From the IMG/VR virus record IMGVR_UViG_3300035180_001962, positions 1 through 39,061 of that record: 39,061 nucleotides of DNA. One strand, written 5' to 3'. Under the pieces are notes generated by a model. It made no database searches. It was given only the letters and a program-made list of their open reading frames with translations, and was not told where the DNA came from. Shown here piece by piece: positions 1 to 39,061 of this stretch (within the stretch, counting starts at the first letter, position 1; every line of letters begins with the position of its first letter). This DNA is from a virus. Made by a program: the position numbers and the translations under genes.

Positions 1-240
1 TTTTTAGTTGAACAACGTAATTCATATACAAATATTACTACTGCAACTACTACGGTAGTTAAATCAGGGGCTGGATTTCTTCATTTAATTATGGTTAATT
101 CTGCTGCTGCCTCAGCAACTATTACTCTTTATGATAATACTGCTGCTTCAGGAACTAAGATTGCAACAATCACAATGCCTGGAGTTCTTTTGGCAAATCA
201 AGCTAATTTTAGATATGATGTATCTTTTAATACTGGACTT
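1..240 (+). repeat. Terminal overlap, left copy (pairs with 38822-39061)
   Basis: These 240 bases recur at the right end of the window, so the contig closes into a circle of 38,821 bases. The copies differ at five positions only (113, 125, 143, 146, 167); each is C here and T in the right copy. This fits a circularly permuted or circular assembly. A physical direct terminal repeat is possible but less likely, because the repeat starts and stops inside a gene with no sign of a packaging site. Confidence 0.9.
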
Positions 241-288
241 ACTATTGTAACTACAGGGACTGAAGATATTAGCGTAAGTTGGAGATAA
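1..288 (+). CDS. C-terminal part of virion-associated protein (gene spans contig join)
   Basis: The frame is open from base 1 (FLVEQRNSY...) and ends at TAA 286-288. It is the 3' part of the gene that begins at 38570; joined, the protein is about 179 residues. This end is rich in Thr, Ser, Ala and Asn with alternating hydrophobic residues, which looks like a beta-sandwich. Similar segments are common in phage decoration or head-associated proteins. The ATG at 91 is internal, not the true start. The gene lies between the portal gene and the lectin-like gene, so a virion role is inferred. Confidence 0.8.
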   Translation, partial: FLVEQRNSYTNITTATTTVVKSGAGFLHLIMVNSAAASATITLYDNTAASGTKIATITMPGVLLANQANFRYDVSFNTGLTIVTTGTEDISVSWR

Positions 289-295
289 ATAAAAC

Positions 296-1687
296 ATGCC
301 ATTAACTACAAATAGAAATCTGGTTTCTGGCACAATCGCAGCGTCAGGGAGAAACGCAGTAATTAAGTCACAGAATCTTATTCTTCAAAGTGAGAATTTT
401 GTGACTTCCTGGGTCGCAAATGCTGCTTCAATTGTTCAAAATAATCAAGACAATCCAATTGATGGATTAATCACTGCTTCTACTTTTGTTGAAAATTCAA
501 CTAATACTACTCATTATGTTACTCCAACTGGTCCAATTCAAGTAGTTGGAGATACTTATACATTAAGTTGTTATGTTAAACCTGCTGGTAGAGTTTTTAT
601 AATATTTAGCATTCAAGGTTTAACTGAAAAGTGTTATTTTGGTTTATACGCTGGTGGATTTTTAGGTCAAGTATCTAGCGCTGGTTTTGCTCAAACGATT
701 CATAGATCTATTGTTCAAGCGAATCCTCCTGGAGTTTCTGGAAGTGGATGGTTTCGTTGTTCATGGACTTATAAATGTTTAGCTAATCCGGGGGCGGTAA
801 TGTTTATTCTTTCTTCTAATGGAGATGGAGTTTCATCTTATTTAGGATCTGGAATAGATTCATTTTACATTTATGGTACTCAAGTAAATAAAAATAATGT
901 AGTTCTTGATTATACTAAGACTACAACTGTCGCTGTTAATACAGGTAATCCAAGAAATGCTGATTATGACTCTCGTGATAATAGTGGAGGATTAGCTTTC
1001 AAAGGAAGAGGATTATTAGCTTATTATTTAGCATCTCCTGATAATGTCACTTTAAGTGGTGGTAAAGTTAGCAGATGGAATGATATTTCTGGTAATAATC
1101 TTCATATGAATCAAGCTGTATCTGGAAGAAGACCTTCCTATATTCCAGCTTGGTCTAATGGACAAGATGCTTTATCTTTTTCTGGAGCAAATGTTCTTAC
1201 TACGGTAGGAAACATTCAAAATAAGTCTAATCCATTTACTATTGGAATGGTTTTTCACCGTACTTCAACTACTGGTTGTTCTATGTTCTCTCCTTCTACT
1301 GGAGGAGGAGTTTCATTAACTGCCAATTTAAATGGTACTGGTAAAAGAGAAATCAGAGCCAATGGCGTAGGTAATTTAGAAGATGGTAATGCTACTTTGG
1401 TTCCTGAATTATGGATAGCAACAGGAATAATAACTCCTGGAAATCCAGGAACAACTAGTTATTCATTATTTACTGGAGTTAGTATTACACCAACTTCTCT
1501 TGCCGGTGCTGCGGTAGGCTCTATTGTAACTTCAGGCAATACTGCTTTAATTGGAGCATTAACTAATACTGGTGGAAACGGATTGATTGGCTATATTGCT
1601 GAAGTATTTTTTGTAGATAGAGTTTTAACTTCTACTGAAATGGCAGCTTATGGTGATTATGTGCTTAATAAGTATGGAACTATGTAA
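296..1687 (+). CDS. Lectin-like head or virion surface protein (LamG/ConA-like C-terminal domain)
   Basis: The protein has 463 residues and starts 8 bases after the previous stop, with GGAG at 281-284. The N-terminal half contains NLILQSENF followed by a beta-rich stretch, a pattern seen in phage carbohydrate-binding-like modules. The C-terminal half (about 240-460) has the typical ConA-like/LamG pattern: LSGGKVSRWNDISGNN, then RPSY, then a DALSFSGAN strand, and near the end AEVFFVDRVLTSTEM. No transmembrane segment or signal peptide is visible. Its place between portal and scaffold genes, not with the tail fibres, suggests a capsid-borne glycan-binding decoration. That role is inferred; the lectin-like fold is fairly secure. 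Confidence 0.7.
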   Translation: MPLTTNRNLVSGTIAASGRNAVIKSQNLILQSENFVTSWVANAASIVQNNQDNPIDGLITASTFVENSTNTTHYVTPTGPIQVVGDTYTLSCYVKPAGRVFIIFSIQGLTEKCYFGLYAGGFLGQVSSAGFAQTIHRSIVQANPPGVSGSGWFRCSWTYKCLANPGAVMFILSSNGDGVSSYLGSGIDSFYIYGTQVNKNNVVLDYTKTTTVAVNTGNPRNADYDSRDNSGGLAFKGRGLLAYYLASPDNVTLSGGKVSRWNDISGNNLHMNQAVSGRRPSYIPAWSNGQDALSFSGANVLTTVGNIQNKSNPFTIGMVFHRTSTTGCSMFSPSTGGGVSLTANLNGTGKREIRANGVGNLEDGNATLVPELWIATGIITPGNPGTTSYSLFTGVSITPTSLAGAAVGSIVTSGNTALIGALTNTGGNGLIGYIAEVFFVDRVLTSTEMAAYGDYVLNKYGTM

Positions 1688-1696
1688 GGAGAATTA

Positions 1697-2032
1697 ATGG
1701 CAAATATAATTGCATTTTATGTAGATGGCACTGTATTAGATTCAGTGCTTCATAATTCACCTTGGTTAACTTCTCAGGATGCACAAGATGCGTGCTGGGC
1801 TTATTGCCAAGAGTTGAATGTATGGTGGGACTTAATGTATCCTAGTGAATTGTATATGGATGAGACTTTCGTTATTGTTGACGATATTCATCCTGGTGCA
1901 GTGAGAGCTGGTTGTGTTCCTGACTCTAATGATTCTCCTCCATTGCCTTCTTTTGAAGGTTATGAGGTAGTTGAATTAGATTGGCAAGATTGGTTGTATT
2001 TTCCATCTTTAGTTTCCAATCCAAATTCATAA
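1697..2032 (+). CDS. Hypothetical acidic, Trp-rich protein in head cluster
   Basis: The protein has 111 residues and a good SD (AAGGAG) just upstream. It is acidic, with many Trp and Tyr residues (WWDLMYPSELYMDE, ELDWQDWLYF) and three cysteines. I recognise no family. It is co-directional with its neighbours and separated by only 9 bases from the lectin-like gene, so it may be a partner of that protein or another minor head protein. Confidence 0.65.
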   Translation: MANIIAFYVDGTVLDSVLHNSPWLTSQDAQDACWAYCQELNVWWDLMYPSELYMDETFVIVDDIHPGAVRAGCVPDSNDSPPLPSFEGYEVVELDWQDWLYFPSLVSNPNS

Positions 2033-2084
2033 TTTCAATATTTTAATAGATTTTTAAGAATCTCAAATACAAACAGACAATTAT

Positions 2085-2104
2085 CCCTGCGCTTAAACGC
2101 AGGG
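2085..2104 (+). other. Stem-loop between hypothetical and scaffold genes
   Basis: CCCTGCG (2085-2091) pairs perfectly with CGCAGGG (2098-2104) over a 6-base loop. No T tract follows (AGTTATCC), so it is more likely an mRNA-stabilising or processing hairpin than an intrinsic terminator. Confidence 0.6.
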
Positions 2105-2154
2105 AGTTATCCTCCAAAGCTTTTTAGCCAAAGTAATGGAATTTAGGAGTTAAA

Positions 2155-2787
2155 ATGGCGCTCGATAATAACGATAAAGATAATGTAGAACTTAGTTTAG
2201 ATGACAAAATGCATAAAGCAATTACTGCAAGATTTAATAGATTGAATCTTGATGAAGTAATTAGTAAGGCTGTAGAGGCTGCTTTACAAAGACACTCACA
2301 ACCTACTGCCGTTGTTCAAGAATCTGTTTCAGATGTAAAAGTCAAAGATTCAAGAGATGACGAAATTGCCAAACTTCGCAAAGAATTTGCTGATAAAGAA
2401 GCTAAAAGTTTAGCAAAAATTGTAGCTCAACATGAGAAACAAGCGATGTTGATGCTTAAATCAGAATTAAAAGGAAAAGTAATTCCTGATATGGATGATG
2501 TAGTAGCTGAATGGATGTTTAATTCTAAAAAAATGATTTCTACTAATGAAGAAGGCGAAGCTTTTATGGCAATTGGAGATGAAAAACTTCCAATAGCTGA
2601 AGGAGTAGCAAAATTCTTAAAATCTAAAGATGCTAAGAGATTTGTTCCTGCTGTAGATGCTACTAGAGCGGTCGTTAAACCAGTTTTAGATCGTCCTGCG
2701 CCAAGTGGATCTCCACTTCAAGCTAGCGATACGTTAGACGTTAGTGCAAGAACAAATGCTGTTTTAGCTAACATGGGTCTTAAATAA
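2155..2787 (+). CDS. Putative scaffold/capsid assembly protein
   Basis: The protein has 210 residues and sits directly upstream of the major capsid gene, the usual place for the scaffold. It is highly charged, with a predicted coiled coil around residues 65-110 (DDEIAKLRKEFADKEAK onward) and a lower-complexity C-terminus with Pro and Ser (DRPAPSGSPLQ). The SD is TTAGGAG before ATG. There is no protease-like motif, so this looks like a bare scaffold. The assignment rests on position and composition rather than a recognised domain. Confidence 0.65.
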   Translation: MALDNNDKDNVELSLDDKMHKAITARFNRLNLDEVISKAVEAALQRHSQPTAVVQESVSDVKVKDSRDDEIAKLRKEFADKEAKSLAKIVAQHEKQAMLMLKSELKGKVIPDMDDVVAEWMFNSKKMISTNEEGEAFMAIGDEKLPIAEGVAKFLKSKDAKRFVPAVDATRAVVKPVLDRPAPSGSPLQASDTLDVSARTNAVLANMGLK

Positions 2788-2826
2788 TTTTACAATAATT
2801 TCACACAATTTTCATAAGGAAAACAA

Positions 2827-3852
2827 ATGGCTATTTCAAACTTAACAAGCTCTCTTGCTGTATACGCAACCGAATTCAAAAGCGTTCCAGGTGGAGTGAT
2901 TGATCAAATCAACCGTACGACTACTCTTGCCAAGCTTTTAACATGGAAAGCTCCAATGCAAGCTGATATTGGCTTCGTTGCTAAAGGTGCTGGCGCAACT
3001 GCTGCTAAAAACACTGAAGGTGGCGCTATTGCTGCTGGTGCTCCAAACGTTAAAGACACTGCACGTTTAGACTGGTCTGTATATGATTCTGCATTTGGTG
3101 TGACTGATCTTGCTGGCGCTAAAGCTAGTATGAGCAGCTCTCCAGATCATGATAAAAATATGTGGAAAGCTGAAATGGGAGATCATTTCGTGCAATTAGC
3201 TAAAACTCTTGAAGGTAAATTGTTTACTGCTACTGGTGGTACTCAAGAAATTTCAGGTTTAGCTCAAGCTATTGATGATACTCTTGTATATGCCGGATTA
3301 GATCCTGCTACCAAAACTTATTGGAAATCCAATGTAGTTTCTGCTGCTGCTGCTTTAAGCTTCAATGCAATTCGTTCGGATAAAACCGCTATTGCTAAAG
3401 CTTCAGGTGAAATGCCTAACTTAGCTGTTTGTGATTTAGATACTCTTGATAAATTGAATGCTTTATTCGACGGTTCTAAAGTTTATCAATATAATGTAAA
3501 TACTCCTGCTGGATTAGTTAGTCTTGAAGGCGGAGCTGGTAGAATTTCTTTTGATGGTATGGATTTCGTAGGAGCTATTGATTGTCCTGCAAATACTATC
3601 TATTACTTGAATACCAAATACATTCACGTTGAATACTTACTTCCTACATTCTGGGTCACCTTAATGAACAGAGTAAATGCTGAATTTGCCTCAATGGGAG
3701 CTGCTGCCGCTGATCCTGCTATTGGACCATTCCAATTCTATTTAAAGGATATTCCTATTGCCGCTCACGTTGAACAAGCCGCTGTTGTTTCAATGTGTCA
3801 ATTAGTTCTTACTAAAAGAAATGCCTTCGGAGTTCGTAAGAACATTCTCTAA
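2827..3852 (+). CDS. Major capsid protein
   Basis: The protein has 341 residues, within the usual HK97-fold capsid size. It lies after the scaffold-like gene and uses more C-ending and GCT/GGT codons than its neighbours, as expected for a highly expressed gene. Notable segments include an N-terminal DQINRTTTLAKLLTW region and the C-terminal PIAAHVEQAAVVSMCQLVLTKRNAFGV. The SD AAGGAAAA precedes ATG. A perfect 30-base palindrome follows the stop codon. Assignment is by position, length and expression-type codon use; I did not match a specific family. Confidence 0.8.
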   Translation: MAISNLTSSLAVYATEFKSVPGGVIDQINRTTTLAKLLTWKAPMQADIGFVAKGAGATAAKNTEGGAIAAGAPNVKDTARLDWSVYDSAFGVTDLAGAKASMSSSPDHDKNMWKAEMGDHFVQLAKTLEGKLFTATGGTQEISGLAQAIDDTLVYAGLDPATKTYWKSNVVSAAAALSFNAIRSDKTAIAKASGEMPNLAVCDLDTLDKLNALFDGSKVYQYNVNTPAGLVSLEGGAGRISFDGMDFVGAIDCPANTIYYLNTKYIHVEYLLPTFWVTLMNRVNAEFASMGAAAADPAIGPFQFYLKDIPIAAHVEQAAVVSMCQLVLTKRNAFGVRKNIL

Positions 3853-3862
3853 TTGATCTGCC

Positions 3863-3892
3863 ATGAAGGGATAGGAATTCCTATCCCTTCAT
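3863..3892 (+). terminator. Perfect 30-base palindrome downstream of capsid gene
   Basis: The 15-base arms (ATGAAGGGATAGGAA and its complement) abut with no spacer, beginning 11 bases after the capsid stop. In RNA this would form an approximately 13-bp hairpin with a small loop. There is no T tract, so termination may be partial, or it may protect the 3' end of the capsid mRNA or be processed. Confidence 0.7.
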
Positions 3893-3915
3893 GCATCATA
3901 TTAACCTCCACAAAC

Positions 3916-4114
3916 ATGAACTTAAAGGCGATTTAACGCTCACCGCGTTTTAATTACTTCTCATCCTGTTGCTGATGGAACAAATATTATAATTTCTGCA
4001 AACGCTACCGATCTTGCGTCTTCACTCACCTTGGCTAACGAAGCTAAAGTTGATTTAAATGGTCATTATGCGGCTGCATTTGCCTTTCAAGCAATTGTTC
4101 TTGCAACTGCTTAA
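3916..4114 (+). pseudogene. Frameshifted small coding region after capsid gene
   Basis: From 3932 to TAA 4112-4114 one frame reads FNAHRVLITSHPVADGTN, then IIISANATDLASSLTLANEA, then KVDLNGHYAAAFAFQ. This NAH...ANATDL...LANE.K.D.N.H pattern is a familiar repeated module in phage head-fibre-like proteins. No start codon with an SD exists in that frame. An ATG at 3916 in another frame reads MNLKA before stopping at 3934. Skipping one base near 3931 would give MNLKA-FNAHR, the expected junction. The gene is therefore frameshifted, mis-sequenced in a homopolymer, or read by +1 frameshifting. Confidence 0.6.
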
Positions 4115-4118
4115 TTCG

Positions 4119-4158
4119 GAAAGCGAATAAGGGGCGGGATTTGATCCCGCCCGCTTTC
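4119..4158 (+). terminator. Strong GC-rich stem-loop before connector gene
   Basis: GGGCGGGAT (4132-4140) pairs with ATCCCGCCC (4144-4152) around a TTG loop. An outer GAAAGC (4119-4124) pairs with GCTTTC (4153-4158). The following bases are only moderately T-rich (ATTATATTTT). It probably acts as an attenuator or 3'-end stabiliser between the capsid transcript and the connector genes. Confidence 0.7.
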
Positions 4159-4179
4159 ATTATATTTTAAGGAGCATAT

Positions 4180-4575
4180 ATGGCATTAACAGACACTCAA
4201 AAACTACAATTTAGATTATTCTTAGGATATGCAAACGTTTATCGTCAATATAATACCTATTTAGAAGGTGTTTTTGATTTAATAGAATCTGATCCCGCTC
4301 TTGAAACTATGGTTATTGCTCAATTAGCTGTAATAAGTTCTATAGATGTTTTCTTATTAGATTCTATTGAGAATGCTGGATTAAAAAGAGTAGAAGATAT
4401 TGAATTTTATCCTGATGGTCAACAATTAAAATATCAGAATCAAGAAGGTAGAAAAATGGTTGGTAGATTATCAATCATGTCTGGAGTTGATATTTATTCT
4501 GATTATTTTGGAACTCAAGGATTCTTAGGTGTAAATAATTCATATAGAGTTAATGGTTATATTCAACTAGGTTAA
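4180..4575 (+). CDS. Putative head completion/connector protein
   Basis: The protein has 131 residues with SD AAGGAG. The sequence is mostly helical in its first half (LRLFLGYANVYRQYNTYLEG), then mixed. It is the first gene of a five-gene neck block between capsid and sheath, where Mu-like and other myophages encode head-completion adaptors. I recognise no specific motif, so the role is inferred from position and size. Confidence 0.55.
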   Translation: MALTDTQKLQFRLFLGYANVYRQYNTYLEGVFDLIESDPALETMVIAQLAVISSIDVFLLDSIENAGLKRVEDIEFYPDGQQLKYQNQEGRKMVGRLSIMSGVDIYSDYFGTQGFLGVNNSYRVNGYIQLG

Positions 4576-4586
4576 AAAAGGCATTT

Positions 4587-5051
4587 ATGACAATTCGTAA
4601 CGTAGGACTTAAATTATTAGATAAGTTTCGTGCTAAATTAGATTATAAATATGATTTGAGACGTTACGATGTCATTATGCGAGTATTTACTTATCCTGGA
4701 ACTCAAATTGGAGAAGGAACTCCAACTTTTGTTGATACTTTGATTGGAATTAAAAATCAATTTAGACCAAAAGTAGAAAATATATCAACAGATGATGTAG
4801 TTAACTCTGGTAATGTTTATAGTTTATTAGATTTAAAAGTTGGTCCATTAACTCCTACATTTTCAACAGGTGGTAATGATCCTTCTGATTTTAATCCGCC
4901 TTATGATACTACTTTGAACACTCAAGTCCTTTATAGAGTAACAGGTCCAGGAATGGAACAGGGTGCATGGTTTGATAAGATAGGTCAAGAAGTCTACAAA
5001 AACTTTAAATACTATATCATATTAAGAAAATCACAATCTAGTCCAGTTTAA
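4587..5051 (+). CDS. Putative head-tail joining (stopper) protein
   Basis: The protein has 154 residues. It begins 11 bases after its neighbour with a weak SD (AAAAGGC). The predicted structure is beta-rich with loops (GEGTPTFVDTLIGIKNQF, YRVTGPGMEQGAW), consistent with a stopper or neck protein. No diagnostic motif is seen. Position between the connector and the gp10-like gene supports a neck role. Confidence 0.5.
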   Translation: MTIRNVGLKLLDKFRAKLDYKYDLRRYDVIMRVFTYPGTQIGEGTPTFVDTLIGIKNQFRPKVENISTDDVVNSGNVYSLLDLKVGPLTPTFSTGGNDPSDFNPPYDTTLNTQVLYRVTGPGMEQGAWFDKIGQEVYKNFKYYIILRKSQSSPV

Positions 5052-5061
5052 ATGAGGATTT

Positions 5062-5454
5062 ATGGCAGTAAAACTTAGTGGTATTGATCATTTAATTAGA
5101 ACATTACCTGGTGCAGCCAAGTATGCAATGGAACAAGTTGGTAAAGAAGCTGTAAATATTGCCAAACAAGAAGCTCCAGGTAAATTAGGAGACACTGTTC
5201 AATATCGCATTAAAGGTAAAAAAACAATTGAATTATACTCAACTGCACCTTATGCCATTTATGTTGAAAAAGGTCGTCCGGGGTTTTCTGTAAGAAATAA
5301 AAAAGCATTAAGATTTGTGATTGGCGGACAGGTAATTTTCTGCACTCATGTTGGACCTAGCAAACCTAATCCGTTCATGGGTCGCACGAGAAAAAGATTA
5401 AAAGATGTATTTCAAGAAGTGTTTGAAAGGTCTTTCTTTCATTATTTAAAATAA
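5062..5454 (+). CDS. HK97 gp10-like neck/tail completion protein
   Basis: The protein has 130 residues. The pattern KEAVNIAKQEAPGKLGDT, then a beta hairpin, YAIYVEKGRPGF and the final PNPFMGRTRKRLKDVF is typical of the HK97-gp10_like family: an N-terminal helix, APxxTGxL-like turn, a GT/GR turn and a C-terminal P..F...A helix. These proteins join the tail tube to the head or end the tail. The adjacent tail-terminator candidate supports this. Confidence 0.75.
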   Translation: MAVKLSGIDHLIRTLPGAAKYAMEQVGKEAVNIAKQEAPGKLGDTVQYRIKGKKTIELYSTAPYAIYVEKGRPGFSVRNKKALRFVIGGQVIFCTHVGPSKPNPFMGRTRKRLKDVFQEVFERSFFHYLK

Positions 5455-5463
5455 GGACCAGAC

Positions 5464-6195
5464 ATGTCAAATATAGATCAAATACAAATAGGAGGTTCAG
5501 TATCTCCTATTACTTCTAGCTTAACAAATACTTTACTTAAAGATGCTGATCCAGGTTTGGATGCTACGCTGAAGTTTTTAACTGCGGTTTTGAAAACTCA
5601 TTTTGAAGCTAGATTTACAGCTGCTTCTGCTGCTGTCAATTACAAACAGGGAGATAGTTTAGCTTTTACTAATTTAGTTCCAACCTCTCTTCATTATGAT
5701 CCAGAACCTTATCTTGTTACTGCACAATATAAATTTCCAATGCTTGCTATTTATAGGTTTAAAACTAATCAAATAAAAGATTTTAGTTTTGCTTATTTAG
5801 AAAAAGAAAGTTTATGGAGATTGGCATTTATTATGCCTCCATTTGATGTTAGACAAGCATTTGCTTTAAATCCAATTTTAAATGAAATTGAAAATGTTAT
5901 TTTTACGCTTCTTAAACGAAGGCATGCGGCTAGTTATCAAAACAATGATTTAGTTCTTGATAATGCTGGTATTAAAGACATTGATGTTATGAGTGTTGAT
6001 TATGCAGAATATAAAATAATTAAATCTGGATCAAATGCGCAAGACGTTTATCCTACTTTATCTATGGAATTAAGAGTTAGAGAACTTCAACATTATGTTG
6101 ATGAACCTGTTCTTAATGGTATTGATATTGTGCAAGATGTTACTGATGATTTAGGCACGGTAACTATAATAAATTCAGAATATAATAATCCATAA
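5464..6195 (+). CDS. Putative tail terminator/neck protein
   Basis: The protein has 243 residues and a clear SD (AAGGACC). It includes YLVTAQYKFPMLAIYRFK, which looks like the beta strand core of tail terminator proteins, followed by an acidic C-terminus with PTLSMELRVRELQHY. The place just after the gp10-like gene and before the sheath matches the usual site of the tail terminator. It is longer than most terminators, so a fused extra domain is possible. Confidence 0.5.
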   Translation: MSNIDQIQIGGSVSPITSSLTNTLLKDADPGLDATLKFLTAVLKTHFEARFTAASAAVNYKQGDSLAFTNLVPTSLHYDPEPYLVTAQYKFPMLAIYRFKTNQIKDFSFAYLEKESLWRLAFIMPPFDVRQAFALNPILNEIENVIFTLLKRRHAASYQNNDLVLDNAGIKDIDVMSVDYAEYKIIKSGSNAQDVYPTLSMELRVRELQHYVDEPVLNGIDIVQDVTDDLGTVTIINSEYNNP

Positions 6196-6205
6196 GGAAA
6201 ATAAT

Positions 6206-6460
6206 ATGGCAATTTTAAGTGTGAAAGCGGTTGGAGATTCTTTAGTGCATAATTTTATGGCATTACAAGCTCATAGGTTACAATTCGTTGGTAGAAAACA
6301 TGATATTGCATCTGATAAATTTGTAATCTTATCAGAAGGTGAAGTAGTAGAGTTTAGACACGAATATAAGCAAGCTGTATTAGCAGGTGATTTAGAGTGT
6401 ATGGATGATGAAAGTCGTATTCTATGTGGATTACCTCTTGCTAAAGTCTCAAAGAAATAA
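6206..6460 (+). CDS. Small hypothetical protein before tail sheath
   Basis: The protein has 84 residues with SD AAGGAAAA. It is mixed alpha/beta with no clear motif. Mu-like phages often encode a short protein of this size directly before the sheath, so a minor tail role is likely but unproven. Confidence 0.55.
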   Translation: MAILSVKAVGDSLVHNFMALQAHRLQFVGRKHDIASDKFVILSEGEVVEFRHEYKQAVLAGDLECMDDESRILCGLPLAKVSKK

Positions 6461-6487
6461 TTTTAACAATCTTTTTAAGGAAAACAA

Positions 6488-8017
6488 ATGGCTAATGCTC
6501 CAATTATAGTGCCTGGCTTACCAGGAAATCAAGCTACACCAGGATTTTACAAATATGAAGCTTTCGCACAGGGTGCAGCTTCATCTGGTGCTGGTGTTTA
6601 CTCTGTTATCATAATTGGTAACAAAACCTCTGCTGGTTCAGCTACTGCTGATACTGTTATTTATGGACCTGATACTCCAGTAACTATGTCAAGTGTTGCT
6701 GATGCGATTACTCTTTTTGGTCAAGGATCTGAAGATCATCGTTGTATTAAACGTTTCATGGCAATTAATCAAGTAACTAAACTTTATGCAATTGCTGTTT
6801 CTGAAGGTGGTTCTGCCACTGCTTCAACTGGAACTATTACTATTGCTACCAATGCAACTGGATTTTCTACTCTTCGTATTTTCGTTCAAGATGAATCTGT
6901 CGATGTAGGTATTGCTACTGGCGATACTCCAACCATCATAGCTACCAATGCAATTGCTGCTATTAATGGTAGAGCTGACTGGGCTGTAACTGCAACTAAC
7001 GTTGCTGGAGTAATTACTATCACTAGTAAAAATAAAGGTTTAAGAGCTAATTTACTTCGTTACTCTGCTCAATTAATGGTTTCTGGAATTGGAACTACTG
7101 CCACGCCTGTTGCAACTACTGCAATGACTGGTGGAACTGTTTCCGATGATTTAACTACTGCTCTTGCTACTATTTTAGCTGATGGAAATCGTTATTATTA
7201 CCATGTTGTATGTGCTGATGATACTACTCAATTAAATCTTGTATTGGCTCAAATTCAATCGCAATCACAATCTACTGTTGGTATCTGTCAACGTATTGTT
7301 GGTGCTTCTGTTGATACTTTAGCTAATGCTACGACTGTTGCAACTTCAGTTAATCATGAAAGAATTGAATTGCCATGGCAATACAAATCCGATTGGACTC
7401 CAGGTGAATTAGCTGCAAACGCTGCTGCTGTTTACTCTTATGGAGAATTAGGCTCTGCATTTAGACTTAATTTCAACGGTTTCGGAAATGATCCTGATTC
7501 TTCAAACTTATGGAAAGTTCCTGCTCCAAGAAGTGTTGGCGTAGCCCCTACTCCAATTCAAATTGAAGCTGCTCTTAATAGCGGATTGTCACCAATTCGT
7601 ATTCAAGGTGCTGGAAAGACTTCATTAGTTAGAAGAATTACTAGTCGTTTCAAGTCTGGTTCTCAAGTTGATTATCGTATTCGTCCAGCTCACAAAGTAA
7701 CTATTGAAGATAGATTCGCTGATGATCTTGGAGCTAGAACTGTTTTTGTAATGGCTAATAAGCAAATCTCTGCCGATCCAATTGGAAATGATCCTCCAGT
7801 TCCTAACGCAATGACGCCAACTGCTTATAAGAATTTAGTTCTTCAATTAGTTCGTGAATATGGAGATAATGGTATGTTGCAAGACGTTCAAACCATTATA
7901 GCTCAAGTTATTGTTCAAATCGAAGTGGCAACACCAGATAGAATTTCAGCTTACATTCCATTAAGACCAATTGATACTTGGAATACAACTGCTGTGCGTA
8001 TTGATCAAATAGCATAA
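6488..8017 (+). CDS. Tail sheath protein (Mu gpL-like)
   Basis: The protein has 509 residues. Its N-terminus (NAPIIVPGLPGNQATPGFYK) carries the short proline-containing arm and VPG motif of Mu-type sheath proteins. The C-terminal third contains LVRRITSRFKS...VDYRIRPAHKVTIEDRF and later ISAYIPLRPIDTWN, typical of the sheath core that binds tube and neighbours. Codon use is like the capsid gene, fitting high expression. It is followed by a strong hairpin and then the tube gene, the usual order for contractile tails. Confidence 0.85.
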   Translation: MANAPIIVPGLPGNQATPGFYKYEAFAQGAASSGAGVYSVIIIGNKTSAGSATADTVIYGPDTPVTMSSVADAITLFGQGSEDHRCIKRFMAINQVTKLYAIAVSEGGSATASTGTITIATNATGFSTLRIFVQDESVDVGIATGDTPTIIATNAIAAINGRADWAVTATNVAGVITITSKNKGLRANLLRYSAQLMVSGIGTTATPVATTAMTGGTVSDDLTTALATILADGNRYYYHVVCADDTTQLNLVLAQIQSQSQSTVGICQRIVGASVDTLANATTVATSVNHERIELPWQYKSDWTPGELAANAAAVYSYGELGSAFRLNFNGFGNDPDSSNLWKVPAPRSVGVAPTPIQIEAALNSGLSPIRIQGAGKTSLVRRITSRFKSGSQVDYRIRPAHKVTIEDRFADDLGARTVFVMANKQISADPIGNDPPVPNAMTPTAYKNLVLQLVREYGDNGMLQDVQTIIAQVIVQIEVATPDRISAYIPLRPIDTWNTTAVRIDQIA

Positions 8018-8024
8018 GTTGTTA

Positions 8025-8069
8025 GGTAGATAATTGGCGGTCATATTTGGTTGACCGCCAATTCCTACC
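8025..8069 (+). terminator. Strong stem-loop between sheath and tube genes
   Basis: ATTGGCGGTCA (8033-8043) pairs with TGACCGCCAAT (8052-8062) over an 8-base loop. Outside it GGTAG (8025-8029) pairs with CTACC (8065-8069). The next bases (ATTTTAACTC) are only mildly T-rich. It likely sets the ratio of sheath to tube mRNA or stabilises the sheath transcript end. Confidence 0.75.
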
Positions 8070-8110
8070 ATTTTAACTCTTAACAATCTATTATATAGAA
8101 GGCAACAAAT

Positions 8111-8497
8111 ATGGCTACATCTAATACTCCACAAAATTTCGCTCTATTTAAGATTTTCATAAATAGTAGCCAGATGGCTATGGCATCTTCATACTCTTTA
8201 AAACGCATGTCTAACTCTCAGCCTGTTGAAACTTTAGCATTACAATATGCTGGAGAATCTCCCGGGGCGGCTAGATGCGAATGCAGCATTACGGTCCACG
8301 TACCAAGTGCTGATTTTGAATTGAATCCTGGTAAGTTTATTATCAAGGGACAATCAGTTCAACTCGATATCGTGCATCCAAATGGAAAAACTATGACTTC
8401 CAAAGGTTTCATTATAGATGATAATCTTGATCAAGCTGTTAACTCAGCAGTGAAGTTAGTGTTCAATTTCCGTGGCGGATTCTCTGATTTCGTATAA
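8111..8497 (+). CDS. Tail tube protein (Mu gpM-like)
   Basis: The protein has 128 residues, as usual for Mu-type tube proteins. It has NSSQMAMASSYSLKRMSN at the start, a central ECSITVHVPSADFELNPG beta region and a C-terminal AVKLVFNFRGGF strand. It follows the sheath gene and precedes two chaperone-like genes and the tape measure gene. A three-hairpin RNA region follows its stop codon. Confidence 0.85.
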   Translation: MATSNTPQNFALFKIFINSSQMAMASSYSLKRMSNSQPVETLALQYAGESPGAARCECSITVHVPSADFELNPGKFIIKGQSVQLDIVHPNGKTMTSKGFIIDDNLDQAVNSAVKLVFNFRGGFSDFV

Positions 8498-8548
8498 ATT
8501 AAATTCTTGAACCAGACACTCAATTATTTAATGCAGAAAATATTTTAA

Positions 8549-8593
8549 TGTATAGATCGTCTGTTTATACATTTACCATTGGTATAACAATGG
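8549..8593 (+). other. Two tandem small stem-loops after the tube gene
   Basis: TGTATA (8549-8554) pairs with TATACA (8566-8571), and CCATTG (8576-8581) pairs with CAATGG (8588-8593). They immediately precede the long terminator hairpin at 8600. Together they form a structured untranslated region with no supported gene. Confidence 0.5.
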
Positions 8594-8599
8594 AGGCTT

Positions 8600-8669
8600 T
8601 GCGGTAGCGACCGTTAAAGCTATTCGAGGTCTGGTCGAGTAGTTTTAACGTGTCCTACCGCATTTTTTT
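8600..8669 (+). terminator. Very long intrinsic terminator/attenuator hairpin after tail tube
   Basis: The stem is TGCGGTAG/CTACCGCA (8600-8607/8655-8662), GAC/GTC, CGTTAAA/TTTAACG, a G-T pair and CTATTCGA/TCGAGTAG. Single bulges lie at 8608 and 8651, and the loop is GGTCTGG. Seven Ts follow (8663-8669). A stem of about 27 bp is far longer than a usual terminator. It may limit expression of the chaperones and tape measure relative to the tube, and could be an RNase III target. Its 5' arm resembles 25690-25710. Confidence 0.8.
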
Positions 8670-8684
8670 ATTTCAAAGGTCTAT

Positions 8685-9320
8685 ATGAGTAAATATCCTC
8701 CAGAAGATGTATCTCCAGAAGACTTATGGTCTACGATAATTCAAACACCTAGACCTACTAAAGTAATTGATTTTCCACGTTATGATAAAGATGGTAATCC
8801 TCAAGTTCAATTAAAACTCCATATCTTAATTTATGAAGATATCAATAATGCTAAAAAAGATGTTGATAAATATGTAGATGAATATTTGAGAAAAAAGGGA
8901 CTAATTATTCGTAAAAATGAAACTAGTTCAATGAGAGATGCATTTGCTCAAAATAGATATGTAAATGAATTGCTTTTTCGAGCTTGCAGAAATGTTGATG
9001 ATGTTTCTAAACCATTCTTTCCATCATTAGATGAAATTGATAGTTTAATCTATCCAGATGAATCTGCATATCTAGTAAGAGAATTTGGTAAATTTCAAGC
9101 TGATTTTGGTCCAATTGGATTAACTAATGATGAAATGGATATGTGGATACATAAATTAATAATAGGCGGAAGTAAATCATTAAGATTTTTTATGATGGGG
9201 TCCGCAGAAAATGTCAAAGATGTTTTTAACATTCCGCTATCTGAGATAACGGAAGGTCAGATTTTAGCTTGGTGTGCTGCTCGTAAATATTACAAAGAAC
9301 AATCAGAAAATAAGGAATAA
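8685..9320 (+). CDS. Tail assembly chaperone-like protein 1
   Basis: The protein has 211 residues and lies between the tube and tape measure genes, where tail assembly chaperones are encoded. It contains NELLFRACRNVDDVSKPFF followed by a helical region; the same pattern (EILFKVCRNPDDMSVAFF) occurs in the next gene, so the two are paralogues. The SD is AAAGG. No slippery frameshift site linking it to the next gene is evident. Function is inferred from position. Confidence 0.65.
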   Translation: MSKYPPEDVSPEDLWSTIIQTPRPTKVIDFPRYDKDGNPQVQLKLHILIYEDINNAKKDVDKYVDEYLRKKGLIIRKNETSSMRDAFAQNRYVNELLFRACRNVDDVSKPFFPSLDEIDSLIYPDESAYLVREFGKFQADFGPIGLTNDEMDMWIHKLIIGGSKSLRFFMMGSAENVKDVFNIPLSEITEGQILAWCAARKYYKEQSENKE

Positions 9321-9324
9321 TAAC

Positions 9325-9924
9325 ATGACTATACGTGATTATTGGCAAGAAACTAAAACAAACAAACCATTTAAACTAATTGATCATTGCCGCAAAAATG
9401 ATAAAGGTGAAACTCCTAAAATTGCTATGGTTGCTTTAACTCAAGAAGAAGCATTAGCAACAACGATTAATACCGAAAGATTTGTTCGTAAATTTTTTAA
9501 AGATTCTGAAACTGATTTACCAAAAGATGGAGAGGCTTCTGCTGGATACAAAATGATTTTCGAGCAAAAAAGCGCTTTGGAAATTTTATTCAAAGTTTGT
9601 AGAAATCCAGATGACATGTCTGTTGCATTTTTTAAGAATCCAGATGATATGGCAACTAATTTAACTACTGAAGAAATTGGTTTCTTATTTAAACATTATG
9701 GTCATGTTCGTTCAATGTTAAGTCCTACTCAATATGATTTATCAAAAGAAGATGTTGATGCTTTAATTTATAGAATTGATACTGAACAAGCAGTTTATAT
9801 GTTAGACCGTGTATCTCCAGCAGTGCTTGGAGAATTTATTTTAGCTTTGGTTGATAGAATTAAAAAAGCAGAAGAACCAAAAGTAGTTCTACCAGTTCAA
9901 GAAGTTAAGAAATCTAAAAAATAA
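9325..9924 (+). CDS. Tail assembly chaperone-like protein 2
   Basis: ATG 9325 is chosen because it has AAGGA at 9312-9316 and lies just after the upstream stop; an in-frame ATG at 9274 inside the previous gene has no SD. The product has 199 residues. It shares ILFKVCRNPDDMSVAFF with its upstream paralogue and ends in a basic, lysine-rich tail (KKSKK). The pair probably plays the role of the gpG/gpGT-type chaperones that coat the tape measure protein, here encoded as two separate genes. Confidence 0.65.
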   Translation: MTIRDYWQETKTNKPFKLIDHCRKNDKGETPKIAMVALTQEEALATTINTERFVRKFFKDSETDLPKDGEASAGYKMIFEQKSALEILFKVCRNPDDMSVAFFKNPDDMATNLTTEEIGFLFKHYGHVRSMLSPTQYDLSKEDVDALIYRIDTEQAVYMLDRVSPAVLGEFILALVDRIKKAEEPKVVLPVQEVKKSKK

Positions 9925-9940
9925 AATTTAAGGAGTTATC

Positions 9941-11914
9941 ATGAGTAATGAAGTAACAGTATCATTAAGAGCAGATGGACTTGATGAAGTCGCAAGAGCA
10001 TTACAAAGCATGCGTGATGTTGTTATTAATAACGAGCACGAAGCTACCAAAGCTGTTATTCAAGGGGCTCAAGATCGTATTAATGCTTATCGTAATGAAT
10101 ATAGAGAGAAAACCAAATTAGCTAGAGAAGCTAAAAAAAATGGTGATGATCTTAATAAATCATTAGGGACTGATGGTCTTAATACCAGAAGTGCTTTGGT
10201 TGGAACTAATAGTTCCAACTTCTTTAGCAATAGCGGTAGTAATAATGGTCTATCATCTTTATTCAGTGGTTCAAATGGTTTAGGCGATCTTGCTGCGAAA
10301 GCAGGGGTCGCTGGAGCTGCTTTTGCTGCTATCAAAGCTGGTGTTGATACTGCTATTGATGCTTTAAAAATGTTTGGTTCTTTCTTAATTAGTGATATTA
10401 TTCAACCAGGTTTCAAATTACAAACTTTAGCTCAACAAATCTCTAATAACTCTAGAGGAGAAATATCTGCTGCTGAAGTAGAAAAAAGCTCTAGAGCAAT
10501 TGGAACTAAATACAATATGGATCCTATAGCTGTTGCTAACGGAGCCGCAGATTACGGTGAAGCAACTGGTAACTATAAAGATGCTTTTAATGTTGCAGAA
10601 TTATTAGCAACAATAGCAAAAGCATATGGTGGTAAATATGAAGAATATTCAAAACTATTAAGCAATCTTCATAAAGGAGATGGATCTTTTCAAGATGATA
10701 AAAATCAATTATTATCTCAAATTGGTCAAGGTCAAGTTGAAGGTGGTAAATTTACTATTAAACAAATTTCTAATCTTGGTGGTAAAATCAATGAACCTGC
10801 TGCACATATTGCAGGTGATAGAGATGTATCTGTAGCTTCTACTACTGCTTTAATTCAATTAACTGGTAGAACCGCCGGTTCTGTTGATGAATCTTCGACG
10901 GCTGTAAAAGAGTTTATTAATGAAATTGCTACCAATAAGAGCGGTAAATTTAAACCAATTTTAGATAATGAAGGTAAAATATCAGATACTAGAGAAGCTT
11001 TGATATTATCTTTGGTAAATACTCAAGGTGGTCGTGCTGATAAGATGAAAGGGGCTGGTTTTACTACAGAAGGTAGTAGGACGGTCTTAGCAGGCTATAC
11101 AGATGATTTTTCTAAAGCAATGGTAGGCTTGCCTCCAACTTTAGAAAACATGCATAAAGCGGCTGAGAAAGCCACTGAAGGATATGATTTAATTAGAAAT
11201 GCTACTGGAGACGAGGCTACTTTAAGAAATGATGCTTCTAAAGTCCTTGCAACTAGTGGAGAAAAATTAGATCATGCATTTAATTTATTGAAAGATAAAT
11301 TAGCAGGTCCTGTTATGGACGCTGCTGATAAGTTTGTTGATGATTTCGTTAAAATAACTCCTCAATTAATTGAGGCTGCAATGACATTAGCTAAAGCATT
11401 AATTTGGTTAGCAGGTGTAATTCAAAAAATCATGAACGTCTTTTCAGACGATGGAACTCGTGGTGGAACTAACGGTTATAATCAAAAAGGTGAATATAAA
11501 ATGAATTTCAACACTGGTAAGTTGGAATTTCAAGCTGATAAAGACAATCCATATAAAACCGATAAAACCACTCCAATAACTTTGTATAAACCTGGGATGT
11601 TAAACGGGGCTACTAAAGACGGTCAAGGTAATACTGTATTGAATGATGAAGCTATTGCAGCAGCAACAGCTGCTGCTGCCAAAAAAGCTGCTGAAGTTAC
11701 TGCCGCTGCTGAACCAGTTAAAAATTCATTTGGTATTAATTTTAGTCCAGTTGTGCTTCCAGTTACCAGCGATGCTAGCAATAGTGAACCAAAAGAAAAT
11801 CCAGTAAATCCTGAATCTATTACTTTAGCTACTTCTTTAGCCAGATTAAGAGAGCAAGTTAATGCTACTGCTGCTTCTTATGGAGATTACAATAGAAACA
11901 ATCCATTGAAATAA
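9941..11914 (+). CDS. Tail tape measure protein
   Basis: The protein has 657 residues, the longest in the genome. It has an N-terminal charged coiled coil (residues about 15-75), a Gly/Ser/Asn-rich linker, a hydrophobic segment near 120-155 (AGVAGAAFAAIKAGVDTAIDA), a long helical middle and a second hydrophobic stretch near 480-500 (ALIWLAGVIQKIMNVF). The C-terminus is Ala-rich. These are normal features of tape measure proteins. Using the usual approximately 1.5 angstrom per residue rule, the tail would be near 100 nm, an inference only. Confidence 0.85.
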   Translation: MSNEVTVSLRADGLDEVARALQSMRDVVINNEHEATKAVIQGAQDRINAYRNEYREKTKLAREAKKNGDDLNKSLGTDGLNTRSALVGTNSSNFFSNSGSNNGLSSLFSGSNGLGDLAAKAGVAGAAFAAIKAGVDTAIDALKMFGSFLISDIIQPGFKLQTLAQQISNNSRGEISAAEVEKSSRAIGTKYNMDPIAVANGAADYGEATGNYKDAFNVAELLATIAKAYGGKYEEYSKLLSNLHKGDGSFQDDKNQLLSQIGQGQVEGGKFTIKQISNLGGKINEPAAHIAGDRDVSVASTTALIQLTGRTAGSVDESSTAVKEFINEIATNKSGKFKPILDNEGKISDTREALILSLVNTQGGRADKMKGAGFTTEGSRTVLAGYTDDFSKAMVGLPPTLENMHKAAEKATEGYDLIRNATGDEATLRNDASKVLATSGEKLDHAFNLLKDKLAGPVMDAADKFVDDFVKITPQLIEAAMTLAKALIWLAGVIQKIMNVFSDDGTRGGTNGYNQKGEYKMNFNTGKLEFQADKDNPYKTDKTTPITLYKPGMLNGATKDGQGNTVLNDEAIAAATAAAAKKAAEVTAAAEPVKNSFGINFSPVVLPVTSDASNSEPKENPVNPESITLATSLARLREQVNATAASYGDYNRNNPLK

Positions 11915-11921
11915 GGTAATT

Positions 11922-12884
11922 ATGGCTGATATATTTGAACAATTTTTAGAATGCTCTTGGAGAGGAATTTCTTTTCCTACTCAAAGTGTAGAGGCTGAAA
12001 TATCACATGATTTAGCTGTTCATAAAAAGATAGATAGAGATGGAGCTAATGTCGAAGCAACTGGAAGAAATCCAACTGTTTATACGGTAAAGGCTCTATT
12101 TTTAAATACCATTGCTAAAGGTCCTATGGAAACTTGGTCTAACTTGTTTCCAGATACCTATAACAAATTTATTGATGCGGTTGAAGATCGTTCTGTTGGT
12201 GATTTCGTTCATCCATTTCATGGATCTAGACGTTGCCATATACAAAAAGTAAGTGAAAGTTTCGCCGCTCAAACTAGAGGCGGACCTTCAATTACTATTC
12301 AAATCATAGAAACCGATGAGGGGGCTGATTCAGCCCCCTTATCATCAACTTCTAACATAGCTATTATTAAATCTGCTGCTATTGATTTAGATACTTATAT
12401 TAAACAACTTAATCCTCCTCCTAACTCAGGAATTGAAGAATTAGGATTTGATAGCTTTTCAGATTTCGCTGACTCTTTATCTAGTGCCGTAGGCTCTGTT
12501 GAATTATTTCAAAATAAAATAGCTAGCAAAATTAATGGGGTCGTCAATTCAGTTAATAAAATAGCTTCTACTGTTGATAAAGCAGCTACTTTAACTACTA
12601 CTAATCCTATTACTGGAGCAATTGAAAATACTCAAAAACTCGGAGCTGGCATAGTAAAAATTATTGATGCTTCTAATAAATTAACTTTAGCTTTATTAGG
12701 CGTTCAAAATAATCCATTTACTATTCAAAAAACTCTGAAACTTTATACTGTTCTTGCCGATACTACTATTTCTCGTTTAGCTGCTATTACTAAAAATAAA
12801 CTATCTGATTTGGTTAAATTGAATCCTGGAATATTGAAAGAATTAATTGTAACCAAAGGCACTGTAATTAGATATTACAAATAA
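11922..12884 (+). CDS. Mu gpN-like DNA circularisation/baseplate protein
   Basis: The protein has 320 residues. Its start, ECSWRGISFPTQSVEAE, then HKKIDRDGANVEATGRNP and a TVYTVKALFLN strand, matches the DNA_circ_N family (Mu gpN). That family forms part of the tail tip or baseplate hub and was named after a presumed DNA circularisation role. The C-terminal half is helical and variable. A GC-rich stem-loop (12320-12338) sits in the DNA between the two halves. Order tape measure, gpN, gpP, gpV is as in Mu. Confidence 0.8.
   Translation: MADIFEQFLECSWRGISFPTQSVEAEISHDLAVHKKIDRDGANVEATGRNPTVYTVKALFLNTIAKGPMETWSNLFPDTYNKFIDAVEDRSVGDFVHPFHGSRRCHIQKVSESFAAQTRGGPSITIQIIETDEGADSAPLSSTSNIAIIKSAAIDLDTYIKQLNPPPNSGIEELGFDSFSDFADSLSSAVGSVELFQNKIASKINGVVNSVNKIASTVDKAATLTTTNPITGAIENTQKLGAGIVKIIDASNKLTLALLGVQNNPFTIQKTLKLYTVLADTTISRLAAITKNKLSDLVKLNPGILKELIVTKGTVIRYYK
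12320..12338 (+). other. Intragenic GC-rich hairpin in gpN-like gene
   Basis: GGGGGCTG pairs with CAGCCCCC around an ATT loop, inside the coding sequence at the boundary of the N-terminal domain and the helical C-terminal half. It is followed by TTATCATC, not a T tract. It stands out from AT-rich surroundings; it could slow translation or transcription between domains. Confidence 0.55.
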
Positions 12885-12895
12885 AAGGATATGAT

Positions 12896-14269
12896 ATGGC
12901 TTTAAAAAATGGACAATCAAGTTTAGATTCAATTACTATTCGTTTAGTTGATCTTCAAAAAGAAATCACTAACTGTGATAGTTTTAATTTAAGTTCTGAA
13001 TTTTTAACTCCAACTGATAAAGTTCAATTCAAAGTCTCAAATGAAGACGTTTTATTAGTTTCTGAATTATTGGTCCCTCCAGCTAAAATTGATTTCGTTA
13101 TTAATGATCGTGTTCAATTCACCGGCTATATTGATAGTATTCATCAAGAAAGTGATAGAGAAGGTGGAAATATCACTATAGTAACCTGTAGAGATATTCT
13201 TGGTAGAGTAGTGAGTAGCAATACTGATTTTGAAGAAGAATATACTAGTCAGTCAACTGTGCTAGATGTTCTTCAAAAAAATCTTCCTCAATATGGAATT
13301 GAACAAATTTATAATGATGATCAAACTAATATCAATATCATGACTGGATTTGCTCCAGGTAAAGGAAAAAATGTAAAGATCACGATAACTCAAAAAACTA
13401 CTATAGGTTTTGAAAAAAATGCTGATAAATCATTTAAACTGGATTCAAAACATCAAAAAATACCTATTACTAAAGAAAAGAAAGTAACTACTGTAACTGC
13501 TGCTTTAAAACCTGGTCTTAAAACATTAACTTTAGAGCACTTAAAACCAAAACCTGGTGAAGGTGAATATGCATTTATTGATCGCATCTTAAAAAGACAT
13601 GGTTTAATAATGCGTGCGGCAGCCGATGGTTCTGGAGTTATTGTTGATAAACCTAATTTTGATGGTCCATCTATTTTTAACATTTTTCATAAATCAGGAG
13701 AGTTGGACTCAATTAACAATGTTATAAAAGCTACTAAACTTTTAGATTTTGGAGAGCAACCTTCTCTTATTATTGCTATGGGCTTTGGTGGAGGAAAAAA
13801 ATCTAGAAAATCTCAACTTAAAACAATCATGGTTAATGAATTAATTGGTGTTGATGAAAATGGGACTATACTTCCAGAAGTACAAACCCTTATTAATAAA
13901 CATCCAGGATTTAAACCTCTTCCAATTAGAAAAGAATTAGTTCCAAATAGAAAACTTTTTGGATCTAAACCTATTCCATGTTGGAAATTTATTAAAGATG
14001 AAGAGAGTAAAAGTCAAGATCAATTAGATGCTTTCGTAAAAAGAAAGATGGCTGAATATCAACAAAAAGGTCTTGTAATGACTTATATAGTAGAAGGTTG
14101 GACACAAAATGGATATCCATGGTGTTTAAATACTATTGTTGACGTTGATGATGATGTAAATAATATTCACGAAAGAATGTGGATATTGAATCGTAGATTC
14201 GATAAAACTAAGAGTGGAACCAGAACTACATTAACTTTAATTAGACCATATACACTTAGCATAGGATAA
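12896..14269 (+). CDS. Baseplate hub protein (Mu gpP/gp44-like)
   Basis: The protein has 457 residues. The opening SITIRLVDLQKEITNCDSFN and the RVQFTGYIDSIHQESDREGG strand pair are typical of gpP/gpD-type hub proteins with gp27-like beta-barrel domains. A lysine-rich insertion is present at about 155-205. The C-terminus MWILNRRFDKTKSGTRTTLT, with a beta strand and a TLxLxxP end, fits the family. SD AAAAGGA precedes ATG. It forms the trimeric hub on which the spike sits. Confidence 0.8.
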   Translation: MALKNGQSSLDSITIRLVDLQKEITNCDSFNLSSEFLTPTDKVQFKVSNEDVLLVSELLVPPAKIDFVINDRVQFTGYIDSIHQESDREGGNITIVTCRDILGRVVSSNTDFEEEYTSQSTVLDVLQKNLPQYGIEQIYNDDQTNINIMTGFAPGKGKNVKITITQKTTIGFEKNADKSFKLDSKHQKIPITKEKKVTTVTAALKPGLKTLTLEHLKPKPGEGEYAFIDRILKRHGLIMRAAADGSGVIVDKPNFDGPSIFNIFHKSGELDSINNVIKATKLLDFGEQPSLIIAMGFGGGKKSRKSQLKTIMVNELIGVDENGTILPEVQTLINKHPGFKPLPIRKELVPNRKLFGSKPIPCWKFIKDEESKSQDQLDAFVKRKMAEYQQKGLVMTYIVEGWTQNGYPWCLNTIVDVDDDVNNIHERMWILNRRFDKTKSGTRTTLTLIRPYTLSIG

Positions 14270-14273
14270 TAGC

Positions 14274-15044
14274 ATGGAATTTGATATTGGAACAGATATT
14301 TTGAATAGCGAGATTGATTCTAAAACGGGATCAATCTCAATTCAAGTTGGAGATGTTTTTACTAAAAAGAAAACATATAATGAAGTTGAAATGTGGCAAT
14401 TCACTAGTTTTGCTTCTCGTCCCGCTTTAGCTCAACCTGGTAAAGATGCCGCTCAAGGTATTTTTATTAATTTGGTTGATCAAAATATCTGTCTTGCCAC
14501 TAGAGATATTAGAGATCAAAAAATCTATGGTAATTTAGGATATGGAGAATGCACAGTTTATGCTTCTGGTCCTAATAATGTAGGAACTGCTCGTTCAATG
14601 TATAAAGATGATGGCTCAGTTTGTAGTATTACTCATTTAATACAAGAAGGAAATACTAGTTCTGGTAAACCAATATTAATGCAAATATCATCTGATGGTA
14701 AAATTAATATTGCTAACTCTAACTATGGAGCCATTTCAATTGATTCTAATGGAGTTTCAGTTGCTTCCAAAGGGACTCTTAATCTTGGCTCTACTGGTGC
14801 AATGGCTCTTATTGGTTCTACAATGGCTTTAAACGCTGGTTCAGTAACTTTAGGAGCTAATGCTTCTCAACCTATTGCTCTTGCTCCTGACCTTATTAGC
14901 TGGGCTGGTGCTTTAGTAGCTTATCTAGCTGTAATGGATGGTAAGATCGCAGCTATTACTTCAACAACTCCTGGAAGCTCTTCTGGTGCAGCTCCAGCAT
15001 TAGCTGCAACGGTAGCTTCAACATCAGTTAAAGCAGCAGGTTAA
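14274..15044 (+). CDS. Baseplate spike/assembly protein (Mu gpV/gp45-like)
   Basis: The protein has 256 residues. It begins with a short beta domain (GSISIQVGDVFTKKKTYNEVE), has an OB-like middle, then repetitive beta-helix-like sequence: ISSDGKINIANSNYGAIS, SNGVSVASKGTLNLGSTG, AMALNAGSVTLGAN. This is the pattern of Mu gp45 spike proteins. It lies between hub and gp46-like genes, as in Mu. The Ala/Ser-rich tail after residue 230 is likely flexible. It probably forms the membrane-puncturing trimer. Confidence 0.75.
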   Translation: MEFDIGTDILNSEIDSKTGSISIQVGDVFTKKKTYNEVEMWQFTSFASRPALAQPGKDAAQGIFINLVDQNICLATRDIRDQKIYGNLGYGECTVYASGPNNVGTARSMYKDDGSVCSITHLIQEGNTSSGKPILMQISSDGKINIANSNYGAISIDSNGVSVASKGTLNLGSTGAMALIGSTMALNAGSVTLGANASQPIALAPDLISWAGALVAYLAVMDGKIAAITSTTPGSSSGAAPALAATVASTSVKAAG

Positions 15045-15045
15045 T

Positions 15046-15399
15046 ATGCCAGGTCCTTGTGATTTTCCTAGTTTCTCAATACCACCAATTACTTTACCTA
15101 GCTTAGACTTACCGGCATTGCCAACTATTAATTTGACTCTGCCGGATTTTGCCTCCCTGTTAGGTTTGCCTGGTCTACCAGCGTTACCTAGTTTTAATAT
15201 TCCACCAATTACTTTACCTAGTATTGGATTACCTGCTTTACCAACAATAGATTTAACTTTACCAGATTTTGCTTCTTTATTAGGCTTACCTGGACTTCCT
15301 GCGTTACCTAGTTTTAATATTCCACCAATTACTTTACCTAGTTTTGATTTACCTAGCTTACCAACTATCAGTCTTTTTCCGCCATTGTGTCCATTTTGA
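15046..15399 (+). CDS. Proline/leucine-rich 40-residue tandem-repeat protein in baseplate operon
   Basis: The protein has 117 residues and consists of about 2.7 copies of a 40-residue unit. Recurrent blocks are PSFNIPPITLPS, LPALPTIDLTLPDFASLLG and LPGLPALPSF. One Cys lies near each end (MPGPC, PPLCPF). It starts one base after the spike stop, with AGCAGG as SD. The DNA repeat is 120 bases, but copy 1 (15125-15180) uses more GC-rich codons than copy 2. I do not recognise a family; a spike-tip or spike-sheath structural role is a guess from context. Confidence 0.7.
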   Translation: MPGPCDFPSFSIPPITLPSLDLPALPTINLTLPDFASLLGLPGLPALPSFNIPPITLPSIGLPALPTIDLTLPDFASLLGLPGLPALPSFNIPPITLPSFDLPSLPTISLFPPLCPF

Positions 15400-15422
15400 G
15401 ACTATAGTATATAAAGGAATTT

Positions 15423-15902
15423 ATGAGTTTATTAACAGAAGATATTGGATGTGGCGCTTGTGGCGCTGGTTCATCTGCTGCTGGTTTCGGCGAAACTGCA
15501 ACCATGAATTCAATAACCGCCAAATTATTCATTAAATTAGATGGAACTCAGGGCGATTGTGCTTTGATAGATCAAAATACTGGAGATTTTGTTTTAGATA
15601 GTGAAGGTAACAGAGTTGGAGATGATGCAGTTAATCAATTAGTTTATCTGGCATTATTTACTGAAAAAGGTTCTTCTGTAATATTTGATTTTGGTTTAGA
15701 ATTACAGCAAGATACAATAAATGATAATACCAAATTAATAGTAACTAATTCAGTTAAACTTGCATTGAAGAGCTTAATAGATCGGCAGCTTGTAGAATTG
15801 ATTGCTGTTAATGTTTCAATTGCTGAAGAATCCGTTTCTGTTGGAATTATTTGGAGAGATGTTACTAGAAATAAAATCAACAACCTTAGCGTGAATGGAT
15901 AA
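15423..15902 (+). CDS. Baseplate wedge protein (Mu gp46 / gp25-like)
   Basis: The protein has 159 residues. Its core, DGTQGDCALIDQNTGDFVLDSEG then NQLVYLALFTEKGSS, matches gp46/gp25-like wedge proteins: a FxxD..GD motif, an alternating helix and a C-terminal beta strand (SVSVGIIWRD). The N-terminus is Gly/Cys-rich (GCGACGAG), which is unusual. Position before gp47-like gene supports the assignment. SD AAAGGA. Confidence 0.8.
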   Translation: MSLLTEDIGCGACGAGSSAAGFGETATMNSITAKLFIKLDGTQGDCALIDQNTGDFVLDSEGNRVGDDAVNQLVYLALFTEKGSSVIFDFGLELQQDTINDNTKLIVTNSVKLALKSLIDRQLVELIAVNVSIAEESVSVGIIWRDVTRNKINNLSVNG

Positions 15903-15905
15903 ATT

Positions 15906-17405
15906 ATGGCTACTAAAAAATTAGAAGAATTTCAAATCAAGACCGCTGAAGAAATTGCTCAAGATATTGTAAATAGTAAAAAAGCTTCTTATCTTAAAAG
16001 AGGTAAAGAAATTTTAGTAGCTCCCGGCTCTCAATACTACATTGATGCTAATGATCTTGCTCAACAAATTTATGCAGCTAGTCAATCTTTTGAATTAAAA
16101 GCTGCTGATATGATGCCTGATACCGCTGTTGGAGACGCTTTGTATCGTCAAGCAGCTATTAGAGGATTATCATTAAGAGCTGCTGGTCCATCTACAGGTC
16201 AGATTATATTTGATTGTAGCATAGCAACCCCTATAGGGGTTGCTCAGGGAGTAATTTTAAGTGACACTTCTGGCGCTACTTATGAAGTTAGCATTGGAGG
16301 ATTGTTTTCAGATGGTGATTTAATTGATATTGATTCAATTGATACTGGCACTTCAACTAATTTAGCTGAAGGAGAAGTTCTACGCTGGGCTTCGCCTCCA
16401 TCATTTGCTAATTCAACTGCTACGGTTGGAGTTGGTGGATTAATTGGTGGTGTTGATTCTGAAACTGATGAAAATTTAAGAGGAAGATTACTTGATAGAA
16501 TTCAACATCCACCTGGTGGTGGAAATTGGTCTCAATTAGCTTTAGCTGCTGAAGAATCAGCTAGTGCAGTTCAAAAAGCATTTGTTTATATGGCTTGCAA
16601 TGGTCCTTCAACAGTTCATGTAGCTGTTTGTGGCGCACCAACTCAAACCAATAAATCAAGACAAATGAATAACTTAATTATTACCAGTAAAGTTACTCCA
16701 GGTATTCTAGAAGTAATGCCTGAATTCGCTGAATTGGTTGTTACTAATGTTGTTGATTATCCTGCTTCAGTATCTGTCGGACTATCATTACCTGATGCAA
16801 CTACTGCTTCAATTCCTGGTCCTGGTGGCGGTTGGACTGATGCTCAACCATTTCCAGTTCCAGATTACTCAGCTAATACTTTTTGTGGAGCTATTTATAT
16901 TAATTCAACTGAAATTATAATTCAATCTACTTTACCTCCAGTTGCTGGAACTAGTAGAGTTGTTTGGATTAATAAAGCTGATTGGACCGTTCATAAAACC
17001 GTAATAGATAGTTTTACTACTGCGGGTGTTGGTCTATATGACTGTATTTTACACGATCCCTTTGCAGGATTAGTAAGCGGCGATTGGATTTTTCCAGATG
17101 CTGAAAATATTGAAACTTATATTGATGCTTTATTAACTTCTTTTAGTAATTTAGGTCCTGGTCAAAAAACCAATTCAACTAATTTACTTCCAAAAGCATA
17201 TCGTAGACCATTAGTTAATCAAAGTTGGTCTTCAAGTATTAGTCCAAGTATCTTGAAATTTATCGAAAATACTGGAGATGAAGTATTAGATGTTCAATAT
17301 CTATACAAATCAATTAACTCTGCACCAGTTGCACCTTCAATTACTAGTGGACCTTTCATTTTAATTCCATTACAAATAGGTTTCTATCCTAATGAAATCA
17401 CTTAA
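15906..17405 (+). CDS. Baseplate J-like protein (Mu gp47-like)
   Basis: The protein has 499 residues. It has VGDALYRQAAIRGLSLRAAG, then GVDSETDENLRGRLLDRIQ, PPGGGNWSQL and TVHVAVCG, all characteristic of baseplate J/gp47 family proteins. The middle (residues 280-380) includes an insertion rich in Pro and Trp. It forms the baseplate wedge with the gp46- and gp48-like proteins. A perfect 22-base palindrome lies inside the gene at 16223-16244. Confidence 0.85.
   Translation: MATKKLEEFQIKTAEEIAQDIVNSKKASYLKRGKEILVAPGSQYYIDANDLAQQIYAASQSFELKAADMMPDTAVGDALYRQAAIRGLSLRAAGPSTGQIIFDCSIATPIGVAQGVILSDTSGATYEVSIGGLFSDGDLIDIDSIDTGTSTNLAEGEVLRWASPPSFANSTATVGVGGLIGGVDSETDENLRGRLLDRIQHPPGGGNWSQLALAAEESASAVQKAFVYMACNGPSTVHVAVCGAPTQTNKSRQMNNLIITSKVTPGILEVMPEFAELVVTNVVDYPASVSVGLSLPDATTASIPGPGGGWTDAQPFPVPDYSANTFCGAIYINSTEIIIQSTLPPVAGTSRVVWINKADWTVHKTVIDSFTTAGVGLYDCILHDPFAGLVSGDWIFPDAENIETYIDALLTSFSNLGPGQKTNSTNLLPKAYRRPLVNQSWSSSISPSILKFIENTGDEVLDVQYLYKSINSAPVAPSITSGPFILIPLQIGFYPNEIT
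16223..16244 (+). other. Perfect 22-base palindrome inside gp47-like gene
   Basis: Eleven-base arms AGCAACCCCTA and complement meet without spacer, encoding IATPIGVAQ. In RNA a 9-bp GC-rich hairpin would form in the middle of the message. Such a perfect palindrome is unexpected by chance in AT-rich coding DNA. Confidence 0.6.
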
Positions 17406-17432
17406 TACAAGATTCTACGAAAAGGAATAATC

Positions 17433-17915
17433 ATGGCTTTACCTAATAAACAATCTTATGACGGCTTAAATGGAGAAATGGTTGACTATAAAGATCCAGA
17501 AAATCCTACTTATGATTTACCTGCCGAATGTAGTAATGAATTAAGAGCAGATACTGCTGCAATGACTGCCACTTGTGATATTGTATTCTTTACATTTACT
17601 ACAGATGGCGCCAATATGTTTGTTACTATGCATGATTCAGTGTATGGTAATGATATTAGTTATATTCCAATTGGTTTATACAACTCAGTAGGTGATTATG
17701 ATTTTACTTTACCTGCTTCAGTTGTAGATGCTAGAGGAAAAACTAAATATCTTAATTTAAGATGTGGTTATGGTAATACTGATTATCTATATGGTTTAGT
17801 ATCAGTTAAGATTACTAGCGCTAATACTATTAAAGTAATCTTAACTGATAGTTCTGGACCATCACAAAGTGATCCTCCAAATCCAACTGATAAAATAACA
17901 ATCTTTTTGAAATAA
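17433..17915 (+). CDS. Hypothetical tail/baseplate-associated protein
   Basis: The protein has 160 residues and sits between gp47- and gp48-like genes. It is beta-rich, with repeated aromatic/Gly-Asn turns (GYGNTDYLYGLVSVKITS), and ends in a Pro/Asp-rich segment followed by KITIFLK. The gene is preceded by AGATTCTACGAAAAGGAATA, whose first 15 bases also form the core of the 18-base tandem repeat at 34130-34173. I recognise no family. A small baseplate accessory is likely from context. Confidence 0.55.
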   Translation: MALPNKQSYDGLNGEMVDYKDPENPTYDLPAECSNELRADTAAMTATCDIVFFTFTTDGANMFVTMHDSVYGNDISYIPIGLYNSVGDYDFTLPASVVDARGKTKYLNLRCGYGNTDYLYGLVSVKITSANTIKVILTDSSGPSQSDPPNPTDKITIFLK

Positions 17916-17923
17916 GGTAATTT

Positions 17924-18610
17924 ATGGCTTATAATTCTAGTCCAATGCACTTTGGTGCAACCAAAGGAAATAGAGTAGAAATTCTACATGAATCATTGGT
18001 AGAAGGTAAAGGAACTGCATTTTCGACAGACGAAGACAGTTTAGCCTGGGCTGATAGCTTAGCTGAAGCTAGAGCCATTGAATATCTTTGGTCAACTGCA
18101 CAACGTTTTGCTAATCAATGGAATCCAGATACTATGACGGATTTCTTACCACGCTGGGAGCGCATCTATGGTATTCGTCATTTATTGAGTGATACTTTAG
18201 TTGAACGCAGAGCTAAAGTAAAAGCTAAAATTGAAATGGAAGGAATGCCTCCAACTTTTCAAGTAGTTAATGATCTTTTAAGAATTGTCTTAGGAGATGT
18301 TTATGTAGGTTTAGTTCATACCTCATCTACAGATGCAGTTGGAGCTGTCCCTGGAGGAGTGACTGTTTCTGGAGGAGTAACATTACCAAGCGGAAGTTGG
18401 TATTCAACAATTAGCTATATAGCTATTGAAACTACTCAACCATCTTATATGGATAATGATACCTTCTATAAAAAAGTTGGTCAAATACCTCAATTTTTAG
18501 ATGATTTATTGCCTGCCTGGGTCACATATGCATGGTTCAAAGATGGAGTTGGTGGACCTGGCTTCTATCTAGATCAAGAAAATAATTTAGATAATCAACG
18601 CTTCGATTGA
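17924..18610 (+). CDS. Baseplate/tail protein (Mu gp48-like)
   Basis: The protein has 228 residues. A DSLAWADSLAEARAIEYLWS helix, FLPRWERIYGI and DTLVERRAKVKAKIEM are typical of the gp48/DUF2313 family that links the gp47 wedge to fibres. The C-terminal part has Tyr- and Trp-rich beta sequence and ends acidic. SD AAGG. The position just before the fibre genes agrees with Mu order. Confidence 0.8.
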   Translation: MAYNSSPMHFGATKGNRVEILHESLVEGKGTAFSTDEDSLAWADSLAEARAIEYLWSTAQRFANQWNPDTMTDFLPRWERIYGIRHLLSDTLVERRAKVKAKIEMEGMPPTFQVVNDLLRIVLGDVYVGLVHTSSTDAVGAVPGGVTVSGGVTLPSGSWYSTISYIAIETTQPSYMDNDTFYKKVGQIPQFLDDLLPAWVTYAWFKDGVGGPGFYLDQENNLDNQRFD

Positions 18611-18625
18611 TCATAAGGATATAAA

Positions 18626-19708
18626 ATGACTATTTTACGTATAAAATCTCCTGACTGGGCGGTTAATGAAAAACTAACATCAGCTCAACAAAATGCTTTA
18701 GATACCAATGTTGCCAATGCTTTAGATAAAAGATCAGGACAGATAGATGATTTAGCCAGCGTTATAACCGTTAGATCAACTGGCGCTCTTAACTGTTTAT
18801 CTGGAGCTACAGTAAGCTTTGCATCTGGATCAATCTTCACGGTTAGCTCTGGAACCATTGCGACAATAGCAATGAACTCTGCAAGCTCAATGAGTTTTGC
18901 TGCAAGCTCATCTTTAACCATGGCTGCAAGCTCTACATTGACGGTAGGCGGAACTTATAGTTTTGGTGCCGCTTCTGCCGGAACCATCAATAACACGTTG
19001 CATCTTAGCGGCACTGCTACATTAACCGCTGATATCAATTCTAATATTGCATTGAATGGTATCTTAACCTCTAGCAATCTTTCAGTTTCGACAATCAACG
19101 GCTCGGTTACTTATGGAGCTAGCGGAACTTTAACAACTAATGCTGCCACGGTAGTTACATTAGCAGGACCAACAACCGCTGCTAATCTTACTATGACGTC
19201 AACTAATCGTCTTAAATTAGCTTCAAGAGCATTGACTAGAACTGTTTGCACTAATTTCGTTCCTGCTACTTCTGGTTGGTCTCTTCAATCTGATTCATTA
19301 GGAACTCCAGTTACTACATCAAACACTAATCAGTATGGAGCTTTTAATTTATCATTACCTGATGGTGCAGTAATAAATAGTCTTATTGTTTGGATTGAAG
19401 GTGGTGCTGGACATGCTGGCGCTCCTGCAAATCTTCCTGCAATATCATTGTTCTATAAACAGATTTCAAGCGGAGGAACTGGATCTGTATTATCAACTAA
19501 AACTGATACATATGTATCCGCCCCAGTATATGAAGCTGTTCACGGAATTCAACTAACAAGCATATCTCATACTGTAGTTAGAAACTTAGCTAAATTAGCC
19601 GTGTATGTTCAATCTGAAAGCGGCGCTAATGCTCTATCTGGTTTAAAAATACACGGTATGGATGTAACTTATACAACAACCTCAATGGACGACGGTCCTT
19701 GCAACTAA
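18626..19708 (+). CDS. Tail fibre-like protein with Ser/Ala repeats
   Basis: The protein has 360 residues. After a short charged N-terminal helix (EKLTSAQQNALDTNVANALD), residues about 45-190 are strongly repetitive in Ser, Ala, Thr and Gly (SMSFAASSSLTMAASSTLTV), typical of a beta-helical shaft. The C-terminal domain (about 210-350) is less repetitive, with LSLPDGAVINSLIVWIEGG and AVYVQSESGANAL. It probably forms part of the receptor-binding apparatus or connects the baseplate to the next fibre. Confidence 0.7.
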   Translation: MTILRIKSPDWAVNEKLTSAQQNALDTNVANALDKRSGQIDDLASVITVRSTGALNCLSGATVSFASGSIFTVSSGTIATIAMNSASSMSFAASSSLTMAASSTLTVGGTYSFGAASAGTINNTLHLSGTATLTADINSNIALNGILTSSNLSVSTINGSVTYGASGTLTTNAATVVTLAGPTTAANLTMTSTNRLKLASRALTRTVCTNFVPATSGWSLQSDSLGTPVTTSNTNQYGAFNLSLPDGAVINSLIVWIEGGAGHAGAPANLPAISLFYKQISSGGTGSVLSTKTDTYVSAPVYEAVHGIQLTSISHTVVRNLAKLAVYVQSESGANALSGLKIHGMDVTYTTTSMDDGPCN

Positions 19709-19720
19709 AAGGTATTTATC

Positions 19721-21487
19721 ATGTCTAGTCCAATTTGCACAGTCAATTTATCTTCTGTTACCGATGGTGCAGATGTTACCGCTGGTGCCACAGTTAGCAT
19801 TGAATTAGCTAATACTGCTGGTGTTACTAATTGGCAATTAAGTTGCGTTAATACTGATGAGTATAGCGTTACTACCATTGCTTCAGGATCAAGTGGAGTT
19901 GTTCTACCAGCTTCTACAATTAATGTAATTGATACTAGTGGTTTTAATGCTACTGGTTCGTTTGTTATCAAACAAACTGGAGAAGTAATTACTTATACTG
20001 GTAAAACTTCTACTACTTTTACTGGTTGCACTGGTGGAAGTTCTACTTTAACTACTGGCACCATTGTTACTTCTGTTAATTTAATTATCAACAGCGTTGC
20101 TAAAACTGCTAGTTTCGTAGCTCCTGCTGCGGGGTCTTGTTTAATATTTCAATCCAAAATCAATAACGGTAGAGATATTAATAATCAAATTACTTCTGCT
20201 TATACTACTACATTTGAAGTCAACGTCCCTGCTGCTTCTGGCGCAAGAGTAATGGCTTATAATGAAAAGAATGAAGGTAGCGCTGCATTTGGATGGATTA
20301 AGAAACAAAACTTCTTAATTAGAAACTTTACTGGCTCTTTATCTTCTGCTGGTGCCGGTATGACTTATGGGTCTGGTGCTTACGATGTTGTCTCTGCTGA
20401 TTCATCTATCGTAGTAAATGCTGATAATATTCAATTCAGAACCGCTTTCACAACGCTGTTAAATGGGGCTACCTCTGCCGCAACTACTAGCACTCTTTGC
20501 CAGAGAGACTTTCAAGGAGCAATCAATTTATCTGGTCCTAATGGCGGCGCTAAGTATGAAGGATCAATCACTGTTACGCCTTCAAGCACATTCAACTTGA
20601 TTCAATCAACGCAAGGTTCTGACATTGCAACCAACAACTTAACGATTCAAAGTCAAAACGCTTTCGCTTCTGCTACTGGATCTAATCGTAAACCTGGTGA
20701 TCTTAACTTAGTTATTAGCACTCCTTCTAACTCAGGAACTACTGATGGTTTCGTTAACGTAAAAGTAGCAGGAACTACTCAATTATCACTTGGTAGAAAT
20801 AATACTTCAACCAACGCTTTAATTAATTTTCCTGGATCTGGAGAAATTACTACTTCAGTAGGTGGTGGTTTATTCTTAAATACTACTACAATCAGATATG
20901 GTATTTCAGGTAATACAACTATAATTCAACCTGTTAATAATACTACTAACGGAGCAACTGGAGATCAAACTATCTTCTCTGCAATGGCTTGCACTGGAAC
21001 TACTTCAACTGGAGGGGCTTTAAGCTTACGTTCAGGAAATGGAACTACAGTTGCGGGAGATGTAACTATCATCAACGGAGCTAGCACTAATACTACTTTC
21101 TCTTCAACTGGTGTTACTTTCTCAATGCAAACTGTTCAATTCGTAGCTAATCAAACTAACTGTATTATTAAACAAGCTGATAATACTACTAACTCTGCAA
21201 CTGCTGCTACATTAACTGTTCGTGCTGCTAATGCTACTGGAACCACTTCAACTGGAGGTGATTTAATCGTAGCTTCTGGAACTGGAACTACTGCAAATGG
21301 AAACGTTAAAATTAATAGTGGTTCTACTACTAGAATTCAAGCTAATGGAACTGGTCTAGGTTTCTTTGCAGCTACTCCGGTAGCGAAGCCTACCGTAACT
21401 GGCGCAAAGGGTGGCAATGCTGCATTAGCCTCATTACTTACACAATTAGTCAGCTTAGGTTTGATTACCGATAGCTCCACGGCATAA
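19721..21487 (+). CDS. Tail fibre / receptor-binding protein
   Basis: The protein has 588 residues. The N-terminus resembles Ig-like or fibre attachment segments (TVNLSSVTDGADVTAGATVS). The C-terminal half carries repeats such as TTSTGGALSLRSGNGTTVAG and TTSTGGDLIVASGTGTTANG, a G-T-T beta-helix pattern. It ends with ALASLLTQLVSLGLITDSST, like many fibres. It is the last structural gene, the usual place for host-range determinants. A hairpin CGGTAG...CTACCG near 21378-21395 lies within the 3' end. Confidence 0.75.
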   Translation: MSSPICTVNLSSVTDGADVTAGATVSIELANTAGVTNWQLSCVNTDEYSVTTIASGSSGVVLPASTINVIDTSGFNATGSFVIKQTGEVITYTGKTSTTFTGCTGGSSTLTTGTIVTSVNLIINSVAKTASFVAPAAGSCLIFQSKINNGRDINNQITSAYTTTFEVNVPAASGARVMAYNEKNEGSAAFGWIKKQNFLIRNFTGSLSSAGAGMTYGSGAYDVVSADSSIVVNADNIQFRTAFTTLLNGATSAATTSTLCQRDFQGAINLSGPNGGAKYEGSITVTPSSTFNLIQSTQGSDIATNNLTIQSQNAFASATGSNRKPGDLNLVISTPSNSGTTDGFVNVKVAGTTQLSLGRNNTSTNALINFPGSGEITTSVGGGLFLNTTTIRYGISGNTTIIQPVNNTTNGATGDQTIFSAMACTGTTSTGGALSLRSGNGTTVAGDVTIINGASTNTTFSSTGVTFSMQTVQFVANQTNCIIKQADNTTNSATAATLTVRAANATGTTSTGGDLIVASGTGTTANGNVKINSGSTTRIQANGTGLGFFAATPVAKPTVTGAKGGNAALASLLTQLVSLGLITDSSTA

Positions 21488-21497
21488 AAGGATAAAT

Positions 21498-21905
21498 ATG
21501 TTTTTCAAAGATGATCCGACAGCGCCTGTCATACCAGGCATAGATTCAATTTTCACAATGCTTAAATCAAATCTAGGATATGGTTTACTAGCTATTCTAT
21601 TAGGACTTTTAGTATTTGTTGTTGTTTTCAAACTTCAACCAATCATGGATTTCTTCAAAGAAAGGGCGCAAAAGAAACATGAGCTTGAAATAAAGAAAAT
21701 AGAAACTGATACTCAAAACAAAGATAGAACGTTTCAGTTTCAAGAGTCTTTATTGAAAAGCATTGAAAAAGTTCCAGAGGCATTTGATAAAGTCATCTCT
21801 GCTGTTTCTGGTTCAGAACAACGTATCATAGCTAAAGTAGATGATATGGAAGAAAAAGTTATGGATAAAGTAGATAGAGTAATGGATAGATTAACAAACA
21901 AATGA
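21498..21905 (+). CDS. Single-pass membrane protein with coiled coil (holin or lysis accessory candidate)
   Basis: The protein has 135 residues. It has one hydrophobic segment at about 28-48 (YGLLAILLGLLVFVVVFKL) followed by a long, highly charged coiled coil (KERAQKKHELEIKKIE onward) with a final DDMEEKVMDKVDRVMDRL. It follows the fibre gene, a common place for lysis genes, and overlaps the next gene by ATGA. A holin or a membrane-anchored accessory are both possible; the lysin lies elsewhere (29.2 kb). Confidence 0.6.
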   Translation: MFFKDDPTAPVIPGIDSIFTMLKSNLGYGLLAILLGLLVFVVVFKLQPIMDFFKERAQKKHELEIKKIETDTQNKDRTFQFQESLLKSIEKVPEAFDKVISAVSGSEQRIIAKVDDMEEKVMDKVDRVMDRLTNK

Positions 21906-22237
21906 AAAATGAGATGACAAAAATGAATATAATATACATTATCTTTTTTGTCATCATGTTTGCTATTGCAGCAATTTTTTTAAGTCTATTAGTTTTATTT
22001 TCAGCAATTATAATTGAATTTAAGTTATTAATGCGCAGAAACAGATTACTCAGAGAGGAGTTAACTAAATCAGAAGCTAGATTACTTGATTTAACCAAAT
22101 CAATTATTGAAGCAGCTTCTCTAATAAACGCTCATATTTTTGAGACATCGCGCCTGCGCAAATTATGGCAAGATAAAAAACAATATTGCAAATGTTCACC
22201 AGAAAATAATACTGCGGACCAAAACTCGAAACTATGA
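21902..22237 (+). CDS. Membrane protein with N-terminal TM and coiled coil (spanin/holin-like candidate)
   Basis: The protein has 111 residues. Starts at ATGA overlapping the previous stop, so translation is probably coupled. Hydrophobic residues 9-42 (IIYIIFFVIMFAIAAIFLS then LLVLFSAIIIEF) form one long or two short membrane spans, followed by a charged helical tail. This resembles an i-spanin-like layout but I found no embedded lipobox partner. Its 3' end overlaps a convergent membrane gene by 134 bases. Confidence 0.55.
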   Translation: MKNEMTKMNIIYIIFFVIMFAIAAIFLSLLVLFSAIIIEFKLLMRRNRLLREELTKSEARLLDLTKSIIEAASLINAHIFETSRLRKLWQDKKQYCKCSPENNTADQNSKL

Positions 22238-22682
22238 ACACTTCCATTAAACAACCTATATTTAACATCATTAAGATACCGGTATTGAAGCTAGGTTTTT
22301 TGAAAAGGTTTATGATTAAAAAGGATAATGAAATCAACGCAGAGGCGGCATAGAAGGCTAATAACAACGAATAGCTATATGCTATTAGACAGATAACAAA
22401 AACGCTTCCTAGAGCCAATACTGAGGCGTAGCAGATAGGTTTATTATTGCTCTGTGCTCCAGAACAAAACATTAACCAAGATGCGTTGGCGATATATAGA
22501 AAGATAGAGATATTAAATAGAATTATATTATCATTGCTATAATGATTAAATAGTTTGGAGGTGATGTCTAAAAAAATGTTTCCTAATAAATAATAAGTTA
22601 CTGGTCGCAGTTTATTTTTGATGGCAAAGATAGCTGCGATTAGTTTAAGTAAAATTGATATTAATATAATTATGAGGTTCAT
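22104..22682 (-). CDS. Polytopic membrane protein of unknown function
   Basis: The protein has 192 residues and about six membrane spans, starting with NLIIILISILLKLIAAIF and including YASVLALGSVFVICLIAY and YFLVNICNIVFYLAIICAGA. The final segment is charged. It is read opposite to the structural genes, overlaps 21902-22237 tail-to-tail and starts next to 22683 (start codons share CATATG). The SD is weak. It may be an accessory gene acting on the host envelope, for instance in exclusion. I recognise no family. Confidence 0.55.
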   Translation of the reverse strand: MNLIIILISILLKLIAAIFAIKNKLRPVTYYLLGNIFLDITSKLFNHYSNDNIILFNISIFLYIANASWLMFCSGAQSNNKPICYASVLALGSVFVICLIAYSYSLLLAFYAASALISLSFLIINLFKKPSFNTGILMMLNIGCLMEVFIVSSFGPQYYFLVNICNIVFYLAIICAGAMSQKYERLLEKLLQ

Positions 22683-22850
22683 ATGGAAGTCCGTGTTTCT
22701 GAATTAGAAAGACTACTTGCGGAATTAGTTTTTCAAGATGTTGATGGTAGAGAAGTTGTAAGAGTAGAAGAATTAGTTAAAAAAGTAGCTGCATTAGGAG
22801 TTACTGTAAGTATTCTTCCTGATTTTCCGCCTCCTCCACCAAAGAAATAA
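22683..22850 (+). CDS. Small hypothetical protein with polyproline end
   Basis: The protein has 55 residues. GAGG (22674-22677) lies 5 bases before ATG. The sequence is a charged helix (EVRVSELERLLAELV...VRVEELVKKVAALG), then ILPDFPPPPPKK. A strong terminator follows directly, making this the last gene of the structural transcript. No family recognised. Confidence 0.6.
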   Translation: MEVRVSELERLLAELVFQDVDGREVVRVEELVKKVAALGVTVSILPDFPPPPPKK

Positions 22851-22853
22851 ACA

Positions 22854-22883
22854 AAAATGCAGGGCGAGAGCCCTGCATTTTTT
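22854..22883. terminator. Bidirectional intrinsic terminator
   Basis: AAATGCAGGGC (22855-22865) pairs with GCCCTGCATTT (22870-22880) around GAGA, with A-rich sequence before and T-rich after. It ends the plus-strand structural operon and, in reverse, the minus-strand lipoprotein gene. Confidence 0.85.
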
Positions 22884-22887
22884 ATTT

Positions 22888-23220
22888 TTACTCATCAGAT
22901 TTGCAAGTAAAATAATTCTCATCTACTTGGTGAGGATGGAATATCGTTCCAAACTTAGCGCATTGTCTGCAATCACTCGACGGTGGTTTACCACTACATA
23001 AAGACTCTGCACAATAAACTTTACAAATAGAAGGTTCAGCACAAGTGCCGACTTTATATTCTTGCCACAATTCCAGAGATCCTGGACAGGCATTATCTTT
23101 ATTTAAATCAGCCCCTACGATTGCATCAGAGCAAGTTAAACAAGGTTCCTGTTCAACATATACAGTTGGAGCGCATCCAACCATTAAACCGCACATTATC
23201 AAAAACATTATCTTTTTCAT
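22888..23220 (-). CDS. Cysteine-rich lipoprotein
   Basis: The protein has 110 residues. A signal peptide (MKKIMFLIMCGLMVGC) has a lipobox LMVGC with Cys16 as lipidation site. The mature part has about a dozen cysteines, including PCLTC, TCAEPSICKVYCAESLC and DCRQC, which suggests several disulphide bonds in the periplasm or on the outer membrane. SD AGGATAATAAA. Phage lipoproteins often block superinfection or alter the envelope; that role is inferred. No family recognised. Confidence 0.7.
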   Translation of the reverse strand: MKKIMFLIMCGLMVGCAPTVYVEQEPCLTCSDAIVGADLNKDNACPGSLELWQEYKVGTCAEPSICKVYCAESLCSGKPPSSDCRQCAKFGTIFHPHQVDENYFTCKSDE

Positions 23221-23298
23221 TTTATTATCCTGTTGAACTCCCTTGATGATCGTAACACGCTAGCACTCGAAGTAAAGCGGCTGGCGTCGATTTTTAAT

Positions 23299-23379
23299 TT
23301 ATTTAATTAGCATCATTATTGATAGAAATATTGAAACCACGTTGGATGTAAGTAATACTGCAAATAATTTGTTATTCAT
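23299..23379 (-). CDS. 26-residue single-pass membrane micropeptide
   Basis: The start has an excellent SD (AGGAGA, 6 bases before ATG). The product (MNNKLFAVLLTSNVVSIFLS then IMMLIK) is a lone membrane helix with short ends. It lies between the lipoprotein and the LKAFR-ending protein on the same strand. Micropeptides of this kind are often regulators of membrane complexes or toxins, but nothing specific can be said. Confidence 0.5.
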   Translation of the reverse strand: MNNKLFAVLLTSNVVSIFLSIMMLIK

Positions 23380-23407
23380 GTTCTCTCCTGATTTATATAT
23401 TAAATTA

Positions 23408-23677
23408 TTACCTAAATGCTTTCAGTTTAAATAATCTTTTTTGTCTTTCAAATTCTTCTTCTGCTGTCGTTTTATCATAAAATATTATCATTATCTGATC
23501 AAAAGCACCTTTAAATATATGTTGGTGTTCCTCATCTTCAATTTTACATATTTCAACTTGACCAAATACATTCAGTTTTAAATCGAATTGCTGTACTCTT
23601 ATCTGGTAATAATGTTTACCTGGAATATCTGGATCATATACTTCTTTTAATATTAAATATCGTTCAAATATATTCAT
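23408..23677 (-). CDS. Small hypothetical protein with C-terminal LKAFR
   Basis: The protein has 89 residues. It has mixed beta strands and a basic helix at the end (EFERQKRLFKLKAFR). The last residues resemble those of the upstream gene (LKAFW) and of two genes elsewhere in the genome. Start ATG has a weak GGTG SD, 3 bases after the previous stop. Function is unknown. Confidence 0.55.
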   Translation of the reverse strand: MNIFERYLILKEVYDPDIPGKHYYQIRVQQFDLKLNVFGQVEICKIEDEEHQHIFKGAFDQIMIIFYDKTTAEEEFERQKRLFKLKAFR

Positions 23678-23680
23678 AAT

Positions 23681-23887
23681 TCACCAAAATGCTTTCAATT
23701 GTAATTTGCGAGCAAACTCTATTAATTCCTGTTTATTTATTGGAAAACCAAACATATCAACATCAAAATTGCGACATAATCCATATGTTCCTGGTTTAAA
23801 CCATTTTGGAGTATTAGTATTTACTCGATATCCAAAACCAGCTGACTCAATGACGGCGATTGCTTGTTCAACTGTGTCTATTTTCAT
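23681..23887 (-). CDS. Small hypothetical protein with C-terminal LKAFW
   Basis: The protein has 68 residues, SD AAGGA. The sequence (EQAIAVIESAGFGYRVNTN...) is an alpha/beta mixture ending with an amphipathic helix (EFARKLQLKAFW). It is the middle gene of a compact minus-strand run. No family is recognised; the shared C-terminal motif is discussed as a finding. Confidence 0.6.
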   Translation of the reverse strand: MKIDTVEQAIAVIESAGFGYRVNTNTPKWFKPGTYGLCRNFDVDMFGFPINKQELIEFARKLQLKAFW

Positions 23888-23895
23888 TTTATTCC

Positions 23896-24384
23896 TTATG
23901 ATATTTTGAGAGATAATACTCCCTCTGGTAATTTACTGTTCCACATTTGATCTAATATCTCTTGAGGACAGCTCTTTTTTCTCATCCAATAAAGTAATTT
24001 AACGAAGTTTCTTTCGCTCCAAGTTTTAGCAACCGAGCAATTAGGAATTTCTTTTGCTTTATCATTCATTGGAATTACATAATAATTATGATGTTCAGGA
24101 TAATAAGCAACTACAAAAAATGGCATTCCAAAACTTCCATCTTTCATTCTCAAATTATCAGCTAAATATTTTTGAGCCATCATTTGAGAACTCGACAATT
24201 TAATTTCTGCATGAAAATGTTTATATTCGATTAAACAAACTGGAACGCCATAATCATATTCAATTCCTAAGAAATCAACATCAACGCAAAGCGCCCAGCC
24301 GAAATCTCTATGTCTATTGGAGATCCATTGATCGCGCCATGAACTTCTCTCTTTAGCAGGAACTATTTTATTATCTATTGTCAT
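23896..24384 (-). CDS. PD-(D/E)XK nuclease-like protein
   Basis: The first ATG at 24384 gives 162 residues; a TTG at 24399 would add five. The core reads CVDVDFLGIEYD then GVPVCLIEYKH, with Asp35/37, Glu53 and Lys55 in the D...ExK arrangement of PD-(D/E)XK nucleases. It could act in recombination, DNA end processing or host DNA breakdown. No SD is evident; a palindromic operator-like site (24377-24400) covers the start. Neighbouring RuvC-like and homing nuclease genes fit a DNA-processing block. Confidence 0.65.
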   Translation of the reverse strand: MTIDNKIVPAKERSSWRDQWISNRHRDFGWALCVDVDFLGIEYDYGVPVCLIEYKHFHAEIKLSSSQMMAQKYLADNLRMKDGSFGMPFFVVAYYPEHHNYYVIPMNDKAKEIPNCSVAKTWSERNFVKLLYWMRKKSCPQEILDQMWNSKLPEGVLSLKIS

Positions 24385-24400
24385 AATAAAATATGACAAT
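24377..24400. promoter_or_regulatory. Operator-like inverted repeat at nuclease start
   Basis: ATTGTCATA (24377-24385) is inverted as TATGACAAT (24392-24400) with a 6-base spacer. On the minus strand, the CTATGCATATTGTCATA context resembles the upstream motif at 30459 and 28242. It overlaps the gene start, so a bound protein would block expression. Confidence 0.5.
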
Positions 24401-24433
24401 ATGCATAGTTTTAATTATTTTTATTTCTATTTT

Positions 24434-24889
24434 TTAAAGATTCAGATATTTTTCTTTTTCTCTCTCTTCAGACATAAAATGACCTTTCATAGATAAAGAT
24501 AATTTCTTTTTGTGTTCATCTGAATATTTTCTACCTTTGCTTGCTAATCCTATTTTTATTTTAGTTTCTTCTGACATTTGATGATATCCTCCATCTCCGC
24601 CTTTTGTAGCATTAGTTAAATTGCAACCAATAGATTTATAATATTCTATAAGTCCTATCTCAGCTTGAGGAAGCTTTTCGGCAGTTTCATATTTTTCAAT
24701 AATATACATTTCTGCTTTCTGATCTTTGGCTAGCAGAGATTTAATCCAATTATTCTTATAAGTTTTAGATTTTAAATCTGAAGCACAATGGTGTCTATTA
24801 TACCTTCTAATTTGATTAGACGTATATCCTATGTATCTTAATTCGTGCGTATTAGGATCTATTAATCCATATATTATATGTTGTTTCAT
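24434..24889 (-). CDS. GIY-YIG homing endonuclease with NUMOD3 repeats
   Basis: The protein has 151 residues. The N-terminal domain has HIIYGLID and RYIGYTS as GIY and YIG strands, a basic helix (RRYNRHHC) and AEIGLIEYYKS with the catalytic Glu near 77-82. GCNLTNATKGGDGG follows. Residues 106-145 hold NUMOD3 DNA-binding motifs (SEETKIKIGLASKGRKYSDE). It is free-standing, on the minus strand, with no intron seen. Such genes spread by cutting related phages. No SD is visible. Confidence 0.85.
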   Translation of the reverse strand: MKQHIIYGLIDPNTHELRYIGYTSNQIRRYNRHHCASDLKSKTYKNNWIKSLLAKDQKAEMYIIEKYETAEKLPQAEIGLIEYYKSIGCNLTNATKGGDGGYHQMSEETKIKIGLASKGRKYSDEHKKKLSLSMKGHFMSEEREKEKYLNL

Positions 24890-24925
24890 ATCTGGTTATA
24901 TGACATTTTATTTGGAGAATAAGTT

Positions 24926-25453
24926 ATGAATTACATTTTATCTTTTGATGCTTCCACAACTACCATAGCTTTTGCTCACTTATCAGTTGATCAAAAAGTA
25001 GTAAAATTATTGGCATGCGACCACTACAATCCTTCTAAAAAATTGGACTTGTTTCCTAAGCTAGCCAAGGTCCAAGATTTCGTGAAAGACGTTTTGAAGT
25101 CAACCTCGTGCCAGGAAACAGCCATCGAAGATATCATCCTCCACATGGCTCGATTCAGCACAGCAAAGACAATTTCTACTTTGGCAATTTTAAATAGAAC
25201 TGTCGGATTAACTATTTTTAATGAGACGGGCGTAGCCCCTGAATTATTAAATGTAATGAAAATAAGACATGCTATTAAATTAAATAAAGAGCTTCCTAAA
25301 AAAGAAGAAATTCCAAGTTTGGTAGAAAAATATATTGATGTAAATTTTCCATATGTAATTAATAAAAAAGGTAAACAAGCAATTGAGAGTCAAGATAGAG
25401 CTGATGCGATTGTGGTAGGATTGGCAAGTTTTAAAATAAAAAACCTAATTTAA
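24926..25453 (+). CDS. RuvC-like Holliday junction resolvase
   Basis: The protein has 175 residues with SD GGAG. It starts with LSFDASTTTIAFAHLS, where Asp8 is the first catalytic residue, followed by AIEDIILHMARFSTA (Glu68) and SQDRADAIVVGLA (Asp157/Asp160), the typical acidic set of the RuvC/RNase H fold. It probably resolves branched replication DNA before packaging. Bases about 25050-25170 are GC-richer with different codon choice from the rest of the gene, hinting at mosaic origin. Confidence 0.75.
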   Translation: MNYILSFDASTTTIAFAHLSVDQKVVKLLACDHYNPSKKLDLFPKLAKVQDFVKDVLKSTSCQETAIEDIILHMARFSTAKTISTLAILNRTVGLTIFNETGVAPELLNVMKIRHAIKLNKELPKKEEIPSLVEKYIDVNFPYVINKKGKQAIESQDRADAIVVGLASFKIKNLI

Positions 25454-25473
25454 AGACAAAAAAAGGTAGGAAC

Positions 25474-25596
25474 TTACCTCCTTTCTATCTGTGCTGCTAC
25501 TCCTCTTAATATCTCCTCTTGTACCTTCGGACCAAACTTCACGTTGCCACGACCGGGGTGATACTTCTGTTTCAGCTCGATATCCACCTTTTTCAT
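25474..25596 (-). CDS. Short basic hypothetical protein (40 residues)
   Basis: SD AAGGTGG precedes ATG 25596. The product starts MKKVDIELKQKYHPGRGNVK and is basic. Its codons (GTG, CTG, GGC, CCC) are markedly GC-richer than nearby genes, suggesting separate ancestry or host-like codon use. The 3' end contains AAAGGAGG, a consensus SD with no gene after it. It is convergent with the RuvC-like gene. I recognise no family. Confidence 0.5.
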   Translation of the reverse strand: MKKVDIELKQKYHPGRGNVKFGPKVQEEILRGVAAQIERR

Positions 25597-25660
25597 AAAA
25601 AACCACCTTTTTCAATAATGTATTTTATTTTATATATTTTTGGCAAATAAGCTTGTTTTT

Positions 25661-25757
25661 CTAGCATTAAAATGATATATTGTACTGAGAGGCGGTGTGG
25701 TAGCCGTTAATTCATTTTGTTAAAATACCTGGATTGTTTCCAGGTATTTTTTTTGTT
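25661..25757 (+). ncRNA. Candidate short terminated RNA in early region
   Basis: A promoter-like block (CTAGCATTAAAATGATATAT, 25661-25680) resembles the upstream blocks at 28242 and 30459. About 45 bases later a perfect intrinsic terminator closes the unit, leaving a predicted 70-base RNA without an open frame. Its 5' part (25690-25710) matches the 5' arm of the long hairpin after the tail tube gene: AGGC, two bases, TGYGGTAGC, then CGTTAA. Existence of the transcript is inferred. Confidence 0.5.
25723..25756 (+). terminator. Intrinsic terminator
   Basis: AATACCTGG (25724-25732) pairs with CCAGGTATT (25740-25748) over ATTGTTT and is followed by a run of Ts. It ends the short RNA and insulates the origin-like region. 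Confidence 0.85.
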
Positions 25758-25760
25758 TAT

Positions 25761-25888
25761 AATGTTATACGTGATGGCTGTTATGTATAGTGAGTGAGAG
25801 TCCTATTCTCTATCCCCGCCCCCCGGGGGGCGGGGACCGTTCCTATACCTATCTATACTTCATATAACGTATAACACCATATAACATT
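25761..25888. other. Origin-like imperfect inverted repeat with G/C-only palindromic centre
   Basis: Outer arms AATGTTATA (25761-25769) and TATAACATT (25880-25888) are exactly equidistant from the centre of a perfect 22-base palindrome made only of G and C (25814-25835). Between them the arms share TGTTAT/TATAG blocks with gaps. Copies of TGTTAT or its complement occur at 25763, 25779, 25863, 25870, 25880 and 25920. Position just upstream of the helicase gene suggests a replication origin or an extruding cruciform. No gene lies here; a hairpin ATGCGG/CCGCAT (25935-25962) precedes the helicase SD. Confidence 0.55.
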
Positions 25889-25974
25889 TTTTATGATAAT
25901 CGAAAAATTCTGTGCATAATGTTATATGTACTGTATGCGGCTACCAAATAACATCACCGCATAAAGGACACAAA

Positions 25975-27375
25975 ATGAAAATTAATAATATTTTAGCTAT
26001 CGCCATTACCAAAATTCATACGGCTCATAAATCAAATGAAATGAAAGAGTATGAAATTGGCAAATTAATTGATTTTGAAGAAGATGAAGAATTAAAAAGT
26101 GGTATTAGACAATATTGGAACTCTTTTAATGAGCCAAAAATTAAAGTCGCTCCAATTCAAACAATCAAACCAGTATCTGAGTGGACTAGTAACAATCTTC
26201 AGTTAGACAATAGAGGAAACATCATGACCAATAATTCTACCAATTTATTTACTATTTTAACTGAGAATCCTAAATTCAATAATCGTTTATCATTTAATGA
26301 ATTAACGAGTCAATATTGTTACGACGGCAAAGAAATTCATGATTTAGATTATACTCAACTTCAATTAGATATTTGCACTGAATTAAGAATAAATTTCAAG
26401 AAAACTGATGTTTGCTCCATGGCAGAATTAATTGCTAAGAAAAATCCATTTCATCCAATCAAAAACTATTTAACAGGAGTTAAGTGGGATCAACAAGATT
26501 ATTTATCCATATTTCTTAAAGCAATGAATATTGAATCAAATGATATTAATTTATCAGTTTTCAAATGCTGGTTAGTTTCAGCAGTAGCTCGCATTATGAA
26601 ACCAGGTTGCAAAGTAGATAGTATTCCAGTCTTTCAAGGTACTACTGGAAATCGTAAATCATCAGCTTTAAAAGCTCTTATGCCAAATGAAGAATGGTTT
26701 ACGGATGAACCAGTAGATTTCGGAACTAAAGACTCAAAACAAATGTTATTAGGTAAATGGTTTGTGGAATTGGCTGAGTTATCTTCTTTTAATAAGAAAG
26801 ATAACAATTTAATCAAATCAAATATTACTCAAACTGTTGATGAATTTAGATCTCCTTATGATCGTAAACCAAAAAAATATCCTCGTCAATTCGTTTACAT
26901 TGGAACAACAAATGATGCAGAGTTCTTAACTGATTCAACTTCTAATCGTAGATTCTGGGTTCTTCAAAATGAAGGATTAATTGATGTTGATTTGATTACA
27001 GAAATTAGAGACCAATTATGGGCGCAAGCATATTCAATGTTTATCAAGGGCGAAAAATGGTGGTTAACTAGAGATCAAGAACAATCAATGGCAGAAATAG
27101 CTGCTCAATTTGAAGTGAAAGATGCTTGGTATGATTCTGTTGTTGCTTATCTTGAAGACAAAAAATTCGTTACAACTTCTGAAATTTTGATGAATTTAAA
27201 AGGAGATTTATCAAGAACAGATAATAATGATAAGAATAGAGTTGTTAAGATTATGCAATATCTTAAATGGACGGCAAGAGCTGGTAGAAAAGATGGAGAT
27301 TGTGTTAGCGGTTGGCACAATCCTAAATCAATAAAAGGTAAAGAATTAATCTCTGGCGTTTCAGATTGGAATTAA
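25975..27375 (+). CDS. VapE-family helicase / primase-associated ATPase
   Basis: ATG 25975 has AAAGGA at 25963-25968 and gives 466 residues; an ATG at 25912 lacks an SD. The core has NPFHPIKNYLTGVKWDQQD, Walker A GTTGNRKSS (222-230), Walker B KWFVELAEL (261-269), a sensor strand YIGTTND (308-314) and NRRFW (324-328). These identify the virulence-associated E family, SF3-like helicases of phages and islands. With no polymerase encoded, it is likely the phage replication initiator, loading the host replisome at the adjacent origin-like repeat. Confidence 0.85.
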   Translation: MKINNILAIAITKIHTAHKSNEMKEYEIGKLIDFEEDEELKSGIRQYWNSFNEPKIKVAPIQTIKPVSEWTSNNLQLDNRGNIMTNNSTNLFTILTENPKFNNRLSFNELTSQYCYDGKEIHDLDYTQLQLDICTELRINFKKTDVCSMAELIAKKNPFHPIKNYLTGVKWDQQDYLSIFLKAMNIESNDINLSVFKCWLVSAVARIMKPGCKVDSIPVFQGTTGNRKSSALKALMPNEEWFTDEPVDFGTKDSKQMLLGKWFVELAELSSFNKKDNNLIKSNITQTVDEFRSPYDRKPKKYPRQFVYIGTTNDAEFLTDSTSNRRFWVLQNEGLIDVDLITEIRDQLWAQAYSMFIKGEKWWLTRDQEQSMAEIAAQFEVKDAWYDSVVAYLEDKKFVTTSEILMNLKGDLSRTDNNDKNRVVKIMQYLKWTARAGRKDGDCVSGWHNPKSIKGKELISGVSDWN

Positions 27376-27377
27376 AA

Positions 27378-27986
27378 ATGCATTACATATACCAAATAAC
27401 AAATCTTAAAAATATTAATAAAATTTATATTGGTCAAAGTACTGATCCTGACAAAAGATGGAAAGAACATCAAGAAAAAAGCACATCAGTTTCATTAAGA
27501 AAAGATATTAAAAAATATGGAATTGATAATTTTGAATTTAAAGTTATCGAAGAAACAGAAAGTCAAGAAGAAGCTAATGATTGGGAGATTAATTTAATTG
27601 CTAATAATGAATGTATAGATAAAGGATATAATAGCGTTCCTGGTGGCATTTTAACAAGACTAGTTCATAAATGTGATAAATGCGGTCATGAAATAAAATA
27701 TTCAAATAGAAGAGATAAAAAGGGTGGAGAAGGAATGGTTTTCTGGAAAACAGAAGGATATACGAGAAAAATAACTGATTTGCAAATATTATGCAAACAA
27801 TTCATAAATGGTTGCGATCCGGGACATGAAGAATATCCATTATCTAGAGAATTATCAGTTGATACAATGGGATCTATGTATAGTGATTATGATATGCCGG
27901 ATCATATTGCTCATAAATACATGATGGTGGATGGTAAAATCGATACATTTTTTACATATCAATATCTTAAGAAGAAGAGAGCTTGA
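27378..27986 (+). CDS. GIY-YIG endonuclease with CxxC zinc-finger-like segment
   Basis: ATG 27378, two bases after the helicase stop, is the likely start (202 residues); an earlier ATG lies inside the helicase gene. The nuclease domain has YIYQITN, IYIGQST, Arg27 (RWKEHQ), Glu70 (NDWEINLI) and GYNSVPGG. A CDKCGHEI segment at 99-106 may bind zinc. The C-terminal half is not recognised. The frame stays open for 59 codons past the TGA. Likely a mobile homing nuclease that inserted behind the helicase. Confidence 0.8.
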   Translation: MHYIYQITNLKNINKIYIGQSTDPDKRWKEHQEKSTSVSLRKDIKKYGIDNFEFKVIEETESQEEANDWEINLIANNECIDKGYNSVPGGILTRLVHKCDKCGHEIKYSNRRDKKGGEGMVFWKTEGYTRKITDLQILCKQFINGCDPGHEEYPLSRELSVDTMGSMYSDYDMPDHIAHKYMMVDGKIDTFFTYQYLKKKRA

Positions 27987-27989
27987 TAT

Positions 27990-28166
27990 ATAAAAGTTTT
28001 AGCCAATTATAGCTCTGTTCATTGGTTAAACAACAGTACATATGAGGAAATTAATCAGGATATTCCTCAAGAATTACAACCAATTGTATTAAGAACAGCG
28101 CCAAAGAATAAATACGGTGGGCTCAAGAGGAAAACTCTTGGTGAGATGATATATAATCCTTGCTGA
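27990..28166 (+). pseudogene. Open frame after GIY-YIG stop (lost start or stop readthrough)
   Basis: From 27987 to TGA 28164-28166 the frame is open, in phase with the nuclease gene. It reads IKVLANYSSVHWLNNSTYEE... and PKNKYGGLKRKTLGEMIYN, which looks like a real protein. It has no ATG near its start; ATA 27990 followed by AAA GTT could be a mutated ATG. Alternatively the nuclease TGA is read through, or its C-terminal part was cut off by a new stop codon. Confidence 0.5.
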
Positions 28167-28199
28167 CAGTTTATTTTTCATTTCATACCTCCTTTCAAG

Positions 28200-28236
28200 A
28201 ATCTCCAAGCCTTAAAAAAGTTTGGAGATTTTTTTT
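28200..28236 (+). terminator. Intrinsic terminator after replication genes
   Basis: AATCTCCAA (28200-28208) pairs with TTGGAGATT (28222-28230), and eight Ts run to 28236. It ends the helicase/homing nuclease transcript just before the next promoter-like region. Confidence 0.85.
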
Positions 28237-28241
28237 CATTT

Positions 28242-28270
28242 CTAGGCATAATGACATATTGTCTTTATAA
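28242..28270 (+). promoter_or_regulatory. Early promoter/operator-like block
   Basis: CTAGGCATAATGACATATTG followed by TC lies 53 bases before a gene start and right after a terminator. GACA-TAT-TGTC is a short inverted repeat. Matching blocks occur at 30459 and 25661. Confidence 0.45.
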
Positions 28271-28294
28271 CCAACAACAAATTGGAGAAACAAC

Positions 28295-28537
28295 ATGGCA
28301 AAAGAACATGAATTAGACGATGTAATAATGGAAGAAATTGAACGTGGTTTAGACGACCTTTTAATTAAGGTAGAAGAATTCCACGAGAGAAGCGTTAATC
28401 CAGAATTATTTGGAGTTATTGCTCCAATACTTGTTTCTTTAGCAATGGAGATTAATGCTCCTGAACAATTTTTCATGGATGCTATGAGAGAATATTGGAA
28501 AGCCGCACAACATGCTAAGAATCAAGAGCTGAATTAA
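28295..28537 (+). CDS. Small acidic hypothetical protein
   Basis: The protein has 80 residues with SD GGAG. It is helical and acidic (ELDDVIMEEIERGLDDLLIK). It is the first gene after a terminator and a promoter-like block, and heads a three-gene operon with an HExxH protein. No family recognised; an anti-host or regulatory role is possible but unsupported. Confidence 0.6.
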   Translation: MAKEHELDDVIMEEIERGLDDLLIKVEEFHERSVNPELFGVIAPILVSLAMEINAPEQFFMDAMREYWKAAQHAKNQELN

Positions 28538-28542
28538 ATTAA

Positions 28543-28893
28543 ATGAAAAGAATTAATTTAAATAAGCTTCTCAAATACTGGCAACCAATCATGGGTCTTT
28601 CAGATTTTAGAATCTATCCTGAATACAAAGAACAACCTGAATTAGGTTTAACTCACTCTCAATACAGATATAAAAGAGCATTTATTAGCATGATGGATCC
28701 TAAAGTATATGATGAAGATAAAATGGGTCCATATGATATCGAAGAAGTTTTTGTCCATGAATTAGGACATGTTTTAATGTCAGGGTTTCCAGCAAAACAT
28801 GAAGTAATGGAAGATCAAGTAGTAGAAACCTATGCAAGAGCACTATTAGCAATAAAAAGAGGAACAAGGGCTTATAATGGAGAAATTAAATGA
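28543..28893 (+). CDS. HExxH-type metallopeptidase-like protein
   Basis: The protein has 116 residues. EEVFVHELGHVLM has the HELGH zinc motif at 72-76, and a Glu in MEDQVVETYARAL (near 94-98) could be the third ligand. The small size resembles phage-borne ImmA/SprT-like fragments. The substrate is unknown; cleavage of a repressor or host protein would fit the family. ATG follows the previous stop by 5 bases; the gene overlaps the next by ATGA. Confidence 0.75.
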   Translation: MKRINLNKLLKYWQPIMGLSDFRIYPEYKEQPELGLTHSQYRYKRAFISMMDPKVYDEDKMGPYDIEEVFVHELGHVLMSGFPAKHEVMEDQVVETYARALLAIKRGTRAYNGEIK

Positions 28894-29126
28894 GCGAAGA
28901 TAATCAAATTATAAATAACACATACAATCAAATAGAGAATCCAGTTCCAGATATGGCTGTTATGACAATAGAACAATTCAACAAAATAAAAAGATTATTT
29001 GCCAACAAATCAGAAATATTTCAAAAGATAAATATAGAAAAGTTTGGCGGGCTCAAAGGAAATCGTAAAGAACGTAGAAAGAAATTAGCAGTATTAAAAA
29101 GAGCAATTAGAAAGGAAAATAAATGA
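28890..29126 (+). CDS. Small basic hypothetical protein
   Basis: The protein has 78 residues. It starts at ATGA overlapping the metallopeptidase stop, with GGAG in that gene as SD. The N-terminus is Asn-rich and the C-terminus strongly basic (GNRKERRKKLAVLKRAIRK), suggesting nucleic-acid binding. No family recognised. Confidence 0.6.
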   Translation: MSEDNQIINNTYNQIENPVPDMAVMTIEQFNKIKRLFANKSEIFQKINIEKFGGLKGNRKERRKKLAVLKRAIRKENK

Positions 29127-29161
29127 TAGGTTCTAAATTAACAGACACATTTACTAAGTAA

Positions 29162-29185
29162 AAAAGGGGGCTTTCGCCCCCTTTT
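29162..29185. terminator. Bidirectional terminator between converging operons
   Basis: AAAAGGGGGC (29162-29171) pairs with GCCCCCTTTT (29176-29185) across a TTTC loop. It serves the plus-strand HExxH operon and the minus-strand lysin gene. Confidence 0.85.
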
Positions 29186-29188
29186 CAT

Positions 29189-29722
29189 TTATTTACCATA
29201 AATTTCATTCACCTCCTCATCTGCAAAATCTTTCATAATTCCATTATAGATGCTCACCAAAGTTTTAGTATAGTGTTCTAGAGTATCTGTATAATATCCG
29301 GCTTTTTTCAACTCAGCGCAATATTCCTCTGGATTGCCGTCTTTAGCGCATTGCAAAGCAGCTTGATACCTTGAGCCATTCAAGAACGCTAAATGCTCTC
29401 CTGCCGCCTCTGGTAAACTCTCATAACTATTAAAGTGAGTCTGTGGATGTGGAGGAGAGAAATAAGTAACAACTCCTTTAAGAATCTCATTGCATTTATA
29501 CATGGTATATTTATGACCTTTGGTTCTTTTGATATTGCCAAGATTCCAATTCCATAGTTCTTTTCCATGTCCACATTCAAATTCTACCTGAGCAGCTAAG
29601 ATAGCTACCGTTGATTGACACGGTTCAGATCCAAATAATCCTCTACAAGCTATAGTAATTGCCGTTATGATATCATGATCAGTGCAAAGCGTTTTAACCG
29701 GCGCAACATATAATTCATCCAT
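29189..29722 (-). CDS. Endolysin: glucosaminidase/FlgJ-like lysozyme
   Basis: ATG 29722 is chosen because AAAGGA lies 7 bases upstream; it gives 177 residues. ILAAQVEFECGHGKELWNWN then LGNIKRTKGH matches the glucosaminidase pattern (AxxESGxG...NLGxIK), with Glu49 as the likely catalytic acid. It cuts glycan strands of peptidoglycan. There is no signal peptide, so it needs a holin. It follows the upstream gene by one base, and the pair forms a minus-strand operon far from the membrane genes at 21.5 kb. Confidence 0.75.
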   Translation of the reverse strand: MDELYVAPVKTLCTDHDIITAITIACRGLFGSEPCQSTVAILAAQVEFECGHGKELWNWNLGNIKRTKGHKYTMYKCNEILKGVVTYFSPPHPQTHFNSYESLPEAAGEHLAFLNGSRYQAALQCAKDGNPEEYCAELKKAGYYTDTLEHYTKTLVSIYNGIMKDFADEEVNEIYGK

Positions 29723-29723
29723 A

Positions 29724-30431
29724 TTATTTTCCTTTAACAAAATGTAAAACACCACCATAATTTAATAGGTGACTTAATTCAATATCTTTAGCTACATCAG
29801 CTACACTCATGCTCTGACCATCAACTTCGCACATAATACTCATTAATAATAATGTAGAACTGTAATCAGAATGCCTATTATTATGTTTCGATCCTAATGT
29901 CTGCCAAAGCTTTAATCCTATTGAATTAACAAATGGCGCATTAACATCAAAGAATCCATACAAACAAGCTCCAGCACTGGCACTTAATCCATTATCATTG
30001 ATCCACGGTTTTCCACAATCTGAAACAATTCCTTCAAAACCTGCTCTTTTTGCTTCAAGTTTTTTATTCCAATTTTTAGAATAAGTAGTTGAACTCATAT
30101 CAGGACCGGCAGTTAAAAGAGTGGCATTCAATCTATTGCTGGCAAGATGTCTTAAATCCATTATTTTAATGGTTGGCATCATACCTCCAACCAACTCAGC
30201 ACATTGTTGAGCTAATTGAGCACAAACTTGAAACCTAAATCTACCATCATCAGTATTAACATAGACTGCATCTGTATTAACATAAAATTTAGCTTTATGT
30301 TCTTTATAGGTAGATTCAATCTCTGACCATTCACAGATGGCAATACCATCATTGATAGCATTTAAAATCATTTGATCACGTTCTGCACAGGGACTTTCTG
30401 GCAAAGCTTCCAACCATTCATTTCCGTTCAT
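29724..30431 (-). CDS. Hypothetical protein paired with lysin
   Basis: The protein has 235 residues. Notable segments are CAQLAQQCAELVGGMMPTIK, LKLWQTLGSKHNNRHSDYSS and HLLNYGGVLHF; the many His, Asp and Cys residues could form a metal site. It lies directly before the lysin in a two-gene operon. A second wall-active enzyme is a reasonable guess, but I recognise no family. The palindromic operator at 30468-30487 is 36 bases upstream. Confidence 0.55.
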   Translation of the reverse strand: MNGNEWLEALPESPCAERDQMILNAINDGIAICEWSEIESTYKEHKAKFYVNTDAVYVNTDDGRFRFQVCAQLAQQCAELVGGMMPTIKIMDLRHLASNRLNATLLTAGPDMSSTTYSKNWNKKLEAKRAGFEGIVSDCGKPWINDNGLSASAGACLYGFFDVNAPFVNSIGLKLWQTLGSKHNNRHSDYSSTLLLMSIMCEVDGQSMSVADVAKDIELSHLLNYGGVLHFVKGK

Positions 30432-30458
30432 AAAAATCCTCTTAAAATATTTTGGTAT

Positions 30459-30487
30459 CTAGGCATATTGTTATATTAATATAACAA
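30459..30487. promoter_or_regulatory. Divergent operator: perfect 20-base palindrome
   Basis: TTGTTATATTAATATAACAA (30468-30487) is a perfect palindrome between the divergent lysin operon and the gene at 30514. CTAGGCAT at 30459 precedes it, as at 28242. It is likely to be a repressor or activator site controlling both directions. Confidence 0.6.
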
Positions 30488-30513
30488 ACAACAGAAACAC
30501 AAAGGAAACTAAC

Positions 30514-31104
30514 ATGTTTACATCAGTCACTCGCTCAAACGTTAATAGCAATAAATCATTAACAAAAGCACACAAAGCTCTTGAATGGTATTTTTATCAT
30601 TCAGAATCTGCCATGGGCTGGAAATCTAACTTCTCTTCAATCATGATGGCTTGGTTTTATTCAACCAAAATTGATGATGAAAATGTTGAAGATAAATTAA
30701 TATCTTTAATTGACGATAAGAAAGATCATTCACCTAACATATTGGAATCAGCTTCCAAACAACGTAAAATATTTGAAGCTTGCCAACAATTAAGCGCCAA
30801 ACACCAAAATATCTTAGCTGCTTATTTTGAAGAAAGACAACCAGAGATTGATATTAAATTCTTATTTGATTCTAAACTCTATACAACTACCAATAAATCA
30901 GGTAAAGAAGTAGAATTAGATGGTTTGGCTCCAGGGATTAGACTGCTAGCTTGGACAAAGACCGCTCTATCTACATCAGATTTTAGCCTTATGTGGTTAA
31001 AAAAGGCGGTTAAGAAAGATCCTACGTCTTTTAATAAAGTAAGAGAAGAAGCTGACTTATTATACTTCAATGCATTAAAAGCTTTTGCCAAAATCTATAA
31101 ATAA
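30514..31104 (+). CDS. Hypothetical helical protein
   Basis: The protein has 196 residues with SD AAAGGA. It is mostly alpha-helical (HKALEWYFYHSESAMGWKSN, SKQRKIFEACQQLSAKHQN) with a short beta segment. Its C-terminus contains FNALKAFAKIYK, similar to the LKAF motif in other small proteins here. It is the first gene after the divergent operator. No family recognised; a regulatory role is possible given position. Confidence 0.55.
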   Translation: MFTSVTRSNVNSNKSLTKAHKALEWYFYHSESAMGWKSNFSSIMMAWFYSTKIDDENVEDKLISLIDDKKDHSPNILESASKQRKIFEACQQLSAKHQNILAAYFEERQPEIDIKFLFDSKLYTTTNKSGKEVELDGLAPGIRLLAWTKTALSTSDFSLMWLKKAVKKDPTSFNKVREEADLLYFNALKAFAKIYK

Positions 31105-31119
31105 GAATAAGGAGATAAT

Positions 31120-31551
31120 ATGAACGATATTTTGTCATTACGTGAAGCCGCAGCATTATTAAAGATTGACTGTAACACTAATAAAAAAACTCCAACTCGT
31201 AAAATTAAAAACTTCCTTAGCTCCATGGAGAAAGTTCGTGGAATTAAAATGTTATTCAATACCAAAGGTAAATACTATGTAACTCTAATATCTTTAAAGA
31301 AATGCATTCCAGAAGCTTTTGAAGATGAATCAATTAAACCATTTTCTTCAGATGAAGATATCAAAGAAGATGTTTCAGAAGAAGCTTTAGAAGTAATCAA
31401 AGAACTGGCACATAACCTCAAAGACCAAATGAAACAACTCAGAGGGCGCAATAAACACCTTCAAGACCAAATAACTGCAATGGATCATAAATATCAAGAT
31501 TTAGAAGATAAATACAACGCCATGGTTAATAAAGTTTATTTTAATAAGTAA
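31120..31551 (+). CDS. Excisionase-like wHTH protein with coiled coil
   Basis: The protein has 143 residues, SD AAGGAG. Residues 3-60 (LSLREAAALLKID... KIKNFLSSMEKV... GKYYVTLISLKK) look like a winged helix-turn-helix of the MerR/excisionase type. Residues about 88-138 form a charged coiled coil (LKDQMKQLRGRNKHLQDQIT) for dimerisation. It is a candidate regulator of early or late genes, perhaps binding the TTGTYATA palindromes. Assignment is from pattern only. Confidence 0.5.
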   Translation: MNDILSLREAAALLKIDCNTNKKTPTRKIKNFLSSMEKVRGIKMLFNTKGKYYVTLISLKKCIPEAFEDESIKPFSSDEDIKEDVSEEALEVIKELAHNLKDQMKQLRGRNKHLQDQITAMDHKYQDLEDKYNAMVNKVYFNK

Positions 31552-31564
31552 CCGCCAAAAACCG

Positions 31565-31598
31565 CTCTATACTACAGTATTCTACCTATAGTATAGAG
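31565..31598 (+). terminator. Stem-loop between HTH gene and tRNA cluster
   Basis: CTCTATACTA (31565-31574) pairs with TAGTATAGAG (31589-31598) over a 14-base loop. No T tract follows. It may act as a processing site separating mRNA from tRNA. Confidence 0.45.
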
Positions 31599-31626
31599 TG
31601 CGTTCAAAAGAATTCATTTAACAAAA

Positions 31627-31697
31627 GGGCTTATCATATAATGAGAGTATGCCGCTTTAGCAGAGCGGTCGCCAGAGTTTGAATCTCTGTAGGTCCA
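31627..31697 (+). tRNA. Possible tRNA-Ala (anticodon AGC)
   Basis: Acceptor GGGCTTA/TAGGTCC, D stem ATAT/GTAT, anticodon stem CCGCT/AGCGG with loop TTAGCAG and T arm CAGAG/CTCTG can all be formed. The D loop lacks the usual GG, and A at position 34 is unusual outside tRNA-Arg in bacteria. CCA is not encoded (ACAA). It may be a degraded or unconventional tRNA. Confidence 0.5.
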
Positions 31698-31706
31698 CAA
31701 AATAAA

Positions 31707-31782
31707 GGTGTTTTCATATTTATGGTTAAGATTGCTTGCTGAAGACAAGATAAAGACAGTTCGATTCTGTCAAACACCACCA
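31707..31782 (+). tRNA. tRNA-Phe (GAA)
   Basis: Acceptor GGTGTTT/AAACACC, discriminator A, encoded CCA, T arm GACAG/CTGTC with loop TTCGATT, anticodon loop CTGAAGA. The D stem has one mismatch and the anticodon stem one G-A pair, which is common in phage tRNAs. Confidence 0.75.
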
Positions 31783-31783
31783 T

Positions 31784-31856
31784 TCCACTTTATCTCAATT
31801 GGTAGAGAGTCAAACTGTTAATTTGAAGTATTCATGTTCGAGTCATGAAGGTGGAG
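31784..31856 (+). tRNA. tRNA-Asn (GTT)
   Basis: Acceptor TCCACTT/AGGTGGA, D stem TCTC/GAGA with GG in the loop, anticodon stem TCAAA/TTTGA with loop CTGTTAA, and T stem TCATG/CATGA all pair. Discriminator is G. CCA is not encoded. Confidence 0.85.
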
Positions 31857-31879
31857 CAGAAGTCATATACAAAAGTGCA

Positions 31880-31956
31880 GCTTAACTTAACTAAGCAAAT
31901 TCTAGTGAGCAATCACTCTTAAATCGAAAGGTTTATTCACATGCCGTAATTACGGC
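31880..31956 (+). ncRNA. Structured RNA segment between tRNA-Asn and tRNA-Tyr
   Basis: Four local hairpins follow one another: GCTTA/TAAGC (31880-31896), AGTGA-GCAA-TCACT (31904-31917), TAAATC-GAAA-GGTTTA (31920-31935) and palindrome GCCGTAATTACGGC (31943-31956). Two have GNRA tetraloops. No canonical tRNA can be drawn here. It could be a small RNA or a processing spacer. Confidence 0.4.
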
Positions 31957-31962
31957 AAATAT

Positions 31963-32047
31963 GTATTATGCAGGCAACTGGTGTTGCCGCTTCTCTGTAA
32001 AAGAAGTGCCAACGTGCAATGTGGTTCGATTCCATCATAATACACCA
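31963..32047 (+). tRNA. tRNA-Tyr (GTA)
   Basis: Acceptor GTATTAT/ATAATAC, discriminator A and encoded CCA. The anticodon stem CTTCT/AGAAG has loop CTGTAAA. A long variable arm follows, as expected for bacterial tRNA-Tyr. T loop TTCGATT; T stem has a G-T and a mismatch. Confidence 0.8.
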
Positions 32048-32049
32048 AT

Positions 32050-32126
32050 GCGATTATAGCTCAATCTGGTAGAGCCATTGATTTCCAATCAATTGATGAG
32101 AAGTTCAAATCTTCCTGGTCGCTCCA
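32050..32126 (+). tRNA. tRNA-Gly (TCC)
   Basis: Acceptor GCGATTA/TGGTCGC, D stem GCTC/GAGC with GG, anticodon stem ATTGA/TCAAT with loop TTTCCAA, T loop TTCAAAT, and encoded CCA. It starts two bases after tRNA-Tyr. Confidence 0.85.
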
Positions 32127-32176
32127 AACATTATTTAATAATGTCAACAAAAACAAAACAATATAAGGAAATCATA

Positions 32177-32479
32177 ATGAACCAAGAAATCTCTTTAAAA
32201 GATCAAGAAGAACCAAAAGAATCTATTCAAGAAAAACTAGATCGTACAGAATTGAAAGTAAAACATTTAAATGAAGCAGTGTTTTCATTGTGTGATCAAG
32301 TTAGAAGTATCAAAGAAGTTAAAAATATATCTGATTCTAATCAAGAACAAGATGGTTTAGAAGATGTTAGACAGTTACTTAACTATTCCGCCAAACAATT
32401 AGAAAAGTTTCAGTTAACCAGCGCAGAAATCTCAATGACCATTGATGATGTTAAATACGAAGTTAGAGTAACCAAATAA
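32177..32479 (+). CDS. Acidic coiled-coil hypothetical protein
   Basis: ATG 32177 with AAGGA gives 100 residues; an ATG at 32078 lies inside tRNA-Gly and is rejected. The protein is charged and helical (SIQEKLDRTELKVKHLNEAV), ending with a beta hairpin (EISMTIDDVKYEVRVTK). No family recognised. It is the first protein gene after the tRNA cluster. Confidence 0.6.
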   Translation: MNQEISLKDQEEPKESIQEKLDRTELKVKHLNEAVFSLCDQVRSIKEVKNISDSNQEQDGLEDVRQLLNYSAKQLEKFQLTSAEISMTIDDVKYEVRVTK

Positions 32480-32489
32480 AGGAAACAAC

Positions 32490-32732
32490 ATGTCAGAAGA
32501 ATTAAAATTACCATTTGAACCATCAGAAACTCAACCTGAATACATTGATATTAATCAAGTTAAACTATTAAACTCTTTAATTAAAGCTGCCGAACAATCA
32601 GCCCCTGCCGCAATGAAAGCAGAAAATGATCAACTTAAACTAAGATTGATGCAATTAGAATTAAAAGCAGCTTATAAACTATCAGATACAGATACACTAG
32701 ATATCAATACCGGATTAATTACCAGAAAATAA
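32490..32732 (+). CDS. Small hypothetical helical protein
   Basis: The protein has 80 residues, SD AAAGGA. A helix rich in Lys, Glu and Leu (AMKAENDQLKLRLMQLELKA) dominates, suggesting a coiled coil. It directly precedes the thioredoxin-like gene with no gap. No family recognised. Confidence 0.55.
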   Translation: MSEELKLPFEPSETQPEYIDINQVKLLNSLIKAAEQSAPAAMKAENDQLKLRLMQLELKAAYKLSDTDTLDINTGLITRK

Positions 32733-32978
32733 ATGCTTATCTTAAAGTTCTCAGCCGATTGGTGTTCTCCTTGCAAAAGGATGGCACCAATTATGCTTAA
32801 ATTAAAAGAAATCAAACCTGATGTAACAATCGAGGAAATTGATATTGATGACTGCCATCTCTTGGCGGCTAAATATAAAGTAAAAATGCTTCCTACCATT
32901 ATCATCCTAGATGAAGAAATAGAAATAGCTAGGTTCCAGGGAGTAGTTAGCTTAGAAACTATATTGGAGAAATTATGA
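32733..32978 (+). CDS. Thioredoxin-like protein
   Basis: The protein has 81 residues, shorter than host thioredoxin. It has LKFSADWCSPCKRMAPIM with the CSPC active site (11-14) and MLPTIIILD with the cis-Pro at 54. The start follows the previous stop with no gap, so it is probably translationally coupled. It may support host or phage reductases (none is encoded here), or act as a stability factor. Overlaps the next gene by ATGA. Confidence 0.85.
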   Translation: MLILKFSADWCSPCKRMAPIMLKLKEIKPDVTIEEIDIDDCHLLAAKYKVKMLPTIIILDEEIEIARFQGVVSLETILEKL

Positions 32979-33235
32979 AATATCTATTTAAAGTAGAAGA
33001 TACCAATATCCATTGCAAACGAGCTATTAGATATCCAGAAAATAACTCAACTACTCTAGATTTAGTCTTAATGATCCTAGAATCTCTGTCAGAAGAGAAT
33101 GATGGTAATGAATTCACAATCATCAATCCTCCTTTTATGCCAGAACAAATAACTCTTGAAGATGGTAGAGTCATTCCTTATGAATCTAGACAATTCCAAG
33201 GTAAAGACCAAATCTTTATATACTATGCAAAATAA
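32975..33235 (+). CDS. Small hypothetical protein
   Basis: The protein has 86 residues, beginning at ATGA of the thioredoxin stop, SD TTGGAG. It is mixed alpha/beta with a conserved-looking ITLEDGRVIPYESRQFQG segment. No family recognised. Its overlap with the thioredoxin gene suggests coordinated expression. Confidence 0.55.
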   Translation: MKYLFKVEDTNIHCKRAIRYPENNSTTLDLVLMILESLSEENDGNEFTIINPPFMPEQITLEDGRVIPYESRQFQGKDQIFIYYAK

Positions 33236-33242
33236 TAGAAAC

Positions 33243-33321
33243 CGAGGCGCTCATTGTAACGGCGTCAATATCCGAGTTCTGGAAGACGCTCGTGTCGGCA
33301 GTTAAACTCTGCCTGCCTCGA
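33243..33321 (+). ncRNA. tRNA-like element with abnormal middle
   Basis: Acceptor CGAGGCG/TGCCTCG and T arm GGCAG-TTAAACT-CTGCC are perfect, but the 45 bases between do not form standard D and anticodon arms. GCGTC (33262-33266) pairs with GACGC (33285-33289), and inside it TCC/GGA encloses a 7-base loop. Alternatively ATTG/CAAT and CGAG/CTCG give a 12-base anticodon loop. No CCA is encoded. It may be a degenerate tRNA or a tRNA mimic. Confidence 0.45.
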
Positions 33322-33326
33322 ATCAT

Positions 33327-33397
33327 TAAGATATCGTTCAATGGTAGGACGAAATGCTTTGAACATTTCAATTTAAGTTCGATTCTTAATATCTTAA
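33327..33397 (+). tRNA. tRNA-Gln (TTG)
   Basis: Acceptor TAAGATA/TATCTTA, D stem GTTC/GGAC with GG in the loop, anticodon stem AAATG/CATTT with loop CTTTGAA, T stem TTAAG/CTTAA with loop TTCGATT. Discriminator A; CCA not encoded. Confidence 0.85.
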
Positions 33398-33438
33398 CAA
33401 ATTAAATAATTTCCGCACAATATCAAAAGGAACTTAAT

Positions 33439-33732
33439 ATGCAAATTTATCTCAACAAACAAGAATTACAATCTCTTACATCATACAACTTCGTAACCAA
33501 TGTATCTGATACCGTCATCACGTTAGGTTTAAACTTAACTTCATTAGGATGTGAAGTAGAATCCGAAGTAGGTGACAAAGTAACTGTAGATGTCCAATTC
33601 GGCGCTCTAAAGCTTAAACCACTGACCGGGACTATAACTGAAAAGAAACTATCAGGAACTCCTCAACCAAATAAAGCTCCAGTTATTTTAATTAGTATTT
33701 TTTGCGCAAAATCAAAATGGAAGATTGTATGA
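33439..33732 (+). CDS. Small beta-rich hypothetical protein
   Basis: The protein has 97 residues, SD AAAAGGA. It has alternating hydrophobic strands (KVTVDVQFGALKLKPLTG) and looks like a small beta barrel. No family recognised. Its stop overlaps the next start (ATGA). Confidence 0.6.
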   Translation: MQIYLNKQELQSLTSYNFVTNVSDTVITLGLNLTSLGCEVESEVGDKVTVDVQFGALKLKPLTGTITEKKLSGTPQPNKAPVILISIFCAKSKWKIV

Positions 33733-34019
33733 AACAAGCACATCATATGTTTTTATATGCTTGTGATAGCTGTAGAGCCACAAGGGATTATGAAGATGAT
33801 ACACATAACTATGATGATAATTGCAATGAATGCATTATAGAAATACACAGGTTTGATAAACCAGAAGAATTTATAGATAATACATTTTATAGTATAGGCA
33901 ATTGTTTTAATGAAACATCAGGCGCAAAACATCTTATACAATATGATTTGCCTAGAAGTAAAGCCGCACAAGCAAGAGAACTATGCAAACGCTTAAATAA
34001 GATTAAGGCATTCATATGA
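33729..34019 (+). CDS. Small Cys-rich protein ending in IKAFI
   Basis: ATG 33729 overlaps the previous stop (ATGA) and has GGAAG upstream, giving 96 residues. A CDSC...CNEC arrangement (ACDSCRATRDYE ... DDNCNECIIEI) could bind zinc. The C-terminus is a basic helix (RELCKRLNKIKAFI), similar to other LKAF-ending proteins here. No family recognised. Confidence 0.6.
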   Translation: MKQAHHMFLYACDSCRATRDYEDDTHNYDDNCNECIIEIHRFDKPEEFIDNTFYSIGNCFNETSGAKHLIQYDLPRSKAAQARELCKRLNKIKAFI

Positions 34020-34135
34020 TCGTAATACTAACATTAATTATAGCTCTTCCAACAATCGCTGTTATCATGGCTAATTTATCAAAATATAAAACTCCATATA
34101 AATCTCGTTCAGGATACAATAAGAGCATAGACTAG
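34016..34135 (+). CDS. 39-residue membrane peptide
   Basis: Starts at ATGA of the previous gene. MIVILTLIIALPTIAVIMAN is a membrane helix, followed by a short basic tail (KYKTPYKSRSGYNKS). Its stop lies in the first copy of a tandem repeat. Function is unknown. Confidence 0.5.
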   Translation: MIVILTLIIALPTIAVIMANLSKYKTPYKSRSGYNKSID

Positions 34136-34173
34136 ATTCTACGAAAAGACTAGATTCTACGAAAAGACTAGAT
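34130..34173 (+). repeat. 18-base tandem repeat, 2.4 copies
   Basis: GACTAGATTCTACGAAAA occurs at 34130-34147 and 34148-34165, followed by GACTAGAT. Its core AGATTCTACGAAAAG also precedes the gene at 17433. It lies between the membrane peptide and tRNA-Thr. Confidence 0.8.
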
Positions 34174-34188
34174 ATAAGTCGCACACAA

Positions 34189-34262
34189 GCCGCAGTAATT
34201 CAATGATAGAATATCAACTTGGTATGTTGATTATGTAAGTTTGATTCTTACCTGTGGCTCCA
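34189..34262 (+). tRNA. tRNA-Thr (GGT)
   Basis: Acceptor GCCGCAG/CTGTGGC (one G-T pair), D stem ATTC/GAAT, anticodon stem TCAAC/GTTGA with loop TTGGTAT, T stem GTAAG/CTTAC with loop TTTGATT, discriminator T and encoded CCA. Confidence 0.85.
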
Positions 34263-34588
34263 TTAATTGTTAAGTTAACTTTATCTTAATGTGATGCTTA
34301 CAGGTGTTAATCTGTTAATAGTGTTAATCCATATAATTAAATAAATATAGTTTGAAAAAAGGTAACACTCTATCTGTTATTGCTTGTTTTATAGCGTTTT
34401 AGAATGTATTTATTATGGAATGGCTTGTTTTATAGGACTTTAAAAACAGCTAAAATGTGGCAATTTTCATGCCAACGTCATAAAAAATACATTTGTTAAT
34501 CATTATTATTAATTATCTTATTATATTTAATTAATAAACATCATATCTTCAAACTCTATCATATCAAATTAATAAATAAGGATTTATC
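34263..34588 (+). promoter_or_regulatory. Non-coding region upstream of small terminase
   Basis: No gene is supported in this AT-rich stretch. It has TGTTAAT three times (34305, 34313, 34322) and again near 34495, GCTTGTTTTATAG twice (34382 and 34423) and a hairpin TGGCA/TGCCA (34458-34474). A weak sigma-70-like promoter could lie near 34493-34526. It is the natural place for the late promoter and/or packaging signal, but this is inference. Confidence 0.45.
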
Positions 34589-35122
34589 ATGGCACATTCA
34601 GAAACTAAACTATCACCAGCATTAATAGCTGAGTTATCAAAACGTAATTCATTAGGTAGTGGCTATAGAGCTTTACAAGAATGGTTATCAGGGACTCATA
34701 AAATAGAATTATCACATATTACAATTCGTAAGAAGATATTGGCATATCGTGAGGACAATTATGAGTTATCAAAAGAACTGCGCGCTGAAAAGAAAGAACA
34801 GTTATCTATTACTATAGATTCTGATTTAGCACTTATTCAACATGAGATTGATGCAATGTTAAAGATTGCCGCTGAATGTGAAGCTAAGAAAGATAAACGT
34901 AATCGTATGGCTGTTACTGATAGATTAGCTAAGTTAGTTGATTTGCGTAGAAAATTCTGTGGTGTTAAAACTCCTGAAGAAGAAATTGCTGATAGAGGTC
35001 CAATTGCCTCAGATACATTAATGAGTAGATTGGATGATTTAATTGAAAGACGTAAAGCTGATAAAGAACCTATTGTTTCTGATTGGATTGAACCAGAAAC
35101 AGTTATCGGTAAATCCAATTGA
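34589..35122 (+). CDS. Putative terminase small subunit
   Basis: The protein has 177 residues and SD AAGGA. It has an N-terminal HTH-like region (SKRNSLGSGYRALQEWLSGT, then HITIRKKILAYRED) and a central helical domain (DSDLALIQHEIDAMLKIAAE), the layout of small terminases. The C-terminal part is acidic/basic mixed. It precedes the large terminase by one gene. Its final codons lie within a perfect 27-bp inverted repeat, so the gene end may carry a packaging or regulatory site. Confidence 0.65.
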   Translation: MAHSETKLSPALIAELSKRNSLGSGYRALQEWLSGTHKIELSHITIRKKILAYREDNYELSKELRAEKKEQLSITIDSDLALIQHEIDAMLKIAAECEAKKDKRNRMAVTDRLAKLVDLRRKFCGVKTPEEEIADRGPIASDTLMSRLDDLIERRKADKEPIVSDWIEPETVIGKSN

Positions 35123-35203
35123 TTCCGCGATAAATGTATGGAATACGTATATACGTTGACGCATAACAGCAATAGCACATTTATCGCGGAATCAATTGGA
35201 TTT
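35111..35203. repeat. Perfect 27-bp inverted repeat with 39-base spacer
   Basis: The left arm 35111-35137 (starting AAATCCAATTGATTCC) matches the inverted right arm 35177-35203 at all 27 positions. The spacer starts with the ATG of the next gene and contains palindrome ACGTATATACGT (35145-35156). The element covers the small terminase stop codon and the start of the gene at 35138. It could be a hairpin regulator, a packaging or recombination site, or an assembly artefact. Confidence 0.85.
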
Positions 35204-35398
35204 CAATGTTTATTAGTTAAATTAGTAGATGATATGGCGCAATATCAATTCTATAAATTACCTAGATACAACATGACATGGCTATTTGCATTAGATATAG
35301 ATGATGATGTAAAAGCATTGCCGCCTAATACTATACTATTGTCTAATAAAGAGATTGCTGCTTATCAAAAAGCCGATGCTCTTAAATCTTTCTGGTGA
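35138..35398 (+). CDS. Hypothetical protein starting in the hairpin loop, ending LKSFW
   Basis: The protein has 86 residues. There is no SD: the ATG is the first base triplet after the left arm of the 27-bp inverted repeat, so its start would lie in an RNA hairpin loop. Residues 14-22 (TFIAESIGF) are encoded by the right arm. The C-terminus QKADALKSFW resembles LKAFW/LKAFR of other genes. The true start may differ, and the 5' end may have been altered by the repeat. No family recognised. Confidence 0.55.
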   Translation: MEYVYTLTHNSNSTFIAESIGFQCLLVKLVDDMAQYQFYKLPRYNMTWLFALDIDDDVKALPPNTILLSNKEIAAYQKADALKSFW

Positions 35399-35443
35399 TT
35401 ATTATAATTGCCAATTTACATAATACATAAAGGAACTTAATAT

Positions 35444-36943
35444 ATGATACAAGATCAAACAGAATTAAGCTCAATTGATGAACCAATTGCAGTTGAAGAT
35501 TTACCTATAGTTAGAGAGTTATCTAAAGCAGACCATTTTGCCGCATTATCAGATAAAGATAGAGAAGATATCTTATCTAAGATGACAGATGCAGATAAAG
35601 AATCATTAGCATATGATTGGAACTTCTGGGGGCGACCAAAACAAATAGCACCTCCAGGTGATTGGAGATATTGGTTAACATTAGCAGGGAGAGGTTACGG
35701 AAAAACCGTACTTGCAGCTAATTATATTATTCAAGAAGTATATAAAGCCGAAAAGAAAGGTAAGAAGTTAATCATTGGTTTATTTGGTAGTAACTTTGCT
35801 GAAATTGAAAAGGTAATGATAACTGGTAAATCTGGTATACTTAATCAAGGTAATCCAAAGAATAGACCTACCTGGGTCGGTGGTAATAAAAGAGAATTAA
35901 CCTGGAGAGATAAGAATGGTAAAGTAATAGCTATAGCTTATGCTATGACAGGAGAGAAACCTGATGCTATTAGAGGATTCGAGTTTGATTTAGTATGGAT
36001 TGATGAATTAGCTAAGTTTAAATACTTATCTAAAGTCTGGGACCAATTAAAGTTTGCCAGCGGTCGTATTGAACCACCAAAAACTATTATTACTACTACT
36101 CCTAAACCATTAGCTCTATTAAGACAATTGGTTGATAATCCTAAATGTCATGTAACTAGAGGTTCTTCTTATGAGAATCATTTGTTATCTGAAGATTATA
36201 TTGAAGAAATTAATCAATTCAAAGGAACTAGATTAGGCGCACAAGAGATATTTGGAGCTATATTAGATGATGCGAAAGGAGCATTGTGGTCTAGAGATTT
36301 AATTAAGAAGCTTAGTTTAATTGAATATCAACAGAAGTATCATAAAGATTGGAATAAAGATATTCCATTTACTATGCAAGACTTCTTAAAAGATATGTTA
36401 TTAATAGTTATTGCGGTAGATCCTGCAACGACTGTAACAATTAAATCAGATGAAACTGGTATTATAATAGCTGCTAAAGATAAACAAGGTTATGGATACA
36501 TAATTGATGATTTATCAGGTAAATATACAGTAGAGCAATGGGCTACAATAGTTAATAAAGCATATCTTAAATATGGCGCCAAATTAGTAATAGCTGAAAC
36601 TAATCAGGGCGGAGATATGGTTGAATACTCTATGAAGAGCATTAATAAAAGTATTAAAGTTAAAAAGATACATGCTAAAGATGGTAAAATAGCTAGAGCA
36701 GAACCAATATCATTACTTTATGAACAAGGTAAAATAATTCATATGAAGGAAAACTTCTTATTATTAGAAGATCAGATGTGTAATTTCGTTGGTAAACATA
36801 TAAAGCCAGATGAGGATGATGTAGATATTGGATCTAAAATATTATCACCAGATCGAATGGATGCTATGGTTTACTCTTTAACTGAGTTATTTTTACAAGG
36901 TAAAAGAGAACCAGCTAGAGGAATGATGGATTTTGACTTTTAA
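35444..36943 (+). CDS. Terminase large subunit
   Basis: The protein has 499 residues, SD AAAGGA. The ATPase has Walker A AGRGYGKT (81-88), Walker B DLVWIDE (182-188) and coupling motif ITTTP (216-220). The nuclease domain starts at IVIAVDPATT (321-330) with Asp325, then IIDDLSGKYT, VIAETNQGGD and a final SPDRMDAMVYSLTEL. All catalytic motifs are intact. It cuts and pumps DNA into the procapsid; the circular assembly suggests headful packaging. Confidence 0.9.
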   Translation: MIQDQTELSSIDEPIAVEDLPIVRELSKADHFAALSDKDREDILSKMTDADKESLAYDWNFWGRPKQIAPPGDWRYWLTLAGRGYGKTVLAANYIIQEVYKAEKKGKKLIIGLFGSNFAEIEKVMITGKSGILNQGNPKNRPTWVGGNKRELTWRDKNGKVIAIAYAMTGEKPDAIRGFEFDLVWIDELAKFKYLSKVWDQLKFASGRIEPPKTIITTTPKPLALLRQLVDNPKCHVTRGSSYENHLLSEDYIEEINQFKGTRLGAQEIFGAILDDAKGALWSRDLIKKLSLIEYQQKYHKDWNKDIPFTMQDFLKDMLLIVIAVDPATTVTIKSDETGIIIAAKDKQGYGYIIDDLSGKYTVEQWATIVNKAYLKYGAKLVIAETNQGGDMVEYSMKSINKSIKVKKIHAKDGKIARAEPISLLYEQGKIIHMKENFLLLEDQMCNFVGKHIKPDEDDVDIGSKILSPDRMDAMVYSLTELFLQGKREPARGMMDFDF

Positions 36944-37009
36944 ATGAATGAAAAGGCTTATCGAAGATTCTTGTATTGTGCCGCCATTATAAGCCGTTTC
37001 AAACATTGA
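36944..37009 (+). CDS. Possible 21-residue peptide between terminase and portal
   Basis: ATG follows the large terminase stop directly and the frame reads MNEKAYRRFLYCAAIISRFK, then His and TGA. There is no separate SD, so it would depend on coupling. GGCTTAT (36955-36961) pairs with ATAAGCC (36989-36995) in the same stretch. It may be chance; low confidence. Confidence 0.25.
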   Translation: MNEKAYRRFLYCAAIISRFKH

Positions 37010-37033
37010 TAACTATATAATATAAGGACCGCG

Positions 37034-38536
37034 ATGAAATATAAACAATTAAACACAAAGCATCCTGAATACGACCACAAACAGTATGACCAATACAATG
37101 CGTTATATGAAGGTGGCAAAACATTTGAAAAGTTTAAACCTCAATTCTTAACTAAAAATGAGATTGAGCCGCCACAAATCTTTAAATCAAGACAAGATAA
37201 CGCCGAGTATCAAAACTTTGTTGGTCCAATTATCGATCAATTTGCAGCTCAACTATTTAGTTCTCCATTTAAGATTACGTCAGAAGACGATAAACCTTTG
37301 GATTCATTTTACACTGAATTTCAAAGTGACGTGGATGGGGGCGGAGCTGATTTAGTTAATTTCATGCAAAACAGTTTTATTAATGCTGTTGTTAAAGGAT
37401 GTTCATGGTTTGTGGCTGAAATGCCTGCATTACCTGATGATTTAGCTGCTATGAAAGCTGCCAACCAATTATCTATTGATCAAATGGATAAGTCTGGATA
37501 TCGCAGAGCTACTTTATGTGCAGTAGATAATTCTCAAGTATTTGATTATGAAATGGATAATTATAAAAGATTATCTATTGTCAAAATTCATAAATGTGAA
37601 TCATTATTGAATCCAGCTACTATGGATCGTTCATTTATTACTGAAACATGGAAAATCTATGATTCACAATATATAACTACTTATGTTCATACTTATAAAC
37701 AAGAAGATGTAAATAAGATAGATCCTGAGTTAGAGATTAAACCAAAAAGTCAAGTTAAGCATGGTTTTGGAGCTGTTCCGGTTTTAACATTGGAATTTCC
37801 TCCTGGATTATGGATAATGAATAGAGTTGCATCTGCACAGATTGGTCATTTTAGATCATCTGCACAATTGGACTGGGCTCAAAGAAACTGTGCATTTCCG
37901 ATGCCTGTATTTAAGTCTGTTGATAAAGGAAGTCCTCCTGTTCTTGGAGCAGGGAGATGGATATTGATTGATTCTGAAGAGGAGTTTGATTTTAAAGCTC
38001 CATCATCTGATTCTTTTGCTTCTTTGGCAGAAAGAATTGAATCTAAGAGAGTTGAAATTTTCCGTGTGACTCAACAAATGGCTGCTGGAATAAGTAACAC
38101 CGCCGTAATAGGTCGTTCTGCTGATTCTAAAGCTATGGATACAGCCGCAACAGAGATATGCTTACAAGCATATGGAAGATATGTTAAAGAAGCTGTGGAA
38201 GAGATTTTTGAACTTGTTAGTAATGCTAGAGGAGAAATTGAAGTAGTATTTTCTGTTGAAGGAATGAATCAATTCAATCCTGAAGACGTAACTTCTACTA
38301 TGGCTAATTTAAAAGCTTCTAAAGAATTAGTTCTTCATTCTCCAGATTACTTGAAAGAAATAGAGTTGAAAATATCTAATATCATGCTTCCAGACCTTGA
38401 TGGTCCTAAGAAGGATTTAATTACTAAACAAATAGAAGATGCTTTTGCTGTTTTAACTTCTAAATTAGAACCTGGATCCTCATTATTAGAGCCTCCGTCA
38501 GATCCGTTGGTTAAAAAAGACAAGCAAATCTCATAA
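37034..38536 (+). CDS. Portal protein (DUF4055-like)
   Basis: The protein has 500 residues with SD AAGGACC. It contains YNALYEGGKTFEKFKPQFL near the start, then NFVGPIIDQFAAQLFSSPF and LDWAQRNCAFPMPVF, ARVEIFRVTQQMA-like and DTAATEICLQAYGRYVKEAV helices, the layout of DUF4055 portals. It follows the large terminase as usual. The dodecamer would form the DNA entry channel and recruit the terminase. Confidence 0.8.
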   Translation: MKYKQLNTKHPEYDHKQYDQYNALYEGGKTFEKFKPQFLTKNEIEPPQIFKSRQDNAEYQNFVGPIIDQFAAQLFSSPFKITSEDDKPLDSFYTEFQSDVDGGGADLVNFMQNSFINAVVKGCSWFVAEMPALPDDLAAMKAANQLSIDQMDKSGYRRATLCAVDNSQVFDYEMDNYKRLSIVKIHKCESLLNPATMDRSFITETWKIYDSQYITTYVHTYKQEDVNKIDPELEIKPKSQVKHGFGAVPVLTLEFPPGLWIMNRVASAQIGHFRSSAQLDWAQRNCAFPMPVFKSVDKGSPPVLGAGRWILIDSEEEFDFKAPSSDSFASLAERIESKRVEIFRVTQQMAAGISNTAVIGRSADSKAMDTAATEICLQAYGRYVKEAVEEIFELVSNARGEIEVVFSVEGMNQFNPEDVTSTMANLKASKELVLHSPDYLKEIELKISNIMLPDLDGPKKDLITKQIEDAFAVLTSKLEPGSSLLEPPSDPLVKKDKQIS

Positions 38537-38569
38537 TAAAAGATTTACAATCAATCAAAGGAAATAACT

Positions 38570-39061
38570 ATGGTAGGACAATATTTATCAACAGATCCAG
38601 ATTTTCCGGTTGAAGGCGAAATTAATATGCCAAGACTTGATGATAAGCGTCAAATGCTTGTTTCAGGTCTTGATGCTATCGCTTTAAATACAGGACATAT
38701 ACCTCCTGCTGGACAGCGAGTAATGTCAAATTCATTACCTGTTGTAATTGCATCAGATCAAACTCTGATACCAGTTAGAGAACAATATGCACCAGTTGCA
38801 GAAGATAATGCGGCTGGAAGGTTTTTAGTTGAACAACGTAATTCATATACAAATATTACTACTGCAACTACTACGGTAGTTAAATCAGGGGCTGGATTTC
38901 TTCATTTAATTATGGTTAATTCTGCTGCTGCCTTAGCAACTATTATTCTTTATGATAATACTGTTGTTTCAGGAACTAAGATTGCAATAATCACAATGCC
39001 TGGAGTTCTTTTGGCAAATCAAGCTAATTTTAGATATGATGTATCTTTTAATACTGGACTT
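38570..39061 (+). CDS. Virion-associated protein, N-terminal part (continues at 241-288)
   Basis: ATG 38570 has AAAGGAAA upstream and reads MVGQYLSTDPDFPVEG. The frame is open to the window end and continues over the join to TAA 288, giving about 179 residues. LPVVIASDQTLIPVRE is a common phage structural motif (VVIASDQ.xIPV). In this copy five C-to-T differences from 1-240 change Ser to Leu, Thr to Ile twice, and Ala to Val twice. It sits between portal and lectin-like genes, suggesting a decoration protein. Confidence 0.75.
   Translation, partial: MVGQYLSTDPDFPVEGEINMPRLDDKRQMLVSGLDAIALNTGHIPPAGQRVMSNSLPVVIASDQTLIPVREQYAPVAEDNAAGRFLVEQRNSYTNITTATTTVVKSGAGFLHLIMVNSAAALATIILYDNTVVSGTKIAIITMPGVLLANQANFRYDVSFNTGL
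38822..39061 (+). repeat. Terminal overlap, right copy (pairs with 1-240)
   Basis: It is identical to 1-240 except for five C-to-T changes at 38934, 38946, 38964, 38967 and 38988, all within 55 bases. This shows circular closure of the assembly with two variants present. Confidence 0.9.

Follow-up and report, generated by a model that had tools for sequence, protein, structure and literature searches.

A box-flanked G/C palindrome upstream of a phage VapE-type helicase gene: a possible replication-control region

The origins of phages with stand-alone VapE/PriRep1-type helicases have been little mapped. A palindrome of G and C lying ahead of such a helicase gene, in IMG/VR virus record IMGVR_UViG_3300035180_001962, raises the question of whether it belongs to a replication origin, to an operator, or to neither. 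The window is the whole stretch of DNA that was analysed, 39,061 nt long. Tentatively, we read the region 25597-25974 as the replication-control region of the phage's VapE/PriRep1-type helicase. A role for this region as the vapE operator has good support and its inferred, probable role as a replication origin has moderate support; nicking of a cruciform at the palindrome is unsupported. The relevant elements are listed below, where a box is a member of the family TGTTATAYG.

24926-25453, plus strand: gene for a 175-aa protein with weak similarity to RuvC-like resolvases, below cut-offs; its single-sequence fold is uninformative
25763-25771, plus strand: box 1, TGTTATACG, exact
25779-25787, plus strand: box 2, TGTTATGTA, degenerate
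25813-25836, unstranded: palindrome with 22 G/C-only bases; a hairpin with a 10-bp stem is possible on either single strand
25861-25869, minus strand: box 3, CGTTATATG, one mismatch
25868-25876, minus strand: box 4, TGTTATACG, exact
25878-25886, minus strand: box 5, TGTTATATG, exact; forms the outer symmetric pair with box 1
25887-25919, unstranded: AT-rich segment flanked by boxes 5 and 6, which are inverted relative to each other; candidate site of melting
25893-25920, plus strand: putative vapE promoter, ATGATA-16-CATAAT, a consensus match only
25920-25928, plus strand: box 6, TGTTATATG, exact; overlaps the putative vapE -10 at its end and continues past it
25934-25963, plus strand: vapE leader hairpin, UAUGCGG, loop CUACCAAAUAACAUCA, CCGCAUA, immediately 5' of the ribosome site AAAGGA
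25945-25953, minus strand: box 7, TGTTATTTG, with one mismatch; lies in the vapE leader hairpin, within its loop
25975-27375, plus strand: vapE, encoding a 466-aa stand-alone VapE/PriRep1-type AAA+ helicase with a predicted C-terminal winged helix (residues ~386-448)

The original prediction described a 22-base G/C-only palindrome at 25814-25835, which is indeed present, and its perfect symmetry extends two bases further, giving the 24-bp sequence TCCCCGCCCCCCGGGGGGCGGGGA without a spacer. In a genome of 34% GC, the 22-base core is the longest G/C run of the window, the next runs being 11 and 10 bases. Chance would supply 0.007-0.01 perfect palindromes of at least 24 bp in the window, and about 5e-11 G/C-only palindromes of this length. 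The terminator scan did not report the palindrome, and a T-run is absent on both sides, so it is not an intrinsic terminator. The DNA fold z-score of the surrounding region is -5.6; the palindrome itself contributes -13.1 of the -24.0 kcal/mol fold energy, and an equally stable fold is reached with shuffled flanks in 11 of 500 cases.

The gene that begins just downstream was proposed to encode a VapE-type helicase, an assignment that is well borne out. Its product, which starts at the ATG at 25975, contains a VapE-like domain (Pfam, E 1e-70), and its model matches PriRep1 bound to double-stranded DNA (Foldseek E 3e-28; sequence E 1e-34). The C-terminus is predicted with high confidence to form a helix-helix-helix-strand-strand winged helix, the usual place of origin binding among helicases of the VapE/PriRep1 group. 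Matches of vapE to 'DNA primase' PHROGs are restricted to its helicase part, and no nickase/HUH, primase, polymerase or protelomerase was recognised among the window proteins scanned (Pfam/PHROGs). Consensus matches like that of the putative vapE promoter are no commoner in the window than in shuffles. On the 3' side of vapE lies a GIY-YIG gene, with zero exact boxes. Upstream, a 40-aa minus-strand ORF at 25474-25596 has a strong ribosome site, a terminator-like hairpin of its own and a G+C content above its surroundings; it has no family match.

The palindrome is framed by short repeats, as had been noted from the letters alone. The 9-base arms AATGTTATA at 25761-25769 and 25880-25888 are perfect complements centred on 25824.5, the centre of the palindrome, and they are members of the TGTTATAYG family. 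All four exact copies of this motif in the window fall within 25763-25928, against an expectation of 1.45 for the genome and 0.006 for that stretch; the motif was picked after the region had been viewed, so that the latter figure flatters the case, for which the evidence is the exact 9-mer count. An 8-mer cluster scan placed coding repeats on top, and the boxes were outside its top 20. Together with three near-copies, the four exact boxes occupy 191 bp that take in the palindrome and the vapE promoter region, in the order two forward, palindrome, three reverse, AT-rich stretch, one forward where vapE transcription putatively starts, and one reverse in the leader. When two boxes on the left and three on the right are placed at random, 10% of the placements yield one or more exactly symmetric pairs, so the exact arm symmetry alone is weak evidence; two nested pairs centred within 0.5 base (25763/25878 and 25779/25861) occur in 1.6%. 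The right-hand arm also has a longer partner, since CATATAACATT (25878-25888) and AATGTTATATG (25918-25928) pair perfectly over 11 nt across 29 nt, within a stretch that is 78% A+T over 25887-25935. The GC palindrome is therefore not the sole centre of symmetry.

These observations can be joined in a mechanism that draws on directly established sequence elements and their statistics, on the protein family and on the predicted fold. A single DNA-binding protein would recognise the boxes, and VapE, through its winged-helix end, is the likeliest candidate. The box sets around the palindrome and the pair around 25887-25919 would serve to load the hexamer and to melt the AT-rich DNA, while box 6, which coincides with the putative start site of vapE, and box 7 would allow VapE to repress its own gene. 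The palindrome may act as a marker of, or a spacer between, the flanking box sets, forming a hairpin only when single-stranded, and would not serve as a nick site. The ~1.8-kb segment 25597-27375, which holds the boxes, the palindrome and a possible control RNA, offers a testable minimal replicon in a phage without near relatives. Counting against the origin reading are the GC skew, the 5' location and the lack of a palindrome excess in distant VapE loci.

There is a serious possibility that the palindrome is functionless, template switching at imperfect palindromes having made it along with several other repeats. This explanation covers the palindrome only and is compatible with the mechanism above as well as with a purely operator role of the boxes. 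Template switching at quasipalindromes is documented (PMC7202029), and during replication it would yield the excess of inverted repeats seen across this genome, where seven perfect inverted repeats with arms of at least 12 and a spacer of at most 100 stand against 0.55 expected. Three have arms of at least 16, against 0 in 40 simulations, and zero-spacer palindromes of at least 20 bp number 4 against 0.08 expected. Because the perfect inverted repeats are in general excess and some are intragenic, the GC palindrome may be non-functional. A 17-nt-arm repeat lies within a gene (17800-17850), a 22-bp palindrome within the baseplate gene (16223-16244), and a 27-nt-arm repeat (35111-35203) extends from the end of the presumed small-terminase gene into the beginning of the following gene. 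Other inverted repeats (22853-22882 and 25722-25750), however, are plain terminators, nothing else in the genome matches the palindrome's G/C-only composition, G/C arms of 11 nt are rare in their own right, and its place amid the box sets would have to be put down to coincidence. If the palindrome is a template-switch product, this genome is a good case of perfect-palindrome formation, genes included.

Further repeats occur elsewhere in the window. The stretch 3853-4179, after the major head gene, holds a 32-bp perfect palindrome, CATGAAGGGATAGGAATTCCTATCCCTTCATG, at 3862-3893, then a coding-like frame lacking a start codon and then a G/C terminator-like hairpin at 4131; a gene here may have been broken, bypassed or frameshifted. 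The ORF at 15046-15399 carries imperfect ~120-bp repeats at 15082-15350, in which CTAGGTAA and ACTTTACC recur. The contig ends (1-240 and 38822-39061) are 98% identical across 240 bp. At each of the five positions that differ the first copy has C and the last has T; every one of these changes falls on a second codon position and alters the amino acid. The ends are probably a repeated protein segment or a circular overlap, and from them the genome is read as probably near complete.

A doubtful explanation, if with an appreciable chance of being right, is that the boxes are operators and nothing else: they would bind a phage repressor or activator controlling vapE and the promoter at 30.47 kb, and replication would start elsewhere. 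The boxes could equally be read as operators of an unrelated repressor, as a TGTTATAT palindrome is also present at 30468-30487, in another promoter region. There, within the divergent region 30432-30513, the same core forms the 20-bp perfect palindrome TTGTTATATTAATATAACAA, a probable operator, and in the region under study box 6 sits on the putative vapE start site. The 30.47-kb site, however, ends in TATATT rather than TATAYG and may have nothing more in common with the boxes than an extended -10-like core; Pfam and PHROGs recognised no repressor-type gene with confidence; and five boxes lying ~30-160 bp upstream of the start site exceed the need of a simple operator.

Replication starting elsewhere also agrees with the GC skew, whose circular cumulative minimum falls near 34.1-34.7 kb and not at 25.8 kb, where the original prediction would place it. 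This minimum coincides with a competing candidate, a 569-bp AT-rich non-coding stretch with repeats (34020-34588). A local dip near 26 kb tracks gene direction, and after strand correction the skew signal is not significant, so that an origin at 25.8 kb is neither established nor ruled out by skew. The ranking of the palindrome region as the best origin candidate thus stands in part: the unique box cluster beside a self-loading-type helicase with a predicted winged helix favours it, and GC skew does not. Immediately 5' of a tRNA gene, 18-bp tandem repeats AGACTAGATTCTACGAAA occupy 34129-34173.

Far less probable is the model in which an extruded cruciform is nicked or bound by an initiator, as in a rolling-circle-like origin. 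It would account for the perfect palindrome, the symmetric flanking repeats and the fold z-score, much of which comes from the palindrome itself. Nicking by the initiator finds no counterpart in the window, however, as no nickase/HUH protein was recognised among its proteins and the VapE-like protein matches the hexameric helicase PriRep1. Extrusion, too, is weakened, because the centre is G/C-only, the hardest type for a cruciform to extrude. An assembly artefact, a fold-back chimera at a hairpin in a single virus contig, is scarcely credible: G/C hairpins do sequence poorly, but the symmetry ends after 24 bp and such a chimera would run much further.

Comparison with other genomes gives few landmarks. 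No close relative was found in IMG/VR (VapE, TerL, sheath and portal proteins; VapE, TerL and portal alignments; the exact palindrome), in GTDB genomes (VapE and TerL queries), or in INPHARED or PLSDB (DNA or protein), where no relative means none among searchable records, which may omit ones very near the window. The best VapE identity, 39% over part of the protein, is to a locus (L020) with a 15-base G/C run ~276 bp upstream of its vapE; this run was rejected as a sign of conservation, having no equally long perfect palindrome and no matching boxes. In the same locus, which belongs to a distant relative, two consecutive hairpins with a nearly identical loop, TCTGATCCAYCGA, lie at 3380-3425, ~120 bp upstream of its stand-alone vapE. 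Only one of 250 loci, an 8.3-kb locus without vapE (L098), shares portal, terS and capsid, at ~27-39% identity. Distant VapE loci show no palindrome excess, with 1 observed against 0.96 expected at a length of at least 20 bp in a 701-kb comparison set of other loci, nearly all of them VapE loci. A Holosporales-like alphaproteobacterial host, suggested by TerL matches, was considered, but VapE was absent in 5 such genomes and the portal in 289 genomes of the class.

Returning to the control of vapE, a promoter-hairpin-terminator unit at 25652-25757, newly described here, is a candidate for a ~60-nt RNA. Its parts, predicted from the letters, are as follows.

25652-25681, plus strand: putative small-RNA promoter, TTGTTT ... 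TATATT, containing CTAG..ATGATATATT
25688-25757, plus strand: candidate small RNA with hairpin GGCGGU, loop GUGGUA, GCCGUU at 25691-25708 and a terminator stem at 25722-25750, then a T-run

The CTAG..ATGATATATT pattern has a single further copy in the window, in the upstream region at 28242, with 0.05 matches expected. Related promoter-like sequences, CTAGGCATAATGNYATATT, are found at 28239-28263, 30455-30479, 24388-24408 (minus strand) and 25656-25684, and their presence in several upstream regions points to a possible phage-specific promoter class. The terminator combines a 12-bp stem with a T-run (fold z -5.3), and could alternatively end the gene at 24926-25453. Rfam matches in the window are tRNAs only. 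The segment 25691-25708 (plus strand) is complementary to the vapE leader at 25936-25961, with 16 pairs in two blocks and -28.1 kcal/mol, a value reached by 3 of 4558 segment pairs of the same spacing in the genome. This pairing ranks 6th against 1792 genome windows and was found post hoc; we take it as a lead. The short terminated RNA, if expressed, may pair with the vapE leader beside the ribosome site and damp translation. It is a long shot that both layers form one switch, in which an origin-operator of VapE and its boxes surrounds the G/C palindrome and the small-RNA loop kisses the vapE leader hairpin, limiting initiator synthesis. Such a switch, if true, would be plasmid-like copy-number control in a phage.

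How does the preferred reading, a replication-control region of the helicase, compare with known systems? The window holds no recognised HUH/nickase Rep as at rolling-circle double-strand origins, and its scanned proteins contain no protelomerase domain as for telRL sites. The closest parallels come from mobile elements with related helicases. In PICIs, whose Rep helicases are related, two iteron sets flank a putative melting site beside rep (PMC6092414). The likeness lies in an adjacent, related self-loading helicase (PriRep1 fold match) and in sets of short repeats that flank a putative melting segment beside the helicase gene (PMC6092414). Boxes 3-5 and 6-7 flank the AT-rich 25887-25919 in this manner, yet boxes 1-2 and 3-5 flank the GC palindrome, around which the larger symmetry lies. 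Unlike in SaPIs and PICIs, the region is 5' of vapE and not immediately 3' of rep, no primase gene or domain was recognised in the window (Pfam/PHROGs), and the genome is that of a complete-looking myovirus (tail sheath, portal, terminase) and not an island.

For pRN1-type primase-helicases, and likewise for phage BIP-1, stem-loop origins have been proposed (PMC4234260). These share with the present locus an inverted-repeat structure adjoining a helicase with a winged-helix end (PMC4234260). The pRN1 and BIP-1 structures are, however, large stem-loops (~100 nt in pRN1), compared with a 24-bp zero-spacer palindrome here, and they belong to fused archaeo-eukaryotic primases without an iteron origin, whereas the present region has boxes and a helicase without a primase domain. 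In the PICI, pRN1 and BIP-1 elements alike the origin lies on the 3' side of the helicase gene, in contrast to the 5' position found here.

Control of the initiator gene has its own counterparts. The origin-operators of iteron plasmids carry repeated and inverted boxes over the rep promoter, an arrangement that the present boxes resemble and that suggests autoregulation; here there are few boxes, most of them inverted and not in tandem, and the initiator is a VapE helicase. Antisense RNAs control rep genes in ColE1 and IncFII/IncI plasmids, and lambda OOP RNA offers a further comparison. The candidate RNA is likewise short, strongly terminated and near a replication gene, with a loop predicted to pair with that of the leader hairpin. 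Unlike these RNAs, it would come from an imperfect inverted copy lying upstream on the target's own strand, and not from the opposite one. If the small RNA is real, plasmid-style antisense control would act on a phage initiator.

Follow-up and report, generated by a model that had tools for sequence, protein, structure and literature searches.

What does a long, perfect inverted repeat do between the terminase genes of a phage, and how did it come to be there? The question is raised by virus record IMGVR_UViG_3300035180_001962 (IMG/VR; 39,061 bases), the whole of which is the window analyzed here. A first-pass annotation of this DNA had proposed that the repeat could be an RNA switch hiding a start codon, a packaging (pac) or recombination site, or the footprint of a small mobile element. 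As a whole, that interpretation is partly supported by our results, which add two features that it had not remarked upon, i.e., a reading frame shared by the genes on either side of the repeat's stop codon and a break in codon use.

Matches to tail sheath, baseplate and major head proteins, in addition to a large terminase (TerL) and a portal protein, identify a contractile-tailed phage. A 240-base overlap between the ends of the record, with five mismatches, closes the assembly into a circle of ~38.8 kb. At each mismatch between the overlapping segments (1-240 and 38822-39061), the start of the contig has C where the end has T, and all five differences fall at second codon positions of one reading frame, with the changes S>L, T>I, A>V, A>V, and T>I; the contig ends are two variants of one small gene situated between the portal and head genes. 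The features around the repeat are as follows:

34589-35122, plus strand: presumed small terminase gene (TerS), 177 aa, with a good Shine-Dalgarno (SD) sequence (AAGGA), assigned by position and a helical model
35111-35137, plus strand: left arm of the perfect inverted repeat, containing the TerS stop codon (TGA)
35138-35176, plus strand: 39-nt loop between the arms, starting with the ATG of ORF2 and holding a 12-bp palindrome (35145-35156)
35177-35203, plus strand: right arm, the exact reverse complement of the left arm, forming codons 14-22 of ORF2
35138-35398, plus strand: ORF2, 86 aa, in the same frame as the presumed TerS and lacking an SD
35444-36943, plus strand: TerL gene (Terminase_6N/6C), with its own SD, outside the hairpin
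37034-38536, plus strand: portal protein gene

The repeat and its surroundings

The two error-free 27-base arms described previously were confirmed: all 27 pairs are Watson-Crick, with no G-U pair and no mismatch. The right arm lies within the next gene, as had been stated, while the placement of the left arm needed refinement, in that it does not simply end the upstream gene but spans the last three TerS sense codons, the stop codon (35120-35122, bases 10-12 of the arm) and 15 nt beyond it. To judge how unusual such arms are, we used 150 dinucleotide shuffles of the window, in which perfect inverted repeats within 600 bp reached 16 bp at most, and four stretches of real phage DNA (38.5, 50, 41.7, and 45.3 kb; 175.5 kb in total), in which the longest was 17 bp and loopless. 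Since neither set approaches 27 bp, the arms are not a product of chance; the hairpin is present in the assembled sequence, far exceeds chance expectation and is single. The 12-base palindrome in the loop (ACGTATATACGT), also pointed out in the first-pass annotation, is present at 35145-35156; however, with 18 perfect palindromes of 12 bp in the window, this one carries no weight by itself and was dropped as evidence.

Other repeats occur elsewhere in the window. A perfect loopless 32-bp palindrome lies at 3862-3893, shortly 3' of the major head protein gene and with no T run, and loopless palindromes resembling it are also present in an Acinetobacter phage. At 25813-25836, upstream of the gene for a VapE-like helicase, is a perfect palindrome rich in G+C (TCCCCGCCCCCCGGGGGGCGGGGA; the phage as a whole has ~34% G+C), possibly an origin or a regulatory site. 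The helicase gene is itself flanked by putative GIY-YIG homing endonuclease genes (24434-24889 and 27366-27986). An exact 18-bp tandem repeat (AGACTAGATTCTACGAAA) is found at 34129-34164, directly 5' of a tRNA-Thr gene, and a stretch resembling it (AAGATTCTACGAAAAGG) precedes the gene at 17433. An Rfam search of the window returned four tRNAs and nothing else. The protein encoded at 22888-23220 showed a weak likeness to a cytidine deaminase (E 0.015-0.037), which was set aside because the sequence reads as a Cys-rich putative lipoprotein.

The small terminase assignment of the upstream gene, made in the first-pass annotation, stands as a presumption whose two grounds are gene position and a structure model. 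No family match was obtained for the protein, even at permissive cut-offs. The model, built from the single sequence, is mostly helical and of moderate confidence (mean pLDDT 67), and a Foldseek search with it gave nothing better than E 0.67. Alignment of TerS and ORF2 with the small terminases of distant phages likewise revealed no meaningful similarity. The TerL of this phage is at most ~39% identical to those of deposited phages, and the portal protein shares 33% identity with the one in MW202476, in which the presumed TerS counterpart (168 aa) adjoins TerL directly.

Among the records accessible to the searches, scans of viral contigs with ORF2, TerS and the portal found no relative, with or without the arms, and a TerL scan of viral contigs yielded four relatives (35-38%), in one of which only ~50 bp are present upstream of the TerL match. 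No second copy of the site occurs in the window, and no long-armed copy was found in viral contigs or in plasmids. Exact arm words were detected in viral contigs (6) and genome contigs (7), which is about the number estimated by chance, and in unrelated contexts with no second arm; a two-arm search pattern gave 20 matches in viral contigs, again about the chance number by estimate and with arms of 9-11 bp only. Both sets were set aside. The hairpin is a striking single case with nothing to compare it to.

Proposed coupling of ORF2 to TerS translation

We tentatively favor, with less than even confidence, the reading that a recent template-switch inverted duplication created an mRNA hairpin that couples translation of ORF2 to that of TerS; both the origin and the working of the hairpin are inferred. 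Results of RNA folding showed a free energy of -48.9 kcal/mol (z -8.2), and 0 of 200 shuffles was as stable. In this fold, the mean unpaired probability is 0.001 for the TerS stop codon and 0.22 for the ORF2 ATG. The proposal of an RNA switch that hides a start therefore holds insofar as the stop and, largely, the ATG are buried; however, we saw no sign of a ligand or sensor, and "coupling hairpin" describes the site better than "switch". When the left arm was covered as far as 35137, as a modeled ribosome would do, the unpaired probability of the ATG rose to 0.73, compared with ~0.14-0.20 when cover extended only to 35132-35134.

In the mechanism that we envisage, the hairpin, single-copy at the presumed terS/ORF2 junction, would be read into the terminase-portal mRNA, where a stem of 27-30 bp would bury both the TerS stop and the ORF2 start. 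A ribosome finishing TerS at 35120-35122 would cover the left arm largely or completely and thereby open the stem, after which the same ribosome could start again, without a change of frame, at the ATG lying 15 nt downstream. As previously noted, the loop opens with this ATG (35138-35140), which lacks an SD; no SD core was found either there or at the internal ATG at 35234, whereas all 33 well-supported plus-strand genes that were tested have one. Because the stem would bury the start and ORF2 lacks a ribosome-binding site of its own, ORF2 would not be produced unless TerS is translated, while TerL, with its own SD outside the hairpin, would be little affected. As modeled, the geometry of the site is that of termination-reinitiation coupling.

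Hairpin-gated coupling is known from genes VII and IX of phage f1 (PMC12548453). As in f1, a long RNA hairpin lies near the downstream start, where it would prevent initiation in the absence of upstream translation (PMC12548453). Unlike the f1 genes, which overlap (-4 nt; PMC12548453), TerS and ORF2 are separated by a gap of +15 nt, the start is located in the loop and lacks an SD, and coupling here is predicted only. Counting against the coupling reading, the ATG is well exposed only with cover as far as 35137, and predicted structure just downstream of an upstream stop is reported to correlate with weaker coupling (PMC12548453). ORF2 also has no protein homologue and no confident fold, and so may not be a gene.

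With regard to origin, polymerase template switching could have produced a recent local inverted duplication, which would explain both the uniformly Watson-Crick pairing of the arms and the lack of a second copy. Template switching is reported to homogenize the arms of inverted repeats and to be a source of perfect repeats within coding genes (PMC8604942). The present site resembles such quasipalindrome repeats (PMC8604942, PMC7202029) in having perfect arms in coding DNA and a spacer under 70 bp (27/27 pairs and 39 nt, respectively). However, in examples described in PMC8604942, arms reach up to 16 bp, much shorter than 27 bp, which counts against this origin. No relative close enough to provide a sister or ancestral sequence with an imperfect or absent arm was found. 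Elsewhere in the window, a perfect 17-bp inverted repeat with a 17-nt loop (17800-17850) lies within the coding gene 17433-17915 and exceeds the longest repeat of the 150 shuffles, which hints that template switching may be ongoing in this lineage.

Other explanations

The remaining explanations are taken in descending order of probability. A 93-bp palindromic element (31 codons) could have been inserted in frame, splitting a longer gene into TerS and ORF2, which we regard as unlikely. The presumed TerS and ORF2 occupy one frame on the same strand, with a single TGA between them, inside the left arm, and a stop-to-start gap of 15 nt; the element also consists of whole codons throughout (9 in the left arm, 13 in the loop and 9 in the right arm). 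In addition, when 776 gene segments of the phage are ranked by coding score, ORF2 codons 1-22 fall in the lowest 0.13%; the most non-coding segment (35114-35188) scores 10.7 bits vs. 9.3 for the most extreme segment among 35 other genes, and the score recovers at once 3' of the right arm. The lack of an SD at ORF2 also agrees with a split gene. However, the coding test separates this segment by a small margin, and a shared frame has a prior of 1 in 3. TerS alone is, at 177 aa, comparable to the 168-aa presumed counterpart in MW202476.

Comparable palindromic elements sit inside coding genes of Rickettsia, and bacterial MITEs offer a further comparison. Like these, the site is palindromic, of in-frame length and within a coding stretch. 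Unlike them, it has no related copies that we could find, being single in the window with no long-armed counterpart in viral contigs or plasmids, and it has no target-site duplication, the longest flanking direct repeat being 3 bp; neither of the two marks of such elements, multiple copies and target-site duplication, was found. The mobile-element footprint suggested in the first-pass annotation thus gains from the in-frame length and the break in codon use and loses from the missing duplication and second copy. A more elaborate form, in which the 93 bp are an in-frame intervening element of the terminase gene whose stop codon ribosomes pass by readthrough, bypass or reinitiation, giving TerS plus a regulated C-terminal partner or fusion, seems very unlikely.

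Long perfect stems are substrates of RNase III, and the hairpin, a long perfect RNA stem, could be a processing or mRNA-stability structure that separates terS from the terL-portal message, the 5' part of ORF2 being non-coding. This explanation, which we judge improbable, accommodates the low coding score of the loop and the right arm as well as the missing SD at ORF2; it does not account for the ORF2 frame being open across the element (chance ~12%), and there is no terminator-like T run 3' of the right arm. An intrinsic terminator was rejected, as no T run follows a G+C-rich, short-loop stem.

The repeat might instead act as DNA, i.e., as a site of pac or cos cleavage, of recombination or of a single-strand replication hairpin. 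Pac sites are often found at the end of the small terminase gene, which is where this repeat lies if the upstream gene is correctly presumed, and the perfect dyad folds as DNA at -31.3 kcal/mol (z -8.8). Nevertheless, the 39-nt loop is asymmetric about the dyad, no recombinase, invertase or protelomerase match was obtained in the subset of ORFs scanned, and the contig closes elsewhere, through its 240-base end overlap, which says nothing for a cut at the hairpin. We consider a DNA-level role quite improbable.

A low probability is also given to an assembly or library artefact in the form of a local fold-back. The contig is from an uncultivated virus, its arms are perfectly identical, no relative is available to confirm them and its ends already differ at five sites. 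On the other hand, the sequence does not continue into its own reverse complement; it runs into intact genes in the normal order (presumed TerS, TerL, portal) on both sides of the repeat, which is unlike a simple fold-back join.

Programmed recoding, i.e., TGA readthrough or ribosome bypass of the hairpin to fuse TerS and ORF2, is scarcely credible: the single frame, single stop codon and strong structure at the stop recall the hairpin at an in-frame stop in T4 gene 60 (PMC3014915), where bypass has a GGA landing codon and a 50-nt gap, but the hairpin base here has no identical take-off and landing codons (GGT at 35108 vs. GGA at 35198) and the distance is 93 nt.

If the coupling of ORF2 to TerS is true, the packaging operon of this phage would contain a start codon that is opened only by a terminating ribosome, a very strict and easily tested arrangement. 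If the in-frame palindromic insertion is true instead, the locus would be a phage gene caught in the course of being split.
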